Assembly: GCA_028706745.1 (NCBI GenBank)
Contig: JAQTVM010000008.1
Coordinates: forward strand, 1 to 64,000
Origin: Candidatus Nanoarchaeia archaeon
Lineage (GTDB): Archaea > Nanobdellota > Nanobdellia > SCGC-AAA011-G17 > GW2011-AR17
Direction of reading: 5' to 3'
DNA length: 64,000 nucleotides
The position numbers and the translations under genes were made by a program. This document shows, one piece after another, positions 1 to 64,000 of this stretch. The notes under the pieces are model-generated. The model made no database searches, had not been told where the DNA came from, and saw only the letters and a list, made by a program, of their open reading frames with translations. The stretch's first letter is position 1, and each line of letters opens with the position of its first letter.

Positions 1-189
1 ACCTCTTTCTAAGAGATGTGAAACTCGCCTTATTAGCCAGATAACGGCAAGAATAATATTACATAATGTCCGGCGGCTTTCATATTCTATTAAGCTGGCT
101 AATGCCAGCTAATATCCACGCAAAGCCCAAAGGTGGGGTAGAATTCTATAAGGAAAAGATATTTAACTTACCCGATTATTATAGGGGGT

Positions 190-588
190 ATGAAAAACAG
201 GCTTATAAGGAGTGGAATTTTAGTCCTTCTTGTATTATTTCTAATTACGGGCTGTTCAAGTTTATACAATGATTATGGGTATGAAGAATATTCTTATGAT
301 GAATCTTATGAGGAATTGAGAGATGAAAAAATGAAGGAAGATAGAGGTGCTGAAGGTTTGTGTACAGAAGTTGAAACCACAATGGATTACTGTCCGGGAA
401 CTTGTTGGGGAACTTGTACCTCAATGGAAATGAGGATGACTATGTGTCAAGAACATTGTATTGACTATAAGGGAGATTTAGATGTCTGTTTAGAACCTTG
501 CTTAGAACCAGAACTAGTAGTAGAACCTTGTTTAGAACCTTGTTTAGAACCTTGTATTAAGCAGGAATTGATTCAAGTGCCTTGTTAA
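190..588 (+). CDS. Small Cys-rich lipoprotein with LEPC repeats
   Basis: Signal peptide with lipobox LITGC, then acidic and Cys-rich region ending in (L/V)EPC repeats; SD-like TATAGGGGGT directly upstream. Confidence 0.6.
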   Translation: MKNRLIRSGILVLLVLFLITGCSSLYNDYGYEEYSYDESYEELRDEKMKEDRGAEGLCTEVETTMDYCPGTCWGTCTSMEMRMTMCQEHCIDYKGDLDVCLEPCLEPELVVEPCLEPCLEPCIKQELIQVPC

Positions 589-738
589 TAATACTTAATA
601 CCGCCCATTTTGGTTATCGCATTTGAGGAATTAATACGAAAGAAAAAGAACAAGTGGCTGTTGGCTATAATTATTTGTGTAATAATTGCTGTCCCCTTAA
701 TTAGATATGGTTTCTGGTAGATTAGCCTATTTCTTAAT

Positions 739-885
739 TTAAATCTTGCATCCATTCACGCACTGCCATGAGCCTTTGTAATAATGCCCGCCAGAGCGAA
801 CGCTTGCAAAATGCTCTTTACCGCACACTTTGCATTTCATACGCCCTGTAGCAGCGTCCAATAGTGCCATTACCTTTTTTGTCAT
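739..885 (-). CDS. Small zinc-ribbon protein (48 aa)
   Basis: CxxC...CxxxC zinc-binding pattern (CKVCGKEH...WQCVNGCK); start at 885 is ATGA-coupled to the upstream mini-ORF. Confidence 0.6.
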   Translation of the reverse strand: MTKKVMALLDAATGRMKCKVCGKEHFASVRSGGHYYKGSWQCVNGCKI

Positions 886-1031
886 TTTCTCACCCCCTTT
901 GCTTGTTTCAAAAGCAATATTCTGCATAAATTCAATCGTCCTTCTCCAAACTCCGTCAGCTCTCCTCGCCTTTTCAGCTTTAGGCAGTCCTTGTAAATCT
1001 CCATAACCAACAGGCGCTCTTTCTTGTTCAT
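882..1031 (-). CDS. 49-aa basic protein between integrase and zinc ribbon (not in ORF track)
   Basis: Translates as MNKKERLLVMEIYKDCLKLKRRGELTEFGEGRLNLCRILLLKQAKGVRK; start overlaps integrase stop (ATGA), stop overlaps next start (ATGA). Confidence 0.5.
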   Translation of the reverse strand: MNKKERLLVMEIYKDCLKLKRRGELTEFGEGRLNLCRILLLKQAKGVRK

Positions 1032-2329
1032 GCTTCCACCCCCGAAAGGGCTTGCGCCTGCTCTGCTATGCCTTTGTCTATCTTCTTCGCCAAAAACTCC
1101 TTCACAAGCTCCTTGAATTCTGTGTCCTGAAACAGCTTGTCCATCACACCATCGGCTTCCTTGCGCTTTTCTGCGTCTTCATAAAGAACCTTAAGGCTGA
1201 GTGCTGTTCCACAGGTGCAATACTTTGCTGTGGAGGCATTAAGGGCTTTGCATTTTGGGCATACAATAGGCATAAGTATCTTTTTCTCTGTAGCTTCTTT
1301 TGCTTCTGATTCCTCAATAATTAGCCCTTTGCGCTTAAACAGCCTCTTCCTAACTTCTTCTGTGCCATAATGTAAATAGACATTTGGCATATTGCTTGTT
1401 CCTGTCCATCCTGCAAATATACGCAGCTCTCTTTCTCTCCAGCCTTCTTTCCCCAGCATATTTATCATTGAATGCCTGAATAAGTGGGGATATACTCTCT
1501 TTTTGATATTAGCCCTTTTGGCTGCAAGTCTGACAGCATGCGATATGCCTAATCCTAATAACTGCCTGCCAAATTGATTCTTGCTGATATTGATGAATAG
1601 AGGTGCTTCAGGATTACTGCGAAAGGGATGCTTGTTCAGCCATGCCTTGATGTATGGAACAGAATCCAAGAAGAAAGCAATACGCTCCCCTGTCTTGCCA
1701 TTTACCTTAATCTCAAAGCCTTGCTCTGTTTCATTTATGTCCTTTATTCTTATATTGCCGCATTCTCCTGCCCTAAGCCCTGCTTCATAAAGCATCATTA
1801 TGATGCATGAATTTCTCTCATTTGGGCAAGCTTCCACCATCTGCCTAATGTCTTCTGCTGTAAGCAGTTCGGAAGGGTTTGTTATTTTTTGGTTGTATCT
1901 CCTTGTTGTCTTCATCCACGCTGTCAATTCTTGATTTTTGCCATTATGAAACCATTTTAAAAATTGCCTGACATAAATCATCCTGAGGGTTATGGACGAG
2001 GCTTTCAGTGGTTTCTTGCCATCACTTGGAAGCTCCAATCTTGAGAAATATTTGACAAGCTCTTTTAAGGCTATATCTGGAAAGGGCTTATTCATATCCT
2101 TTGCGAAGTAAATTATGTTTTCTATGCAATTAAATATGGTAACCATGCTCTTATTCTTGCTTCGGTTTGCCAAAAGCCACTCAAAATAATCATTGAGAAC
2201 ATCTTGCTGTTCTTTCATAAGCTTCTGAATATGGTTTTTGCTTATAGCCATTATTTGCCTTTCTGCCAATTCTTTCTCATTCATCTCATTATAGCGGGTT
2301 TCTGTTTTTAGGGCATATTTGAGCTTCAT
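1028..2329 (-). CDS. Tyrosine recombinase/integrase with C-terminal zinc ribbon
   Basis: Phage-integrase catalytic pattern (YEAGLRAGE, HLFRHSM, Y in YLHYG) plus CPKC...CxC zinc ribbon. Confidence 0.9.
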   Translation of the reverse strand: MKLKYALKTETRYNEMNEKELAERQIMAISKNHIQKLMKEQQDVLNDYFEWLLANRSKNKSMVTIFNCIENIIYFAKDMNKPFPDIALKELVKYFSRLELPSDGKKPLKASSITLRMIYVRQFLKWFHNGKNQELTAWMKTTRRYNQKITNPSELLTAEDIRQMVEACPNERNSCIIMMLYEAGLRAGECGNIRIKDINETEQGFEIKVNGKTGERIAFFLDSVPYIKAWLNKHPFRSNPEAPLFINISKNQFGRQLLGLGISHAVRLAAKRANIKKRVYPHLFRHSMINMLGKEGWRERELRIFAGWTGTSNMPNVYLHYGTEEVRKRLFKRKGLIIEESEAKEATEKKILMPIVCPKCKALNASTAKYCTCGTALSLKVLYEDAEKRKEADGVMDKLFQDTEFKELVKEFLAKKIDKGIAEQAQALSGVEA

Positions 2330-2449
2330 ATCTCCTCCTGTAGCGAGTAGTTTATATTAAGGTTAAGGGGGTTTTGGTATAAAACTGAGAAATAAAATAA
2401 GCTATTCCATAGGAATATATATATACAATAAAATACACTTAATTCAAAC

Positions 2450-4480
2450 ATGGACGCAATGCTTGGAGACAAATTCAGCTATCCGATAAAGGCTTTGGAA
2501 AAGCACTTCTTATGCCTTGGCGCAACAGGCTCGGGCAAGACAGTCCTTAGCAAGATTCTGATTGAGGAAGCTGCTTTGCAGGGAATTCCTTCAATAATTG
2601 TCGACCCGCAGGGCGACTTGGCAAGCCTTGGAATGCCCGGGGCAGACGAGAAAGTTGACAAAAAGAGGCTGGAAGAGTTCCGGAAAATTGCAAGAGTCAC
2701 AATCTTTACCCCTACGTCCTCAAAAGGAGTTTCAATCTGCATAAACCCCCTTAAGCTTCCGCAGAAAGGCATAGAGCACGAGGAGCTTGTAAGCATACTG
2801 AATCAGATTGCAGGCTCAATTGCGCAGCTAATCGGCTATGACTTGGGCAATGACAAGGGAAAAAACGCAGAGTCAGTTCTTTACCTCCTGCTTTTTGACG
2901 CATGGAAAAGGAACATTCAGCTGAAAACATTTGACGAGCTTGCAGACATGGTGCTTAACCTGCCGGAATCTGTAATCAAGGGAGGGGCGGCTTTCATCAA
3001 AAATCAGCAGGAGATGGAAACGCTTGCAAAAAAGATAAAGTTCCTGACTATCGGGGAAAAAGAGCTTATGTTCCAGATGGGCGTGCCGCTTGACATTGAC
3101 GTTCTGCTCGGAAAGAACAAGGGCAAGGCGCAGATAAGCATTATTTATCTTAATACGCTTGAATCCGCAGAGGACAAGCAGTTTTTTGTTGCTATGCTTG
3201 CAACTGAATTGTACAAGTGGATGCTTCTTCATCCTTCAAAATCTCTTCAGGCATTGTTTATGATTGATGAGGTTTCTGCCTTTATACCTGCCGGCTCTGA
3301 AAAGCCGATGGCAAAGGAGATTTTAAAACTTATTTACAAGCAGGCAAGAAAGTACGGGGTTGGCTGCATAACAGGGACCCAGAATCCCGGAGACATTGAC
3401 TACAAGGCGTTTGCGCAGTTCGGCACGTGGGCTTTGGGCAGGATGGTTACAAGGCAGGACATTGCAAAAGTGGCGACTGCATTGAAATCAGTTACAGGAA
3501 AGGATATTTCATCGGTAATCGGCGATTTGCCATCATTAAAGCCGGGCGAGTTCAGGGTTTTCTGCCCTGACCTGTTCAGCAAGATTGAGCCGCTGAAGGC
3601 AAGATGGCTTTTGACAGAGCACAGGACGCTTACTGAAGATGATGTAAGGCATATCACTCCTGAAAAAACAAGGGAGTATTTTGCGCCTTTTGCGGCTGTT
3701 AAGCACAAGAAAAAAGATGAATCCGCAAAAAAGGAAACAGGCGCCTTGCATCTGCCTTTGAAAATATCAAAACAGGAAGCTTTCAGGATTGTTGAATCAA
3801 GAAAAAAGAAGATGTTTGTTCTTTTCGGGCGCAGCAGGGAAAATGTCGAATCAGTAAGGCTTGTTGCGGCGCCGTTCTTAAGGGTGCATGCATTCAGGAC
3901 AAAGAAAGGATTGTTCAGGGACAAGACAGAGAGGTTCACAATATGGCTTGATGCCGTAAACGGCAATCTTGCTGTGATGGACTTAAAAGGCAGGATTGAA
4001 TTTTTTGACACTTCAAGATTATTGCATTTGAATGAGACTGAACTGAATGTACTGAAAGAGATAATTGAGATGAAGGAAAATGCAACGCACGCTGAAATAT
4101 CTTCAAAATTAGGGATTACGGAAACAGCAGTCAACGATGCTGCCAATTCTTTGATGAAAAAGCACCTGGCTTCATTTTCAGGAAGAAAAAAAGAAAAGGG
4201 AAGGGCTTATTTGTGGGAATCTGTTCCGATGAAAGTTCCATTGAAGCTGAAGAAGGCTGTGTCAGAGCAGATTGAAGCTGTCAATGTGAAAGAGGATTGG
4301 GAAGAGATAAAGCCATTAATCAGCGAGAAAGATGCTGCCGGCTTTTTAAGGGCCTGGCTTGGTGTCGGGATTGAGGAATCAGAGATTGTGTATTATCCCT
4401 ACTACGAGGCAAAGCTCTTCGGCAAGAAGAAGAGAAGATTATTAAAGATAAGCGCGGTTAATGGGAAAGAGATAAGCTAG
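2450..4480 (+). CDS. HerA/VirB4-type P-loop ATPase (DUF87-like)
   Basis: Walker A GATGSGKT, DPQGDL, MIDEVSAF Walker B, TQNPGDIDYKAFAQ motif. Confidence 0.8.
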   Translation: MDAMLGDKFSYPIKALEKHFLCLGATGSGKTVLSKILIEEAALQGIPSIIVDPQGDLASLGMPGADEKVDKKRLEEFRKIARVTIFTPTSSKGVSICINPLKLPQKGIEHEELVSILNQIAGSIAQLIGYDLGNDKGKNAESVLYLLLFDAWKRNIQLKTFDELADMVLNLPESVIKGGAAFIKNQQEMETLAKKIKFLTIGEKELMFQMGVPLDIDVLLGKNKGKAQISIIYLNTLESAEDKQFFVAMLATELYKWMLLHPSKSLQALFMIDEVSAFIPAGSEKPMAKEILKLIYKQARKYGVGCITGTQNPGDIDYKAFAQFGTWALGRMVTRQDIAKVATALKSVTGKDISSVIGDLPSLKPGEFRVFCPDLFSKIEPLKARWLLTEHRTLTEDDVRHITPEKTREYFAPFAAVKHKKKDESAKKETGALHLPLKISKQEAFRIVESRKKKMFVLFGRSRENVESVRLVAAPFLRVHAFRTKKGLFRDKTERFTIWLDAVNGNLAVMDLKGRIEFFDTSRLLHLNETELNVLKEIIEMKENATHAEISSKLGITETAVNDAANSLMKKHLASFSGRKKEKGRAYLWESVPMKVPLKLKKAVSEQIEAVNVKEDWEEIKPLISEKDAAGFLRAWLGVGIEESEIVYYPYYEAKLFGKKKRRLLKISAVNGKEIS

Positions 4481-4728
4481 ACTTCCCATGATTTTTCTTT
4501 ATTTTTCTCAAGCACTGCCCTGACATCCGCTGCCTTCAGGGTTTTTCTTCCGTGCACTATCATCTCTTCTTTAAGGGCTGGCAGCATATTTTCTATATTG
4601 CGTTCAATTAATTCTTCAAAAATGCTGAGGGCTTCACTGCCTGCTCTTCTTATGCCTTCTTTTTTCATCATCAGCACAAGCCTGTTTTGCTTTATTAATG
4701 CATTATCCTTTTTCTTTATTTTTGCCAT
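4477..4728 (-). CDS. Histone-fold (archaeal histone-like) protein
   Basis: Three-helix histone-fold pattern GIRRAGSEALSIFEELIERNIENMLPALKEEMIVHGRKTLKAADVRAVLEK. Confidence 0.65.
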   Translation of the reverse strand: MAKIKKKDNALIKQNRLVLMMKKEGIRRAGSEALSIFEELIERNIENMLPALKEEMIVHGRKTLKAADVRAVLEKNKEKSWEV

Positions 4729-4746
4729 CTTTGATTAATGTATTAA

Positions 4747-4887
4747 TACCTTAATTATTGCGAAATTTATGGCAATCCTGCAGAAAAATTGGAAAAAGGC
4801 GCTGAGACAAAGGAAGGAACACTCCATTTCGACGCACTTGCAGACAATGCAAAAGACCTTGTCGAGATTGTGAAGAGGTTGTTGTAA
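4747..4887 (+). pseudogene. 3' remnant of an unidentified gene
   Basis: Start-less open frame ending ...GNPAEKLEKGAETKEGTLHFDALADNAKDLVEIVKRLL*; well-formed C-terminus with higher GC than the neighbouring helicase. Confidence 0.5.
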
Positions 4888-4892
4888 TATTT

Positions 4893-7871
4893 TTAGCAAA
4901 GCCTTTTAATATCTTCCATAACTTTGTCTATATTATTCTGAATATCTACTACCCGGTATCTTCTTATCTTCCAGTCTTCAAGCCTTAAATGGGTATCCCT
5001 TAGATTATCAGACTCAACTTTTTGGGAATGTGCTTTATCGCCGTCTATCTCAATATCATATTTGTTTTTGTTTACAAATAAGGCAAAGTCAAGCCGGTAT
5101 AACTTACTGCCTTTTACTTTTGTTTCATACTGATAATGGAATTTAATTTTGTCCTTTTCTAATCTTTTGTATAATTTATGTTCGATTGGAGAATCAAAAT
5201 TAATCTCTTTTTGTTCTTTAGGAATGCAATAATCTGCTAAACTTTTAAGAATGCCGCCTGCCTCTTGACATTTTTTTCTATCGCCTACGATTATTAAAAT
5301 ACTCCTTGCCCTTGTAATAGCGACATTTAGCAATTGTGTCGTAGTATGTACCCAATTAAGCGTCTTTTGTTGTATATTTGGTGATATTGCGGGTGAGAAG
5401 ATAATTATATCTTTTTCATCCCCCTGAAATCTATGGGCTGTCCCCACCTTAATATCCATATCTTTTAATTCTTCGGTTTTATTAATTCTGTTTGTAATCA
5501 ACTCCATCTGATTCTTAAATAATGTTACAACTCCTACGGAAACTTTATTGTCTCTTATCTCTTTAATGATATTAACTGCCTTGTTTGCTTCTTCATTGTT
5601 ACGACGGTCTTGAGTATTACCTTTCACATTAACCCAGTGAATACCTCCGGGATAAGTCTTATTAGAAATTAATCTGTTTTCGTCAGTCATAATATCTAAC
5701 TTTCTGTCATAGAAATGCTCATTAGAGAAATTAATGATATCTTTGTGAGAACGATAATGCAGATTTAACAATGTGGGGTGCCTATTTTTACTATTGATTG
5801 TTCGCTCTGAGATATCATAAAGCGAGTTTTTGCTGTATGCATAATCCAAATATAACTTCGACATTTTATTTTCTGAAGCAATTTTTTTATCCTCACTATA
5901 CTCGAGCAGTGAAATGTGCTTTAATTGCTTTGGGTCTCCAATAATTACTACTTTTTTTGCTCTATAAAACAAAGGCAGGGCAGATGCAATATCGCATTGT
6001 GAAGCTTCATCAATAATCAACAAGTCAAATAACTTCTCTTTCAAGGGCAGGCTATTTTTTGCCGACAAATTAGTTACAATCCAAACAGGAAGGAACGATA
6101 ACATCTCCTGAATATCCTGTCTTTGTGCTTCTACCAATCCTTTCCATAATGGATAATCATCAATATATTTTTCCAATTTTTCCGAGGCATCAATATATCT
6201 GGAAACATGGGCTTCGTCTCTCGCAGTTGTTTGCTTTAATTTCTTGAACCAATAATTTTCAAATATGTTTCTGGAAGCTTCTATTCTCTCCTCCCGAATT
6301 TTATTTATTTTTGAATATAGGGCATATAAAGAATCTGATTCATTCAATTTGTCTTTTAGGGAATTAATCTCTTTCCTGATAGTCTCGGCGTGTTTAAAGC
6401 ATAGAATCCATCTCATTGTTTTTTCAATATCTTCGCTGTCTAACTTGATATTCCGGTCTATATATTCTTTAAACTCATTACTTAAGAGGCTATAATATTT
6501 TTTAAAGATTGCCTGCTCTTTTCGTGGATAAAATGAGGGTAGAATCTGTTTAATTATCTTCTTAATCAGGCTATTATTTCTAAAATTATTCTTAATATCT
6601 CCCTCCAACTCAAACTGAATAATCTCCCTGAAGGAGCTATATTTGCATTGACTATACAGCTTTTCTGGGAGCTCTTCTGCTAAACTGGCAATCTCTTTCT
6701 CTAATTCTTCTATTTCTTCATTTATTCTTGACATATTTTCTATCTGTTGTTTCAAATTGCCTGTTTCTTCATTGATTTTATTTATCTTCCTGATGCTCTC
6801 TTCAAAATTAGAAGATACATTGAGAGAACTTTTATTTTGGAAGAGATTGCTAATCTGTAATTTAGCCTTTTTTCTATAATTACTTGAGCCCATCCTTACT
6901 ACTAATTCTTTAGATAATATTCCTTTAAGCTTGTCATTTACTACATTTACCGCTTGGTTATTTTTGCTTGCAAATAACACTGTTTTATTATTCCAGACAG
7001 CATTAGCAAGAATATTAAGGACTACCTGTGATTTTCCTGTTCCCGGAGGGCCGGTAATAACGCTAATATCATTTGAAAAAGCTCCTTTTACCCCTTTTTC
7101 TTGTGATTCATTCAGGTTAAAAACCTCAAGCATCTCCTTTGGTTTCTCTTTATCATTAAGCTTCTCTTTACCAAACAAAAACCCAAGCGAAGTTGTTTCT
7201 ATTTCGGGTTTAGACTTTTTTTTGAGTTCACGTAATTCATCAACTAAGCCCTTGGTAAATCCCATCTTTCCACCAAAATATAAAATCGCCTTGTTTATCA
7301 ATTGAGGAGAATTTGTTACCATCATCGGCGTTTGTTCAAGCTCTGGAGATATGGCTTTCTCATCAAGATTAAGCAATCTTACTATTTTACTTAGTTTAAT
7401 GGAAAAATCTTTTTCCTCATCTATTTCTGCGCGTATCCTGTTTATCTCTTCTATCTCATAATGGTGTTTACTTAATATATAATGATTAAACGTGGGGTTG
7501 ATATCTCCTTTAGTAAAAATAAGCTTGCCTTCTTTTTCATCAAAAGTCGGCTCTAATATTTCAACATAGAATATAGGACTGACTTTTCCATTAGAATCCA
7601 TGAAAAGTGGATAACCATAAGAGATAGGCACATCTTTATAATTCAGCTTGTAATCCTTAAAAATACTTTCAGTTTCGGGGGTTTTCTTGATTTCAATCTG
7701 CTCTTTCTTCTCTGAGAAAAATTGCTCTTTTTTGAAAATATTTGAGTAAAATTTTTTATTATTTAGCCTATAATCGAAATTAAGCGCTAATTTCTCTTCC
7801 TTTTCTAAACAAGAAATATAATAATCTAGCAGAGAATGAAATTCTTCGATTGAGTCTATATAATGGGCCAC
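4893..7871 (-). CDS. SF1 DNA/RNA helicase (AAA_11/12) with C-terminal DUF559/Vsr-like nuclease domain
   Basis: GPPGTGKS Walker A, DEASQCD Walker B, TAHRFQGDEKDIIIFS, VAITRAR; C-term FDSPIEHKLYKRL...YRLDFALF...DIEIDGDKAH...IRRYR. Confidence 0.85.
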   Translation of the reverse strand: MAHYIDSIEEFHSLLDYYISCLEKEEKLALNFDYRLNNKKFYSNIFKKEQFFSEKKEQIEIKKTPETESIFKDYKLNYKDVPISYGYPLFMDSNGKVSPIFYVEILEPTFDEKEGKLIFTKGDINPTFNHYILSKHHYEIEEINRIRAEIDEEKDFSIKLSKIVRLLNLDEKAISPELEQTPMMVTNSPQLINKAILYFGGKMGFTKGLVDELRELKKKSKPEIETTSLGFLFGKEKLNDKEKPKEMLEVFNLNESQEKGVKGAFSNDISVITGPPGTGKSQVVLNILANAVWNNKTVLFASKNNQAVNVVNDKLKGILSKELVVRMGSSNYRKKAKLQISNLFQNKSSLNVSSNFEESIRKINKINEETGNLKQQIENMSRINEEIEELEKEIASLAEELPEKLYSQCKYSSFREIIQFELEGDIKNNFRNNSLIKKIIKQILPSFYPRKEQAIFKKYYSLLSNEFKEYIDRNIKLDSEDIEKTMRWILCFKHAETIRKEINSLKDKLNESDSLYALYSKINKIREERIEASRNIFENYWFKKLKQTTARDEAHVSRYIDASEKLEKYIDDYPLWKGLVEAQRQDIQEMLSFLPVWIVTNLSAKNSLPLKEKLFDLLIIDEASQCDIASALPLFYRAKKVVIIGDPKQLKHISLLEYSEDKKIASENKMSKLYLDYAYSKNSLYDISERTINSKNRHPTLLNLHYRSHKDIINFSNEHFYDRKLDIMTDENRLISNKTYPGGIHWVNVKGNTQDRRNNEEANKAVNIIKEIRDNKVSVGVVTLFKNQMELITNRINKTEELKDMDIKVGTAHRFQGDEKDIIIFSPAISPNIQQKTLNWVHTTTQLLNVAITRARSILIIVGDRKKCQEAGGILKSLADYCIPKEQKEINFDSPIEHKLYKRLEKDKIKFHYQYETKVKGSKLYRLDFALFVNKNKYDIEIDGDKAHSQKVESDNLRDTHLRLEDWKIRRYRVVDIQNNIDKVMEDIKRLC

Positions 7872-7996
7872 GTTCTAATCTGAGAATAGAGCTTGCTTTT
7901 AATACTTTCTAATAAATGTGCCATTGTCCATTTTCTTAGGGGTTTGGGGCTAATAATTGACTTAATGATGTAAAGCCCCAACTGCCTTTTATCGTT

Positions 7997-8632
7997 CTAC
8001 CTAATCACTTCATACTTCTTCATTGTCGGATAAAAGAAATGCTTTATCCAGAACCAGCAGACATAAGCATATCCTCTTTGCTCAAACCTTCTCATGCTGT
8101 TTATCACATAACCTTTCACAACCTTGTAATCCCCCAGCTTCTTTGCCTGCCTCAGGAATTTCCCGTCCTCTCCTATTTCAAGTGTTTCATCAAATCCGCC
8201 AACCCTGTCAAAAATATCCCTTGTGCAGAATATCAGCCCTGAGCAGGTGCCAAACGAGTGCGCTGCGCTTTTTATTCTCATTAAAGCCCTTGGAATTACC
8301 TTGTCAACATCAGGCTTTACAAGGCAGGTTCCGATGTTGGAACAGCAGATGGATATGTCTCTTAATACATTCCCTTCAGGAACAATGTCTGCGTCAAGAA
8401 AGATAAGCTTTTCGCCATTTGACATTTTTGCGCCGTGGTTTCTTGCCTTTGAAACGCTTTTCTCGGGAAGATTGAATACTTTTGTGTCCTTGAATTTTTG
8501 CGCCTCTTCAAATGTTTTGTCAGTGCATCCGTTGCAGACAACTATAATCTCGGCATCATCCGGCATTTTCTCAAGAGTTTTGCCGATATAATTTTCCTCA
8601 TTATGCGCGGGAATTATCACTGACGTTTTCAT
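7997..8632 (-). CDS. Family 2 glycosyltransferase
   Basis: VIIPAHNEENYIGKTL, FLDADIVPE, GGFDETLEIGEDGKF. Confidence 0.85.
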   Translation of the reverse strand: MKTSVIIPAHNEENYIGKTLEKMPDDAEIIVVCNGCTDKTFEEAQKFKDTKVFNLPEKSVSKARNHGAKMSNGEKLIFLDADIVPEGNVLRDISICCSNIGTCLVKPDVDKVIPRALMRIKSAAHSFGTCSGLIFCTRDIFDRVGGFDETLEIGEDGKFLRQAKKLGDYKVVKGYVINSMRRFEQRGYAYVCWFWIKHFFYPTMKKYEVIR

Positions 8633-8638
8633 AAGAAA

Positions 8639-9301
8639 ATGGAAACATTTAATAGGTATTTAATACTTATGTTTGAGCATATGGTGCTTACTCCTGAGAA
8701 AATAAACGCAATAAAATCACAGCTTGCAGGGCTTTCTCCTGATGCTCAGCAGGAAAAGCTGCAGGAAATAGTTGCCACACTGGAGCCTGAAGAGCAGGAG
8801 CAATTATTTGGAAAACAGCAGTGTCCTTTCTGCTCAATGGCTGAAGGAAAAATACCTGTGAACAAGGTTTATGAAGACAGTGAATGTATTGCAATACTTG
8901 ACATTCATCCCGCAAACAAGGGGCATATGCTCCTTTTCCCGAAAAAACATTATGCAATGATGGCGCAGATGCCTGATGATGAAGCAGGGAGATTATTTGC
9001 AGCCGCCAACAAGCTGGCAAAGGCGGCTTTTGAAGCGTTAAATGCAGCAGGAAGCAATATTATTGCCGGAAATGGCGCAATTGCAGGACAGAGGGCGCCT
9101 CACGCATTGGTTAACATTATTCCCCGCTTTGAAGGAGACAAGGTTGTTGTGGGATGGAATCCTGCTGAAGTTGATGAAAAGGAGTTTGACTCAATTGCTG
9201 CAAAAATAAAGGCAAAGATTCCTGCCGAGAAGCCGAAAGAAGCGCCGAAGCCTGTAATAAAAAAGTATGATACAAATGAAGTGAAGAGAAGAGTGCCATG
9301 A
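8639..9301 (+). CDS. HIT-family protein with degenerate histidine triad
   Basis: CPFCSMAEGKIPVNKVYED...HPANKGHMLLFPKKH ... QRAPHALVNIIPRF (HxHxH position reads H-A-L-V-N). Confidence 0.85.
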   Translation: METFNRYLILMFEHMVLTPEKINAIKSQLAGLSPDAQQEKLQEIVATLEPEEQEQLFGKQQCPFCSMAEGKIPVNKVYEDSECIAILDIHPANKGHMLLFPKKHYAMMAQMPDDEAGRLFAAANKLAKAAFEALNAAGSNIIAGNGAIAGQRAPHALVNIIPRFEGDKVVVGWNPAEVDEKEFDSIAAKIKAKIPAEKPKEAPKPVIKKYDTNEVKRRVP

Positions 9302-9786
9302 AAGAGTTAATTGATAATCTATTGACAATGGACCTTGCTCACGCAAGGAACCTGGTTTTTCTTGACACAAGTTTTTTTGTTTCTTGCATGGAGCATCACG
9401 AGAGAATGGAAATGCTATTGAAAGTGCCTTTTATTGCAATGACCTCGTTCAATGCAGAGGAGTTTTTGCACATTGAAAGGAACCTGTCGCATTCAACAAG
9501 AAAGAATGCAAGGGATTTTATAAAGGCAGGGAAGATTGTGGTTGTTGCTGTTGATGCGCATCCGGGAGACTGGAAATCAGAAAGGGCTTTTGTTGAATTG
9601 GCAGACCCCGCTTTATTGATGCACGTGCATGACCCTTCTGACGCAGTGCTTATAGCGGCTGCAATCAGGACGCATTCAAATGTATTCACAAAAGACAAGC
9701 ACCACCTGTTTACAGTTGAATTGGAAGAGTTTGCTAAGCAGTATGACATAAAGGTGTACAAGGAATTGTTTGATATCAGCGTGTAG
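9298..9786 (+). CDS. PIN-domain protein
   Basis: FLDTSFF, conserved acidic E and DPSDAVLIAAA...FTKDKHHL; ATGA overlap with the upstream HIT gene. Confidence 0.65.
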   Translation: MKELIDNLLTMDLAHARNLVFLDTSFFVSCMEHHERMEMLLKVPFIAMTSFNAEEFLHIERNLSHSTRKNARDFIKAGKIVVVAVDAHPGDWKSERAFVELADPALLMHVHDPSDAVLIAAAIRTHSNVFTKDKHHLFTVELEEFAKQYDIKVYKELFDISV

Positions 9787-9794
9787 AAAGCCAA

Positions 9795-9912
9795 TGGGGG
9801 CTAATGCCCCCAACGCCCCTGCAATTTTTGGTATATAATTTGGAACGCGCTGCGTTCCGAATTAAGGATTATATTCCTAATTTGAGTTATCCAAAATGCC
9901 AGGCAGCTGGCA
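9795..9912. repeat. Cluster of three short perfect hairpins
   Basis: TGGGGGC-TAAT-GCCCCCA (9795-9812), GGAACGC-GCT-GCGTTCC (9842-9858), TGCCAG-GCAG-CTGGCA (9897-9912). Confidence 0.7.
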
Positions 9913-10105
9913 AATTAGTAAAAATTCGTTCCTAATTTGACGACGCGCCCTGCTTTTGCCTTCCGGAATAATTGGAAATTCCACGTTGTTTTGCCTTTTT
10001 TAGCTTTGTTTTTTCGGCGAACCCGGTTAATTTTTCAACAACTGCCGGAAAATTTGTGGATTTTGAGCCGAAGAGTTTATGAATAAGTTAGGATAAGCCA
10101 GCCTT

Positions 10106-11086
10106 ATGAAAAAAGAGGAATATAATGGGCTTGTAAAGGACATAGGGCTGCTGTTGGAGGAAGGAAGAAGGAAGGCATTGCAATCTGTAAATTCCATTAT
10201 TGTGCAGACTTACTGGGAAATAGGCAGAAAAATTGTGGAATTTGAACAAAGTGGAGAAGACAAAGCAAAATATGGGAGCGGGCTGCTGGAAATGCTGTCT
10301 AAGAATCTTAGACAAAAATATGGAAAGGGATTCTCTGTTGATAACCTGGAATATATGAGGCGTTTTTATACTGCTTTTAAAAATTCCGAGACACTGTCTC
10401 GGAAATTGTCATGGAGCCATTATGTCGAGATATTAGCAATAAATGACAATTTGGAAAGGGCATTTTATGAAAAGCAGTGCTTGGAAGAAAATTGGAGCGT
10501 TAGGGAATTAAAACGGCAGATAGGCTCAGGATTAATTCATAGGATTCTTGCAGGAAAAAAGCAAAATGGAATTTTACTGCTGTCTCAAAAAGGACAAGCC
10601 CTTCGAAAGCCTGAAGACATAATAAAAGATCCATATGTTTTTGAGTTTCTAAAACTGCCTCCATCTTATTCCGAGAAGCAGCTGGAAGACAAGATAATTA
10701 ATAATCTCCAGATGTTCCTTCTTGAACTGGGAAAAGGGTTCAGCTTCGTTGCAAGGCAATACAGGATGCAGATAGGCAGGAAACAATTTTATGCTGACTT
10801 GGTGTTCTATAACAAGATATTAAGGTGCTATGTCCTTATTGATCTGAAGATTAAGGGAGGATATTCCGGAGTTGGGCAGATGAATCTTTATTTGAATTAC
10901 TTCAAATCTCACGTAAATTTAAAAGAGGACAATGAGCCAATAGGAATAATTCTGCTTAAGGAAGGCAAGGGGATTGAAGTGAAGTACGCCCTCGGCGGGC
11001 TAAGCAGCAGGATATTTGCTTCCAAGTACATGCTTAATTTGCCTTCTATTGAGGATTTGAGGAAAGCGACCGGAATTAATGCGTAG
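10106..11086 (+). CDS. YhcG/DUF1016-family PD-(D/E)XK nuclease
   Basis: N-terminal YWEIGRKIVEFEQ..., LSWSHYVEIL, C-terminal FYADLVFYNKILRCYVLIDLKIK...GQMNLYLNYF. Confidence 0.9.
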   Translation: MKKEEYNGLVKDIGLLLEEGRRKALQSVNSIIVQTYWEIGRKIVEFEQSGEDKAKYGSGLLEMLSKNLRQKYGKGFSVDNLEYMRRFYTAFKNSETLSRKLSWSHYVEILAINDNLERAFYEKQCLEENWSVRELKRQIGSGLIHRILAGKKQNGILLLSQKGQALRKPEDIIKDPYVFEFLKLPPSYSEKQLEDKIINNLQMFLLELGKGFSFVARQYRMQIGRKQFYADLVFYNKILRCYVLIDLKIKGGYSGVGQMNLYLNYFKSHVNLKEDNEPIGIILLKEGKGIEVKYALGGLSSRIFASKYMLNLPSIEDLRKATGINA

Positions 11087-11211
11087 AAAGCCAGCCTCTG
11101 TCGCTATCGCTCCGAGCCCCACGGCTTCGCCGCAGGACTCCGGCGTGAAGTTATTTATTTTATTTTTTTAACAACAAAGAATTAATTGAAATCACAGCGG
11201 AGATCTGCCTT

Positions 11212-12279
11212 TTACTCAGAATCATCCGGGGGAGAAATGCTCGGATCCAAAAGCCCGTTGCAGTAACTGCACTTCTTCAAATGGTTTGACACAGTTTCCC
11301 TTATCTTGATGTTCCTTATCTTCTTCTTCCTGTACATGTCAATAAATTCAGGGTCAAAGCTGCAGCTTCTTTCAAGCATTACCTTTATTTTCTGGTTTAT
11401 GTAATTCCACAAGTCAGAACCTTCCTTGTAGTTTCTCGGTTTTATTGCGTTGCACCTGTCCTGTATCAGCTTGTTTGTCCTTATGTTGTCAAACGCCTCG
11501 ACGCTGTCGTATTTGTATACGCCGATAATCCTTGAGCCCTTTCTCCTTGCATATGCAAACTGGCTTATGTCAGATGTCCCGTCTCCCAATACAAACATGT
11601 TCCTGTAGTCATAGAAATATGAAAGGTGTTTCACTATCCTGTTCAGGTTTGTTTTTCCGCCCTTTGCTATTGCTATTGCATTTCCTGTCTTGTTGAACGG
11701 CGTTACAATCTCGCTCATTGAATCATACATTCCTCCGTTTTTCTTTCCATTCCAGAACTCGTCAAGGCAGAACAGTTTTGTTGCGTATATCTCGTCAATC
11801 TGCCTGCTTTGCGCTATTGAACTCCCCTCTATAAGCGGCTCAAGCCCCACGCTCACAATGAAATAGCTGATATTGCACTTGTCTTTCCATTCCCTTCTCA
11901 GCTTTTTTAGGAATTCAGGCAGGCCGGGGCTTACCTGCACTTTTGCGCCGGCTGCCTTTAATCCGTCTTCTGTGAATTTTTTGAGTATTCCTTTTCTTGC
12001 GTCATGGAGCATCTGGTTTACATACCCTACCCCGTTGTGCGGCTCCCCCCATAAATCGCTTAGCTGAAAATAATCAGCAGGCTGTTTTATTGAGAGGGTT
12101 ATCTTCGCGCCTGTTTTCGGGTTTATAATCTCCTTGCCGTCATATTCTTTTTGTATCGCCTTGAAATTGTCTGCAAGGTAAGGAACCTGCTGGAACTCCT
12201 CAGTCATTGTAAGGTCATAGTCGAAAATAAGCGCAATCCTCTTCTCAAGCGGGTACTTTAAGGAGTCTTCTATTGCCAT
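11212..12279 (-). CDS. HAD-superfamily phosphatase-like protein
   Basis: FDYDLTMT motif I, FVLGDGTSDISQFAYAR motif IV. Confidence 0.75.
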   Translation of the reverse strand: MAIEDSLKYPLEKRIALIFDYDLTMTEEFQQVPYLADNFKAIQKEYDGKEIINPKTGAKITLSIKQPADYFQLSDLWGEPHNGVGYVNQMLHDARKGILKKFTEDGLKAAGAKVQVSPGLPEFLKKLRREWKDKCNISYFIVSVGLEPLIEGSSIAQSRQIDEIYATKLFCLDEFWNGKKNGGMYDSMSEIVTPFNKTGNAIAIAKGGKTNLNRIVKHLSYFYDYRNMFVLGDGTSDISQFAYARRKGSRIIGVYKYDSVEAFDNIRTNKLIQDRCNAIKPRNYKEGSDLWNYINQKIKVMLERSCSFDPEFIDMYRKKKIRNIKIRETVSNHLKKCSYCNGLLDPSISPPDDSE

Positions 12280-12432
12280 ATTGCTTGGTATTTACTGCGG
12301 ATTTATAAGTGTTTTGGATTTTGCCATTGTAAAATGGGATTTTTGTGCTTTTACCAAAAATCTTATAAGCCCTGAGAAGTTTCCATAAACGCCGCAAGAA
12401 TTGCGGATTATTCGAAAAAAGAGTGATAATAG

Positions 12433-14940
12433 ATGGAACTGCTAAACCCCGACAACCTGACGCCTGCAATGAGGCAGTATGTTGAATTCAAGCAGACGCA
12501 TCCGGGATGCATTCTGCTGTTCAGGATGGGCGACTTCTATGAAACATTCTATGAAGATGCCGTTGCTGTCTCAAAAGCGCTGGAAATAACTCTTACAAGC
12601 AGGGGAGCGGGGGAGAAAAAAGCGCCGTTGGCGGGAATTCCATACCACGCTCTTGAGCCTTATCTTGCAAAGCTGGTGAGAAAGGGGTTCAAGGTTGCAA
12701 TCTGCGAGCAGATGGAGGACCCGAAGCAGGCAAAAGGATTAGTCAAGAGAGGGGTTGTGAGGATTGTCACTCCCGGCACTGTGATGGAAGACGCAATGCT
12801 TGACACAAAAAGCAACAATTACATAATGTCATTGTCTGTAAGCAATGAGAATTACTCAGCCGCTTTCTGCGACGCTTCCACAGGGGAGTTTTTTGTCACA
12901 GAAGGAAATGTAGCCGGCTTGCAGAACGAGATTGCAAGGTTCCAGCCTGTTGAGTGCGTAATACCTTTTTCACTTGCTGTAAATTCTGACTTGATGCAGA
13001 CGCTTCAGAAAAACGGATTGTTCATAACAAAATACGATGACAGGCATTACGGAAAGCACAGCGCAATGAATTACTTGGCAACACATTTTAGAGTTTCAAG
13101 CATGCAAAGCTTTGGAATAGGCGATAACAGCGAAGCGATAAGCCCTGCAGGCGCATTAATAAGATACCTGCAGGAAACGCAGATGAATGCCCTTCCCCAT
13201 ATAAACAAGATATCAACTGCAAAAAAAGAAGAGTTCATGCAGCTTGACAATGCGACAATAAGGAACCTTGAACTGATACAGAATATCAGGGACGGCACTT
13301 CAAAGGCAACCTTGCTTTCTATAATTGACAAGACACAGACTGCAATGGGCTCAAGGCTGATGAAGAAATGGATTAAGGAGCCTTTGCTTGACGTGAAAGA
13401 AATAATAAAAAGGCAGAACTCGGTTGAGCTGCTGAAAAGCAGTTCAATGCTAAGGGAAGAGGTTATGGCTGCCCTGGCAAGGATACTTGACTTTGAAAGA
13501 ATAATAAGCAGGGTGTCTGCGGGGATTGCAATGCCAAGGGAGCTTCTTGCGCTAAAGCAGTCATTGGAAAATGTTGCAGTGCTGAAGAGAGAGCTTTTGC
13601 ATTATGTTTCAAAGATGCTCGAGGACAAGGAAGAAAATACCCTGAGGGACGTGTACAGCTTTGATGATTTTTCAGAAGTTGCTGCGCTTATTTCAAATGC
13701 AATACTCCAAGAGCCTGCCTCATTGCCAAGAGAAGGCGGCGTGATAAACCCCGAATACAGCGAGGAGCTGAAACAGCTTTGCTCAATAAAATCAAATGCA
13801 AGGGAATTCATACGGAACCTTGAGGAAGAGGAAAGAAAGAAAACAGGAATCAAGAGTCTTAAGATAGGCTTCAACAGGGTTTTCGGTTATTACATTGACA
13901 TAACAAGGGCAAACCAGCATCTTGTCCCGAAAGAATACATAAGAAAGCAGACAACTGCAAGCGGCGAAAGGTTTGTGACTGAGGATTTGAAAAAGCAGGA
14001 AGAATTAATACTGAATGCAGAGGAAAAGAGCATAGCTCTTGAGCAGCAGATATACGGCAATCTCCTTTCTATTATCTCATTGTCTGCAGTAAAAATACAG
14101 GAAGCTGCAAGAAGGGTGGCTGTTGTTGATGTTTTATGCTCATTTGCAAACGCCGCAATTGAATACAACTATTCGCGCCCAAAGGTTGACAATTCAGGAA
14201 GCATACTTCTTTCTGATTCAAGGCATCCTGTGATTGAAAGAATACAGGCAGGATTTGTCCCAAATGACATCAGCGTGAAGAAAGGGGAATTGTGTGTTAT
14301 TACAGGTCCGAACATGGCGGGGAAAAGCACTGTGATGAGGCAGCTTGCATTGAATGTTTTAATGGCGCAGACAGGAAGCTTTGTTGCCTGTTCATCCGCA
14401 AAAATAGGGATTGCTGACAGGATTTTTACAAGAGTCGGGGCTTATGATGACTTGGCTTCAGGACAATCAACTTTCATGGTTGAAATGCTTGAAACTGCGA
14501 ATATCCTGAACAATGCAACTGCTGACAGCCTGATAATACTTGATGAAATAGGAAGGGGGACTTCAACATTTGACGGCGTTGCCATTGCATGGGCAATTGC
14601 AGAGCACATATATTCAAGGATGAAGGCAAGGACAATGTTCGCTACCCATTACCACGTAATGAACAAGCTGTCAGAGCAGCTGCCTAATGTCACGAATTAC
14701 AATATTGCTGTTAAGGAAGAGAATGGAATCATTGTGTTTTTGAGGAAACTTCTTTTGGGGGGCACTGACAAGAGCTACGGGATTCACGTTGCAAAGATTG
14801 CTGGAATGCCCAATGAACTGCTTGTCAGGGCAAACGAGATACAGCAGAAGCTTGTTGAAGAAGATGAGATGCTCAGGAAGCTGAATGCAAAGACGCACGT
14901 TGAGCAGAAGAAGCTGAAAGACATGGTGGACGTGGTTTAA
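12433..14940 (+). CDS. mutS: DNA mismatch repair protein MutS
   Basis: MRQYVEFKQTHPGCILLFRMGDFYETF mismatch-binding motif, GPNMAGKSTVMRQ Walker A, DEIGRGTSTFDG. Confidence 0.97.
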   Translation: MELLNPDNLTPAMRQYVEFKQTHPGCILLFRMGDFYETFYEDAVAVSKALEITLTSRGAGEKKAPLAGIPYHALEPYLAKLVRKGFKVAICEQMEDPKQAKGLVKRGVVRIVTPGTVMEDAMLDTKSNNYIMSLSVSNENYSAAFCDASTGEFFVTEGNVAGLQNEIARFQPVECVIPFSLAVNSDLMQTLQKNGLFITKYDDRHYGKHSAMNYLATHFRVSSMQSFGIGDNSEAISPAGALIRYLQETQMNALPHINKISTAKKEEFMQLDNATIRNLELIQNIRDGTSKATLLSIIDKTQTAMGSRLMKKWIKEPLLDVKEIIKRQNSVELLKSSSMLREEVMAALARILDFERIISRVSAGIAMPRELLALKQSLENVAVLKRELLHYVSKMLEDKEENTLRDVYSFDDFSEVAALISNAILQEPASLPREGGVINPEYSEELKQLCSIKSNAREFIRNLEEEERKKTGIKSLKIGFNRVFGYYIDITRANQHLVPKEYIRKQTTASGERFVTEDLKKQEELILNAEEKSIALEQQIYGNLLSIISLSAVKIQEAARRVAVVDVLCSFANAAIEYNYSRPKVDNSGSILLSDSRHPVIERIQAGFVPNDISVKKGELCVITGPNMAGKSTVMRQLALNVLMAQTGSFVACSSAKIGIADRIFTRVGAYDDLASGQSTFMVEMLETANILNNATADSLIILDEIGRGTSTFDGVAIAWAIAEHIYSRMKARTMFATHYHVMNKLSEQLPNVTNYNIAVKEENGIIVFLRKLLLGGTDKSYGIHVAKIAGMPNELLVRANEIQQKLVEEDEMLRKLNAKTHVEQKKLKDMVDVV

Positions 14941-16770
14941 ATGCAAATACAACTGCTTACAGAAGAATTAATCAACAAGATAGCTGCAGGAGAAGTAATT
15001 GAGCGCCCCGCCTCTGTTGTTAAGGAGCTTCTGGAGAATTCAATTGATGCAGGCGCATCTTTCATTGACATTGAGATAAAAGGATACGGCAAAGAGCTGA
15101 TTAAGGTTTCAGACAACGGCTCGGGAATGTCAAGAGAGGATGCGAAGCTTGCAATTGTAAGGCACGCGACAAGCAAGATATCTTCTGTGAATGACTTATT
15201 CTCAATTGCCACTTTGGGCTTCAGGGGAGAGGCGTTGGCTTCAATAGCAGCTGTTTCAAGAACAATAATCACGACAAGGACAAAAGATTCTGTCGAGGGG
15301 TTTTCAATTGAAGTTGAAGGCGGAAAGCTTGTTTCAGAGAAAACAGCCGGCTGTCCTGAAGGGACAACAGTTGAAGTGCATAACCTGTTCTTTAACACGC
15401 CCGCAAGAATGAAATTTCTCAAGCCTGACGCAATTGAATTGAAATCAATAGCAGACATTGTGACAAGGTATGCACTGATTTACACGCACATTGCATTCAG
15501 GCTTGCGCATAACGGGCATTCGCTTCTTTCAACCGCCGCAAGCACTGACATGATAAACAACATCACTTCTGTTTATGGAAAGGATACTGCAAAGCAGATG
15601 CTTTCAATTAATTTTAAGAATACTGTTGCGCAGGTTTCAGGATATGTGTCAAAGCCTTCGACATTGAAGAACGAGAGAAATTACCAGAGCTTTTATGTCA
15701 ATGGGAGATATGTGAAGGATGAAGTGATAACGCAGGCATTATATGATGCATACCACACTTTATTGTTTGTTAACAAGCACCCTGTTGCCGTGCTAAGCAT
15801 CAATCTTAACCCTTCATTTGTTGACGTGAATGTGCATCCCACGAAAGACAGGATTAAGTTCAGCAATCCAATCAAGGTTTATGAATCTGTGTTTGAGGCT
15901 ATACGGGAGACACTTAGAAATAATTCATTGGTTACTGATTATAGTGTAAGGGAAGAAAATGTTCCGATGTCAAGGTTTGGAAGCGCGCCTTCTTACCCTG
16001 CTCATGCTCCGGCTTATTCTTCATCACAAAATATCTTGCAAACAAATGCCTTTCAGCAAAATGCATTGCAAAATTCCGAACTACAAAAGGCAGCCGTAAT
16101 TCAATCTATTCCTTTATTTCAAAGCAAGGAAGTGCAGAATACAATTGCAAATGAACTTGTTAATCCGCATGAGAAAGTAACGCTTTCTAAACTGCCTGCA
16201 ATGAGAATACTGGGGCAGATTGCAAAAACTTATTTCCTTGCAGAAGCAGATGACGGATTCCTGCTTATTGACCAGCACGTTGTGCAGGAAAGGGCATTGT
16301 ATGAGAAGTTCATGGAGCAGTTCTCTTCAAGCAATGTTGCAAAACAGCAATTGGTGACTCCTCTTGTTTTGGAGATGTCTCCTGCTGATAACGCAGTTGT
16401 AATAGGGAAGATGGCTGAATTGTCTTCATTGGGATTTGAGGTTGAGCAGTTCGGGAACAATTCGTTTCTCCTCCGCACAGTGCCTGCTGTTTTTGGAAGA
16501 GTGCAGGCAAAGGATTTGTTTTATGAGGTTTTGGAAGAAATCTCTGAAAGCAGGAAGGATTCGATAAGCGCATTAACTGAATCAATTATAACAAGAATGG
16601 CTTGCAGGGCTTCAATAAAAGGAGGGGACGAATGCTCTGTTCCTGAAATAATTGCATTATTGAAAGAATTGGACAAATGCAAGAGCCCGTGGACGTGCCC
16701 GCACGGACGTCCTATTATTATTAAATTCTCAAAAGATGAGATAGAGAAGATGTTCAGGAGAAAGGGCTAG
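14941..16770 (+). CDS. mutL: DNA mismatch repair protein MutL
   Basis: IAAGEVIERPASVVKELLENSIDAGA, GFRGEALASI; C-terminal DQHVVQERALYE and CPHGRP endonuclease motifs. Confidence 0.97.
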   Translation: MQIQLLTEELINKIAAGEVIERPASVVKELLENSIDAGASFIDIEIKGYGKELIKVSDNGSGMSREDAKLAIVRHATSKISSVNDLFSIATLGFRGEALASIAAVSRTIITTRTKDSVEGFSIEVEGGKLVSEKTAGCPEGTTVEVHNLFFNTPARMKFLKPDAIELKSIADIVTRYALIYTHIAFRLAHNGHSLLSTAASTDMINNITSVYGKDTAKQMLSINFKNTVAQVSGYVSKPSTLKNERNYQSFYVNGRYVKDEVITQALYDAYHTLLFVNKHPVAVLSINLNPSFVDVNVHPTKDRIKFSNPIKVYESVFEAIRETLRNNSLVTDYSVREENVPMSRFGSAPSYPAHAPAYSSSQNILQTNAFQQNALQNSELQKAAVIQSIPLFQSKEVQNTIANELVNPHEKVTLSKLPAMRILGQIAKTYFLAEADDGFLLIDQHVVQERALYEKFMEQFSSSNVAKQQLVTPLVLEMSPADNAVVIGKMAELSSLGFEVEQFGNNSFLLRTVPAVFGRVQAKDLFYEVLEEISESRKDSISALTESIITRMACRASIKGGDECSVPEIIALLKELDKCKSPWTCPHGRPIIIKFSKDEIEKMFRRKG

Positions 16771-17114
16771 TCTTCATCAACCGTGAACAATCTGGAATCC
16801 TTTACATCCCACAACCCCAGCCTTGCTCCGGCATCCAGCCAGCCGTGGGCGTAATTCAAGGCTGCAAATGCATTCACAATGTCGCCTTTTTTCTCAAAAT
16901 GCGAAGCGTCTGAGATATAACGAGAAGCCATGTCCAGGAAATCTTCCCTTTCAGAAGTAAGTCCGGCTGCCTTATTTGCAATCGGCGTCTTCTTTGCCTT
17001 TTCAAAAGCCTCTTTTGAGATTTTAAAATACTTTTCAAGCTTCTCAGCAGTTATTCTGTCTTCCATGCAATTGAATAGCAATGTAAAGCTATATAAATTT
17101 AATTCATTTAGCAA
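16767..17114 (-). CDS. DUF357 family protein
   Basis: DMASRYISDASHFEKKGDIVNAFAALNYAHGWLDAGARLGL. Confidence 0.75.
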   Translation of the reverse strand: MLNELNLYSFTLLFNCMEDRITAEKLEKYFKISKEAFEKAKKTPIANKAAGLTSEREDFLDMASRYISDASHFEKKGDIVNAFAALNYAHGWLDAGARLGLWDVKDSRLFTVDED

Positions 17115-17119
17115 TTATC

Positions 17120-17788
17120 ATGCCAATCATAACAATAACAGGCTCTGACGGCTCTGGCAAGGCAACACAAACGAAAATTCTAGTCGAACGAGCAATAAAA
17201 GAGCAATATAAAGTAAAAACAATGTCTTTTCCGCAGTACGAGAAGTTCTGGGGCAAGGTGATAAAAGCATACCTTAGGGGAGATTTTGGAACTTTAGAGC
17301 AAGTCGACCCGCACGACGCATCAATGCTTTATGCAATGGACAGATTGGAGGCAAAACCACAATTATTAAGATGGCTGAGGGAAGGCAGTAATATCATCTT
17401 GGACAGGTACCTGGAATCAAACTATGCGCATCAGGCAGGAAAATACAAGGGAAAGGAAAGAGAACGGATGCTTCTTTGGCTTTATGATTTGGAAATAGAA
17501 CAAAATGAAATACCTGAATCAGACATGGTAATTTATTTAGACCTTCCTGTTGAATGGACACTGAAGGCAATTGAAAAAAGAAGCAAGGAAGATACAAACA
17601 GGAAACAGGATTTGCACGAGAGCAATGCTCAGCATCTTTTTGACACTCAGGAAACTTACAGGATGCTGGCAAACAGGGACAAGAGATGGAGAATAATTCC
17701 CTGCCTTAAGGATGACAGCACAAGATATACTGAGGAAGAAGTTGCGGAATTAGTTTGGAAATGTGTTTTTCCCATCTTAAAGAAGTAA
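17120..17788 (+). CDS. tmk: Thymidylate kinase-like dNMP kinase
   Basis: ITGSDGSGKATQTKIL, DRYLESNYAHQAGK. Confidence 0.85.
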   Translation: MPIITITGSDGSGKATQTKILVERAIKEQYKVKTMSFPQYEKFWGKVIKAYLRGDFGTLEQVDPHDASMLYAMDRLEAKPQLLRWLREGSNIILDRYLESNYAHQAGKYKGKERERMLLWLYDLEIEQNEIPESDMVIYLDLPVEWTLKAIEKRSKEDTNRKQDLHESNAQHLFDTQETYRMLANRDKRWRIIPCLKDDSTRYTEEEVAELVWKCVFPILKK

Positions 17789-17844
17789 TTTTATTTTTTT
17801 TGTGCAATAACTATTTAAATGAACTGAATATTGCTCATACAGCG

Positions 17845-17865
17845 TAATACTTTTGAAAAGTATTA
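17845..17865. promoter_or_regulatory. 21-nt perfect palindrome upstream of serine protease
   Basis: TAATACTTTT-G-AAAAGTATTA located after a TATA-like CTATTTAAAT and before the start codon at 17882. Confidence 0.5.
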
Positions 17866-17881
17866 AATAATGAGGTGAAAA

Positions 17882-18697
17882 ATGGGAAAACTAAAGACTT
17901 TTTTGGGCGCGGCTTCCTTGGCTACAGCCATGGCAGGCACTTCGTGTGTTCATGACGGAAGAATAAACGGCTTTCTGCCGATAGAAGAAACTTTCTTTGT
18001 GCAGTGCCATGACAATGAGCTGGATTTTGACACAAGATGCGTTGATTTCACGCAGGGTTATCTGGCTGATGCAAAAGAGGGAGTGTATCTCTTTAATCAG
18101 GACATAACTGCCGATGTTTTTGGTGAGAGAAGAAATGTAAGCCTTGACGGCATATGCTCTTCAATACTTCTCAATAACGGCTATCTGCTTACTGCGCAGC
18201 ACTGCGTGGACATAGAATCAGATCTTCCATTCGGGGTTACTCTCCTTGGGCAGGAATTCAGCATATCAAGAAACGGGCAGAAGTATGCTCTTGAGAAAAT
18301 AGCTCTTGGCGGAGAAAGGGATGTTGCCTTGTTTAAAGTGACTGATTATGAGGGGCTTCCTTATGTGCCTTTTGCGCTTGGGAATACTGACAGCATAAAA
18401 GAAGGCAATTTTGTTTACCTCTTTGGCTTTACAGGGCTTAATGAAGTTAATGTAAGGGACGGGATTGTCGGTGTTGCAGAAGACACAAGCATGCTGGAAG
18501 AGACAGGTGACGGGCATTTTCTGATAACGAACGGCGCAGACCACGGGGATTCAGGCGGAATGGTTATTGGAATCCGCGACGGCGTGCCTGAAGTGCTTGG
18601 TGTTCTTCTTTACGGCTATCATTCGCATGCAGGCGGATGCCTTAAGATGAAAGAAATTCCGGAGAGCATAATGGGTGTTCTGAGGGATAACCAGTAA
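17882..18697 (+). CDS. Secreted trypsin-like serine protease
   Basis: Signal/lipobox-like MAGTSC; LLTAQHCVD (His), RDVALFKV (Asp), DHGDSGGMVIG (Ser). Confidence 0.85.
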   Translation: MGKLKTFLGAASLATAMAGTSCVHDGRINGFLPIEETFFVQCHDNELDFDTRCVDFTQGYLADAKEGVYLFNQDITADVFGERRNVSLDGICSSILLNNGYLLTAQHCVDIESDLPFGVTLLGQEFSISRNGQKYALEKIALGGERDVALFKVTDYEGLPYVPFALGNTDSIKEGNFVYLFGFTGLNEVNVRDGIVGVAEDTSMLEETGDGHFLITNGADHGDSGGMVIGIRDGVPEVLGVLLYGYHSHAGGCLKMKEIPESIMGVLRDNQ

Positions 18698-18784
18698 TCC
18701 CTTTATTTTTATTTTTCTTTATTCAATCTTTTTTTCAATTAAATTTCACTTAAAATATCAAAAACACTTTCAGCAGAAAAGCCG

Positions 18785-19225
18785 TCACTGCACTTTCTTC
18801 ATAAGAGCCAGGTTTTCCTGCCTTAGCTTGTCTATCCTTGCATTCAGAAGCCTGTTTTCCGCATCCACCTTCTTTGCGTTCATTGCATAGCCGTGAAGTT
18901 TTGCAAGCACTTCATTGAACATGTCTGCAAGCATTGAAGTGTCCATGTCAAGCCCTGCAGGCGAAAGAATCTCAACTGAAGAGGGCATATAGTCAAAGCA
19001 GACGTCTGCAATCTTCTGTATGTGGCTTGTTTCAAATTCTATTTCAGAGAATGTAGCCCATAATTTGTTTTCGGTTTCCTTGCATTCTGCTGTATTCTCT
19101 TTTATTACCTTCAGCCCGTCCTCTGCCTTGAACTTCTCAACAACGTTTTTCATGACTTCTTCAACATGATTCTGCGGCGCGCCAATTATTTCGATTACAA
19201 CCCTTGCTTCAATCTTGCCTGCCAT
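18785..19225 (-). CDS. Conserved hypothetical protein with C-terminal coiled coil
   Basis: Complete ORF, archaeal codon usage; no recognised motif. Confidence 0.6.
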   Translation of the reverse strand: MAGKIEARVVIEIIGAPQNHVEEVMKNVVEKFKAEDGLKVIKENTAECKETENKLWATFSEIEFETSHIQKIADVCFDYMPSSVEILSPAGLDMDTSMLADMFNEVLAKLHGYAMNAKKVDAENRLLNARIDKLRQENLALMKKVQ

Positions 19226-19272
19226 AAGCGTAAAAGAATAAGCAGATGGTTAATAAACCTTACGCCTTCAAA

Positions 19273-20175
19273 CTAAACAACCTTTTTGTCGGCAGGGTCG
19301 CCGTTCTCAACTCTTTTAAGAATAGTAAGCTTCATTGCAACAGCCGCCGCTATGAACGGGAGCGCGGAAAGAAATGATATGAGTATGAACGGGTTTGTTG
19401 CGCTTTTCACCCAGTCAAGGACTATGGTTGCTATGAGCTTAAGCAGAACAGGCGGCGCGTTGTTTACCATCATCTGCGGAGCCTGGCTTTCAAGCGCTTT
19501 CATTGTATCGACAACGCTGTCAGCTGACACAAGGCTGAGTATAAGAAGAAGCAAAGCGATTGTCCCAAGCCTGATTCCTGTCTTTATGCAAACCTTGTAA
19601 AGCCCGCGCTTCCAGTTGAAGCTGACTCCCGCAAATGTAAAAAATATCCCCAACGCAAATAAAACTGCAGAAGCAATCAAGAAGTAAATGCTGCTTCCGG
19701 CTGTTTCAGCGCCATAATTCCTGATTGATTCCTTGAGCTCTTGAGTCTGAGGCAGATTTAAAATGCTGTCTATGTTATTTTCAACTATATTGTCAATCAG
19801 CTTTGCCTGTGTTTCCTCAAAAGGGGCAGTGTCAATATTTCCGCAGACATCCTGGGTAAGGGCGCTCTTGAAGGCAGCCCCTGAATCGCCAATCATGTCA
19901 AGCATATTTGGAGATACGCAAAGCGCCTTAACTTGCTCTTTTGTGAGTTCAGCCCCCTGCTTTTCCATCTCATCAAGCGTGAATTCCCTTATGTCTTCCC
20001 TGTTTTCCTGCACGAATTTTTGCATTGTTGATGCAATAGTCTGGTCAATTGTATCAACATTTGCAACCATTCCGGCGGTTATCAGCGTTATAAAAAGAAG
20101 CACTATTCCCAGAAGCATAAGCACTGAGCCTGAAAAGCCTGCCGCAACTTTTAGCACTTTCATGGAGCCGTTCAT
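19273..20175 (-). CDS. Multi-pass membrane protein
   Basis: Four hydrophobic segments flanking an extracytoplasmic region. Confidence 0.6.
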   Translation of the reverse strand: MNGSMKVLKVAAGFSGSVLMLLGIVLLFITLITAGMVANVDTIDQTIASTMQKFVQENREDIREFTLDEMEKQGAELTKEQVKALCVSPNMLDMIGDSGAAFKSALTQDVCGNIDTAPFEETQAKLIDNIVENNIDSILNLPQTQELKESIRNYGAETAGSSIYFLIASAVLFALGIFFTFAGVSFNWKRGLYKVCIKTGIRLGTIALLLLILSLVSADSVVDTMKALESQAPQMMVNNAPPVLLKLIATIVLDWVKSATNPFILISFLSALPFIAAAVAMKLTILKRVENGDPADKKVV

Positions 20176-20229
20176 ATTAATTTAAATCAGCTGAAAAGTT
20201 AATAAAGCTTTCTGCGCATACATATCTGC

Positions 20230-20370
20230 ATGGAAAGGGCAATGCCTTGCGCAATCTGCGGCAAAAAGCTTGGAAGGTTCGCTTGCATTAAATGCGGAAG
20301 GCTTGTGTGCGGCGAATGCTTTGATTCTGCAACAGGAATATGCAAGGGTTGTATCTTAAGGTTTAAGTGA
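20230..20370 (+). CDS. 46-aa zinc-finger mini-protein (not in ORF track)
   Basis: MERAMPCAICGKKLGRFACIKCGRLVCGECFDSATGICKGCILRFK; four CxxC pairs. Confidence 0.65.
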   Translation: MERAMPCAICGKKLGRFACIKCGRLVCGECFDSATGICKGCILRFK

Positions 20371-21033
20371 AACAGATTTCAAAAGCTCTTCAAAAACATC
20401 CCTGCCGGTCTTGTATTGCTTCAGAAGCGCTATTGCCTTCTCTTTTTCAAATTTAATTCCTTTTGTTTCAAGCAATGCATATTGTTTTTTTGACATCAAG
20501 AATTGGCAGAACTGAGTTACATTTTTCGGATGAATGTCATAATGACATCTTTCAAAGTCAATCATAACCGCCTTTTTCACGCTTGAAAAAGGGGGCTTCG
20601 AACCAGGTGAGATTGCCGGCTTTTTTCCGACAATTATGTGCTTCCAGGGATTGTGCATTTCCTCTTTTGAAACATTTATTTTATCCAAAGCCCTGCACTG
20701 CATCATCACATCAAGAAGCGCCTTGCTCAATTCCTCTTTTTCTGCTGTTTCGGCAAACTCAAGTATTCTTTTGCCTTCAACAAACTCAACAAGGATAAAA
20801 TCACTGCCTTCAAGCAAAAGCTTTGGCCCTATTTTTTTCTTGTTCAGCAGTTTAAGCCATTTTGCCTCATTTGAAGCCCTGCAGATTGCATCCCTGTCAG
20901 CTCTTTCAACCTTTGCAGCAGCCTCTTTTCCTTTGTATTTCAACCTGTAAACAAAAGAGCGCTGCCCTCTTGCAAAATATTCTGCCTGATTAGCCCCGTT
21001 AAATTCAGCCCACGATGGCATTTTTAAGCCCAT
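20356..21033 (-). CDS. Predicted Ser/Thr protein kinase (COG2112-like)
   Basis: GQRSFVYRLKYKGKEAAAKVER, FILVEFVEGKRI, VMIDFERC. Confidence 0.7.
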   Translation of the reverse strand: MGLKMPSWAEFNGANQAEYFARGQRSFVYRLKYKGKEAAAKVERADRDAICRASNEAKWLKLLNKKKIGPKLLLEGSDFILVEFVEGKRILEFAETAEKEELSKALLDVMMQCRALDKINVSKEEMHNPWKHIIVGKKPAISPGSKPPFSSVKKAVMIDFERCHYDIHPKNVTQFCQFLMSKKQYALLETKGIKFEKEKAIALLKQYKTGRDVFEELLKSVSLKP

Positions 21034-21130
21034 AAGCCATAAACCCGTGAAGAAAGCTTTAAATAGTTATTTGATTTAATCTTGAGTAGCCATTATATAT
21101 AGTAAATATAGAGCAAAAGAGGGAAAAACA

Positions 21131-22903
21131 ATGAGAAAACTAACAGCATTACTTATTATATTCTGCCTTGCAGTTTCAACCGCCACAGCAGCTGAGTTCA
21201 GCGCGCAAAGCGCTTATAACTGGCTTTCCAGCCAGTCAGACTCTGAAGGCTCGTTTAATTCAAATACGGCTGACACTTCATGGGCAGTGCTTGCAATGAA
21301 CAAGGCAGGCACAATGTCCGCGCTGGCAGAAAGGTCTTTGGAATGGATTTTTTCCCAGCAGTCTGCAACATACTGCTTTCCCTCATCTCCCTGCAAGTCA
21401 AAGGACACTGCAATGGCAATGCTTGCAATGAACAAGCTTCAGAGGCTTGACAACATGACTGAGATACAGGATGCATTAAAGAAAATGCTTATCCCTTCAT
21501 CAATGTCAGGGCAGTGGCTTCTTGAGGTTTCAACAGACAAGACAGGCACATGCAAGCTTGAATGGGAAATAAACGGGCAGGCAAAGGAAAAAACAGTTGC
21601 AGTTGACAAGGGAAGATTTACAGAATGCTCAAACAGCTATTTCCTGAATCTTAAGGACTGCGTAAGCACGGCTCTTCTTAACAATCCGGGCATATCAGTG
21701 AAAGTGAACTGCGCAGGCATTGAGGGCGGAAAAATAATAACCCTGGTTTACAGGAATGCAAACAGCTTTTATGTGCTTTCAAGCGCATCAGGGGATACTG
21801 CTGATATTGTGATAAATAACGGGTGCTTTGGAGCAGGTCCGGGTGATTCATCCTGCAAGAAAGACCCTTCAATGTATGCTGCGTGGGCTGCAAAAGAGAC
21901 TTTAATGACACTTGACGTGAAAATGTACCTTATGGATGCTTACTCAGAGGAAAGCGCCGAGGACAATGCGCTTCTTTACATGGGGACAAAAGATTCAAGA
22001 TATCTTGCCGCATTAAAGCAAATACAGAAGACAGACGGAAGCTTTGACAGGAGCGTAATGAAAACAGCGCTTGCAGTTATGGCATTGAAAGAGGATTCTG
22101 CTTATTCAGAGCAGGCGACAAAGGCAATGGACTGGCTTAAGACAAAGCAAAAGGCAGACGGAAGCTTTGGAACTGTTTCTGAAACTTCCGCTGTTTTGTA
22201 TGCCGCTTTTGCAGACGGCGTTGAAGCGCCACCTTCTGATTATGTGCCGCCGGCTGCGATATGCATTGAGGATGGTTTTTGCGACTTTGATGCAGGCGAG
22301 GATTCAATAAACTGCCCGCTGGACTGCCCTGAAGAAGAGGAGGAAGATTTCGAAGACACTTTCTCAGACTGCCAGGTTAACAGCGACTGTGAAATTGATT
22401 ATGGCGAGACAAGCGAGAATTGCCCTGAGGACTGCAGCTGCGGCGACGGGAAATGCGATGATTATGAATCATCTGAGGGAACGTGCGAAGAGGATTGTGC
22501 CGCTTCAGAAGAGCCTTCCTGCGGCGATGGTGACTGCAATGGCGATGAAGATGAGGATTCCTGTCCTGATGACTGCGCTGACCAATTATCCACTGACAAT
22601 GGCGGTTCGGTAAAATGGATTATTGTTGCGCTGATTGTGCTTATAATTGTTGCAGGAGGAATATTTGCAGGAAAAAAGCTGGGGCTTATAAAATCCCCGG
22701 GCGCGGCAAAATCATCGAAGCCCGGTTATTCATTCCCAAGACCCGTGGGGATGCCTCCGATGGGTCCTTCAAAAGTGCCTCCAATGAAGCAGATGACTTC
22801 ATCCTCAAGACCTTCCGGCGGGTTTTCAAGGCCTGCTGCAAAATCAAAGGATGAAGAGCTTGACAAGTCATTGGCTGAGGCAAGAAAACTGCTCGGCAAG
22901 TAA
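21131..22903 (+). CDS. Secreted prenyltransferase/terpene-cyclase-repeat protein with Cys-rich repeats and C-terminal TM
   Basis: Signal peptide; repeats such as ALKQIQKTDGSFDRS and WLKTKQKADGSFGTVSETS; CGDGKCDDYESSEGTCEEDC-type repeats; TM segment. Confidence 0.75.
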   Translation: MRKLTALLIIFCLAVSTATAAEFSAQSAYNWLSSQSDSEGSFNSNTADTSWAVLAMNKAGTMSALAERSLEWIFSQQSATYCFPSSPCKSKDTAMAMLAMNKLQRLDNMTEIQDALKKMLIPSSMSGQWLLEVSTDKTGTCKLEWEINGQAKEKTVAVDKGRFTECSNSYFLNLKDCVSTALLNNPGISVKVNCAGIEGGKIITLVYRNANSFYVLSSASGDTADIVINNGCFGAGPGDSSCKKDPSMYAAWAAKETLMTLDVKMYLMDAYSEESAEDNALLYMGTKDSRYLAALKQIQKTDGSFDRSVMKTALAVMALKEDSAYSEQATKAMDWLKTKQKADGSFGTVSETSAVLYAAFADGVEAPPSDYVPPAAICIEDGFCDFDAGEDSINCPLDCPEEEEEDFEDTFSDCQVNSDCEIDYGETSENCPEDCSCGDGKCDDYESSEGTCEEDCAASEEPSCGDGDCNGDEDEDSCPDDCADQLSTDNGGSVKWIIVALIVLIIVAGGIFAGKKLGLIKSPGAAKSSKPGYSFPRPVGMPPMGPSKVPPMKQMTSSSRPSGGFSRPAAKSKDEELDKSLAEARKLLGK

Positions 22904-22905
22904 GA

Positions 22906-24222
22906 ATGAAGAAGCTTATTTTTCTTTTTTCAGTATTTTTAGTATTGCTTATGCAGACAGCCATGGCCCAGAATATTACGCTTTCTCTTGAAGGAAGCTC
23001 GTTTATTGCAGGGCAGACTGTGATTGCAAAAGTTTCAATGGAAAGGTTTTCACTTTCAAAATTCTCGGTGATTGATTCAGCAAACTCAAGGCAGTCCATT
23101 GGTTTTTACCAGTATGATTTGGGGAATAACGAGCATATTGTTTACTTCAACCTGCCTTCTGCTTTTTCAGGAGATTATAAACTGCTTGTTTCTGACAAAA
23201 GGCTGGAGCAGGGCATATTCATGGAAGATAATGCAACTGCCTTGTTTTCTGTATCTTCCGGCGATGCTTTCACAATAACGCCTGCAGCTGTAAAAATCAG
23301 CCCGGCAAGCTCGTATTTTAAAGTTACAATGAGGCACACTTCAGGAAATCCGATTGAGGTTGCAGTTTCAGTGTCTGACACGGCGTTAAAGCCTGTAAGG
23401 AATTCATTGTCGCTTGCCGTAAATGAGCTAAAAACGCTTACTGTAAATTATGACGGGCTTAAGCTGAAAAATAATGCAGTGCTTACGCTTTCTGCAGGCG
23501 CAATAAAATACGAGATTATTGCAGTTGCTCCAAAATCTGCAAATGCGACTGCGCAAAGCAATGCAACTGCACAAAACCAAAGCACTGAAGAAACAATTTC
23601 ATTTGAGGGTCAGCTTGTAACTGTGAAGAACATAACTGTGATAAAAAATTCAGCCCCTGTGAACAGGCCGATAGCAGGCGCTCTTGAATTCAAGAACAAT
23701 GCAAAACTTGCGCTTCATGACCTTGCATTTACATCATCAGGGATTTCTCTTGCATTCAATGAAACTTCTGTTTCAGTATTGGAGCCCGGCGCTGTTTATT
23801 CCCAGTATATCTGGATAAACAAGCTGAAAGATGCTGCAGCCGGCACGTATTTTGGCACAATAACCTTAACAAGCAGGGAAGGCGCTTCATTGGCAATACC
23901 TTTGGAAATTGAGTTCACTCCTGTTGCGCAGGAGCAGCCTAACGCAACACAATCTCAGCAGAATGTGTCTGTGCCCTTGGAGAAGCCAGGCAAGGTGACT
24001 GTCGAGAAAGTGAATGCCACTTTAGGCATACCCCTTGCAAACTTCTCAGAGCTTAAGCAAAAAAGCGAGCAGGAAAAAAGAAAGAGCCTGCTTATTGCAG
24101 TTACAATCTCTGTGTTTGTCATTGCAATTGCATTCCTGTTTTACCTGAGGATAAGGCCTAAAACAGCAGTTAAAAAAATGAGCGATTATGCTGAATCATT
24201 CGAAAAGCCCAAGAAAAAGTGA
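22906..24222 (+). CDS. Secreted membrane-anchored S-layer/adhesion-like protein
   Basis: N-terminal signal, beta-rich region with Asn-Ala-Thr sequons, C-terminal TM and KPKKK tail. Confidence 0.65.
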   Translation: MKKLIFLFSVFLVLLMQTAMAQNITLSLEGSSFIAGQTVIAKVSMERFSLSKFSVIDSANSRQSIGFYQYDLGNNEHIVYFNLPSAFSGDYKLLVSDKRLEQGIFMEDNATALFSVSSGDAFTITPAAVKISPASSYFKVTMRHTSGNPIEVAVSVSDTALKPVRNSLSLAVNELKTLTVNYDGLKLKNNAVLTLSAGAIKYEIIAVAPKSANATAQSNATAQNQSTEETISFEGQLVTVKNITVIKNSAPVNRPIAGALEFKNNAKLALHDLAFTSSGISLAFNETSVSVLEPGAVYSQYIWINKLKDAAAGTYFGTITLTSREGASLAIPLEIEFTPVAQEQPNATQSQQNVSVPLEKPGKVTVEKVNATLGIPLANFSELKQKSEQEKRKSLLIAVTISVFVIAIAFLFYLRIRPKTAVKKMSDYAESFEKPKKK

Positions 24223-24239
24223 TTCGATATAATTATATT

Positions 24240-24926
24240 CTATTTTTTTTCAGTAATGGGTTTCTTAGGCGCCTTGTGCTCTATCATCTTTGCAAACGGG
24301 CGGAACATGCCTTCAAGTGTTTGCTTTTTGGCATTTCTTACTGCAAAAACACAGAAAATAGCAACAAGAACTGCCGCTGCGCCGTCAAGCGATAAGTCAG
24401 TCATTGTGTCAAACAGGCTGTTCTGCATAAAGCCAAACTCATAAGTTACCGGTATTATGCTGCCCCAGAAGAACACAACTATATTGTCCCAAATAAATTC
24501 TATTATTTCCCATATCGCGCCTATTCCCATAGTCCAAAGGAATGTGAATATGCCCATGAATGCCAGTGAAACCTTTATTTTGCCTGAATAATTATAAGAG
24601 AATATAAGGGAAAATCCGATAAACGCAAGCACCCCTGAACTGAATGTATGCAGCAGATTGTCATACATCGGAATCCAGAAATAGGCGCCCATTGTGCCGA
24701 ACATATGCAGGGCAATCATCATTGAAATGGCAAGCTCAAACACCCAGTGGAACTCAATGTCATAAAGCTGTTCAAGCATTATTGGGGCAAGGGTTAGTAT
24801 CAGCATAAACAGGAACATTATGAAGGTTACTGTTTCGCCGTAATACAGGTAAGCAATTCCTGCAGTAATAAGGAATGCCCTGAAAAACCACGCAAGCCCA
24901 AGCCCTAATGTCTTGTAAATGCCCAT
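24240..24926 (-). CDS. Integral membrane protein
   Basis: Multiple TM segments; DNLLHTFSSGVLAFIGFSL and GAIWEIIEFIWD motifs (DUF2238-like). Confidence 0.6.
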   Translation of the reverse strand: MGIYKTLGLGLAWFFRAFLITAGIAYLYYGETVTFIMFLFMLILTLAPIMLEQLYDIEFHWVFELAISMMIALHMFGTMGAYFWIPMYDNLLHTFSSGVLAFIGFSLIFSYNYSGKIKVSLAFMGIFTFLWTMGIGAIWEIIEFIWDNIVVFFWGSIIPVTYEFGFMQNSLFDTMTDLSLDGAAAVLVAIFCVFAVRNAKKQTLEGMFRPFAKMIEHKAPKKPITEKK

Positions 24927-24957
24927 GCTTTTTTAATGTGCAGGATAACTTATAAGC

Positions 24958-26055
24958 TTAACGATAGTGCCCTTTCCATTTCATCACAAATGGATAGAAT
25001 GCCATTGCAATTCCTGCTATGAATATAGAGCCTTTTGTGATTCCAAACACGACTGCCGCGGCAAAAACCAGTATTCCGCACAGCCTGCCGAAGTTAAGCA
25101 GGAATTCCCTTGCTATCATTAATTCGCGGATGCTGCAATGCGCATTGTCAAGGGCAATTGTTGTCTGAAACGGCCTTAATGCCGGAGAGATAAGGTAAAG
25201 CAAGCCGGTGAATGCAACCCACAAGTAAATGTTTGAGCCAAAGCTTACAAGCATTGTTGCTATTGCAAGAGCTATCGCCAATGGAAAAATAAACTCTTTT
25301 CTTTTTTTAACCTTGTCTGAAAATTTAGCCATGAATATTGATGCAACTGCTCCTGTAAGCCCAAGATAAGAGAGGTAAGCCCCCAGCTTTAGCTCCTCGC
25401 TTATGAAAAAAAGTGAAATAAGGGGTATTGCAACAAATGTTGTGTGCTCCCAGAAACCTTCAAGGAATATCAATGTTTTCACGCCTTTAATGCATTTAAG
25501 GCAGTTGGCAATTTTGTATTTTACTTTTTCTGCCTTTATCCTCAATGAAAGCAGGAGAGCAACTGCCATTACTGCTGCGCCAATCCAGAATACAGCGGGC
25601 ATTCCAAGTTTTATTGCAGTGTATCCTGCTGTTACAGGTATTATTGCAGACAATAGGCTGAATGCAAATGCGTAAAGCGCCGAGCCTGTTGCCCTTTTTT
25701 CAGGCTCAACCCCTGTAAAAAAAGCAATATTATAATTTATCCAGAAAAACAGGAATATTGGCGCATACAAGAAGGGCATAAGGAAAAGAAACTCTTTCTT
25801 GAAAAAAGAGGCGTAAACAACAAACATTGCGATGTTTGCGCCTATTCCAATTATAAAGTAAGGCCTTGGATTTATGCTTCTGAAAATTCCGATGGTTATC
25901 ACTGCGAGCGCATAAATCATCAGGTAAAAGACAATCATCTCTTCATGCGAAATTCCCATTTTTGAGAACCAAAGCAGAAGCAGGGCATTTGTAAAATAAA
26001 CAGCAATAAGATAAAATATTTGCACAGGGTAAATCCTTGAAAACATGCTTTTCAT
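24958..26055 (-). CDS. MFS-type transporter
   Basis: About 12 TM helices, MFS-like topology. Confidence 0.65.
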   Translation of the reverse strand: MKSMFSRIYPVQIFYLIAVYFTNALLLLWFSKMGISHEEMIVFYLMIYALAVITIGIFRSINPRPYFIIGIGANIAMFVVYASFFKKEFLFLMPFLYAPIFLFFWINYNIAFFTGVEPEKRATGSALYAFAFSLLSAIIPVTAGYTAIKLGMPAVFWIGAAVMAVALLLSLRIKAEKVKYKIANCLKCIKGVKTLIFLEGFWEHTTFVAIPLISLFFISEELKLGAYLSYLGLTGAVASIFMAKFSDKVKKRKEFIFPLAIALAIATMLVSFGSNIYLWVAFTGLLYLISPALRPFQTTIALDNAHCSIRELMIAREFLLNFGRLCGILVFAAAVVFGITKGSIFIAGIAMAFYPFVMKWKGHYR

Positions 26056-26152
26056 ATGCTCTAAACTGATTTTTTAGATTATAAGCTTATTTATGCTTTA
26101 ATTTTTCAGTTATTCACAACGTTTTTATACCCTCTGGAAAGCCATTCTATTA

Positions 26153-27178
26153 ATGATACTTGATTATCCTGTATTAATCACAAGCTTCCTGATTAGCTTT
26201 ATTATAGTGCTTGCCGGAATGCCGCTTTGGATTAAAAGGGCGAATAAGGCAGGGCTTACAGGCAGGGACATGCACAAGTCAGACGGAAGGCAGGTTGCGA
26301 ACCTTGGCGGACTGGTGATTATTTTCGCATTCTTGTTTGGAACTCTTGCGTATGTTGCTGTTGACACTTTCATTATCTCGCATACAAATATTGAAACTCA
26401 TATTGAAAGAGATTTGGGAATAATGGCCGGCTTAGTTACCATACTAATACTAACAATTCTGGGATTGGCAGATGACATCCTTGGCTGGAAAATAGGGCTA
26501 AGGCAGTGGCAGAAGCCCATTCTTGCTTTGTTTGCAGCTGTTCCTTTAGCTGTTGTCAATGCAGGGCATACTACAATGGCTCTGCCTTTAATAGGCAGGA
26601 TTGACATTGGGATTATTTTCCCTCTCGTTGTAATACCTTTTGCAGTCAGCGGAGCTGCAAACGGGTTTAACATGCTTGGCGGTTATAACGGGCTGGAGGC
26701 CGGAATGGGAATCCTTATTCTTTCTGCGCTTGCTTATTTCACATGGATAAATGAATACAGCCACATTGCAGTTATGGCTTTGTGTATGGTGTTTGCGCTT
26801 TTGGCTTTTTACATATTCAACAGGTGTCCTGCAAAAGTATTTCCCGGCAATGTATTGTCTTATCCGCTTGGGGGGCTTATAGCTGTTATTGCTATTTTGG
26901 GAAATGTTGAAAGAATAGCGGTTGTTTTGTTTCTTCCATTTTTTCTCGAGTTTGTTTTGAAATTAAGAGGGCGATTCAGGAAGGAAAGTTTTGCAAGACT
27001 GCGTTATGACGGCAGTCTTGACGCACCTTACCCTAAGATATACGGGCTTGAGCATCTTGCAATAAGAATCCTGCAGCAGTTCAAGAGAAGAGTGCATGAA
27101 TATAACGTGACTCACCTGATTTTTGCATTTGAGATTCTGCTCATTATATTCGTTATTGTTATTTATAGGGCATTGTAA
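26153..27178 (+). CDS. UDP-GlcNAc:polyprenyl-phosphate GlcNAc-1-P transferase (MraY/AglH family)
   Basis: DMHKSDGRQVANLGGLVI, LGLADDILGWKIGLRQWQK, ANGFNMLGGYNGLEAGMG. Confidence 0.88.
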   Translation: MILDYPVLITSFLISFIIVLAGMPLWIKRANKAGLTGRDMHKSDGRQVANLGGLVIIFAFLFGTLAYVAVDTFIISHTNIETHIERDLGIMAGLVTILILTILGLADDILGWKIGLRQWQKPILALFAAVPLAVVNAGHTTMALPLIGRIDIGIIFPLVVIPFAVSGAANGFNMLGGYNGLEAGMGILILSALAYFTWINEYSHIAVMALCMVFALLAFYIFNRCPAKVFPGNVLSYPLGGLIAVIAILGNVERIAVVLFLPFFLEFVLKLRGRFRKESFARLRYDGSLDAPYPKIYGLEHLAIRILQQFKRRVHEYNVTHLIFAFEILLIIFVIVIYRAL

Positions 27179-27226
27179 GTAAATCTTTGGTTTTCCGGGA
27201 TAAAATTCAGTATTATGACACCTTTT

Positions 27227-28525
27227 TTAACGCGTCCCTTTTCTCCCCCAGTATTTTAGCGCTTCCATAAGTTCAGGGCATTTTTTTGCAGCTACTGCCA
27301 AATCAATGCCTTCCATATAAGCCTCAACAGCTTCCCTCATTGCTCTTGCCCCTGCATAGCTTCCGCCCGGATGCCCGTGAATTCCTCCGCCAATCTGAAG
27401 CATTATGTCAGTGCCGAGCTTGTCCATTACCTTATCAACAAGCAATGGGTGCAATCCGCCTGATGAAACAGGGAATACAGGTTTTGTGCCGAACCATTCT
27501 TGTGGCAGGGTATGGAGTTTCTCATTTGCTTCAATCTTCTCATCAACAATCTGGCTGTTCAAGTGCATAACCTCTTCCTTGCTTCCGACAAGCTTTCCCA
27601 CATTTGCAGTGCCTATATGCAATTGGTCAACTCCCAATAATCTTGCGCATTTTGCAACGCAGTTCATTGAAAAGCCGTGCGTTGGAACTCTTGTCATTGC
27701 TCCGTGCATCGCCCTGTGCGCGTGCAATGCTAATCCTAAATCTCCGCATATTTCCCTTACAGAAGAAACAGCTGCCCAGCCGGTTGTGATGATGTCAATC
27801 ATTGCATATTCCCCGCCCTGCTCTTTGATGAACTTGGCTCTTTTTTCCATCTCTTTCAAAGTGGGTCCTGTTATGTTAATCAAATAGCTTTTTTTCTCGC
27901 CTGTCTGCTTTTCAATCCTGTCCCTTACTTTCAGGGATTCCCTTACTCTTTTTTCAAACGGGTTAAATGCCTGATTGGAAAGATTTTCATCATCCTTCAA
28001 TAAGTCAAGCCCGCCTTCCCAAATCTGCCTTCCAACCTCAACGTGCTGGCTGGTAGTTAATCCGACTTTTGGCTTTGCAACAGAAAGCATTAACGGCCTG
28101 TCATAAACCTTGAATATGCTTCTTATGCCTTTTTTTCCGAATTTTGGTCCGGGAAATGATTTTACAATCTTTTTTGTGAATTGCATATCTTCCAATCTTA
28201 ATGCATCAACAGCCTTCATCCCAAATACATTCCCGGCGATTGAAGCAAGAATCTGGCTCATGTTTCCTTCTTCAAAATGCTCTTCTGGATATGCTATCTT
28301 AATCCATTCGCCTTTTGCCTCATACACTTTTGCAGCAACTGCCTTTACATTTTTGTAATTCATTGCAGCCATCGGGCTCCATGTGCCAACTGAGCTTTCA
28401 GCAGCTACCGCGCCCCATGCTCTTTTTGCAGAGCTCCACTTTGGAACTTTCACCCTGAAACTTGCAATTACATCATGAGAATCCGGCTTGTAATTCATGT
28501 CTATGAAATCTTCGTATCCTGCCAT
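27227..28525 (-). CDS. rbcL: Ribulose-bisphosphate carboxylase, form III
   Basis: KPKVGLT, GGLDLLKDDENLSNQAFNPF (carbamylated Lys site), HAHRAMHGA, GKLVGSKEE loop 6, LQIGGGIHGHPGG. Confidence 0.95.
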   Translation of the reverse strand: MAGYEDFIDMNYKPDSHDVIASFRVKVPKWSSAKRAWGAVAAESSVGTWSPMAAMNYKNVKAVAAKVYEAKGEWIKIAYPEEHFEEGNMSQILASIAGNVFGMKAVDALRLEDMQFTKKIVKSFPGPKFGKKGIRSIFKVYDRPLMLSVAKPKVGLTTSQHVEVGRQIWEGGLDLLKDDENLSNQAFNPFEKRVRESLKVRDRIEKQTGEKKSYLINITGPTLKEMEKRAKFIKEQGGEYAMIDIITTGWAAVSSVREICGDLGLALHAHRAMHGAMTRVPTHGFSMNCVAKCARLLGVDQLHIGTANVGKLVGSKEEVMHLNSQIVDEKIEANEKLHTLPQEWFGTKPVFPVSSGGLHPLLVDKVMDKLGTDIMLQIGGGIHGHPGGSYAGARAMREAVEAYMEGIDLAVAAKKCPELMEALKYWGRKGTR

Positions 28526-28654
28526 TATACCACGCTCCTTTTTATCTCTTTAATAATGGGTTTATAGGTTTATAAAATTGTTGTATGTTTTTTTTCAGGC
28601 ATACAACCGGAAACGCTTATATATTCCTTAAACATATCCCTGTTAGATTTAACC

Positions 28655-28728
28655 GGAGGAACAAAATGAGCAAACCTCCCGAGCGAATGCGAAGGGAGGT
28701 TACGAATGGAGGAACAAAATGAGTAAAC
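28655..28728 (+). repeat. 21-bp direct repeat (SD+start codon) flanking a palindromic element
   Basis: GGAGGAACAAAATGAGCAAAC (28655-28675) and GGAGGAACAAAATGAGTAAAC (28708-28728); hairpin AACCTCCC...GGGAGGTT between (28673-28701). Confidence 0.85.
28666..28722 (+). CDS. 18-aa leader peptide (uORF) overlapping M18 start
   Basis: MSKPPERMRREVTNGGTK*; own SD GGAGG; TGA overlaps ATG of downstream gene (ATGA). Confidence 0.5.
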   Translation: MSKPPERMRREVTNGGTK

Positions 28729-30092
28729 ACGAAACTTCTGAAAAGGCGCTTGAGGCTTCAAAACGCAATATTGATATTCTTGTGCAGGATTACATGAATT
28801 ATCTTGATTCTGCAAGAACTCCAACAAAGGCAGTCAGGGCGGCGGCTTCTATGCTTGAAAAAAAAGGCTTTGTAAAATACAATCCCGGAATGAAATCCGG
28901 ATGCGCGGAACAAATTTATTTCATGGACAGGAACAATGTAAATATCGCGGCTGTGGCGTTTGGACAAAAGCCGGTTTCAATGGGCTTGAACATTGCAGGA
29001 GCGCATGTTGATTTCTGCACTTTAACAAACAAGGTTGTTTCTGCAATTGAAAAGTCAGATGGGGTGTATCTTGACACAAGACCTTACGGCGGGTTTTATG
29101 CGCATCAGTGGATGGACAGGCCCCTTGTTGTGATAGGGGAAACGCTTGTAAAAGTGAAAAAGGCTGAAAGGCAGCTTGCCGAGTGGCAGATTCAGGGCAA
29201 TATACCTGAGCCGACAATACACAATCCCAGAGGATATAAAGATGGGGCAAAATCATACAATGATATGTTTCCGCTTGAAAATCTTGATGTCTTTACAGGG
29301 TACAAAGATATAAAATCATTTCTCAAGGCAGTGAACAAGGCGTCATCAAGGCAGGATTTGCGCATTGCAAAAGAGGACTTTAATTCAGGATTTAACTTGT
29401 TTCACGTTGTGCCTTCTGAAAAAACATTAAAATTAGGCAATTACATAATCGGCTATGGGCACGATGACAGGGCGTGCATGTTCTCTGCATTGCAGGCAGT
29501 AACTTCAGTTAAAAACCCTGAATATACTTCAATTGCATTGGGTGTTGCAAGGGAAGAGATTGGCTCTTCAAGCGTTGGAAGCGCGAATGACATTTTTCTT
29601 GAGCAAGTAATCAGGGCATTATCAGGTATGTCTGGCTTTTCTCAAGACTTGCAGTATATATATGAGCGTTCTGTGATGCTTTCGGCAGACGTTGACATTG
29701 CATACACTCCGCAGAATGAGCATGTTTCTGACAAGAACAACTGCGCGCAGTTTGGAAAGGGCGCCGCGCTAGTGATTGCAAACGGCTCAAGCGGAAACCC
29801 GACAGGCAACATAATAATGCCTAATGACCTGGCTTACATTGAAAGGTTCCTTGACAAAAGGAATCTGGCATACCAGGTTACTGCCCTGCCTTCAAGAGTG
29901 GGAATTGGGGGCGGAGGCGGGACAATCGCGGAATACTACAGCCAGAGAGGAATACTGACAGCCGACTTGGGAGTTCCTGTGGGCAACATGCACGGAACAA
30001 CATCTAGAATTTATGCGGCTGACCTTGATTCAACAGTTGAATGTTTCAAGGCGCTGTTTGAAAGGCAGGAAGAAAGGAAGAATTGGGGTTAA
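28719..30092 (+). CDS. M18-family aminopeptidase
   Basis: AGAHVDFC, YGHDDRACMFSALQA, REEIGSSSVGSAND, SADVDIAYTPQNEH, GNMHGTTSR. Confidence 0.85.
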   Translation: MSKHETSEKALEASKRNIDILVQDYMNYLDSARTPTKAVRAAASMLEKKGFVKYNPGMKSGCAEQIYFMDRNNVNIAAVAFGQKPVSMGLNIAGAHVDFCTLTNKVVSAIEKSDGVYLDTRPYGGFYAHQWMDRPLVVIGETLVKVKKAERQLAEWQIQGNIPEPTIHNPRGYKDGAKSYNDMFPLENLDVFTGYKDIKSFLKAVNKASSRQDLRIAKEDFNSGFNLFHVVPSEKTLKLGNYIIGYGHDDRACMFSALQAVTSVKNPEYTSIALGVAREEIGSSSVGSANDIFLEQVIRALSGMSGFSQDLQYIYERSVMLSADVDIAYTPQNEHVSDKNNCAQFGKGAALVIANGSSGNPTGNIIMPNDLAYIERFLDKRNLAYQVTALPSRVGIGGGGGTIAEYYSQRGILTADLGVPVGNMHGTTSRIYAADLDSTVECFKALFERQEERKNWG

Positions 30093-30096
30093 TTTC

Positions 30097-30909
30097 TTAT
30101 TTTCCTTTTAATACAACTGACTCTGCTTCTTTTTTTACAGGTTCAGCCCTATTGCCTATAAGGCTGCGCAGTTTTCCAGCAGGCGTTGCAAGAATGTCTG
30201 AAACAGTCACTATGCCCTTTACAAGCAGTCTTCCCATTGTTGGATTGTCAACAGAATGCAGGATAGTGATTGGATAGATTGCATACCTGTCAACAATTTC
30301 CCTGAGGCTTTTTCCGGGCGGATAATTCCAGCTCATCAGCTTTAATCCCACGCTTTCAGCATAAATCTCAGACTGCTCTGAAAATCTTGAGTTTGTGGCT
30401 ATTACTGCGCCCGTGAAATTATTTCTCAAGTCAAGGTATCTTGCATAAACATACAATGGTGTCTGCACATTAATCCACATGCCCATCTTTGAATGGTGCT
30501 TGCATTCAACAAGAAGCTTTTCACTGCCTTTTTCCGCAACAATGTCTATTTCGTGAGTTATGCCGCTTTTTCCTTCTAGGGTCTGGTTTATTTTCACTTC
30601 ATATCCCATTCTTTCAAACACTTTCCCAATAAACTGCTCAAATGAAAATCCTTCTCCGTTCCTGCCCAGCCTTGTAATTGCCCACCTTGACTCGTATCTT
30701 GATGCAGAAGGAGTGTCAAGCTTCCTGAGCTCCCTGAATGCATACCTGTAAATCTTTCTGGTGGAAATTCCGTCATAAAGCTTTGAATCTATTTTTTTAT
30801 GGATTGCATTTGCAATTTTTGCGTCTGCGCCCGCCCTTATCAGCGACTCAAGAAGCTTTTTGCTGTCAAATCTTGCCTTTTCGCCGTTTGATTTTATTAT
30901 TGTTACGAT
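30097..30909 (-). CDS. ATP-cone + restriction-endonuclease-like (Mrr-type) protein; proposed non-AUG start
   Basis: ORF-track call 30097-30621 lacks the ATP-cone region; in-frame extension reads IVTIIKSNGEKARFDSKKLLESLIRAGADAKIANAIHKKIDSKLYDGISTRKIYRYAFRELRKL...; nuclease part GKSGITHEIDIVAEKGSEKLLVECKHH. Confidence 0.75.
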   Translation of the reverse strand: MVTIIKSNGEKARFDSKKLLESLIRAGADAKIANAIHKKIDSKLYDGISTRKIYRYAFRELRKLDTPSASRYESRWAITRLGRNGEGFSFEQFIGKVFERMGYEVKINQTLEGKSGITHEIDIVAEKGSEKLLVECKHHSKMGMWINVQTPLYVYARYLDLRNNFTGAVIATNSRFSEQSEIYAESVGLKLMSWNYPPGKSLREIVDRYAIYPITILHSVDNPTMGRLLVKGIVTVSDILATPAGKLRSLIGNRAEPVKKEAESVVLKGK

Positions 30910-31018
30910 TTTTTATGCGCTCCTTTTAAGTATTATATAGCAAGAAGATTATTTTAAACTTATGGTTTTTAATATTTTTTGTAAAAAGCTTATAAATAAT
31001 GGATTCTATATCCTGTTT

Positions 31019-31687
31019 ATGCAGCAGATTTATGATAATTTATTTAGTGCATACGGAAACCAGGGATGGTGGCCTCTTTCCAAAGGCTCCTTGAATACAA
31101 GGCACCATAACGGTAATCCTTGTTCTGATGCTGACAGGTTTGAGATAATCACCGGCGCTATTCTGACGCAGAATACCTCGTGGACTAATGTTGAGAAAGC
31201 AATTTATAATTTAAATAAGGCTAAGGTGCTTTCTGCAGATAAGATTGTTAAAGCTGATGTTAAGAAGATTGCTTTACTCATTAAGCCCGCAGGCTACTAC
31301 AACCAAAAGGCAGCCAGGCTGAAGATAATTGCTGATTATTTCCTGAAGAATAAGAAAGTTTTTCTGCTGGATGCGAAGGAGATGAGGAAAGAATTATTGA
31401 AAGTAAATGGCATTGGCCCTGAGACAGCAGACTCTATTGTCTTGTATGCCTTTGAAAAGCCGTCATTTGTTATTGATGCGTATACAAGAAGAATATTCTC
31501 AAGGATGAAATTGTGCAATGAGAATGATAAATACGAAGAAATCCAGAAAGCATTTGAAGATAAGATGCCTTTGGATGTTGAGCTGTTCAAGGAGTATCAC
31601 GCTTTAATCGTGGAGCATGCGAAAAGGCACTGCAAAAATAAGCCTGTATGTGAAAATTGCGTGTTGAAAAAGAAATGCGCTTACTGA
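31019..31687 (+). CDS. Endonuclease III-like HhH-GPD glycosylase with [4Fe-4S] cluster
   Basis: GAILTQNTSWTNVEKAI, VNGIGPETADSIVLYA, VIDAYTRRIFSR, C-x6-C-x2-C-x5-C at C-terminus; TATA-like CTTATAAATA supports the start at 31019. Confidence 0.88.
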   Translation: MQQIYDNLFSAYGNQGWWPLSKGSLNTRHHNGNPCSDADRFEIITGAILTQNTSWTNVEKAIYNLNKAKVLSADKIVKADVKKIALLIKPAGYYNQKAARLKIIADYFLKNKKVFLLDAKEMRKELLKVNGIGPETADSIVLYAFEKPSFVIDAYTRRIFSRMKLCNENDKYEEIQKAFEDKMPLDVELFKEYHALIVEHAKRHCKNKPVCENCVLKKKCAY

Positions 31688-32169
31688 ATCTCTTCCATGA
31701 CAGCTTTTGCGCCTGCAACAAGCCTTCTTTCTTTTGGCGTGAAATTAAGGATTCTTTCCTCCTTATACGCTCCGCACCCATAGAAATCATTCTTATATTT
31801 CAAAATAACCATCCCCTGCAAGCCCTGCTTTCCAACCCTTAAGTCATTGCCGTGTATCCACTCATCCATCTGCTCTTCATTCATCTCAAACACGTTTGTT
31901 GTTGCATGTATTATCTGCGAGCCTTCAATCGTGGGGCGCAAGCCTCCTTTTTCTCTCTTACAGAAATACAATCCCAGATTATTTATCCTTAATTTGCTCT
32001 GGTCAATCTCCCCGAATTTCCTTGAAATCAAATATATCTTCCCGTCGCCGCCTTCTATGAAAGCTTCTTCCATTTTATCTTCCATCCCAAAATGCTCCTT
32101 TAATTCAGCAAGAATAGCCTTTACTTCCCGCGTGTTAAGAACCTTGAATTCGTATTTCATTTTAACCAT
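31681..32169 (-). CDS. Nip7/NOL1-NOP2 C-terminal-like RNA-binding protein (COG3270-like)
   Basis: LYFCKREKGGLRPTIEGSQII, WIHGNDLRV, GCGAYKEERILNFTPKERRL. Confidence 0.7.
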   Translation of the reverse strand: MVKMKYEFKVLNTREVKAILAELKEHFGMEDKMEEAFIEGGDGKIYLISRKFGEIDQSKLRINNLGLYFCKREKGGLRPTIEGSQIIHATTNVFEMNEEQMDEWIHGNDLRVGKQGLQGMVILKYKNDFYGCGAYKEERILNFTPKERRLVAGAKAVMEEIQ

Positions 32170-33165
32170 TCAGGGAGCTGCCTTTATAATCTTTAGCGTC
32201 AGCCCGTGCTCAACGCTTATGCTGTTTGCAGAATATTTCTTTGCCTCGTTTCCCACAAAGTACTCAAGCTCGCCGTTTACCTGGTATTTTATCGGCTGCT
32301 CTGATGAAACGCTGAAATAACTGGTTTGCACATCGATATCCATTCCCGGAATTTTCTTTCCCAGGTACATCGGAACAAAATAAGGAACAAGGTCTATAAG
32401 CTCTGCAGATGTGCCCATTGCATGAAAATTTCCCGTGCTTTGCTGCGCCCTGTAAAACATCTTTGACTTGGGAAGGCCGAGGGATTTTATGCTCTGCGCC
32501 ATTATGCCAAGAAAGTCAGCATCCCATTCAACAGCGCTTCCGTTTGTGCCTGCGTAGGCGTGTATATGCTGCTTTTGGTTAAAAAGATTGTAATACCTTT
32601 CCCTCCACAGCTTTGAAGAGCCGAATATTTTTGACAGTAAAAGCCTTCCAAGGATGAATCCGACCTGCGCTGCTTTCCATTTCTTGCGCTTGTAGTATTC
32701 CTCAAGAAGCACAATCGGCGCACCAAGCCCGAACGTAAACCCGTAGCTCTCAACATTATTGCTGTCTCTTATTCTCATGAAATCAATGTCCTGGTAGAAA
32801 AGGTCCTCTTCTTTTGACTCAAGAACCCCTTTCATGTATTTCTTGCCTTTCTTAATGCCGCATTCCTTTGCAAGGATGTTTATTGTTCCTCCGGGGAGTA
32901 TGCCCAATGCAGGAAGCGGCTCTGCCTTTGGCCAGTATTTGTTCAAAAGCTTTACAATCTGGCACTGGGTTCCGTCGCCTCCGTCAGAAATTATTTGTTT
33001 TGGCTTGTGCCTGTACAGCTCAGAAACTATAAACTCAAGCTGTTCAACAGAACTTGTTGCAAAAACTTCCCCCCTGTCGCCGACAAACTTCCTCATCCTG
33101 TGGATTCTGAATTTGTCCCTCAGGTTTTTTCCCGAGTTTTTGTTTGTCAAAACAATTGCAGTCAT
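32170..33165 (-). CDS. Diacylglycerol/sphingosine-kinase-family lipid kinase
   Basis: ISDGGDGTQCQIV and LGILPGGTINILA motifs. Confidence 0.85.
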   Translation of the reverse strand: MTAIVLTNKNSGKNLRDKFRIHRMRKFVGDRGEVFATSSVEQLEFIVSELYRHKPKQIISDGGDGTQCQIVKLLNKYWPKAEPLPALGILPGGTINILAKECGIKKGKKYMKGVLESKEEDLFYQDIDFMRIRDSNNVESYGFTFGLGAPIVLLEEYYKRKKWKAAQVGFILGRLLLSKIFGSSKLWRERYYNLFNQKQHIHAYAGTNGSAVEWDADFLGIMAQSIKSLGLPKSKMFYRAQQSTGNFHAMGTSAELIDLVPYFVPMYLGKKIPGMDIDVQTSYFSVSSEQPIKYQVNGELEYFVGNEAKKYSANSISVEHGLTLKIIKAAP

Positions 33166-33277
33166 ACTTGAAAAACGAAAACTTTAATGGTATATAAACC
33201 CTTTGCATTAGTTTAGCAATTATTCATTTTTTTAGTTTAGAAATGCTTAAAAACAAGCGCAACATCATTTTTCCTGC

Positions 33278-33901
33278 ATGGAATTGGACAATAATATTCC
33301 GGGATGGTTTGATATGAATCTTCTCCCTCTTTACGAAAAGAAAAGGGACAGAACAAGCATCAGCAAGCGAGACAGGAGCCTTGACGCAATTCTCCGCGGG
33401 CTTTTGAAGTGCGTGCCTTGCGAAATTTCCCGCGTGAATACCCGCTATCATTCGTGGATTGATATAGAGCAAATGATTAAGCAGGCATGTGTCGGAATTC
33501 AGGAGGACAGCTATGCGCCTTCTTTGATAATGGGCATAAAAAGCGGCGGGGCTTTCATTGCAAGGTATGCTGCAATATGCCTTGAGGTTAATGATGTTGA
33601 TTACATGGGGGTTTCACATTATTCCGGCAAGACAAGAAGCGTTGCGCGCTCCCTTACCCAAGTTAACAAGAATGCCGTTGTAACCGAGAAAAACACAATG
33701 CCTGTTGAAGGAAAGGCGATACTTCTGGTTGACGACCAGGCAGCAACCGGTTCAAGCCTGATTGCAGGAAAGGATTATCTCCTGAAAAGCGGAGCAAGCG
33801 AAGTCAGGACAATGTGTCTTTTTTCAAAGAAAAAGCCGCTTGCGGATTATTACGCAAAAAGAGGATTGGCTGTTTATTTCCCGTGGGGCAAGGATGCTTA
33901 G
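33278..33901 (+). CDS. Phosphoribosyltransferase
   Basis: PRPP motif ILLVDDQAATGSSL. Confidence 0.75.
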   Translation: MELDNNIPGWFDMNLLPLYEKKRDRTSISKRDRSLDAILRGLLKCVPCEISRVNTRYHSWIDIEQMIKQACVGIQEDSYAPSLIMGIKSGGAFIARYAAICLEVNDVDYMGVSHYSGKTRSVARSLTQVNKNAVVTEKNTMPVEGKAILLVDDQAATGSSLIAGKDYLLKSGASEVRTMCLFSKKKPLADYYAKRGLAVYFPWGKDA

Positions 33902-33969
33902 GGTTTTCTAGCTAAAATAAAAGAATATTGGAAAGAATAGCGCGGTCATTTGGAGCGCGCTTCCAACTA

Positions 33970-34095
33970 TAGCGGGAGGTGGATTTGAATTCGGCAGCGG
34001 CTCTTTCCACACCGCTTCCACCGACCTATGGGTATCCTACAAAGCATAAGCCTTGATATGGGCCCATCGGGCACTCCTGACTGCCCCATCCCGCT
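33970..34095 (-). tRNA. Initiator tRNA-Met(CAU) with two introns (34034-34056 and 33990-34017)
   Basis: Spliced form AGCGGGATGGGGCAGTCAGGAGTGCCCGATGGGCCCATAACCCATAGGTCGGTGGTTCAAATCCACCTCCCGCTA (75 nt), full cloverleaf, archaeal initiator consensus. Confidence 0.9.
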
Positions 34096-34270
34096 GAGGT
34101 TTATGGTTTCGTCCTGTGCTTATAAATGTTTCTAACTGCCAAAATACCTGCTTCTCTCTCATTTTTGTGATTTTTTATTGTTATAAATCGTAATTTGTAA
34201 CTATTTACAAACTGCGAAAGCTTTTTAAATAACATTAGCCATTATTGTAGTATAAATTGGAGGTGCGTTT

Positions 34271-34675
34271 ATGGGACTTTTCTCAAAAAAGAAAGAAGTC
34301 GAAGTCAAGACAGAATTACCGCCATTAAAATTTCCAGAGCTTCCGCCTGAAGAGCATGAGCCTACACCAACAGAGACAGAAGCATTAAAACAGGCAGTCT
34401 CGCCGGTTTCATTGCCTCCTGTGTCCATGCCAAGGGAAACTTCCAGGTTTGAGCAAAACGAGGAAAAACCCCTGTTCGTCAAGGTTGAGAAGTACAGGGA
34501 AGTTATGGTAACTCTTAATGAGCTTAAGAACAAGCTAAAGGATGCAGGCGACCTGCTTGTGGAACTGAACAAGATAAAGGAGCAGGAAGAAAGGGAACTG
34601 TCTGCATGGCAGGATGACCTGAATGCAATCAAGGAAAAGTTGATTAACATTGACAGGACGCTGTTTGAACTTTAA
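34271..34675 (+). CDS. Coiled-coil hypothetical protein
   Basis: Complete ORF with SD (GGAGGTG); Pro-rich N-terminus, coiled-coil C-terminus; upstream of secE-spt5. Confidence 0.6.
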   Translation: MGLFSKKKEVEVKTELPPLKFPELPPEEHEPTPTETEALKQAVSPVSLPPVSMPRETSRFEQNEEKPLFVKVEKYREVMVTLNELKNKLKDAGDLLVELNKIKEQEERELSAWQDDLNAIKEKLINIDRTLFEL

Positions 34676-34688
34676 GGTGCAATAAATA

Positions 34689-35174
34689 ATGGCGATAAAA
34701 AAGAAGTCCGCGAAAAAAGAAAAGCCGGATGAGAGCATCCATGTAAGGCTTGACAATCCAATGATGATAAGGAAAGAGAACCTGTCGCTTGCGATTGACA
34801 TAATCGGGCTTCTGAAGCGCTATTATGAATACCTTGAAACAAAAAAGCAGAAAGACGATATTATGCGGCTTTTGAGGGCGGATGTTGCTGAAATCAAGAG
34901 AATAGCGAGGGAGCTTGATGTTGAGGAACTGCCTGTTTCAGCCGGAGAGCTGATGGGCATGAAGACAATTGAAAAGCACGACAAGATTGAGCTTAAGGCA
35001 AAGATGAATGCGCTGAAGTCTGAGGAAGAAAGGCGCGAGGAAAAGAGAAGGGAAGAGCTTACAGTTGTCAAGGCGCAGCTGCCTAAAGCAAAGAAAGAGC
35101 CGATAAGGCTTCAGCCTAGGGACAAGCTCGAGACAGAGCTTGAAGAGCTCAAGAACCTGATTTCAAGGATGTAG
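34689..35174 (+). CDS. Coiled-coil hypothetical protein
   Basis: Complete ORF in operon with 34271 and secE; Lys/Glu-rich helices. Confidence 0.6.
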   Translation: MAIKKKSAKKEKPDESIHVRLDNPMMIRKENLSLAIDIIGLLKRYYEYLETKKQKDDIMRLLRADVAEIKRIARELDVEELPVSAGELMGMKTIEKHDKIELKAKMNALKSEEERREEKRREELTVVKAQLPKAKKEPIRLQPRDKLETELEELKNLISRM

Positions 35175-35243
35175 TTCTTTTTTATTTTTTATACTGGTGC
35201 CCATAGAAACGTTTATAAACCACTCTATTTTCTACTTTCCCAT

Positions 35244-35438
35244 ATGGCAGTTATTCAGGAGGCTATTATCAAGCTGAAAAGCTTCTTTGTTGAATGCGTA
35301 AGGGTTGTCCGCGTTACGAAAAAGCCAGACAAGCAAACGTTTTTGACAACAGTCAAGGTATCTGCCATGGGAATGGCAATCATAGGGGCTGTGGGCTTTT
35401 TGCTTTCGCTCATTGCCACACTGACAGGATTGATATAA
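35244..35438 (+). CDS. secE: Protein translocase SEC61 gamma subunit
   Basis: 64 aa, single TM; ECVRVVRVTKKPDKQTFLTTVKVSAMGMAIIGAVGFLLSLI; precedes spt5. Confidence 0.88.
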   Translation: MAVIQEAIIKLKSFFVECVRVVRVTKKPDKQTFLTTVKVSAMGMAIIGAVGFLLSLIATLTGLI

Positions 35439-35439
35439 C

Positions 35440-35931
35440 ATGGAAGAAGAACAACCGCACTTATTCGCATTGAAGACAACTGCAAACAGGGAAGACCAGG
35501 TAGTTGATTTTATACAGGCTCATGTAAAGAAGAGAGGGCTTGATGTATATTCCATCATAAAGCCCCATAAGATGAGGGGATACATATTCATTGAGGCAAA
35601 GGACAGGTCAGCTGCAATGGAGGCTTCAAACGGCGTCCCATATGCAAAAGGGCTTCTTGACAAGGAAGTCAGGTACGAGGAAGTTGAGCCTATGCTTGAG
35701 CAGGTAAAAGTCCAGATGAATGTCCAGATTAATGACATTGTCGAGATAATCTCAGGCCCATTCAAGAGAGAGAAGGCAAAGGTCACAAGAATTGACCAGC
35801 AGAAAGAGGAAATAATTGTTGAGCTTTTGGAAGCCGCTGTCCCAATCCCGATTACTTTAAAGATGGATTCTGTTAAGGTTATCAGGCGTGAAGGCGAGAT
35901 TAACGACGAGCCGAAAGAAGACGAGGATTAA
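35440..35931 (+). CDS. spt5: Transcription elongation factor Spt5 (NusG-like)
   Basis: NGN domain (FALKTTANREDQVVDFI) and KOW (DIVEIISGPFKREKAKVTRID). Confidence 0.93.
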   Translation: MEEEQPHLFALKTTANREDQVVDFIQAHVKKRGLDVYSIIKPHKMRGYIFIEAKDRSAAMEASNGVPYAKGLLDKEVRYEEVEPMLEQVKVQMNVQINDIVEIISGPFKREKAKVTRIDQQKEEIIVELLEAAVPIPITLKMDSVKVIRREGEINDEPKEDED

Positions 35932-35977
35932 ACTTAGTCTGTAGCAATTAGTTCTTAGTAAGCTATTTTTAATGAAA

Positions 35978-36532
35978 TTACTTCAGCAAATCTGCAATCT
36001 CTTTTCCTTTTCCGGTTGCTATCTCATCCAAGGAAAGCCCCTCTAGCTCGTGGGGGAAAACAAGCCATTTGTCTGTCTCGTGAACATAGAAATCCGGCTT
36101 TATTTTTGTCCTGTTGTTTAATGGTTTGTAATAAACGCTTGCAACCCTGATGTCAGAAGACGTGTTTGCCCTTGATTCATTTTTCAGCTTTTCAATAAGC
36201 GCCTCGATTGTTTTTCCGCTGTCAAAAACATCGTCAATAATGAGAAGGCGGTCTGTGTTGTTTGCCCTTTTCACAATGTAATCCAGCCCATGAATCCTTA
36301 CAATTTCATCAGCTTCCTCAATCCCTGTATATCTTGAGGTTCTTGTTGCAATGTGGTCTGCTTTTATTCCTTTTGTCTTCAGAAATTCCTGCACATAGCA
36401 TCCAACAGGAGTCCCTCCTCTCCACAATGCAACCATAAAGCTTGGCTTGAAACCTGAATCATAAACCTGCTTTGCAAGCCTGTAAGAATCAAGCTGAAGC
36501 GAGTCTGCTGAGATGAAGAGCTTTTCTGCCAT
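35978..36532 (-). CDS. Purine-type phosphoribosyltransferase
   Basis: ALWRGGTPVG, LLIIDDVFDSGKTIEAL. Confidence 0.8.
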   Translation of the reverse strand: MAEKLFISADSLQLDSYRLAKQVYDSGFKPSFMVALWRGGTPVGCYVQEFLKTKGIKADHIATRTSRYTGIEEADEIVRIHGLDYIVKRANNTDRLLIIDDVFDSGKTIEALIEKLKNESRANTSSDIRVASVYYKPLNNRTKIKPDFYVHETDKWLVFPHELEGLSLDEIATGKGKEIADLLK

Positions 36533-36553
36533 AAAGAAGAAATATTATACTGA

Positions 36554-37111
36554 TTAATTAGCTTTTCTCTTATGCCACATCTCTCTTGTCATCTGCATTA
36601 CAATCTCTACCTTGCCATTGTCAATGTCAGGGCGCTCCATGACTTCCTCAAACCCTATCTTGCTGTATAGCTTTAAAGCTCCTGTGTTTTCCTTGTAAAG
36701 CCCGAGATTGATTATGTTTATTTGCTTACCAAATAATTTTGCGTTTTCATTAAACACATAATCCAAGAGAAGTTTCATTGCCTCATAGCCGTATCCGCTT
36801 CTTGTCTCGCCAATCATTATCGCGACTTCAGGGCCTTCATTGTCATATTCCTCATAGCCGTAGCGAAGGCACACATCACCTATCATCACATTGTCTGTTT
36901 TCTTGAATATGCCCCAAGTCATGTTGCCTTCTTCCTTCCTCCATTCTGCAAACAATTCTTTTACATCTTCCAAAGTGTGCGGCTCATTTCCAGTGCCTGA
37001 AAGCACGTGCTCTGCATTAAGAAGTTCCATGTATCTCTTGTAATACTTCTCCTCGTCAGGAATTCTCGCAAGGTATATTCTCTCTCCTGTGATTGTGTCC
37101 AGCGTGTCCAT
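36554..37111 (-). CDS. GNAT N-acetyltransferase
   Basis: GERIYLARIPDEEKYYKRYMELLN, MIGETRSGYGYEAMKLLLDYVF, LGLYKENTGALKLYSKIGFEE. Confidence 0.8.
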   Translation of the reverse strand: MDTLDTITGERIYLARIPDEEKYYKRYMELLNAEHVLSGTGNEPHTLEDVKELFAEWRKEEGNMTWGIFKKTDNVMIGDVCLRYGYEEYDNEGPEVAIMIGETRSGYGYEAMKLLLDYVFNENAKLFGKQINIINLGLYKENTGALKLYSKIGFEEVMERPDIDNGKVEIVMQMTREMWHKRKAN

Positions 37112-37331
37112 TTTAAAAATAATAAGCAGAGGTAGTTAAAAAGGTTTTGCAGGGGGCAGATTTGACGAGGGAAGACAAAAAGCCCTTTCGTCATTGTTGT
37201 AAATCCTTCAATTTTCATTGGATTTTTGCATGGTTTTTCTGCCGGTTCTTGAAACCTTTTCAATTTTTGTGAATATCTTCCAAAAAAACGACGGCAAGCT
37301 TTATATTACAGATGTTTGCATCTGTGCTCTG

Positions 37332-37883
37332 ATGGAAAATAATGCAAAAATAATGGTGGAAGATGTTAGAATAGAGATTCTGTGTCCGTTTCATATGCCT
37401 TTTTTGAGAGGATTTCGCTCATATGAGAAAGAGATGGTTAATTTCCTTATAGAAGATGCGCTCGACAATCAGAATCAGCGGATTTCTCTGACTTTCCTAT
37501 GGTTTTATCAAGATGAGCTTGCTGCCTATATTACACTTCTTAATGACAGGATAAACTTGGAGGGAAATTTAAAGGAATTTTTTATGGAAAAAGGGGTGCT
37601 TTATAATTCGCTTCCTGCCCTGAAGATAGGCAGGTTATGCGTTGACGACAGGTTCTTGCAGAGAGGTATGGGTGCTTTGATGATTAGGTTTGCTATTAAA
37701 ATTGCCAACCAGATTTTTGAGAGATATTCCGGGTGCAGATTTATAGTCCTGGATGCCAAGCGGAATATAAGAAAGAGCCCTGTTCTGTTTTATGAAAAAC
37801 ATGGCTTTAAAATACTTAGAGAGCGAAAAGGGGCAACGCCAATGTATTTTGACTTAGTAGACAACATTAAATTTTGTGCGTAA
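37332..37883 (+). CDS. GNAT N-acetyltransferase
   Basis: LKIGRLCVDDRFLQRGMGALMIRFAIKIA, VLFYEKHGFKILRER; ATG at 37332 is in frame inside the longer track ORF. Confidence 0.75.
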   Translation: MENNAKIMVEDVRIEILCPFHMPFLRGFRSYEKEMVNFLIEDALDNQNQRISLTFLWFYQDELAAYITLLNDRINLEGNLKEFFMEKGVLYNSLPALKIGRLCVDDRFLQRGMGALMIRFAIKIANQIFERYSGCRFIVLDAKRNIRKSPVLFYEKHGFKILRERKGATPMYFDLVDNIKFCA

Positions 37884-38006
37884 TGCTTTTCTGATTAGGG
37901 CAATGCGCTTGGGGTCAGGATTTGTCTGTTCCTTAATCATAGCCTTGACAAATCTTCGTGCATCCTCTCCCCTTAGCGTGGGGGTTGCTGGTATTGGTTT
38001 TGCCAT
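37854..38006 (-). CDS. 50-aa protein, possible antitoxin-like (not in ORF track)
   Basis: MAKPIPATPTLRGEDARRFVKAMIKEQTNPDPKRIALIRKALRTKFNVVY; resembles the short archaeal xxPPTPxLxGxDAxRF family; overlaps the GNAT 3' end tail-to-tail. Confidence 0.5.
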   Translation of the reverse strand: MAKPIPATPTLRGEDARRFVKAMIKEQTNPDPKRIALIRKALRTKFNVVY

Positions 38007-38097
38007 GGTTAATGTAATATCCTTACTTGTTTATAAGTTTAACGTGCTTTTTTCTGAAGAATTTTCAAGGATATTGAAAAAACAAAATATTCATTTT

Positions 38098-39543
38098 TCA
38101 AAGCCCTAAATTGTTAAGAATCTTCTCCTTGTCAAACACTTCCAGGTCCTTGTACTCCTGCCCCATGCCTAAAAACAATATTGGCTTTTTAGTAACATAA
38201 GTGACTGAAATTGCTGTCCCACCCTTCTCGTCAATGTCTGCCTTTGACAAAACAACTGCGTCTATCCCGACTGCTTCGTCAAAGCTTTGAATCTGCTCAA
38301 TGCAGTCATTGCCTGCAATCATCTCTCCGATATATATTTTCAAGTCAGGCTTTGCAACCCTAACAATCTTCTTCATCTCATCCATAAGGTTTGCATTGCT
38401 GTGCTGCCTTCCTGCTGTGTCTATAAGAACAACATCAATTCCCCTTGCCTTTGCCATCTCAACCGCATCAAAAGCAACAGCTGCGGGGTCTGCGCCATAG
38501 TCGTGTTTTACAATTGGGACATTCAATCTGTTTGCGTGCTCTTCCAATTGCTGGATTGCAGCGCTTCTCCAGGTGTCTCCTGCTGCCAATACGCACTTTA
38601 ATCCGTTCTTCTGCAGCATGTAAGCCATCTTTGCTATTGTTGTTGTCTTTCCAGAGCCGTTTGCTCCTAAGAATGAGACGATGTAAGGCTTCTTGCTTTT
38701 CGCCTCTTTCACAAAGTCAACTGCCTTGTAATTGTCAAACAGGCTTCCGATGCTTTCCCTCAGGCTTTCAATGACAGCATCTTCAACCTTTCCTCTTGTG
38801 ATTGGCTTTTCAACCAAAGCTTCTTTCAGGTCTGCCTTTATCTTTCCAATGACTTCAAAAGCAACGTTGTTTTCAAGCATTGCCAATTCCAAATCCCAGA
38901 AAAGCTCTTCGAATTTCTCTGAAGAGATTTTGGTTGTTGTAATTGCCTGTCTTAATCTTGAAAAAAAGCCTTTCGGAGCTTGCGACGAAACGTCTGGAAC
39001 TTTAGTGACAATGCCTTTCTTTTCCTCTTGTATTGCTTCTTTCTTTGGAGCTTCGTGAATAATCTCTTTCTTGGGTTCCTCTTTCTTAGGAATTTCGTGA
39101 ACAGGCACATCGTGGACAACGTCTTTTTTAGGTATTTCCTTTACAGCTTCTTTAGGCTTTTCAAAATGCTTTTCTTCTGTGAAAGGCGGCTCGATTTCCT
39201 CTTTTTTCTCCATCGAGACTTCGTCTCGGGGTGCCGAAAATCTACGATTTTCGAGCACTGTTTTCTTTGGCAATTCCTTTGGCTTCTCGACAAGGATTTC
39301 TTTTGTTTTTTCAAGAATAATCTCTTTCTTTGGCGCTTCCTTGACAACAGGCTTTTCAGGAATTACTTCTTCCAGAATCTCTTTAGGAGGCTCAGGCGCC
39401 TCTATATGCCTCACTTCCTCTTTTGTGAATATCTCCTTTGGCTCCAACTGAGGCGGAGGCGCTTCCACTGCGTCTTCATGCTCTATTGCAGAGCTTATCT
39501 TGCTTACAGCCGCCTTCAGCTTTTCCTTAAGGAACTTGAACAT
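38098..39543 (-). CDS. ftsY: Signal recognition particle receptor FtsY
   Basis: GANGSGKTTTIAKMAYML, AAGDTWRSAAIQQLEEHA, DTAGRQHSNANLMDEM, GGTAISVTYVTKKPILFLGMGQ. Confidence 0.96.
   Translation of the reverse strand: MFKFLKEKLKAAVSKISSAIEHEDAVEAPPPQLEPKEIFTKEEVRHIEAPEPPKEILEEVIPEKPVVKEAPKKEIILEKTKEILVEKPKELPKKTVLENRRFSAPRDEVSMEKKEEIEPPFTEEKHFEKPKEAVKEIPKKDVVHDVPVHEIPKKEEPKKEIIHEAPKKEAIQEEKKGIVTKVPDVSSQAPKGFFSRLRQAITTTKISSEKFEELFWDLELAMLENNVAFEVIGKIKADLKEALVEKPITRGKVEDAVIESLRESIGSLFDNYKAVDFVKEAKSKKPYIVSFLGANGSGKTTTIAKMAYMLQKNGLKCVLAAGDTWRSAAIQQLEEHANRLNVPIVKHDYGADPAAVAFDAVEMAKARGIDVVLIDTAGRQHSNANLMDEMKKIVRVAKPDLKIYIGEMIAGNDCIEQIQSFDEAVGIDAVVLSKADIDEKGGTAISVTYVTKKPILFLGMGQEYKDLEVFDKEKILNNLGL
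39214..39258. repeat. In-frame double palindrome within ftsY N-domain extension
   Basis: CGAGAC-TTC-GTCTCG (39214-39228) and GTGC-CGAAAATC-TAC-GATTTTCG-A-GCAC (39231-39258), encoding VLENRRFSAPRDEVS. Confidence 0.75.
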
Positions 39544-39581
39544 TATTCTATTGCTTGGAAAGAGAATATATAAAGCTTATG

Positions 39582-39722
39582 TTATCCGCGAAGCTTTCGT
39601 ATTATATCCTTCACAAATCCGCGTATGAAGTTGTATATGATGTAGACATAATAAATAACCCAGAATGCGATTACTGCCACGATGATTGCGAGCAGTATGA
39701 GGAGAACTGTCCATAAGTCCAT
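39582..39722 (-). CDS. 46-aa single-TM protein (not in ORF track)
   Basis: MDLWTVLLILLAIIVAVIAFWVIYYVYIIYNFIRGFVKDIIRKLRG. Confidence 0.55.
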   Translation of the reverse strand: MDLWTVLLILLAIIVAVIAFWVIYYVYIIYNFIRGFVKDIIRKLRG

Positions 39723-39881
39723 GCAATTATTAAGGAAAAGGGGTTTTTAAAGCTTTATGGGCTTCCAAAGCAAGGTTATGGCTCTTAAAAAGCCGCCTTC
39801 TCTTTATAAAGTAACTAGTAAGTAGTAACAAATAGAAAGGTTTAAATAGTCTGAAAACAGGCTAATATCGGGGGTAAAAAG

Positions 39882-40199
39882 ATGAAAACAAACAAAAATA
39901 GCTTAACTGAAAAATTGCCTGAATGGGCGATGTTTTTTGGCAGTCTTATAGTCAGCCAGCCGCCAAAAGGATGGTTTTGCGAAAAGGAAATACGCTGCAA
40001 ATCTCCTGAATATCTATTTGAGCCAGACACAACTTATGACTCAGGCAAGATAAAGTTTGTGCCTGTTGACAGAAAACCTTATTTGGGGTTTAATGTGCCT
40101 GCCGGCGAGAGGGAATATGAATCTTATCTTGTTTTTAAGAACATTGAGCCTGATGTTGAAAAGTTTGAAAGAGAATTTAATGCGAGGTGCGGGTTATGA
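39882..40199 (+). CDS. Hypothetical protein, paralogue of 40236-40727
   Basis: Shares (K/R)I(K/R)FVP...YLVFK/R pattern with downstream ORF; GGGGGT SD upstream. Confidence 0.55.
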   Translation: MKTNKNSLTEKLPEWAMFFGSLIVSQPPKGWFCEKEIRCKSPEYLFEPDTTYDSGKIKFVPVDRKPYLGFNVPAGEREYESYLVFKNIEPDVEKFEREFNARCGL

Positions 40200-40291
40200 T
40201 TACAGGAAATCTTTCTGCTGGAAAGAAGTTTACTCTTGAGGAAGAGAAGCGCCGAAATGAAGAGAATGCGCTGGCAGGGGAGTATTACTAA
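40196..40291 (+). CDS. 31-aa mini-ORF in hypothetical operon
   Basis: MITGNLSAGKKFTLEEEKRRNEENALAGEYY; overlaps the 39882 ORF stop (ATGA). Confidence 0.4.
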   Translation: MITGNLSAGKKFTLEEEKRRNEENALAGEYY

Positions 40292-40727
40292 GGTGAAAAA
40301 AATGACTTCATACAAGCTTGTTACAGGGGAAATGCCGGAGAGATATACTCCGAAAAATTTCGGGCATTCTAATCTTGCAGAACTTTTGGCGACATATTGG
40401 AATAAGCTTGTCACTACTCAGGCGCCTTCTGAAGCAGAGTGGGAATGTGTTGATGCCATAAGGGACATGACGCCTGCGCACATGTATGTTCTTGCAGAGG
40501 ATAACGGCTTTGACAGGGAAAAAATAAGGTTTGTTCCTTTTACAGAAGGGTCGCGGCTTAAGTTTAGGGCTGGAACAGACAGCGAATATATTCGAATAAT
40601 GTTTGACCAGGGAGAGAAATCAGAGAAAGATACTTGCAACCACTACCTTGTTTTCAGGAAAAGAAAAATTGTTGATGAAGAAAGAATGCAGAAAATGGAG
40701 GAAGATATAGAGAATAAATACTGGTAA
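40236..40727 (+). CDS. Hypothetical protein (probable start near 40302), paralogue of 39882-40199
   Basis: Pattern EKIRFVPFTEG...HYLVFRKRKI; SD AGGTG before ATG at ~40302. Confidence 0.5.
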   Translation: MRKRSAEMKRMRWQGSITKVKKMTSYKLVTGEMPERYTPKNFGHSNLAELLATYWNKLVTTQAPSEAEWECVDAIRDMTPAHMYVLAEDNGFDREKIRFVPFTEGSRLKFRAGTDSEYIRIMFDQGEKSEKDTCNHYLVFRKRKIVDEERMQKMEEDIENKYW

Positions 40728-40728
40728 A

Positions 40729-41358
40729 ATGAGACAGCTATCAGAAATACTAAACGACTACTTTGCAAGCAGGGATTTGGCTAGCGATGAGCTTAACGAA
40801 GTCCTTGCATGCAGGGAAAGAAGCATTGCAAAGGCTGCAAGCCATTCGCTTCCAAGCACTACTTCTTACGCAATGTCATTTGATGTGCAGATGGAGCTGA
40901 TGAAAAGGCATATTGAAAATGCAGAGAATATCTTAAAGAGTTCAATCAGGGGCAGGAGAGCGATAGAGCTTGGTCCCGGATGCAACCCGCTGCAAAAATG
41001 GCTTCTTGAGAGGGGGGCTTCTGAATACACAGGCGTTGAGATGCTTTACCCGCAGGTTTCAGAAAAGATGGTTTCCGGTGAAAATGCAAAAATTGTGAAA
41101 AGCGATGCATTGTCATTCCTTGTTTCGCAGCCTGATGAGTCGGCAATAGTTGCAAGCAGGGGTGTTCTTAATGATGAAGTAATGCCTTCTCCAAACTATG
41201 CGAGATTCCTTATAAGGGAGATTTACAGGGTTACTCCAAAAGGCGCTGTGACAATACATTCAATGGGCGTGTCCTCGCTTGATGAAAATCGTTTTTTCAG
41301 GGAAGCGGGATTCAAGCCGCTTGATGATAAGGATTATAATGCAGTGTGGATTAAGTGA
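40729..41358 (+). CDS. Class I SAM-dependent methyltransferase-like protein
   Basis: AIELGPGCNPLQKWLLERGASEYTGVEM motif I; IVASRGVLND. Confidence 0.55.
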   Translation: MRQLSEILNDYFASRDLASDELNEVLACRERSIAKAASHSLPSTTSYAMSFDVQMELMKRHIENAENILKSSIRGRRAIELGPGCNPLQKWLLERGASEYTGVEMLYPQVSEKMVSGENAKIVKSDALSFLVSQPDESAIVASRGVLNDEVMPSPNYARFLIREIYRVTPKGAVTIHSMGVSSLDENRFFREAGFKPLDDKDYNAVWIK

Positions 41359-41377
41359 CTTTTTCTTGAAAACAAGC

Positions 41378-41403
41378 AATATCTAGAATATCTAGAATAT
41401 CTT
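41378..41403. repeat. Tandem 9-bp repeat AATATCTAG
   Basis: AATATCTAG AATATCTAG AATATCTT; each contains palindrome TCTAGA; upstream of Lrp-like regulator. Confidence 0.6.
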
Positions 41404-41524
41404 GGGATTAGGCTTAAATAGCGTTTTTCTTCTGGTTTTCCTGAAAGGTTTGCAGGAAACAGGGAATTCCGGCGTTGCCGAATATATTGGCATCTGCCGT
41501 GAAAAAGGCTTTCCTGCGGGAGAA

Positions 41525-42010
41525 ATGAAAATGGAAATGGACAAACGGGAAATGCTCATAATCTCTGCATTAAGGCAGAACTGCAGGCAGAGCCTGACTG
41601 ACATGAGCAAGGAGACAAGAATTCCAATCTCGACAATACACGAGAGGATAAACTGCTATGACAGGACACTGATAAAGAAGCATACTGCGCTTATTGATTT
41701 TGCAAAGCTGGGCTTTAACACAAGGGCAAAAGTGCTTGTAAAGGTTGACAGGGAGCAGAGAAAGAAGCTGCAGGAATTCCTGAAAACGTGCAAAAACGTG
41801 AATACCCTGCTGAAAGTGAATAATGGGTTTGATTTTCTTGCAGACATGATCTTTCCGCACATAAAGGAGATGGAGGATTTTGTCGAGGGGCTGGAAAAGA
41901 AATTCAGGCTAATCAACAAGGAAGTGTTCTATGTCATTGACGAGCTGAAGATGGAGGAGTTTTTTGCAGACCCTTCACTTGTGCTTTTGGAGAATGAGCA
42001 GGATGCTTGA
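41525..42010 (+). CDS. Lrp/AsnC-family transcriptional regulator
   Basis: DKREMLIISALRQNCRQSLTDMSKETRIPISTIHERI HTH then RAM-like domain; ATG 41525 in frame. Confidence 0.75.
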   Translation: MKMEMDKREMLIISALRQNCRQSLTDMSKETRIPISTIHERINCYDRTLIKKHTALIDFAKLGFNTRAKVLVKVDREQRKKLQEFLKTCKNVNTLLKVNNGFDFLADMIFPHIKEMEDFVEGLEKKFRLINKEVFYVIDELKMEEFFADPSLVLLENEQDA

Positions 42011-43109
42011 GGAAATAAGCTCTTACATTGAAGAAAGGTTTGGCATTTCTGTCAAAGAATCCCTGCTTTGCGCACATTCTGCAGGCGGATGGAATCAGTT
42101 TTCCCGGGAAGGCGGGTTTAACGCAGAAGGCGCATACCTTGTGAGAAGCAGGGAGGCGCACGTGAATTCTGATTCAGAATTTGCCTTGATAGACACTTTT
42201 CACGAATACTTCGGGCACGGGCTTTACACAGAACATTCAGTTTATGGGCGGAAACTTTATTCGCTTGAGCAGAAGCTTATGAAGGAGGAGAAAGAAGCAG
42301 GGATTTCTTCAAAGCAGGAGCTTGAGGCATTCAGGGAAAACAGCGGCACATGCAAACAAATAAGGGATTTTCAGGAAAAGACACTCGTTTCGTATGAAGG
42401 ATTTGCAATGTGGATGGAATGGTATCTTTCAATGCTTACAGGCAATACAGGAATCTACGAAAAAAAGGCATCATTAAGAAGCGGGAATGCAAAGGCATTA
42501 ACCTCCTCTTTCATTGAATTTTCAAAGCAGAATACTGACTATGCATTGCTTTATGCAAACGGCTTTCCAAAGCATTACAATATCGGAATACTTGGTGAGA
42601 TTGCAAGGAATATTTTCAGGAATGACTTAAGCTCAATTGATTTTGCGCTTGTGTATGGCTCCAGAAAGCCTTGCTCTGACATTGACTTGTTCATTGTGTC
42701 TGACAAAATACCCTGCTTTTTCACAGGATGGCTTGACGTGTATTCTGTTTCAAGGGAAAAGTTCAGCGAGCTGCTTGCAAAGCAGGACATCTCAATAACA
42801 GACGCTTTATGCTCAGGGGAATTGGTATACGGTGATAGCGCTTTTTTTCAAACTGCAAGAAACAATGCAATTGAATCTGCGATAACAAAAGAAGCTGTTG
42901 AATTCCATCTGAATCATTCAATAAAGGCAGGAGAGCTTTCTTTGAAATGCGAAAACCCAGATGAAAAAAGGAGTTCTGCAAGGTTCTCAGTGTCTTACAG
43001 GCTGAATGCGATTGAAATGGAACAGGGAAGAAAGCCGTTGACTCTTAAGGAGCTTGAGAAGAAGTATCCTGGTGAATTTAAGGCGTTTGAAAAGCCTTAT
43101 ATAGAATAA
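41994..43109 (+). CDS. HExxGH zincin-like domain fused to nucleotidyltransferase (MNT) domain
   Basis: DTFHEYFGHGLYTEHS and YEGFAMWMEWY; then FALVYGSRKPCSDIDLFIVS (GSxxxxSDxDL). Confidence 0.6.
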   Translation: MSRMLEEISSYIEERFGISVKESLLCAHSAGGWNQFSREGGFNAEGAYLVRSREAHVNSDSEFALIDTFHEYFGHGLYTEHSVYGRKLYSLEQKLMKEEKEAGISSKQELEAFRENSGTCKQIRDFQEKTLVSYEGFAMWMEWYLSMLTGNTGIYEKKASLRSGNAKALTSSFIEFSKQNTDYALLYANGFPKHYNIGILGEIARNIFRNDLSSIDFALVYGSRKPCSDIDLFIVSDKIPCFFTGWLDVYSVSREKFSELLAKQDISITDALCSGELVYGDSAFFQTARNNAIESAITKEAVEFHLNHSIKAGELSLKCENPDEKRSSARFSVSYRLNAIEMEQGRKPLTLKELEKKYPGEFKAFEKPYIE

Positions 43110-43125
43110 ATAACACTTAATACAT

Positions 43126-43284
43126 ATGGAACCCAGCCAAAGAAATGCTTTGTACCGGGGCGCTGTTGAAAGGTATGCTCATGCTCCGCCTGAAAAGCCG
43201 AGAATCAGGTTTCCGTGGGGTTTGTTGATTGGGCTTTTGATACTTATAATTGTTTATTACTTTGTAAACAAGATGCTGTTCTGA
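43126..43284 (+). CDS. 52-aa C-terminal-anchored membrane protein (not in ORF track)
   Basis: MEPSQRNALYRGAVERYAHAPPEKPRIRFPWGLLIGLLILIIVYYFVNKMLF. Confidence 0.5.
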   Translation: MEPSQRNALYRGAVERYAHAPPEKPRIRFPWGLLIGLLILIIVYYFVNKMLF

Positions 43285-43299
43285 AAAAATTCCGGAGGC

Positions 43300-43917
43300 T
43301 TACTGCTCTTCAGTCTGCCACTCGCTTTCATCAACAGGCCTGAAAGGCGCCAAAGGAGCAGGGCATACTGCTGACATTCCAATCTCTGCCGTTGCAGTTC
43401 CCACGAGAGTTCTTGGCCTGTATTCAAATGTAAATATCCTGGTTATGCCTTCTTCATCCCTGTAGAAATATCCGTTTGTAGTGCATGCAGGGCTCCAGAC
43501 AATGCATTCTATTGAGCCGCCTTCTGCATCAGGGTTTAGCTCGGTGTCTATTGCTATGCTTTCCCTGAACCCGCCCCTGTTTTCAGAGTATAGCCCTGTT
43601 CTTTCGCCGTCAGGGGACACATAGTTTATGAAAAATTCATATTCATACCCTTCAAGGCAGTTGTTGTCAATGTTCGGCTTGCAAATTAATCTTAAGTTCT
43701 CGCCGTAAGCATGCTCTCCCCTATAATCATAAGAATAGTTTCTTGCTTCCATGGTCAAGTTAATTGTTCTTATTCTTTCTGAAAATTCTGATTCAATGCT
43801 CACTTGCGGCTCGTTAAGAAGATAAGTGTCAAGGCAGTCCTGCTGTATGCATCCTGAGGAAGCAATGCCTGCTGCCAATGCCGCGCCCGTAAGAATTGAT
43901 TTGAATCTTGTTGCCAT
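43300..43917 (-). CDS. Secreted lipoprotein
   Basis: MATRFKSILTGAALAAGIASSGC lipobox; in-frame start at 43917. Confidence 0.65.
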   Translation of the reverse strand: MATRFKSILTGAALAAGIASSGCIQQDCLDTYLLNEPQVSIESEFSERIRTINLTMEARNYSYDYRGEHAYGENLRLICKPNIDNNCLEGYEYEFFINYVSPDGERTGLYSENRGGFRESIAIDTELNPDAEGGSIECIVWSPACTTNGYFYRDEEGITRIFTFEYRPRTLVGTATAEIGMSAVCPAPLAPFRPVDESEWQTEEQ

Positions 43918-43926
43918 TTTAGTGTA

Positions 43927-43960
43927 ATACCCCCTATACAAAGTGATATATGGGGGGTAT
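43927..43960. promoter_or_regulatory. Inverted repeat overlapping SD/TATA region of lipoprotein gene
   Basis: ATACCCCCTATA...TATATGGGGGGTAT immediately upstream of the minus-strand ATG at 43917. Confidence 0.4.
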
Positions 43961-43984
43961 ATAAATGTATCTAAAGAGAACTAT

Positions 43985-44584
43985 TTATCTGCTTGCGTCG
44001 CACTGCCTTTCAAGCTCCAGCTTCTTTGCAATCGCGTTTGAGCTCTGGTCAAGGTTGTATGCTTTTATAATCTCGTCAGCCAGCGCTTCCTCAATGCTCT
44101 TTTTTGTGTTGAATGATTTTGCGTATGAGCCCTGAATCATCATTTTCATTGCAAAGTCAACCCTTCTCTGGGGCGCGCACTCAACTGCCTTCGGGTACTT
44201 TGCGCCGCCGTATTCAATTGTTGTAATCTCTTCCCTTGGCGCTGCATTCTCAATCGCCTTAACAAGAACCTCCACAGGATTCTTCTTTACCCTTGACTCT
44301 ATGATTGTGAGGCATTTTTCCATAATCTTGTACTTGCCCACTGCCTTGCCGCAGCAGTGGCCTGAGCTTGTCCTGTGCTTTTTCCCTTTGTGACCGGGAA
44401 CCATTATCTTGTTCATCATTCTTTCGACAACATTGCTCTTTGTCTTCCAGAACATGATTCCGATGTTTCTTCCGCCTGTCCTTGGTATTATAACAGGATG
44501 CAGGTTTATGTAATCCTTAACTCCGGGGTCATCCACCTTGATTGCAGAAGTGTCCCACTTGTTGAACAGCATTATCTTGCTCAT
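43985..44584 (-). CDS. rps7: Ribosomal protein uS7
   Basis: [74 protein letters not shown] coupling to S12. Confidence 0.95.
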
Positions 44585-45018
44585 CTTCTCCCCTTCTCTA
44601 TCTTTCCTTTCCACAATGCATAAAGGCTCTGGTCATTGACCTTGATTACCTGCCATCTGACGCAGGGAACATCGCCCTTTGCCCTTCCCATTTTTCCGCC
44701 GATGCACTCGAGAACTATCTCGTCGTGCTCGTCGATGAACTTGATTGCGTTGTATCCCGGGACAAATGCAGTTACCTTTTTTCCGTTCTTGATTAGCTGG
44801 CACCTGACACATTTTCTCATTGCCGAGTTTGGCTGCTTTGCCTCTAATTGAACCTTCTCTAGAACTATTGCCTTTGCCTGCGAGCTTCCCCTTAACGGGT
44901 CTGCCTTTTTTCTTAACTGGAAAACTCTTCTTATGAACTTGCTGTCGCACTGCCTGCCGGCCTTTCGCCTTTTCTTAAGCTTGTTTCCGGCGTACATTCC
45001 TTTTGATTTGCTTCCCAT
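44581..45018 (-). CDS. rps12: Ribosomal protein uS12
   Basis: [57 protein letters not shown]. Confidence 0.97.
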
Positions 45019-45287
45019 TTATCTAAACACCTGATATTATCAGTATGAGGAGAAGCACGTTATTTATAAACGTTTCTGTTATGCGAATGTGAATGGAAAG
45101 CCCGCTTCCAGCAAGGTTTCCCTGCCTGCCTTGATTTAACAACAAAATAAAAAATGATTTCACGCCGGAGGCCAGCCTTCTTGGCGTATCCTTTTTGCTT
45201 TTTTTTATCCTCGTCCACACCACAACATTTATATACCCCCTCTCTTACTTTATCCTACGTGAGAGAAGGAAGAAGGAGATATCTTCT

Positions 45288-45629
45288 ATGACGGTTAAGG
45301 CAATGGCTCCCTCAATGAGGGAAAAGAAAAGGTACATTGCGTTCGAGGCTGCGGCTGAAAAGCCCCTGCCGAGGGATGCAGTGGTGAGAGAAATAAGGGA
45401 AAGCATGAATTCACTAATAGGCACTTTGGGCATGGCAAAGGCGGGATTAATTTTTCTTCCTGACTGGGAAAACAACAAGGGTGTTTTAAGAATAAGCCAC
45501 AAATACACTGACATTGCCAAGTCAGCGATTGCATTGGTAAAGCAGATAAACGGCACTAACGTTATAATCAAGAGCATAACTATATCAGGAATACTGAAAA
45601 AATCAAGAAATAAAATCGGAGGTCGATAA
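45288..45629 (+). CDS. rnp2: RNase P protein component 2 (Pop5)
   Basis: REKKRYIAFEAAAEKPLPRDAVVREIRESMNSLIGTLGMAKAGLIFL...; upstream of psmA. Confidence 0.85.
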   Translation: MTVKAMAPSMREKKRYIAFEAAAEKPLPRDAVVREIRESMNSLIGTLGMAKAGLIFLPDWENNKGVLRISHKYTDIAKSAIALVKQINGTNVIIKSITISGILKKSRNKIGGR

Positions 45630-45630
45630 T

Positions 45631-46335
45631 ATGCAAGACATGAACCATCAGGCAATGGGATACGACAGGGCGAGCACAATGTTCAGCCCGGACGGAAGAC
45701 TGCTTCAGGTAGAGTACGCAAGGGGCTCTGTAAAGCTTGGGGCAACAACAATAGGGCTTGTTTGCAAGGACGGGGTTTTATTGGTTGCAGACAAGAGAGT
45801 TACTGACAAATTAATAGTGGCAGAGTCAGTTGAAAAAATATTTCAGGTTGACGAGCATATAGGGGCTGCGGCAACAGGCTGTACAATGGACGGCAGGGTA
45901 TTAATAGAAAGGGCAAGGGTTCTTGCGCAGCAGCACATGGTCACATACGGCGTTTCAATAGACACGCTGGACTTGGTAAAGGAAATCTGCGACATCAAGC
46001 AGTTCTACACACAGTATGGGGGAGCGAGGCCATTCGGGGTTTCAATATTGTTTATTGGCGTGGATGACAGCCCGACATTATATGTTACAGACCCGATGGG
46101 TGTTTACTTTGAATACAAGGCAACCGCTGTCGGAGAGGCAGAGGATGAAATAAAGGCAATGCTCAATAAGGAGTTTAAGGAGACTATGACAATTGAGGAC
46201 GGGGTCAAGCTTGCAGTAAGCGCTTTCAAGAAAGTGCTGGGCAAGGATTTTGACTTAAGAAGGATAGATGCGGCTTACATAAAAGCCGACGAGAAAAAGT
46301 TCACAAGGGTGGACAAGCGAAAACTAAAGCTTTAA
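45631..46335 (+). CDS. psmA: Proteasome alpha subunit
   Basis: GYDRASTMFSPDGRLLQVEYARGSVKLGATTIG. Confidence 0.97.
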   Translation: MQDMNHQAMGYDRASTMFSPDGRLLQVEYARGSVKLGATTIGLVCKDGVLLVADKRVTDKLIVAESVEKIFQVDEHIGAAATGCTMDGRVLIERARVLAQQHMVTYGVSIDTLDLVKEICDIKQFYTQYGGARPFGVSILFIGVDDSPTLYVTDPMGVYFEYKATAVGEAEDEIKAMLNKEFKETMTIEDGVKLAVSAFKKVLGKDFDLRRIDAAYIKADEKKFTRVDKRKLKL

Positions 46336-46341
46336 TGGTGT

Positions 46342-46385
46342 ATAAAATGGCTATTTTATGCACTAAAGAAAGCCGAGGCTTTCTT
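46342..46385. repeat. Tandem hairpins in psmA-rrp4 spacer
   Basis: ATAAAAT-GGCT-ATTTTAT (46342-46359) and AAGAAAGCC-GA-GGCTTTCTT (46366-46385). Confidence 0.7.
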
Positions 46386-46405
46386 GTGACAAGGAGAAAA
46401 CAAAA

Positions 46406-47101
46406 ATGGGAAAATTATTGGTTGAGGAAAAATCTATCGTTGTTCCCGGCGACTTCCTTGCGGAGGGGATGGATTATCTCCCTGCAGGCGGCGCATTCAG
46501 GGAAAGCGACAAGGTCATAAGCTCGCAGGTAGGAGTCGTTGAAATCAACGGCAGGCTTGTAAAAGTCATACCGCTTGCAGGCGCTTATGTTCCTAAGAAA
46601 GACGACGTGGTAATCGGAAGGGTTACTGATGTAAGCTATTCAAACTGGTTCGTGGATGTGGGATATGCGCTTGACGCAGTCATGTCGCTGAAAGACGGCA
46701 CCACTGAATTCATTGAGAGAGGAGCTGAATTAAGCGAATTTTACGGCATTGGCGATTTTGTTGTTGCAAGAGTGTCAAATGTCACAAAGTCAAAGATGAT
46801 TGACATCTCAATGAAAGGACCGGGCTTAAGGAAGCTTATCGGCGGAAAGATAATACAAATCTGCGCCATAAAAGTGCCAAGAGTAATCGGAAAGCAGGGC
46901 AGCATGGTCGGCATGATTAAGGATGCCACAGGGTGCCAGATTATAGTCGGGCAGAACGGAAGAATATGGGTTTCAGGAAAGAACCCCGAGGACGAATTGC
47001 TCGCAACACAGGCAATTGCGCTGATTGAGGAGAAAGCCCACATATCAGGGTTGACTGAAGTTGTGAAAGAGTTCCTTGAAAAGAACAAGGGGGCGCAGTA
47101 A
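46406..47101 (+). CDS. rrp4: Exosome complex RNA-binding protein Rrp4
   Basis: S1 domain (DVSYSNWFVDVG) and KH (VPRVIGKQGSMVGMIKDATGCQIIVGQNGRIWV). Confidence 0.95.
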   Translation: MGKLLVEEKSIVVPGDFLAEGMDYLPAGGAFRESDKVISSQVGVVEINGRLVKVIPLAGAYVPKKDDVVIGRVTDVSYSNWFVDVGYALDAVMSLKDGTTEFIERGAELSEFYGIGDFVVARVSNVTKSKMIDISMKGPGLRKLIGGKIIQICAIKVPRVIGKQGSMVGMIKDATGCQIIVGQNGRIWVSGKNPEDELLATQAIALIEEKAHISGLTEVVKEFLEKNKGAQ

Positions 47102-47102
47102 A

Positions 47103-47819
47103 ATGGCTTACACAAGAACTGACAGGGCATTGAACGGGTTAAGACCGATGGAAGCAAAAGTTGGAGTAATAAAAAACGCAAGAGGCTCGGCAATGTTCAA
47201 GATAGGAAAGACAATAGCTTACGCAGCTGTTTACGGGCCAAGGGAAATGCATCCCAAGTTTATGCAGAATGTTGAAAGAGGCACATTGAGATGCAATTAC
47301 AACATGATGGCATTCTCAGGCTCAGGCAACAGGGTAAGGCCCGGACCGAACAGGAGAAGCAGGGAAATAGGGTTAGTTACCCAGAATGCCCTGGCGCCTG
47401 TTTTGGACCTGACAGAATACCCCAAGACAGTAGTTGATGTTTACATCGAGCTTCTGCAGACAGATGCAGGCACAAGGTGCGCGGGAATTTGCGCAGCCTC
47501 GCTTGCTCTTGCTGATGCAGGATTCAAGATGAAGGATTTGGTTTGCGCTGTCTCGTGCGGCATAGTGGGCGGAACGCCTGTTGTTGATTTGGATTATTCA
47601 GAGGAATCTTATGATGACCACTCTGTTGACATCCCGATTGCAATGATACCGAGGACAGGCGAGATAACGCTGATGCAGCTTGACGGAGTCCTTACAAGGG
47701 AGCAGCTTGAGAAGGCTGTGCTGCTTGCAAGGGACGGAATACAGAAGATATACGAAGTGCAGAAAGCTGCATTAAAGGCAAAGTTTGCAGACGGCAAAAT
47801 CAGCTTGGAGGGAGAGTAA
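47103..47819 (+). CDS. rrp41: Exosome complex exonuclease Rrp41
   Basis: NGLRPMEAKVGVIKNARGSAMFKIGKTIAYAAVYGPREMHP, LLQTDAGTRCAGICAASLALADAG. Confidence 0.95.
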   Translation: MAYTRTDRALNGLRPMEAKVGVIKNARGSAMFKIGKTIAYAAVYGPREMHPKFMQNVERGTLRCNYNMMAFSGSGNRVRPGPNRRSREIGLVTQNALAPVLDLTEYPKTVVDVYIELLQTDAGTRCAGICAASLALADAGFKMKDLVCAVSCGIVGGTPVVDLDYSEESYDDHSVDIPIAMIPRTGEITLMQLDGVLTREQLEKAVLLARDGIQKIYEVQKAALKAKFADGKISLEGE

Positions 47820-47820
47820 A

Positions 47821-48591
47821 ATGATTCCAAAAACGTACATACAAACGCTTGCAAAAAAGAATGCAAGGCACGACGGAAGAAGGTTTGACGAGTTCAGGCA
47901 GCCGGTTCTTGTGGAATACGCGGTTTCAGCAAAGTCAGCTGAAGGCTCTGCAAGAGTTACAATGGGAAACACCATTGTTGTTGCCGGAGTAAAGCTGGAG
48001 TTTGGGCAGCCGTATCCTGACACGCCTGACGAGGGAAGCATAATGATAAGCGCAGAAATGCTGCCATTGTCATCTCCTGAATATGAAAGCGGACCGCCGG
48101 GAATTGAAGCAATTGAGCTTGCAAGAGTGGTTGACAGGGGAATTCGCGAGTCAAAAGCCCTTGATTTCAAGAAGCTTTGCGTAAAATCAGGCGAGAAGAT
48201 GTGGACAGTAATGATTGACATCTACCCGATAAACGCATCAGGCAACTTGTTTGACGCGTCTGCGCTTGCTGCAATAGCTGCATTGAAGAATGCGCGCTTT
48301 CCAAAGGTGGAAGACGACAAGGTTGTATACAAGGAGCCGACTGACGAGCCGATGCCTTTGTCTTTCATGCCTGTAAGCTGCACAGTCCATAAGATTGGGG
48401 ACAAGTTCTTGGTTGACCCGACAAGGGACGAAGAGCTTGCAGCTGATGCAAGGCTGACTGTCGCCTTTACTGAAAAGGGCGAGGTTTGCGCAATGCAGAA
48501 AGGCGGGGAAAAGCCACTGACTCACACAGAGGTATTTGCCATGGTGGATTTGGCTGCCTTAAAGGCAGGCGAGCTAAGGAAATGTTTATAA
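47821..48591 (+). CDS. rrp42: Exosome complex component Rrp42
   Basis: NARHDGRRFDEFRQPVLVEYAVSAKSAEGSARVTMGNTIVVAGVKLEFGQPYPDTPDEG. Confidence 0.95.
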   Translation: MIPKTYIQTLAKKNARHDGRRFDEFRQPVLVEYAVSAKSAEGSARVTMGNTIVVAGVKLEFGQPYPDTPDEGSIMISAEMLPLSSPEYESGPPGIEAIELARVVDRGIRESKALDFKKLCVKSGEKMWTVMIDIYPINASGNLFDASALAAIAALKNARFPKVEDDKVVYKEPTDEPMPLSFMPVSCTVHKIGDKFLVDPTRDEELAADARLTVAFTEKGEVCAMQKGGEKPLTHTEVFAMVDLAALKAGELRKCL

Positions 48592-48616
48592 AGGGATTGG
48601 ATTATCTCAATATAAA

Positions 48617-48853
48617 ATGATGAAGCTCACCAAGTACGAAAGGGCAAGGTTGATTGGCGCAAGGGCGCTGCAGCTTTCAATGGGCGCTCCTCTGCTTTTG
48701 AAGCTGAAGGAAGCAGATCTTGAGAAGATGCATTACAGGCCTGTGTCAATAGCAAAACACGAGCTTGCCAAGGATGCGCTTCCGATAACCATCAAGAGGC
48801 CCTTGCCTGTAAAGGTAGAGACAGAGCAGAAAGAAGCCGTTAAGACGGCTTGA
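48617..48853 (+). CDS. rpoK: RNA polymerase subunit K (Rpb6-like)
   Basis: LTKYERARLIGARALQLSMGAPLLL...IAKHELAKDALPITIKRPLP. Confidence 0.9.
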   Translation: MMKLTKYERARLIGARALQLSMGAPLLLKLKEADLEKMHYRPVSIAKHELAKDALPITIKRPLPVKVETEQKEAVKTA

Positions 48854-48907
48854 TTTTTTTATTTTTAGTTCTTTTTCTTAGAAATTTTTTTAAGATTATA
48901 TAGAAAT

Positions 48908-49861
48908 CTAATTAAGGCTTCCCTTGAATTCCTCGGTAAGCCCATATACCTTGGGTCTTCTGTTATTAACTATGAATGTGACTTGTTTTTCCGCCAAGCT
49001 GCTCAACTGCTTTCCAATGCTTCCCTCTGTGGTGTTTAATATTTCAGCCAGCTGCTTTGCAGTCCTGTTGCCTTCCATTAAAAGAATTACCATTCTCTTC
49101 TGCATCGGGCTGAAACCCTCTAGCTTCTTGTCATTAATAGGCATCAGGTTGTCAGGCAATTTGATTTCGTCAGGCCTTTGCAGGTCCAAAAGCTGATTTG
49201 CCTTTTTCTTTGTAAGAATGCTTCTTGCGGTGTCAACATTAATATTGCCCGGCTCTAAGTTTATGCACAACTGCTCGCAATTCTCCAATATCTTCCTTGG
49301 ATTGTTTCTTGCATCTTCAACTAACAAAGATACAATATCGTCGGAGAATGGATTCTTCCCCTCTGTCCTCATTTCAATCAGCTGCTTTGCCTCTTCATAT
49401 CCCATTCCTGCAAGACGTATGATTCTTCCCCCTACCCTGTTTGTAAAGCTCTCAGGATAATCCATCTTGTTTCCAATCTGCGCAATTGCAACGCTTTTCA
49501 GGACATTCCCGTCCCACAATGCCTTCATGTCCTTTACAAACGGCTCGTCGCAGTGGTGCGCTTCATCAAGCATAAGGACCTTTTTTCTTATGAAAGGCTT
49601 TCCGACGTGCTTCTTAAGGCTGAAGTCCTCGTTCATGCTTTCTGCATTAAGGTAAATTCCTTTTTGCAGGAATCCCATCTGCCTTCTGAGCCATTTTAGC
49701 AATGAAGTTTTTCCTGCTCCCGGCTCTCCGACAACAATGCACATGTCGCCTGCGGACACGTAATTAAGCAAAAGTTCCCTCTCTTTCTCATATCCTATCA
49801 ATTCAGTGCTCCACTTTACTGAAAAGGGGTTGCTGCTCCATCCGTACTTTTTATACCACAT
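48908..49861 (-). CDS. AAA ATPase with C-terminal winged-helix (ExeA/Cdc6-like)
   Basis: GEPGAGKTSLLKWL, KVLMLDEAHHCD, sensor region, C-terminal HTH NRTAKQLAEILNTTEGSIGKQLSSLAEK. Confidence 0.75.
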   Translation of the reverse strand: MWYKKYGWSSNPFSVKWSTELIGYEKERELLLNYVSAGDMCIVVGEPGAGKTSLLKWLRRQMGFLQKGIYLNAESMNEDFSLKKHVGKPFIRKKVLMLDEAHHCDEPFVKDMKALWDGNVLKSVAIAQIGNKMDYPESFTNRVGGRIIRLAGMGYEEAKQLIEMRTEGKNPFSDDIVSLLVEDARNNPRKILENCEQLCINLEPGNINVDTARSILTKKKANQLLDLQRPDEIKLPDNLMPINDKKLEGFSPMQKRMVILLMEGNRTAKQLAEILNTTEGSIGKQLSSLAEKQVTFIVNNRRPKVYGLTEEFKGSLN

Positions 49862-49945
49862 ATATTCCTCTCTTTAAGCCTCTAAGATGGATAAATAACG
49901 CGGATTAATAAATATATCGTTTAGAAAAAGAAAAAATGGGACCCA

Positions 49946-49967
49946 CGGTCGGAATCACTTCCGACCG
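49946..49967 (-). terminator. 9-bp hairpin downstream of tRNA-Ile(UAU)
   Basis: CGGTCGGAA-TCAC-TTCCGACCG, 12 nt downstream of the tRNA 3' end; could be a terminator or palindromic element. Confidence 0.4.
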
Positions 49968-49978
49968 CAGGCACCTGA

Positions 49979-50102
49979 TGGGCCCCACGGGATTTGAACC
50001 CGCGACCACTGGCTGTCCTAAGCTTATGTACCAGTGCTAGCCATATAAGACCAGTGCTCTAATTGCCCGAATTTTTAATTCTCCAGGCTGAGCTAGAGGC
50101 CC
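49979..50102 (-). tRNA. tRNA-Ile(UAU) with two introns (50063-50082 D-loop; 50015-50043 at 37/38)
   Basis: Spliced form GGGCCTCTAGCTCAGCCTGGTTAGAGCACTGGTCTTATAAGCCAGTGGTCGCGGGTTCAAATCCCGTGGGGCCCA (75 nt); full cloverleaf, U33, A73. Confidence 0.88.
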
Positions 50103-50140
50103 GTCTTATCGCTGATAGAAAGGAATAAGGCAGATATTTA

Positions 50141-50225
50141 AACCTTTCGAGCGCAGCGAAGAAAGGTTAGGAACGAAGTGACTAAACCTTACGCCTGGGG
50201 CGTGAGGTTAGGAACGCAGTAATTA
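50141..50225. repeat. Tandem hairpin modules (~44-bp period) upstream of tRNA-Ile
   Basis: AACCTTTC-GAGCGCAGCGAA-GAAAGGTT + AGGAACGAAGTGACTA, then AACCTTACGCC-TGG-GGCGTGAGGTT + AGGAACGCAGTAATTA. Confidence 0.75.
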
Positions 50226-50300
50226 AATATTTTTAGGAATTCCGCAAATCAATTCCCGCAAACCGAAACCTATTAAAGGCGCAAGAATATTACTATTTTA

Positions 50301-50762
50301 ATGGCAAAATGCGCTTATTTCGGATTAACAGGGATTATTGTTGACAGGACGCCTTCCAAGGAGTTTATTAAAAAATTTGCAGCGGAAAATTTAGCCAAAA
50401 TAGCTGCGCATTATTGTTCCAGCTCTTCAGGCGTTGCAACTGCTTTTTGGGGATTAAAATATTTAGACTATTCAAAAATAGTCTCTTTGGAAAAATGCGT
50501 TTCTTATGCCCCTGTATTCAAGAAAGAAAATGGCCTGTTTGTGCCGCAAATGCCTTTATGCAATGAAAAAGATGCAGGAAACCTAAGCAGTAATGAAAGG
50601 AGAACAGCGGCAATGAGGGAGATTTTGATGCAGGCATTAGATTTATTAGAGGGGGAAAGGGAAGGAAGGTATTTTATGCTTACAACTTTTGAAAAAGGAT
50701 GCTGTAATTTTCAGGGAGGCAAAATTATGGCAAAATTAGATGACATTGTAAAACTTATTTAA
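50301..50762 (+). CDS. Hypothetical protein
   Basis: Complete ORF; no recognised motif. Confidence 0.5.
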   Translation: MAKCAYFGLTGIIVDRTPSKEFIKKFAAENLAKIAAHYCSSSSGVATAFWGLKYLDYSKIVSLEKCVSYAPVFKKENGLFVPQMPLCNEKDAGNLSSNERRTAAMREILMQALDLLEGEREGRYFMLTTFEKGCCNFQGGKIMAKLDDIVKLI

Positions 50763-50839
50763 TCCTGCATTCCGGCATGACAATTTTATAATCTTAAGGC
50801 ATACATAAATTTATATATGCTTTTAGCTGTTAAATATTT

Positions 50840-51304
50840 ATGAACTGCAAGAGGTGCAACAATAACTCGGAAAAAGGGGACTTGTTCTGCAGGAAATGCG
50901 GCGAGGAGCTTCCGGCAGAGGAAACTTTCCAGTGCGAATGCGGCTCTGAAGTGAGGAACGAGGACAGGTTCTGCCACAACTGCGGCGCAATGTTTTCGGC
51001 AGGAAACTGCGGCAACTGCAGCGCGGAGCTTGTTCCAAACGCAAAATACTGCCATGAGTGCGGCACAAAGGCGGAAGAAAATGCTGGGACTTCTGAAGCG
51101 CCATCTTATCTTTCAGAGCCTGTGAATGAAGCGCCTTCTGAACCCCCTTATTCACCTGAGACCTATACTCCCGAAAAAGAGGCGCCTGCCGACATTGAGG
51201 TTTATGATGATTATGGCAATGTGAAGAAGATATCAGAATTCAAGGAAGAGCCGCCGAAGAAGCCGAAGTACAAGATGTCAGGCGACGGGTATTTTGAGCC
51301 CTGA
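50840..51304 (+). CDS. Triple zinc-ribbon protein
   Basis: CKRCNNNSEKGDLFCRKCG, CECGSEVRNEDRFCHNCG, CGNCSAELVPNAKYCHECG. Confidence 0.75.
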   Translation: MNCKRCNNNSEKGDLFCRKCGEELPAEETFQCECGSEVRNEDRFCHNCGAMFSAGNCGNCSAELVPNAKYCHECGTKAEENAGTSEAPSYLSEPVNEAPSEPPYSPETYTPEKEAPADIEVYDDYGNVKKISEFKEEPPKKPKYKMSGDGYFEP

Positions 51305-51343
51305 AGGTAATTAGCATTCTTATCAGGGTTTAACTTATTAATC

Positions 51344-53098
51344 TTAACAGATTATTTGGGTAATATATACTTCATAATCTTTAGAAACCGCAGCACTTAT
51401 TCCTTCGCGGTCATTATTAAGTTTCATAATTTTTTCTTTAGTTTCCGGTTGTAATAATAATCCCTTAACCACGATTGCAGCTATTTCGTTGATATTTAGC
51501 CAATCATATTCGTTATTAAAGATAGAATGATATGCTTTAGTACGAAAAATATTCACTTCCATTGGCGCGAACTCATTTTCACAGATGATTTTTTCTTCTT
51601 TTGCGAGGTCTATAAGACTTATTCCTGCTAGATTCGTAGCAGAAAAATATTTATTATTGGCCATCTCCAAACTATGTGTTCTAGCTAATCTTGCCATTTT
51701 CGAACTAATGCCTAATTCGGGCAATCTTAATTTACTTCTTTCGATGTTAATTAGCCTATGTATCTCTTCGGATAAGAAGTTCTGTTCGCTATAGGTTGGG
51801 AGAGAGTATTCTTCATTAATCTTTCTTTTCCCGATTGTTTCTTGATTTATATCCTCTTGATTGCCAAATAATAACACATTAGTATTATAATAAATCTCCA
51901 TTATTTGATCTATTAATGAGTTAAGGTTTTTTACATCCCGATTATAATCCAAAACATATGAATTATAGACATCTGCATCATCACAATAATAACTATCTGG
52001 CTCTTCCGAGTCACAATTGATACAATCAGTTTCGCACATCTTTTTTTCTAATACTAGTAACCTTCCTTTTATCGTTTGTAGCTGGCTATCTAACTCCTCT
52101 ATTAGTTTGTAATTTTTTCTTACCTTCGCAGCCAATTTTTTCCCGTAATTATTTTCGTAGTAAATATTATCTCCATCCGATATTTTAACATATCCTTCAA
52201 TTTTAATATCATTATCATTGCCAATTGGAGAAATTGCTGTAGACTCAATAAAACAGATTTCCTCACCATTATCGGCTATATTTCCTTCATTACACCCTAT
52301 GCCTGCAATAGCGTGTCTAGTTTCGTCACTCATACCAAAAATGATATAAGCCGTATAATTGAGCTCTTTTAATATCCCTGCTAAAATAACAGATTTGTCT
52401 AAGCAATTACCTCTTCCTTCATAGATTGTTTCATAAGGATAGCGATTAGGGCCTTCATCATTCCAATATGGAATTGACTGAACAAATAAAGAAGCAATCT
52501 CAACAAGTTCATCATTAGAATAATTTTTTAATCCTGAAAAATCTTGAGAAATCGCTTTCACAAATTTATTGTTATACTCATCTTTAAAATAACTTTGTTC
52601 ATATTCAGAGATATTCGTGGAAAAATAACATCCTTTCTCTTTTATTTCATTTGAGTAATCATAAACATCTTCAAAAAGATTAATATTATACACAAACTTT
52701 TTGCCCATATAATTAAATTCTAAAGGGTCACTAATCCTCCCTTTTGAAAAATTGATAGTAACATATTTTTCGCAATATTCTGAACAATTTTTATTTTCGC
52801 AATAATAACTATTTCCCCATCCTCTTATCGGCTCGCCTAGACTAGTAAGATTATAGCTCTCATATTCAGTATATAACCAATTGTGGAAAGGCACATAAAA
52901 TACTTTTGAAATTTCAAAATTTCCATTAGTATAATTTAAAAGTTCTCCGGGGTCTGTTCCAGCCTCAAAAAACTCGTTTGAAGTTTCTATTAATCCTGTT
53001 AACATAAAAAAAAGAGATAAAATAATCAATCCGATGAATACGGTTATGGATACTACCTTCACCTTTGGTTTTGATTGTGGCAATTTTTCATCTTTCAT
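51344..53098 (-). CDS. Membrane-anchored exoprotein with transglutaminase-like and CAP/SCP domains
   Basis: N-terminal TM; GRGNCLDKSVILAGILKELNYTAYIIFG...TRHAIAGI; C-terminal IHRLINIERSKLRLPELGISSKMARLARTHSLEMANNKYFS. Confidence 0.7.
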   Translation of the reverse strand: MKDEKLPQSKPKVKVVSITVFIGLIILSLFFMLTGLIETSNEFFEAGTDPGELLNYTNGNFEISKVFYVPFHNWLYTEYESYNLTSLGEPIRGWGNSYYCENKNCSEYCEKYVTINFSKGRISDPLEFNYMGKKFVYNINLFEDVYDYSNEIKEKGCYFSTNISEYEQSYFKDEYNNKFVKAISQDFSGLKNYSNDELVEIASLFVQSIPYWNDEGPNRYPYETIYEGRGNCLDKSVILAGILKELNYTAYIIFGMSDETRHAIAGIGCNEGNIADNGEEICFIESTAISPIGNDNDIKIEGYVKISDGDNIYYENNYGKKLAAKVRKNYKLIEELDSQLQTIKGRLLVLEKKMCETDCINCDSEEPDSYYCDDADVYNSYVLDYNRDVKNLNSLIDQIMEIYYNTNVLLFGNQEDINQETIGKRKINEEYSLPTYSEQNFLSEEIHRLINIERSKLRLPELGISSKMARLARTHSLEMANNKYFSATNLAGISLIDLAKEEKIICENEFAPMEVNIFRTKAYHSIFNNEYDWLNINEIAAIVVKGLLLQPETKEKIMKLNNDREGISAAVSKDYEVYITQIIC

Positions 53099-53200
53099 CT
53101 TATATGCCTTATTCTCCGGAAATAATAATGCTCCAACTTAACAATATTTGTATATATAATTATATATAATACAGTTTATATGCTTTCGTCTTGTAGTGCC

Positions 53201-54451
53201 TTAGGCAATTAGATAATTGGCAGTTGCTTTCTTAATCTTGACATTTGCTTTCTGCCCCAAACTAAACTTTCCTTTAGCTACAACCAATGCATACGAATCA
53301 GTTCTTCCCAGGCAGACATTATTCTCCCTTTTTCCATCAATAAGAATATTCATTTCCTTGCCAACTGCCTTTTTCTTCTCGTCTAAAGCAATCTTCCTGA
53401 ACACTTTCAGCATCCTGCTGCACCTGTCGCTCAAAACCTCGCTTCTTAATTGCTTCATTTCTCCCGCTTTTGTGAAAGGCATTGCCCAATACCTGTTTAA
53501 ATTCATTACAGAGGGCTTTATTTTCTTAATTATCTTTACTGACTCAAGAAAATCCTTTTCAGTTTCAGAGGGAAAGCCAACAATAATGTCAGTGGCTATT
53601 GCAATATCCGGAATTGCTTTTCTGAATTTTTCAACAATTAAGATGATTTCCCCTGCAGTGTAATGCCTGTTCATTTCATTAAGCACCTTGCTGCTTCCTG
53701 ACTGTATTGGAATATGCAAAAAGCGGAACATCTTTTCATTCTTAAATACCTTAATTAATTCATTAGCATATTCCTTCACAAACCCGGGATTAGCCATCCC
53801 CAGCCTTACCTTGAATTCTCCCTTTACTTCAAGCACTTTTGAAAGCAGCGAAGGCAAATCACTTCCGATGTCCATTCCATAACAGCCTGTGTCCTGCGCA
53901 GTAATCCATATTTCCCTGCAGCCTTCTTTTACAGCATTCTCAACTTCTTTCACAATGTCTTCGGCAGGATAAGAAATCAATTCACCCTTAATCGCCTTTA
54001 CAGCGCAGTAAGAGCATTGCCCCAAGCATCCGGTGCTTACCGGCAGTATCCCTATTGCCTTATTCTTCCTGATGCGCGGCAGGCAAATCTTTTTTTCTGC
54101 TTTCTTCTCAATAATCTCATTTCTTTTCCCTTTCAAAAGCTCTTCAACAGCGCCGCAAATCAATGCAATGTTATGCGTGCTTACAACTGAGGCAGAAGGA
54201 AACTCTTTTCTTATCTTTGGAAGCTGGTAAGAAGGCACGCATCCTGCAAAAATAACCTTCTCTTTTGCTTTTCTTGCGGCATTTAATCCCTTGTTAAAGC
54301 TCGGACCTTTCACATTGCATATGCTGATAATGGCAATATCCTCATTAGAATCAACAATATCGTGCCCTGCCTCTTTCAATAAGCCCGCCATTATTTCTGA
54401 CTCAGCCAAATTATTGCTGCATCCGAATGCAATAAGCTTAATCCTTGCCAT
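53201..54451 (-). CDS. tRNA methylthiotransferase (MiaB-like radical SAM, archaeal e-MtaB/CDKAL1 type)
   Basis: IKLIAFGCSNNLAESEIMAG; CLGQCSYCAVKAIKGELISYPAEDIV; FLHIPIQSGSSKVLNEMNRHYT; C-terminal TRAM-like. Confidence 0.9.
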   Translation of the reverse strand: MARIKLIAFGCSNNLAESEIMAGLLKEAGHDIVDSNEDIAIISICNVKGPSFNKGLNAARKAKEKVIFAGCVPSYQLPKIRKEFPSASVVSTHNIALICGAVEELLKGKRNEIIEKKAEKKICLPRIRKNKAIGILPVSTGCLGQCSYCAVKAIKGELISYPAEDIVKEVENAVKEGCREIWITAQDTGCYGMDIGSDLPSLLSKVLEVKGEFKVRLGMANPGFVKEYANELIKVFKNEKMFRFLHIPIQSGSSKVLNEMNRHYTAGEIILIVEKFRKAIPDIAIATDIIVGFPSETEKDFLESVKIIKKIKPSVMNLNRYWAMPFTKAGEMKQLRSEVLSDRCSRMLKVFRKIALDEKKKAVGKEMNILIDGKRENNVCLGRTDSYALVVAKGKFSLGQKANVKIKKATANYLIA

Positions 54452-54453
54452 AT

Positions 54454-55212
54454 TTACTCCATAATTAAAGGGCGCAACACAGGAACATTGTAATCTCTTT
54501 GCTTAAAAGTGCTTAATGTGTCTGAAACAACAACTGCTTCTGCGTATTTTGGGACGCTTTTTGTTATTTTCAGCCTTAAGCCGTTCATTTCCTTTTCAAG
54601 CTCTTCAGCAGGAATATTTGCCTTATTGACAAAAACAACATCGCACCCCCTTTTCATCATAAGCTTTGCCGCCTTTATCGCATTCCTGTCTTCAACAAGG
54701 ACAGCAACAATCCCTGTGATTCCTGCAGGAATTCCCCCTGCGCCTTCTATTTTTTTATTGAATATGTATGCCTTCTTGTTTACAATCTCAACGCCGATGT
54801 CAACATCCGGATTCTTCAGGCTGACTTTTGCGTTTGTCTTGTCAACCACATACGCTCCTATGTCCTTGTTCATTTCAAGAGAAGTGCCAAGCTTTTTTTC
54901 CATTCTCTGGCTTGATACCCTGAATGTGCCTTTTGTGTAATGCTTCAAGGCCTCTTCTTTTATCCTGCCAATGTCAATTTCAGTTTCAACAGCAGGGCTT
55001 ATTGACACAATGCCGTAAACATCCGCAAGGCAGCCGCAGTCATCATTGCTGTAAACAATAATCCTGCCAAATGTTCTTTTCACTTCGCTGAAAGCAGTTT
55101 TGTGCGCTTTAAGGCAGAGCTTTATGTTTCTGACAAGCATTTCCTCAAAATCTATCCTATTCCTGCCCTTAAGCGCAATCTCGCCATATCTTACAATATA
55201 TGCTTTCGTCAT
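54454..55212 (-). CDS. ThiI-like THUMP protein with degenerate/truncated PP-loop domain
   Basis: IVRYGEIALKGRNRIDFEEMLVRNI ... GTSLEMNKDIGAYVVDKTNAKVSLKNPDVDIGVEI ... GAGGIPAGITGIVAVLVEDRNAIKAAKLMMKRGCDV; SGGxDS absent. Confidence 0.85.
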   Translation of the reverse strand: MTKAYIVRYGEIALKGRNRIDFEEMLVRNIKLCLKAHKTAFSEVKRTFGRIIVYSNDDCGCLADVYGIVSISPAVETEIDIGRIKEEALKHYTKGTFRVSSQRMEKKLGTSLEMNKDIGAYVVDKTNAKVSLKNPDVDIGVEIVNKKAYIFNKKIEGAGGIPAGITGIVAVLVEDRNAIKAAKLMMKRGCDVVFVNKANIPAEELEKEMNGLRLKITKSVPKYAEAVVVSDTLSTFKQRDYNVPVLRPLIME

Positions 55213-55241
55213 AGCGCTTTAAAGAACTAAGGGGGTTTAAA

Positions 55242-56207
55242 TTACTTTCTTTCAATTGCAAACTCAATCAGCTTATTAAGAAGGCTTACATAGCTCATGC
55301 CCATAAGGTTTGCTGACTTTACAAAATCAGAATCGTCTGCAATATAGCAGTTCGGGTTAAGGTCTATCACATAAACATTGTTGTCCTTGTCAACTCTGAC
55401 GTCAACAGAAGCATATCCTGCGCAGCCGATTGCCTTGTAAACGCCTTTCCCGATTCCCTCTATTTTCTTTTTCAGCTTAGGGTCAATGTTTTCAACAACC
55501 ATGGAGTCCGTGTTCTTGAATACATTGCTGTTTTTGCTCCATTTTGCCTTGTATGAAAGTATTTTTGGAAGATCTTTTTCATAAGTGCTGTAGTCTATCT
55601 CAAGAAAAGGCAGGGCTATCGGCTCCTTGTTTCCAATTAGGGGAATGTAAAATTCCCTTCCTTCAATGTATTTTTCCACAATAACAGGGCATTTGCATTC
55701 TTCAATGACTTCCTTTATTCTTTTGCGCAGTTTTTCTTCCGTGTTTACGACATTTTCAATTTCAATGCCGCTGCTTGCATGCCCTATTGTCGGCTTGATT
55801 ATCCATTGTGATTCAGATGACACTGTTATTTTTAGGTCCTCGTCGCCTGTTTCAAAAAGCTGGAAGTCGGGTGTTGGAACCCCGTTTTCAATAAGCCTTT
55901 CCTTTATCAGCAGCTTGCTTGAGCTAAGCTCCATTATTTCTGCCGTGTTGCCTGTAAACGGAATTTTTGCAGATGCAAGCATTGACGGAACAATGGGTTC
56001 ATCCCTTATGTCCTCAAATCCGTCGCAAAGATTGAATGCAACATCATATCCTTCAAGCTGAAGTGGCTTTGACTTGTCAAAAAGCACTGCTGTCGCCCCG
56101 TGCCCTGTTTTTTTTATTTCAGAAATTATAATCTTGTCAACAGGCCAGAATCTTTCTTCCACAGTTCCATTGTTAAACCTTGGCGAGCATAAAACCAATA
56201 CATTCAT
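55242..56207 (-). CDS. ATP-grasp ligase (D-Ala-D-Ala ligase-like)
   Basis: WIIKPTIGHASSGI, VIVEKYIEGREFYIPLIG, ASVDVRVDKDNNVYVIDLNPN. Confidence 0.85.
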   Translation of the reverse strand: MNVLVLCSPRFNNGTVEERFWPVDKIIISEIKKTGHGATAVLFDKSKPLQLEGYDVAFNLCDGFEDIRDEPIVPSMLASAKIPFTGNTAEIMELSSSKLLIKERLIENGVPTPDFQLFETGDEDLKITVSSESQWIIKPTIGHASSGIEIENVVNTEEKLRKRIKEVIEECKCPVIVEKYIEGREFYIPLIGNKEPIALPFLEIDYSTYEKDLPKILSYKAKWSKNSNVFKNTDSMVVENIDPKLKKKIEGIGKGVYKAIGCAGYASVDVRVDKDNNVYVIDLNPNCYIADDSDFVKSANLMGMSYVSLLNKLIEFAIERK

Positions 56208-56372
56208 TTTTTATTTTTTCCCGTTGTCAAATTTTTTGAAATATTTTTCTTTTATTTCTATGATTTATGAGCACTTTATTCTATATAAACATTTCTTTTT
56301 TCAGAATTTTTGAAAAAGTTTTGTGTAACGCGGATATTTTTCATAATTTTCTCAAAAAGAGGAAATATTTTT

Positions 56373-57023
56373 TTAAAACTGCGAAATGTCCGGCGATAAA
56401 ACAGGCGTATTGTTCATTCCGAGAATTGTTTCTATCTCCTTTTGCACTTTCATATTTCCCTCATAGCTCCCTTCAATTATGCCTTTCCTGAATTCCGCAT
56501 ACTCAATGATTCTTCTGGACAGCATTTCATCTATTGAGAGTATCTTGTTCTTCGGGTCTATCCTCAGCCATCTTCCCTTCAGCTCATCCACTTTATTGAA
56601 ATCAGAAAATTTTTTAATTAAGTTAAGCAATGACTCTAAGCTATTAAATCTGCAAACAGCAATATTCTCTCCCGTCTTAACAGAATTGCCAGTAATCGCA
56701 TAGCGCAGTGAGGGGATTATAATCGTCCTGAGCTCTTCTGCAGTTTCAGCAGGCCATCCGTCTTCCATCATTGTTTCATACATTCTTATGCGCAAATGCA
56801 GATAGCATTTGGGGAAAACCAAAGCAGCTTTCCTGCGGACAGAGTCATACTCCTCTCCAATCTCATTCTTCAGGAGTTCAGCGCCTTCCTTGTTTGCGTC
56901 CAATACCCCGAGCAAGTCAGAAAGCTCCTTCCTGTCGGGATTCTCAGCAGAGAGAATTGCTCTTGCCGCTTCATAAGCCGCCTTTGCAACGCCGTACTCG
57001 CTTATCCCTTTAAGGCTTGTCAT
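56373..57023 (-). CDS. Hypothetical protein sharing LKGISEYG N-terminus with neighbour
   Basis: MTSLKGISEYGVAKAAYEAARAIL; ATGA overlap with upstream ORF. Confidence 0.6.
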   Translation of the reverse strand: MTSLKGISEYGVAKAAYEAARAILSAENPDRKELSDLLGVLDANKEGAELLKNEIGEEYDSVRRKAALVFPKCYLHLRIRMYETMMEDGWPAETAEELRTIIIPSLRYAITGNSVKTGENIAVCRFNSLESLLNLIKKFSDFNKVDELKGRWLRIDPKNKILSIDEMLSRRIIEYAEFRKGIIEGSYEGNMKVQKEIETILGMNNTPVLSPDISQF

Positions 57024-57979
57024 ATTGCCTCCAGCCGCGCGCCTTCACGGACTGCGAAGTGCAAAGCAATCAGGGCATTAGAATATGTCCATAATCCTGC
57101 ATTTCCAACGCCTGCTTTATACAATTCTCCATCTCTTCCTATTCTGGATTCAATTCCCTCAATAATTCTGTCTGCATTATCCCTTTTTTCAGTAACTGCA
57201 AAATACAAAGCCATCACGGCATTAGTGTATGTCCATAATCTTGCATCATCCCTGCCTGCTTTATACAATTCTCCGTCTCTTCCGATTCTGGATTCAATTC
57301 CTGCAATAATCCTTTCCGCGTTATCTTTTTTTCCTGTGGCAGCAAAATACAAAGCCATTATGGCATTAGGGACTGTACATATTTTTGCATTTCCAACGCT
57401 TGTTTTATACAATTCCCCGTCTCTTCCGATTCTGGATTCAATTCCCGCAATAATCCTTTCAGCATTATCTTTTTTTCCCGTAGCGGCAAAATACAAAGCC
57501 ATCAGGGCAGTATCATCTGTCCATAATTCTGCATTTCCAACGCCTACTTTATACAATTCCCCGTCTCTTCCGATTCTGGATTCAATTCCCTCAATAATCC
57601 TTTCCGCGTTATCTTTTTTTCCTGTGGCGGCAAAATACAAAGCCAATAGAGCATTAGCATATGTCCATAATTCTGCATTTCCAACGCCGCATTTATACAA
57701 TTCCCCGTTTCTTCCAATCCTTGTCTCAATTGAGTCTATGATATACTCTGATTTCCTGAATCTATGGGGGTTATTTTCAGCCAATACTTCATCAGCAGCG
57801 TTCTGCACTTTGTCAAACTCTTCCTGGTTCTCCCTTCTGAGCATCTCAGCTCCTGCCTCGTGTCCTGAGATGTATGCCCTTAAGTCAGCAGCTCTTTCCA
57901 GAATCTCCTTTAATTCATCCTGCGCAGCCTTCACTCCGCCGTATTCGCTTATTCCCTTCAGGCTTTTTTCCATTTTCAC
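57020..57979 (-). CDS. Helical repeat protein with five 48-aa repeats
   Basis: Repeat unit DNAERIIEGIESRIGRDGELYKVGVGNAELWTDDTALMALYFAATGKK; ATGA overlaps both neighbours. Confidence 0.75.
   Translation of the reverse strand: MKMEKSLKGISEYGGVKAAQDELKEILERAADLRAYISGHEAGAEMLRRENQEEFDKVQNAADEVLAENNPHRFRKSEYIIDSIETRIGRNGELYKCGVGNAELWTYANALLALYFAATGKKDNAERIIEGIESRIGRDGELYKVGVGNAELWTDDTALMALYFAATGKKDNAERIIAGIESRIGRDGELYKTSVGNAKICTVPNAIMALYFAATGKKDNAERIIAGIESRIGRDGELYKAGRDDARLWTYTNAVMALYFAVTEKRDNADRIIEGIESRIGRDGELYKAGVGNAGLWTYSNALIALHFAVREGARLEAI
57050..57765 (-). repeat. Five tandem ~144-bp repeats within CDS
   Basis: Recurring ...ttatacaattccccgtctcttccgattctggattcaattcc... every 144 nt. Confidence 0.8.
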
Positions 57980-59307
57980 GCTTTTCGCCTTTCAATCACT
58001 ATTGGCTCTGCAGCAACAAATTCAACAGGCTCAGGAGCTGCAAGCACTGCGTCTGCCTCTGCTGTCCTGCCGGCATACAGCTTCTTCACTTCTTCTGCGC
58101 CTTCCTCAAAAGCCTCTGCAGCAATCCTTGAATCCCTCTGCGCGTCAATGCACCTTGCGATTGCAGCCTGCGCCTCTGCATTTGCCTCGACATTCCTTGC
58201 CCTGAGCTTGTTCATGCCGAGTATTTTTGCAGAAGACTCGGCAAACCTTGCCATTGAGTCATACCTCATCCTTGCTCCGTCAATGTGCTTTAAAGTGGGA
58301 AGCCATGTCTGGCTTAGCTCGTCCATCTGCTCCTCAATCAGCTTCTGCTGCTCGACAACAGACTCAAGCTCCTGCCTTGAAAGCTCGAGGTTTGCATTGC
58401 AGTTCATTACTAAAAGCTGCTTCTGCGCAGTCATCTCTGAAAGCGCGTCTGCGATTATTTTCCTGCCGCTTGCGGATTCCAAGGACGGAAGAAGCTCTTT
58501 CTTGAGCTCAATTGGAAGCATGTCCTGAATCTGCAATTTTTGTGCGCTGTCAATACTGCTGTACTGCCTGAGCGCGCCAAGCAAATCTTTGTATTCAGGC
58601 AGCCCTCCCTGCGCAAATCTTGCTTCTGCCTTTTTTATGAACATTTTCTGCATCATTGAGTCTGAAACAAGCTCTTTCATTGCGTCAAACACAGAAAGGA
58701 AAACCTGCTTCCTCTCTTCCTCTGAAAGGACAGAATAATCTGACAGCTGCCCGAGAATCTTTTCATTTGCAGCAACCAGAAGCGGAACTTCCTCAGCCGC
58801 CTTTTCCAGTGATGTTATGCCTGCCTCAAGCTCTTTCTGCCTTGACTTCAGCCCTGCATAATCCTTGTATGTTTTTGAAATTATGTCAGGCAAGTCCCTG
58901 AACATCTCGTATCCCTCAAGGACAATGTCCCTTGTTGTGACAATTGATTCAAGCAGGTCAGTCCGTTCTGAAGAAGGTATTGGGACAACAATCTTGTCTT
59001 TCCATCCCTTGTGCCTTCTTCTGTCCAACATTCTCTGAATCCACGGATGCTTTTGCTTGTAATCCTGAATTGCCTTTTTTACAGCGTCTGCATAGGCGTC
59101 AATATCTGCTGCCTTGAAATCATCAATGTCTTTTTGTTTTGCCGCCTCATACAGCTTTGTGACTGCGTCAACCTGGTCAGAAGGAATTTTGTATTTTGCA
59201 ACCCTCCTTTCAAGAGCGTCAACCTGCAAGCCGTACATTGAAGAAGCAGGCACGATTGCTGTCTGCGGCGCTTTTATTTTTTCGTGATACCCTATTATCA
59301 TTGCCAT
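57976..59307 (-). CDS. Coiled-coil hypothetical protein
   Basis: Long helical Glu/Lys/Ala-rich protein; first gene of the ATGA-coupled three-gene operon. Confidence 0.6.
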   Translation of the reverse strand: MAMIIGYHEKIKAPQTAIVPASSMYGLQVDALERRVAKYKIPSDQVDAVTKLYEAAKQKDIDDFKAADIDAYADAVKKAIQDYKQKHPWIQRMLDRRRHKGWKDKIVVPIPSSERTDLLESIVTTRDIVLEGYEMFRDLPDIISKTYKDYAGLKSRQKELEAGITSLEKAAEEVPLLVAANEKILGQLSDYSVLSEEERKQVFLSVFDAMKELVSDSMMQKMFIKKAEARFAQGGLPEYKDLLGALRQYSSIDSAQKLQIQDMLPIELKKELLPSLESASGRKIIADALSEMTAQKQLLVMNCNANLELSRQELESVVEQQKLIEEQMDELSQTWLPTLKHIDGARMRYDSMARFAESSAKILGMNKLRARNVEANAEAQAAIARCIDAQRDSRIAAEAFEEGAEEVKKLYAGRTAEADAVLAAPEPVEFVAAEPIVIERRKA

Positions 59308-59474
59308 ATTTTATACCCCCTGAACATGAATTTTTAGTTTATTTCAAGGTATTTCACCCCTATATAAACCTTTCGCACATTTGACTTTTAATTAGTGGTT
59401 ACAAATAAACATGAGCCAAAAAACAGGAATCCTGCAGCGCAAAGCATCTTTTCAATGCATAGCAAACTTTTTAT

Positions 59475-60011
59475 ATGCTCAAATCCATTAATTCTATGAA
59501 CAAAATGAAGGGAAACATATTCTTAATTACAGGAAACGGCGCAGGAAAAACAGCTTCTGCCTTGGGAATGGCCTTGAGAGCCTGCGGGCATAAGCAATCT
59601 GTTATTATGGTGCAGTTCATGAAAGGAAGGAAGGACATAGGTGAATATAAAATACAGCCGCAATTGAAAACATTCAAGGTTTACCAGTTTGGAAGAAAGA
59701 ATTTTGTTGATCTTAAGCATCCGGAGCTTGAAGACTTGAAGCTTGCGGCAAAAGGGCTGGAGTTTATCAGGAAAATCAAGAAATGGCCTGAGGTTTTGAT
59801 TATTGACGAGCTGAACCTTGCAATATCAACAGGAATGCTCAAGGCAGAGGAAGTGATTTCTGTATTGAATAAAATCCCTGCAAAATGCTCTGTTTTCATC
59901 ACAGGAAGGTATGCGTCCCCAAAGATGATGGAATTTGCAGATTACGTGAATGAAATCCTGTTGATTAAGGCGCCCAAAGAGATGAAGACGAGAAAGGGCA
60001 TTGAGTTCTAA
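59475..60011 (+). CDS. CobO/BtuR-like ATP:corrinoid adenosyltransferase family P-loop protein
   Basis: ITGNGAGKTASALGMALRACGHKQSVIMVQFMKG, VLIIDELNLAISTGML, VFITGRYASPKMMEFADYV. Confidence 0.8.
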   Translation: MLKSINSMNKMKGNIFLITGNGAGKTASALGMALRACGHKQSVIMVQFMKGRKDIGEYKIQPQLKTFKVYQFGRKNFVDLKHPELEDLKLAAKGLEFIRKIKKWPEVLIIDELNLAISTGMLKAEEVISVLNKIPAKCSVFITGRYASPKMMEFADYVNEILLIKAPKEMKTRKGIEF

Positions 60012-60057
60012 TGAATATAAAAAGAAATTAAAAAAAGAAAAAAAACTAAAGAAGGCT

Positions 60058-60318
60058 TTATCTCCTTCTTCCCGGCTTTGCCATCTTGGCTCTTGCTGCG
60101 TTCATTGCCTTGTCGACATAATACAGCCAGCCAGACTCTCTCTTAAGTCCGCACTTGTGCATGACTTCCTGCTTGGGCTTTGCTTTCTTCTTTCCGCCGC
60201 CCCTTGCCATCTTGGCTCTTGCCAGGTTGCCTTTCTTGTCAATGAAGTAGAGGAATCCTTTCTCTCTCTTCATTCCCGGGTGTTTGCATAAAACTTCTCC
60301 CATTTTGTTTTCCTCCAT
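60058..60318 (-). CDS. Small basic protein with internal duplication
   Basis: CKHPGMKREKGFLYFIDKKGNLARAKMARGG / HKCGLKRESGWLYYVDKAMNAARAKMAKPG. Confidence 0.6.
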   Translation of the reverse strand: MEENKMGEVLCKHPGMKREKGFLYFIDKKGNLARAKMARGGGKKKAKPKQEVMHKCGLKRESGWLYYVDKAMNAARAKMAKPGRRR

Positions 60319-60488
60319 TTTTTTTGTTAAGCATTCACGGTTTCCGTGCTTGCCTCTGCCCCCGCATTATCGCCGAGGTTAATAGAATTATGGGCAAGCC
60401 TGTTTATAAACATTGTGGTTTTATCGAGGGGAGGACGAGGGGGAAAAGCCCGGCAAGGTTTATAAAGCAGTTACTTCTCTACGAGAGT

Positions 60489-61373
60489 ATGTTATACGAT
60501 TGCCACGTCCATACATTTTACAGCGGGCATTCTGAAAATTATAAAATTGCTGAATTAAAAGAGGAAGCATTAAGAAAAGGAGTTGAAATAAGCATAAGAG
60601 AGCATGCGCCGTTTCCTCAAGAATTCTTTGACACTTCAAGAAAGAATCATTATCAATTCAAGGGAGGGCTTCCTGCTGAAAAGGCATCATTGACTTCCGA
60701 GACACTTCCGCTTTTTTTTAATGAGATGGCTGAATCAAATGCATCTTTGGGGTTTGAAGTTGACATTCTTCCGGGCTTTGAAAAGAAAACAGAAAAAATA
60801 ATTTCAATGCTTGAGAAAAAGGCAGGAGAATGCGGGCTTTGCATTGACGGGATAAACGGCTCGCACCATTATTATAACGGCATTGTATGGGACTCTTCGC
60901 CTGACCTGCTTATATCTGCAATGGAAAGAGCAGGGGGATGCAGAAAATTCATTCGCTCTTATTTCGGGCAGATAAGAGATGCAATGAAAACAGGGCTTTA
61001 TGATGCAATAAGCCATCTTGAGCTTCCAATAAAATTTTCCCGCAAAGGCTCAAAGCTTGAAAAATTGATAAAAGATGCAAGGCGGGCTTATCTTGAAGAG
61101 CTTTCAAAAACTTTTTTTACAGCAAAAGAAAATAACGCTGCAATTGAATATAACACTTCAGGAATAGACAATCTTTGCAGTGCGCCTTACCTTTCAGAAT
61201 CTTCTCTTAATCTGGCATATAGCATGAATGTTCCGTTAACTATCGGTTCTGATACGCACGCAGTAAGGCACGTTGGAAGGCATTTTGATTTTGCAGTAAG
61301 GCAGTTGAAGAAACACGGAATAAAGGAACTGCATTACTTCAGGGAAAGAAAGAGAATTTCTTATAAAATCTAA
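60489..61373 (+). CDS. PHP-domain (histidinol-phosphatase-like) phosphoesterase
   Basis: YDCHVHTFYSGH, IREHAP, GFEVDIL, INGSHHYY, TIGSDTHAV. Confidence 0.85.
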   Translation: MLYDCHVHTFYSGHSENYKIAELKEEALRKGVEISIREHAPFPQEFFDTSRKNHYQFKGGLPAEKASLTSETLPLFFNEMAESNASLGFEVDILPGFEKKTEKIISMLEKKAGECGLCIDGINGSHHYYNGIVWDSSPDLLISAMERAGGCRKFIRSYFGQIRDAMKTGLYDAISHLELPIKFSRKGSKLEKLIKDARRAYLEELSKTFFTAKENNAAIEYNTSGIDNLCSAPYLSESSLNLAYSMNVPLTIGSDTHAVRHVGRHFDFAVRQLKKHGIKELHYFRERKRISYKI

Positions 61374-61944
61374 CCACTTGCCACTTGCCATCCGCACGCG
61401 CAGGGCTTTTAAAGCAAAATGCCATCATTCTTATTGCGGTTGAGATGCCGGGGGCGGCTGCAGAAATCCTGCAAACCAGCGCCATTCCACAGGGGCTTAT
61501 GGGGCTCTTACAGGCGCTTGCCAAAAAAGCAGAGTGGCTTGCCCCACCTCCTTCTTCTTGGGCAGCGGCTAAGCGAAATACTTATATCCTGCCTGTTATT
61601 TATATTAATTATCAGGATTGGAGGTAATTAAAATGGCAGGATTGGAAGCAAGGTTAAAAGACGCAAAGAAAGGGGATGTAATTTCCATTGAATATGAAGG
61701 CAGAAGGCATGTTGGATTTTTGACAGACTTTGGTTATGGCGTTATAACATTGTCAGGCACATACTCGCCAAAAGAAGGCAATATTTTTGGCGGAACCTAC
61801 TATGCCGTGGAAAGAATTACACAGTGCCGTATTCTCCCAAATAAGCAGAAGAAATAGCGGGCTTAGCAATATTACAGAAAGAAAAAGCACGAAGCTTAAG
61901 AAAGCACAAAAAGACAGACTATTAGCCACTTGCCACTTGCCATG
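61374..61944 (+). repeat. Pair of ~20-bp direct repeats CCACTTGCCACTTGCCATNCGC flanking the small ORF at 61633
   Basis: Copy 1 near 61374-61395, copy 2 near 61926-61947; each holds a tandem CACTTGC. Confidence 0.6.
61633..61857 (+). CDS. Small conserved hypothetical protein
   Basis: MAGLEARLKDAKKGDVISIEYEGRRHVGFLTDFGYGVITLSGTY...; SD GGAGGT. Confidence 0.6.
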   Translation: MAGLEARLKDAKKGDVISIEYEGRRHVGFLTDFGYGVITLSGTYSPKEGNIFGGTYYAVERITQCRILPNKQKK

Positions 61945-61987
61945 CGCAAGGCATTTCTTTTTAAATTAACTTTTACTTTTCTCTTAT

Positions 61988-62722
61988 ATGCTCAGAAGTT
62001 CCTTCATAATGCTCGATAAAGTAGGGTTAAGGAAAGAAAAGTCAATCTGGAGCCAAGGCATTGAAACCTGGGACGACTTTCTCGCAAATGAAGTAAAGGG
62101 CATTTCAAATAAGAGAAAGGATGAATGCAACAGGATTATCCGCCTGGCAAAACTGAATCTTGACTATGAAAACTCCCTGCATTTCAAAGAAGTGCTGCCT
62201 CCTTCTGAGATGTGGAGAATATATCCTGAGTTCAAGGAAAAAGCAGCGTACGTTGACATAGAAACATCAGGATATTATATTACTGTTATCGGCATCTACA
62301 ATGGCTATGAAGTAAAACATTTCGTAAAAGGGTTTAACCTCAACAGGAATGCAGTGCTTAATGAATTATACAAATACAAGCTCCTTCTCACTTTCAACGG
62401 CTCTTCTTTCGACATTCCAATGATTCAAAGAGCATTAAACCATAAACTAAATATTGCGCACATTGACCTGAGGCACGTATGCGCAAGAATAGGGCTTAAG
62501 GGCGGATTAAAGTCAATCGAAAAGCAGAGAGGGATAAAAAGAGCCAATGAAGTCTGCTCAATGATTGGCAATGACGCAGTATTCTGCTGGGAGATGTACA
62601 GGCACACAGGAAGAAAGGAATACCTTGACTTATTGCTTCAGTACAATGCAGAGGATGTTCTTAACTTAAAGCCTCTGGCAGAATACTCAGTGAAAGAGCT
62701 CTGGAATAAGTTAAAAGCGTAA
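61988..62722 (+). CDS. RNase H-like 3'-5' exonuclease (YprB/DnaQ-type)
   Basis: AAYVDIETSGYYITVIGIYNG (DxE), LLTFNGSSFDIPMI, YNAEDVLNL. Confidence 0.8.
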   Translation: MLRSSFIMLDKVGLRKEKSIWSQGIETWDDFLANEVKGISNKRKDECNRIIRLAKLNLDYENSLHFKEVLPPSEMWRIYPEFKEKAAYVDIETSGYYITVIGIYNGYEVKHFVKGFNLNRNAVLNELYKYKLLLTFNGSSFDIPMIQRALNHKLNIAHIDLRHVCARIGLKGGLKSIEKQRGIKRANEVCSMIGNDAVFCWEMYRHTGRKEYLDLLLQYNAEDVLNLKPLAEYSVKELWNKLKA

Positions 62723-62733
62723 TGCTTGACTAA

Positions 62734-63687
62734 CTAACTGAACAGCTTTTCATATCCGCCCGCTATTGCTTTTTCAAGCCCCAGATGCTTAGGTGAAAAC
62801 CTGAACGGCAGCCATTCATTGGTGTCTGTCTTAAATACCTGCCTGCCATTTGCCAAATAAACAGGCAATGGGATTCCTGATTTGTTATTTAATGATTGAA
62901 TTGCCTCTGCAAATTCCAAGGCATGCTGCCTGTCTTTATACATCACATCAGGCATGCTTCCTGCAGATGCAACCACTATCATTTTTACGCTCTTTCTGCA
63001 GGCATCATCGCTTCCGTCCCTGAAATTTCCAATGGCTGCAGAAATCGGAAGCTCAGGATGATAAGCAACATCCCCCCTGTAGCTCCCCCTGAAAACAAGC
63101 CCGTTATCGCATGCAATAGCTGCGCCATAAATCTTAGGGCTGGATTTGGCCAAGTAAACATCATACGCTGTTTTTTCAGCTTTCAAAGCCTGCGCCAAAG
63201 CGTCTGATTCAAGCAGCCATGCTTTCTCTTCTGCATTTGCTTCAGCAAAATCATTTTTGAAATATGCATTTCCAGGAACAACTACAGCAGTTCCTCCTGC
63301 TGTCGGCGCATTAATTATAACAAGGTTATCCAAATCAGCGTATTGCCTTATGGCATCCCTGCAATTGCCGCACGGGCTCCCTATTTCTTCGCCTTCTGCG
63401 CCTGCAAACGCAATCACCTGTATAGGATCATCCTTTCCATATTTTTCCAATGCAGCGGCAATAACAGCCTCTTCTCCGTGCGTGATAGTGTCTGTTATCG
63501 CCATTTCATGGTTTGAGCCAAGAACAATTTTGCCGTTTCTGGTAACAGCGCCTGTATTCACGTGATAATTTGACTGCAAAGGCGTGGCTTTGGATTTTAA
63601 GGATGCTTTTATTGCAGACGCCCACAGGGGATTAACAGAACGAATTGCTTCCTTTGTCAGGCCGTTTATGAAATTCCATTTTGGCAT
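62734..63687 (-). CDS. Cytidine deaminase-family protein
   Basis: ITHGEEAVIAAAL and GSPCGNCRDAIRQYAD zinc motifs. Confidence 0.85.
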   Translation of the reverse strand: MPKWNFINGLTKEAIRSVNPLWASAIKASLKSKATPLQSNYHVNTGAVTRNGKIVLGSNHEMAITDTITHGEEAVIAAALEKYGKDDPIQVIAFAGAEGEEIGSPCGNCRDAIRQYADLDNLVIINAPTAGGTAVVVPGNAYFKNDFAEANAEEKAWLLESDALAQALKAEKTAYDVYLAKSSPKIYGAAIACDNGLVFRGSYRGDVAYHPELPISAAIGNFRDGSDDACRKSVKMIVVASAGSMPDVMYKDRQHALEFAEAIQSLNNKSGIPLPVYLANGRQVFKTDTNEWLPFRFSPKHLGLEKAIAGGYEKLFS

Positions 63688-63829
63688 TATTTTTCCCTCG
63701 AAGCATGCTATCTCCTGCCTGTTTAAAAAGATTTTGGCATTTGAATGAAAAAACAGGTAAAAGAGCCCAAAACAGCAGAAAGCTTTTTATATTGACAGAA
63801 TATTCCGTTGTGCAAGAGGGGTGATTTGA

Positions 63830-64000
63830 ATGAATAAGACATTCATTTTTGACTACGACGACACGCTTGCGTGGTGCGAGCACGATTACTGCTATGCCAT
63901 AATTGATTTTTTGAAGTTTACAATAGACAAGCTGGGGCACAAGGCGCCGGATGTCCAGTCAATAATGGAGCTTGAGATGGGGCTTAACAAGCAGGGTGTT
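63830..64000 (+). CDS. HAD-family hydrolase (truncated by window end)
   Basis: MNKTFIFDYDDTLAWCEHDYCYAIIDFLKF... DxDDT motif I. Confidence 0.7.
   Translation, partial: MNKTFIFDYDDTLAWCEHDYCYAIIDFLKFTIDKLGHKAPDVQSIMELEMGLNKQGV

Follow-up and report, generated by a model that had tools for sequence, protein, structure and literature searches.

Why should an aminopeptidase gene of a nanoarchaeon carry its SD motif and start codon twice, with a hairpin in between? The gene encodes an M18 aminopeptidase of 457 amino acids (28719–30092, + strand; Pfam Peptidase_M18, E 1.6e-42) and lies in the 64,000-nucleotide stretch of contig JAQTVM010000008.1 analysed here, hereafter the window. The direct repeat GGAGGAACAAAATGAG[C/T]AAAC occurs at 28655–28675 and at 28708–28728 (both + strand), 21 nt long, identical at 20 of 21 positions (95%) and with a spacing of 53; the upstream copy contains SD1 (GGAGG, 28655–28659), and the downstream copy SD2 (GGAGG, 28708–28712) and the gene's ATG (28719–28721). 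A predicted uORF of 18 codons, MSKPPERMRREVTNGGTK, runs from 28666 to 28722 on the same strand, and its TGA overlaps the gene's ATG (ATGA, 28719–28722), an overlap of stop and start like that of translationally coupled pairs. A preliminary description of the locus had listed the 21-nt repeat, the hairpin and the 18-codon uORF with its ATGA, and all of these were reproduced exactly at their positions. Divergent from the M18 gene, the minus strand carries a RuBisCO large-chain gene (27227–28525; Pfam RuBisCO_large, 2.9e-87), here in a Nanoarchaeota genome.

The only close M18 ortholog found, in a genome of another genus (G005; 65% identity), begins MAKCKTS where the window gene begins MSKHETS, which supports the start at 28719. 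It has a single SD and a single ATG, with a TATA-like element (TTATATATA) 54 nt before the ATG. In the window, a TATA-like promoter element predicted from the sequence alone (TTATATATTC, 28617–28626, + strand) begins 49 nt 5' of the uORF ATG and 102 nt 5' of the gene ATG, so that by comparison with G005 the upstream start occupies the expected ancestral position. Judged by this promoter spacing and by the family described below, the gene probably started at the upstream repeat copy originally, and the mRNA should contain both starts. The check for a single-copy empty site proposed at the outset could be made in part: G005 has a single SD/start, but within the genus the sister species have no M18 gene at which an empty site could be sought. 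A scan for related loci with the M18 protein as query returned no match.

The first hairpin (28673–28701, + strand) consists of AACCTCCC (28673–28680), GAGCGAATGCGAA (28681–28693) and GGGAGGTT (28694–28701). Its stem is 8 bp long, and further in a GC..GC pair closes a loop of 4 nt; the z-scores of the window hairpin fold were -3.4 as DNA and -2.7 as RNA. A second, weak hairpin of 4 bp (28700–28726, + strand) can be drawn between TTAC (28700–28703) and GTAA (28723–28726), enclosing a GA..GA tail (28704–28722) and thereby SD2 and ATG2 in its loop; it is absent from the predicted folds of the window copy. No Rfam match was obtained in the window, and the loop motif with mismatches occurs there at chance frequency. 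The general layout of the element is X - [GA-GC-N3-4-GC-GAA] - X' - t3 - GA...GA - t3' - X, and its inner GC-GNA-GC resembles the GNA mini-hairpins of DNA, which are known for their high stability.

The same structure recurs throughout the genus, which is sampled unevenly by four draft genomes. Before any covariance model was built, a simple search for CCGAGCGNANGCGAAGGG with up to 2 mismatches returned 3, 2, 8 and 8 matches in the window genome and three congeners; the reversed control pattern gave 0–1 matches per genus genome, and the motif was almost absent from 56 other genomes of the order. With a covariance model built from 20 copies, the four genus genomes yielded at least 33, 33, 45 and 50 copies (E <= 0.01), counts that are lower bounds as part of the candidates was scored, and the 56 other genomes of the order yielded zero copies at E <= 1. 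Over 150 copies with a common hairpin core are dispersed in the genus, as is typical of small palindromic mobile elements. The window copy (28671–28709, + strand) scores 52.9 bits against the model (E 5e-12), being itself among the 20 seeds, and its 53-nt spacing is the family mode. A second, intergenic member lies at 50139–50176 (+ strand), flanked by the direct repeat TAAACCTT; within 50139–50230 it is followed by another copy-like string (TTAGGAACGCAGTAATTAA), and a related copy is found at the orthologous place in G002. Nearby on the minus strand (49979–50105), a tRNA-like sequence with an intron (GGGCCCCACGGGATTTGAACCC...) was recognized by eye; ARAGORN made no call at the settings used. 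Across 85,462 species genomes, a two-part pattern matched at 18 loci, of which three Nanoarchaeota MAGs (OS_PC_MetaG.mb.129, UBA9640 and Yes70-37) account for 16. Matches on a viral contig and in Parcubacteria and Saprospiraceae fitted the hairpin model poorly and were set aside as look-alikes. Mini-hairpin strings of the GARCGNAGYGA type, present in one MAG each of Saprospiraceae and Parcubacteria and in a phage contig (L150, L157, L160), may hint at a broader class of such motifs despite their poor fit to the family model.

Sites that are filled in one genome and empty in another reveal precise insertion: 34 such comparisons for 26 copies were obtained among the four congeners, a set that the window copy itself stands outside. 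In one pair, the filled site L089:11308 reads tacaaaAATG[insert]AATGagcatgaac, and the empty site L129:1733 reads tacaaaAATGagcatgaac. The net insert is mostly 44–62 bp long; a longer hairpin variant reaches 101 bp, and a single intergenic outlier measures 161 bp. Longer variants with extra hairpins also occur at start codons (L128:14807, L069:9659 and L108:2173; X1–X2 distance 101 in the first two). Read from the filled and empty sequences, the target duplication spans 3–4 bp around the ATG at start-codon targets and about 7–10 bp in some others, and flanking repeats of at least 7 nt border 28 of 102 copies vs 8.8 in shuffled sequence. About 20 of the 26 copies with empty sites are start-codon insertions. 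The preliminary description had proposed a palindromic element that inserts at a start codon with target duplication; for the family this proved right, on the strength of dispersed copies in the genus and of the empty sites, with the duplication being short.

The stems are maintained by compensatory changes. In the outer stem, 25 cells changed on both sides vs 5.9 after shuffling (20 copies), and in a larger set of 125 copies the figures were 250 vs 75, in an alignment that was fitted to the structure and is hence biased toward it; of 102 copies, 62 have a pairing second stem vs 23.7 ± 3.7 when shuffled. Orthologous filled sites likewise retain the stem by paired changes (GATCTGC/GTGGATC at L125, GATGCGC/GTGCATC at L115), which could mean that a host function is under selection, that the palindrome is repaired or that the element has moved again.

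Start codons are strongly over-represented among the sites. Slightly more than half of the copies (54/102) are flanked by an ATG upstream and by another downstream with which a reading frame begins, 34 lie in reading frames, some of them probably spurious, and 14 elsewhere. With a strict positional limit, 49 of 102 copies sit on a start codon vs 6.4% of random positions (p 4e-31, relatedness ignored), and only 8.3% of AATG sites in element loci open a reading frame. Genes hit include those for ribosomal proteins L14, L23, S8, S19, S4e, L18, L44e, S24e, S27e, L24e and L13, as well as parts of RNA polymerase Rpb1 and Rpb2, Spt4, OapC, a pyruvate:ferredoxin oxidoreductase subunit and RsmB/F. In a subset that includes the window copy, the element is inserted after codon 3 and not directly after the ATG, and its tail ends in AATGA, restoring the start. 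Short-class copies within reading frames (L067, L094, L127, L090, L113), often in KP- or E-rich gene tails, add peptides such as KPSERGEGRLGAPATK. The preference reflects either targeting or the survival of tolerated insertions. Tentatively, the element might actively target translation start sites, possibly because its constant CTT arm pairs with AAG/ATG targets, with a ready-made SD-stop-start module making insertion into essential genes harmless.

The feature ahead of the M18 gene is best explained, with a probability of roughly 0.8, as a copy of a mobile element that is non-coding, forms a double hairpin, measures about 45–60 bp and belongs to a single Nanoarchaeota genus. The family is dispersed, keeps its stems by compensatory changes, is present or absent between sister species, carries short target duplications and is over-represented at start codons. 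When it sits on a start codon, the element cuts the gene off from the former SD and ATG, and its tail brings a new SD and re-forms the ATG, so that the reading frame of the gene is left untouched. A short uORF now opens at the former SD and ATG, and the gene can presumably still be read. Ribosomes would either initiate directly at the new SD or arrive there by termination-reinitiation, either of which would render the insertion nearly neutral and allow it to persist in essential genes. The window copy would have inserted in this way at the start of the M18 gene, the upstream start being the original one, as membership in the family suggests.

The recurrent fate of the old start raises the possibility that the hairpin and a coupled leader peptide were retained to control M18 translation, as the preliminary description had proposed. 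The window uORF ends in ATGA, a layout that in archaea and bacteria is usually strictly coupled (PMC6728339). It has many parallels: a uORF that derives from a start codon and ends at the real ATG or 2 nt before is found in 24 of the 54 start-codon copies, with the stop at -5 in 15 and at +1 (ATGA) in 9, and among the 37 copies of the class inserted directly after the ATG, 21 have a distance of 2 mod 3 (p 0.008, relatedness ignored). The paired changes by which stems keep pairing at orthologous sites would also suit a regulatory role. However, the predicted RNA fold of the window copy leaves SD2 and ATG2 unpaired by the hairpin, and the same element sits in dozens of unrelated genes. In the orthologous filled pair L107 and L082, the leader peptide is not conserved because the uORF has been shortened to 6 codons. 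Since 38 of 54 copies have an SD-like motif ahead of the downstream ATG, certain uORFs terminate early or continue into the gene in frame, and the L082/L107 pair does not keep the uORF, translational coupling is plausible but not required. A dedicated control device is therefore unlikely, although the uORF at its heart is a recurrent product of insertion.

Considerably less probable still is that the copies are ancient cis-regulatory RNAs of these genes which were lost in some species and never mobile. Such RNAs would account for the strong covariation of the stems, also between orthologous filled sites, and for our failure to identify a mobilising enzyme among the Y1 transposases and reverse transcriptases searched as partners. 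They would not be expected to come and go precisely with short target duplications, nor to occur in coding frames, intergenic regions and unrelated genes; the window also gave no Rfam match, and the 56 other genomes of the order gave no copy.

As to those enzymes, Y1 transposases are present in G001–G003 and absent from G000, and no elements were found in the Y1 loci, where a REP-like system would have repeats flanking the Y1 gene; a REP/Y1 transposase link is thus not supported. Reverse transcriptases occur in all four carrier genomes and in one of five other genomes of the family, and they were rejected as evidence of mobilisation, since they look like the diversity-generating-retroelement type and have copies nearby at only 2 of 8 loci examined. 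Reverse transcriptase genes L168–L174 (G000, G002, G003; four in G003) resemble those of diversity-generating retroelements, and L172 has template-repeat-like text directly upstream.

One point that counts against a mobile element at the M18 gene is the length of the repeat, since 21 bp exceeds the 3–10 bp duplications seen elsewhere. The downstream repeat copy is probably element tail plus a short target duplication: the window tail GAATGGAGGAACAAAATGA is that of the L107 subtype (GAATGGAGGAACGGAATGA), and SD2 accordingly looks element-derived. With family duplications of about 3–10 bp and a second SD/ATG supplied by the tail, the repeat may be of mixed origin, its 21-bp identity being partly target duplication and partly resemblance or conversion. 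The identity of the upstream and downstream SD regions over 15 nt may likewise stem from a longer duplication, from conversion or from the similarity of A-rich SD regions. Insertion plus duplication, as first suggested, stands for the family, though at the M18 gene the target duplication need not span the full 21 bp. A purely local event, in which the SD/start region was duplicated in tandem on either side of a chance palindrome with no element involved, would suit a repeat so long and near-perfect (21 nt, 20/21) but is the least credible reading of all. Its simple form is refuted by a hairpin, tail and spacing that fit a family of over 150 genus copies, though a duplication may have come on top of the insertion.

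Our search of the open-access literature, with subscription papers outside its scope, returned nothing on such elements in Nanoarchaeota, and the family of mobile inserts is apparently undescribed so far. The finding is larger than first described: in an archaeon with a small genome, protein-free DNA hairpins of about 50 bp have spread into the start codons of genes for ribosomal proteins, polymerase and metabolism, with the initiation site rebuilt each time. The many natural before/after pairs bear on how archaeal ribosomes choose among a 5' start, reinitiation and a second SD. For gene-start annotation in the genus, the consequence is that N-termini can be placed wrongly, either at the former ATG or by an in-frame extension.

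Among known systems, the double-hairpin elements of Allomyces mitochondria, reportedly described by Paquin et al. in 2000 as two consecutive hairpins with evidence for mobility, resemble the window family but differ in organism and sequence. Rickettsia palindromic elements are also short, palindromic, dispersed in one genus and tolerated in genes, often in frame (PMC10969869); compared by description, they are about 150 bp long and form in-frame fusions, whereas the window family is about 45–60 bp long, prefers start codons and rebuilds SD and ATG. The palindromic GC clusters of yeast mitochondria (GC42) are protein-free hairpins of about 42 bp with short flanking direct repeats, strain-specific presence and absence and a constrained stem (PMC4478555), but by description they are mitochondrial, mostly intergenic and without start-codon preference. 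REP elements and their associated Y1 transposases share small hairpin repeats in high copy number, but REPs are extragenic, whereas the window family has target duplications and no element next to Y1 genes. MITEs are likewise short and non-coding and make target duplications; in the window family, the palindromes seen are internal, with no terminal inverted repeats seen to span the element, and the partners searched were Y1 transposases and reverse transcriptases. Gene pairs that use termination-reinitiation show the same ATGA overlap or 2-nt gap as between uORF stop and gene start (PMC6728339, PMC10666635), although here the upstream frame is a by-product of insertion and not a gene. The family of this genus is best read as a new kind within the small palindromic mobile elements, one with a preference for start codons.
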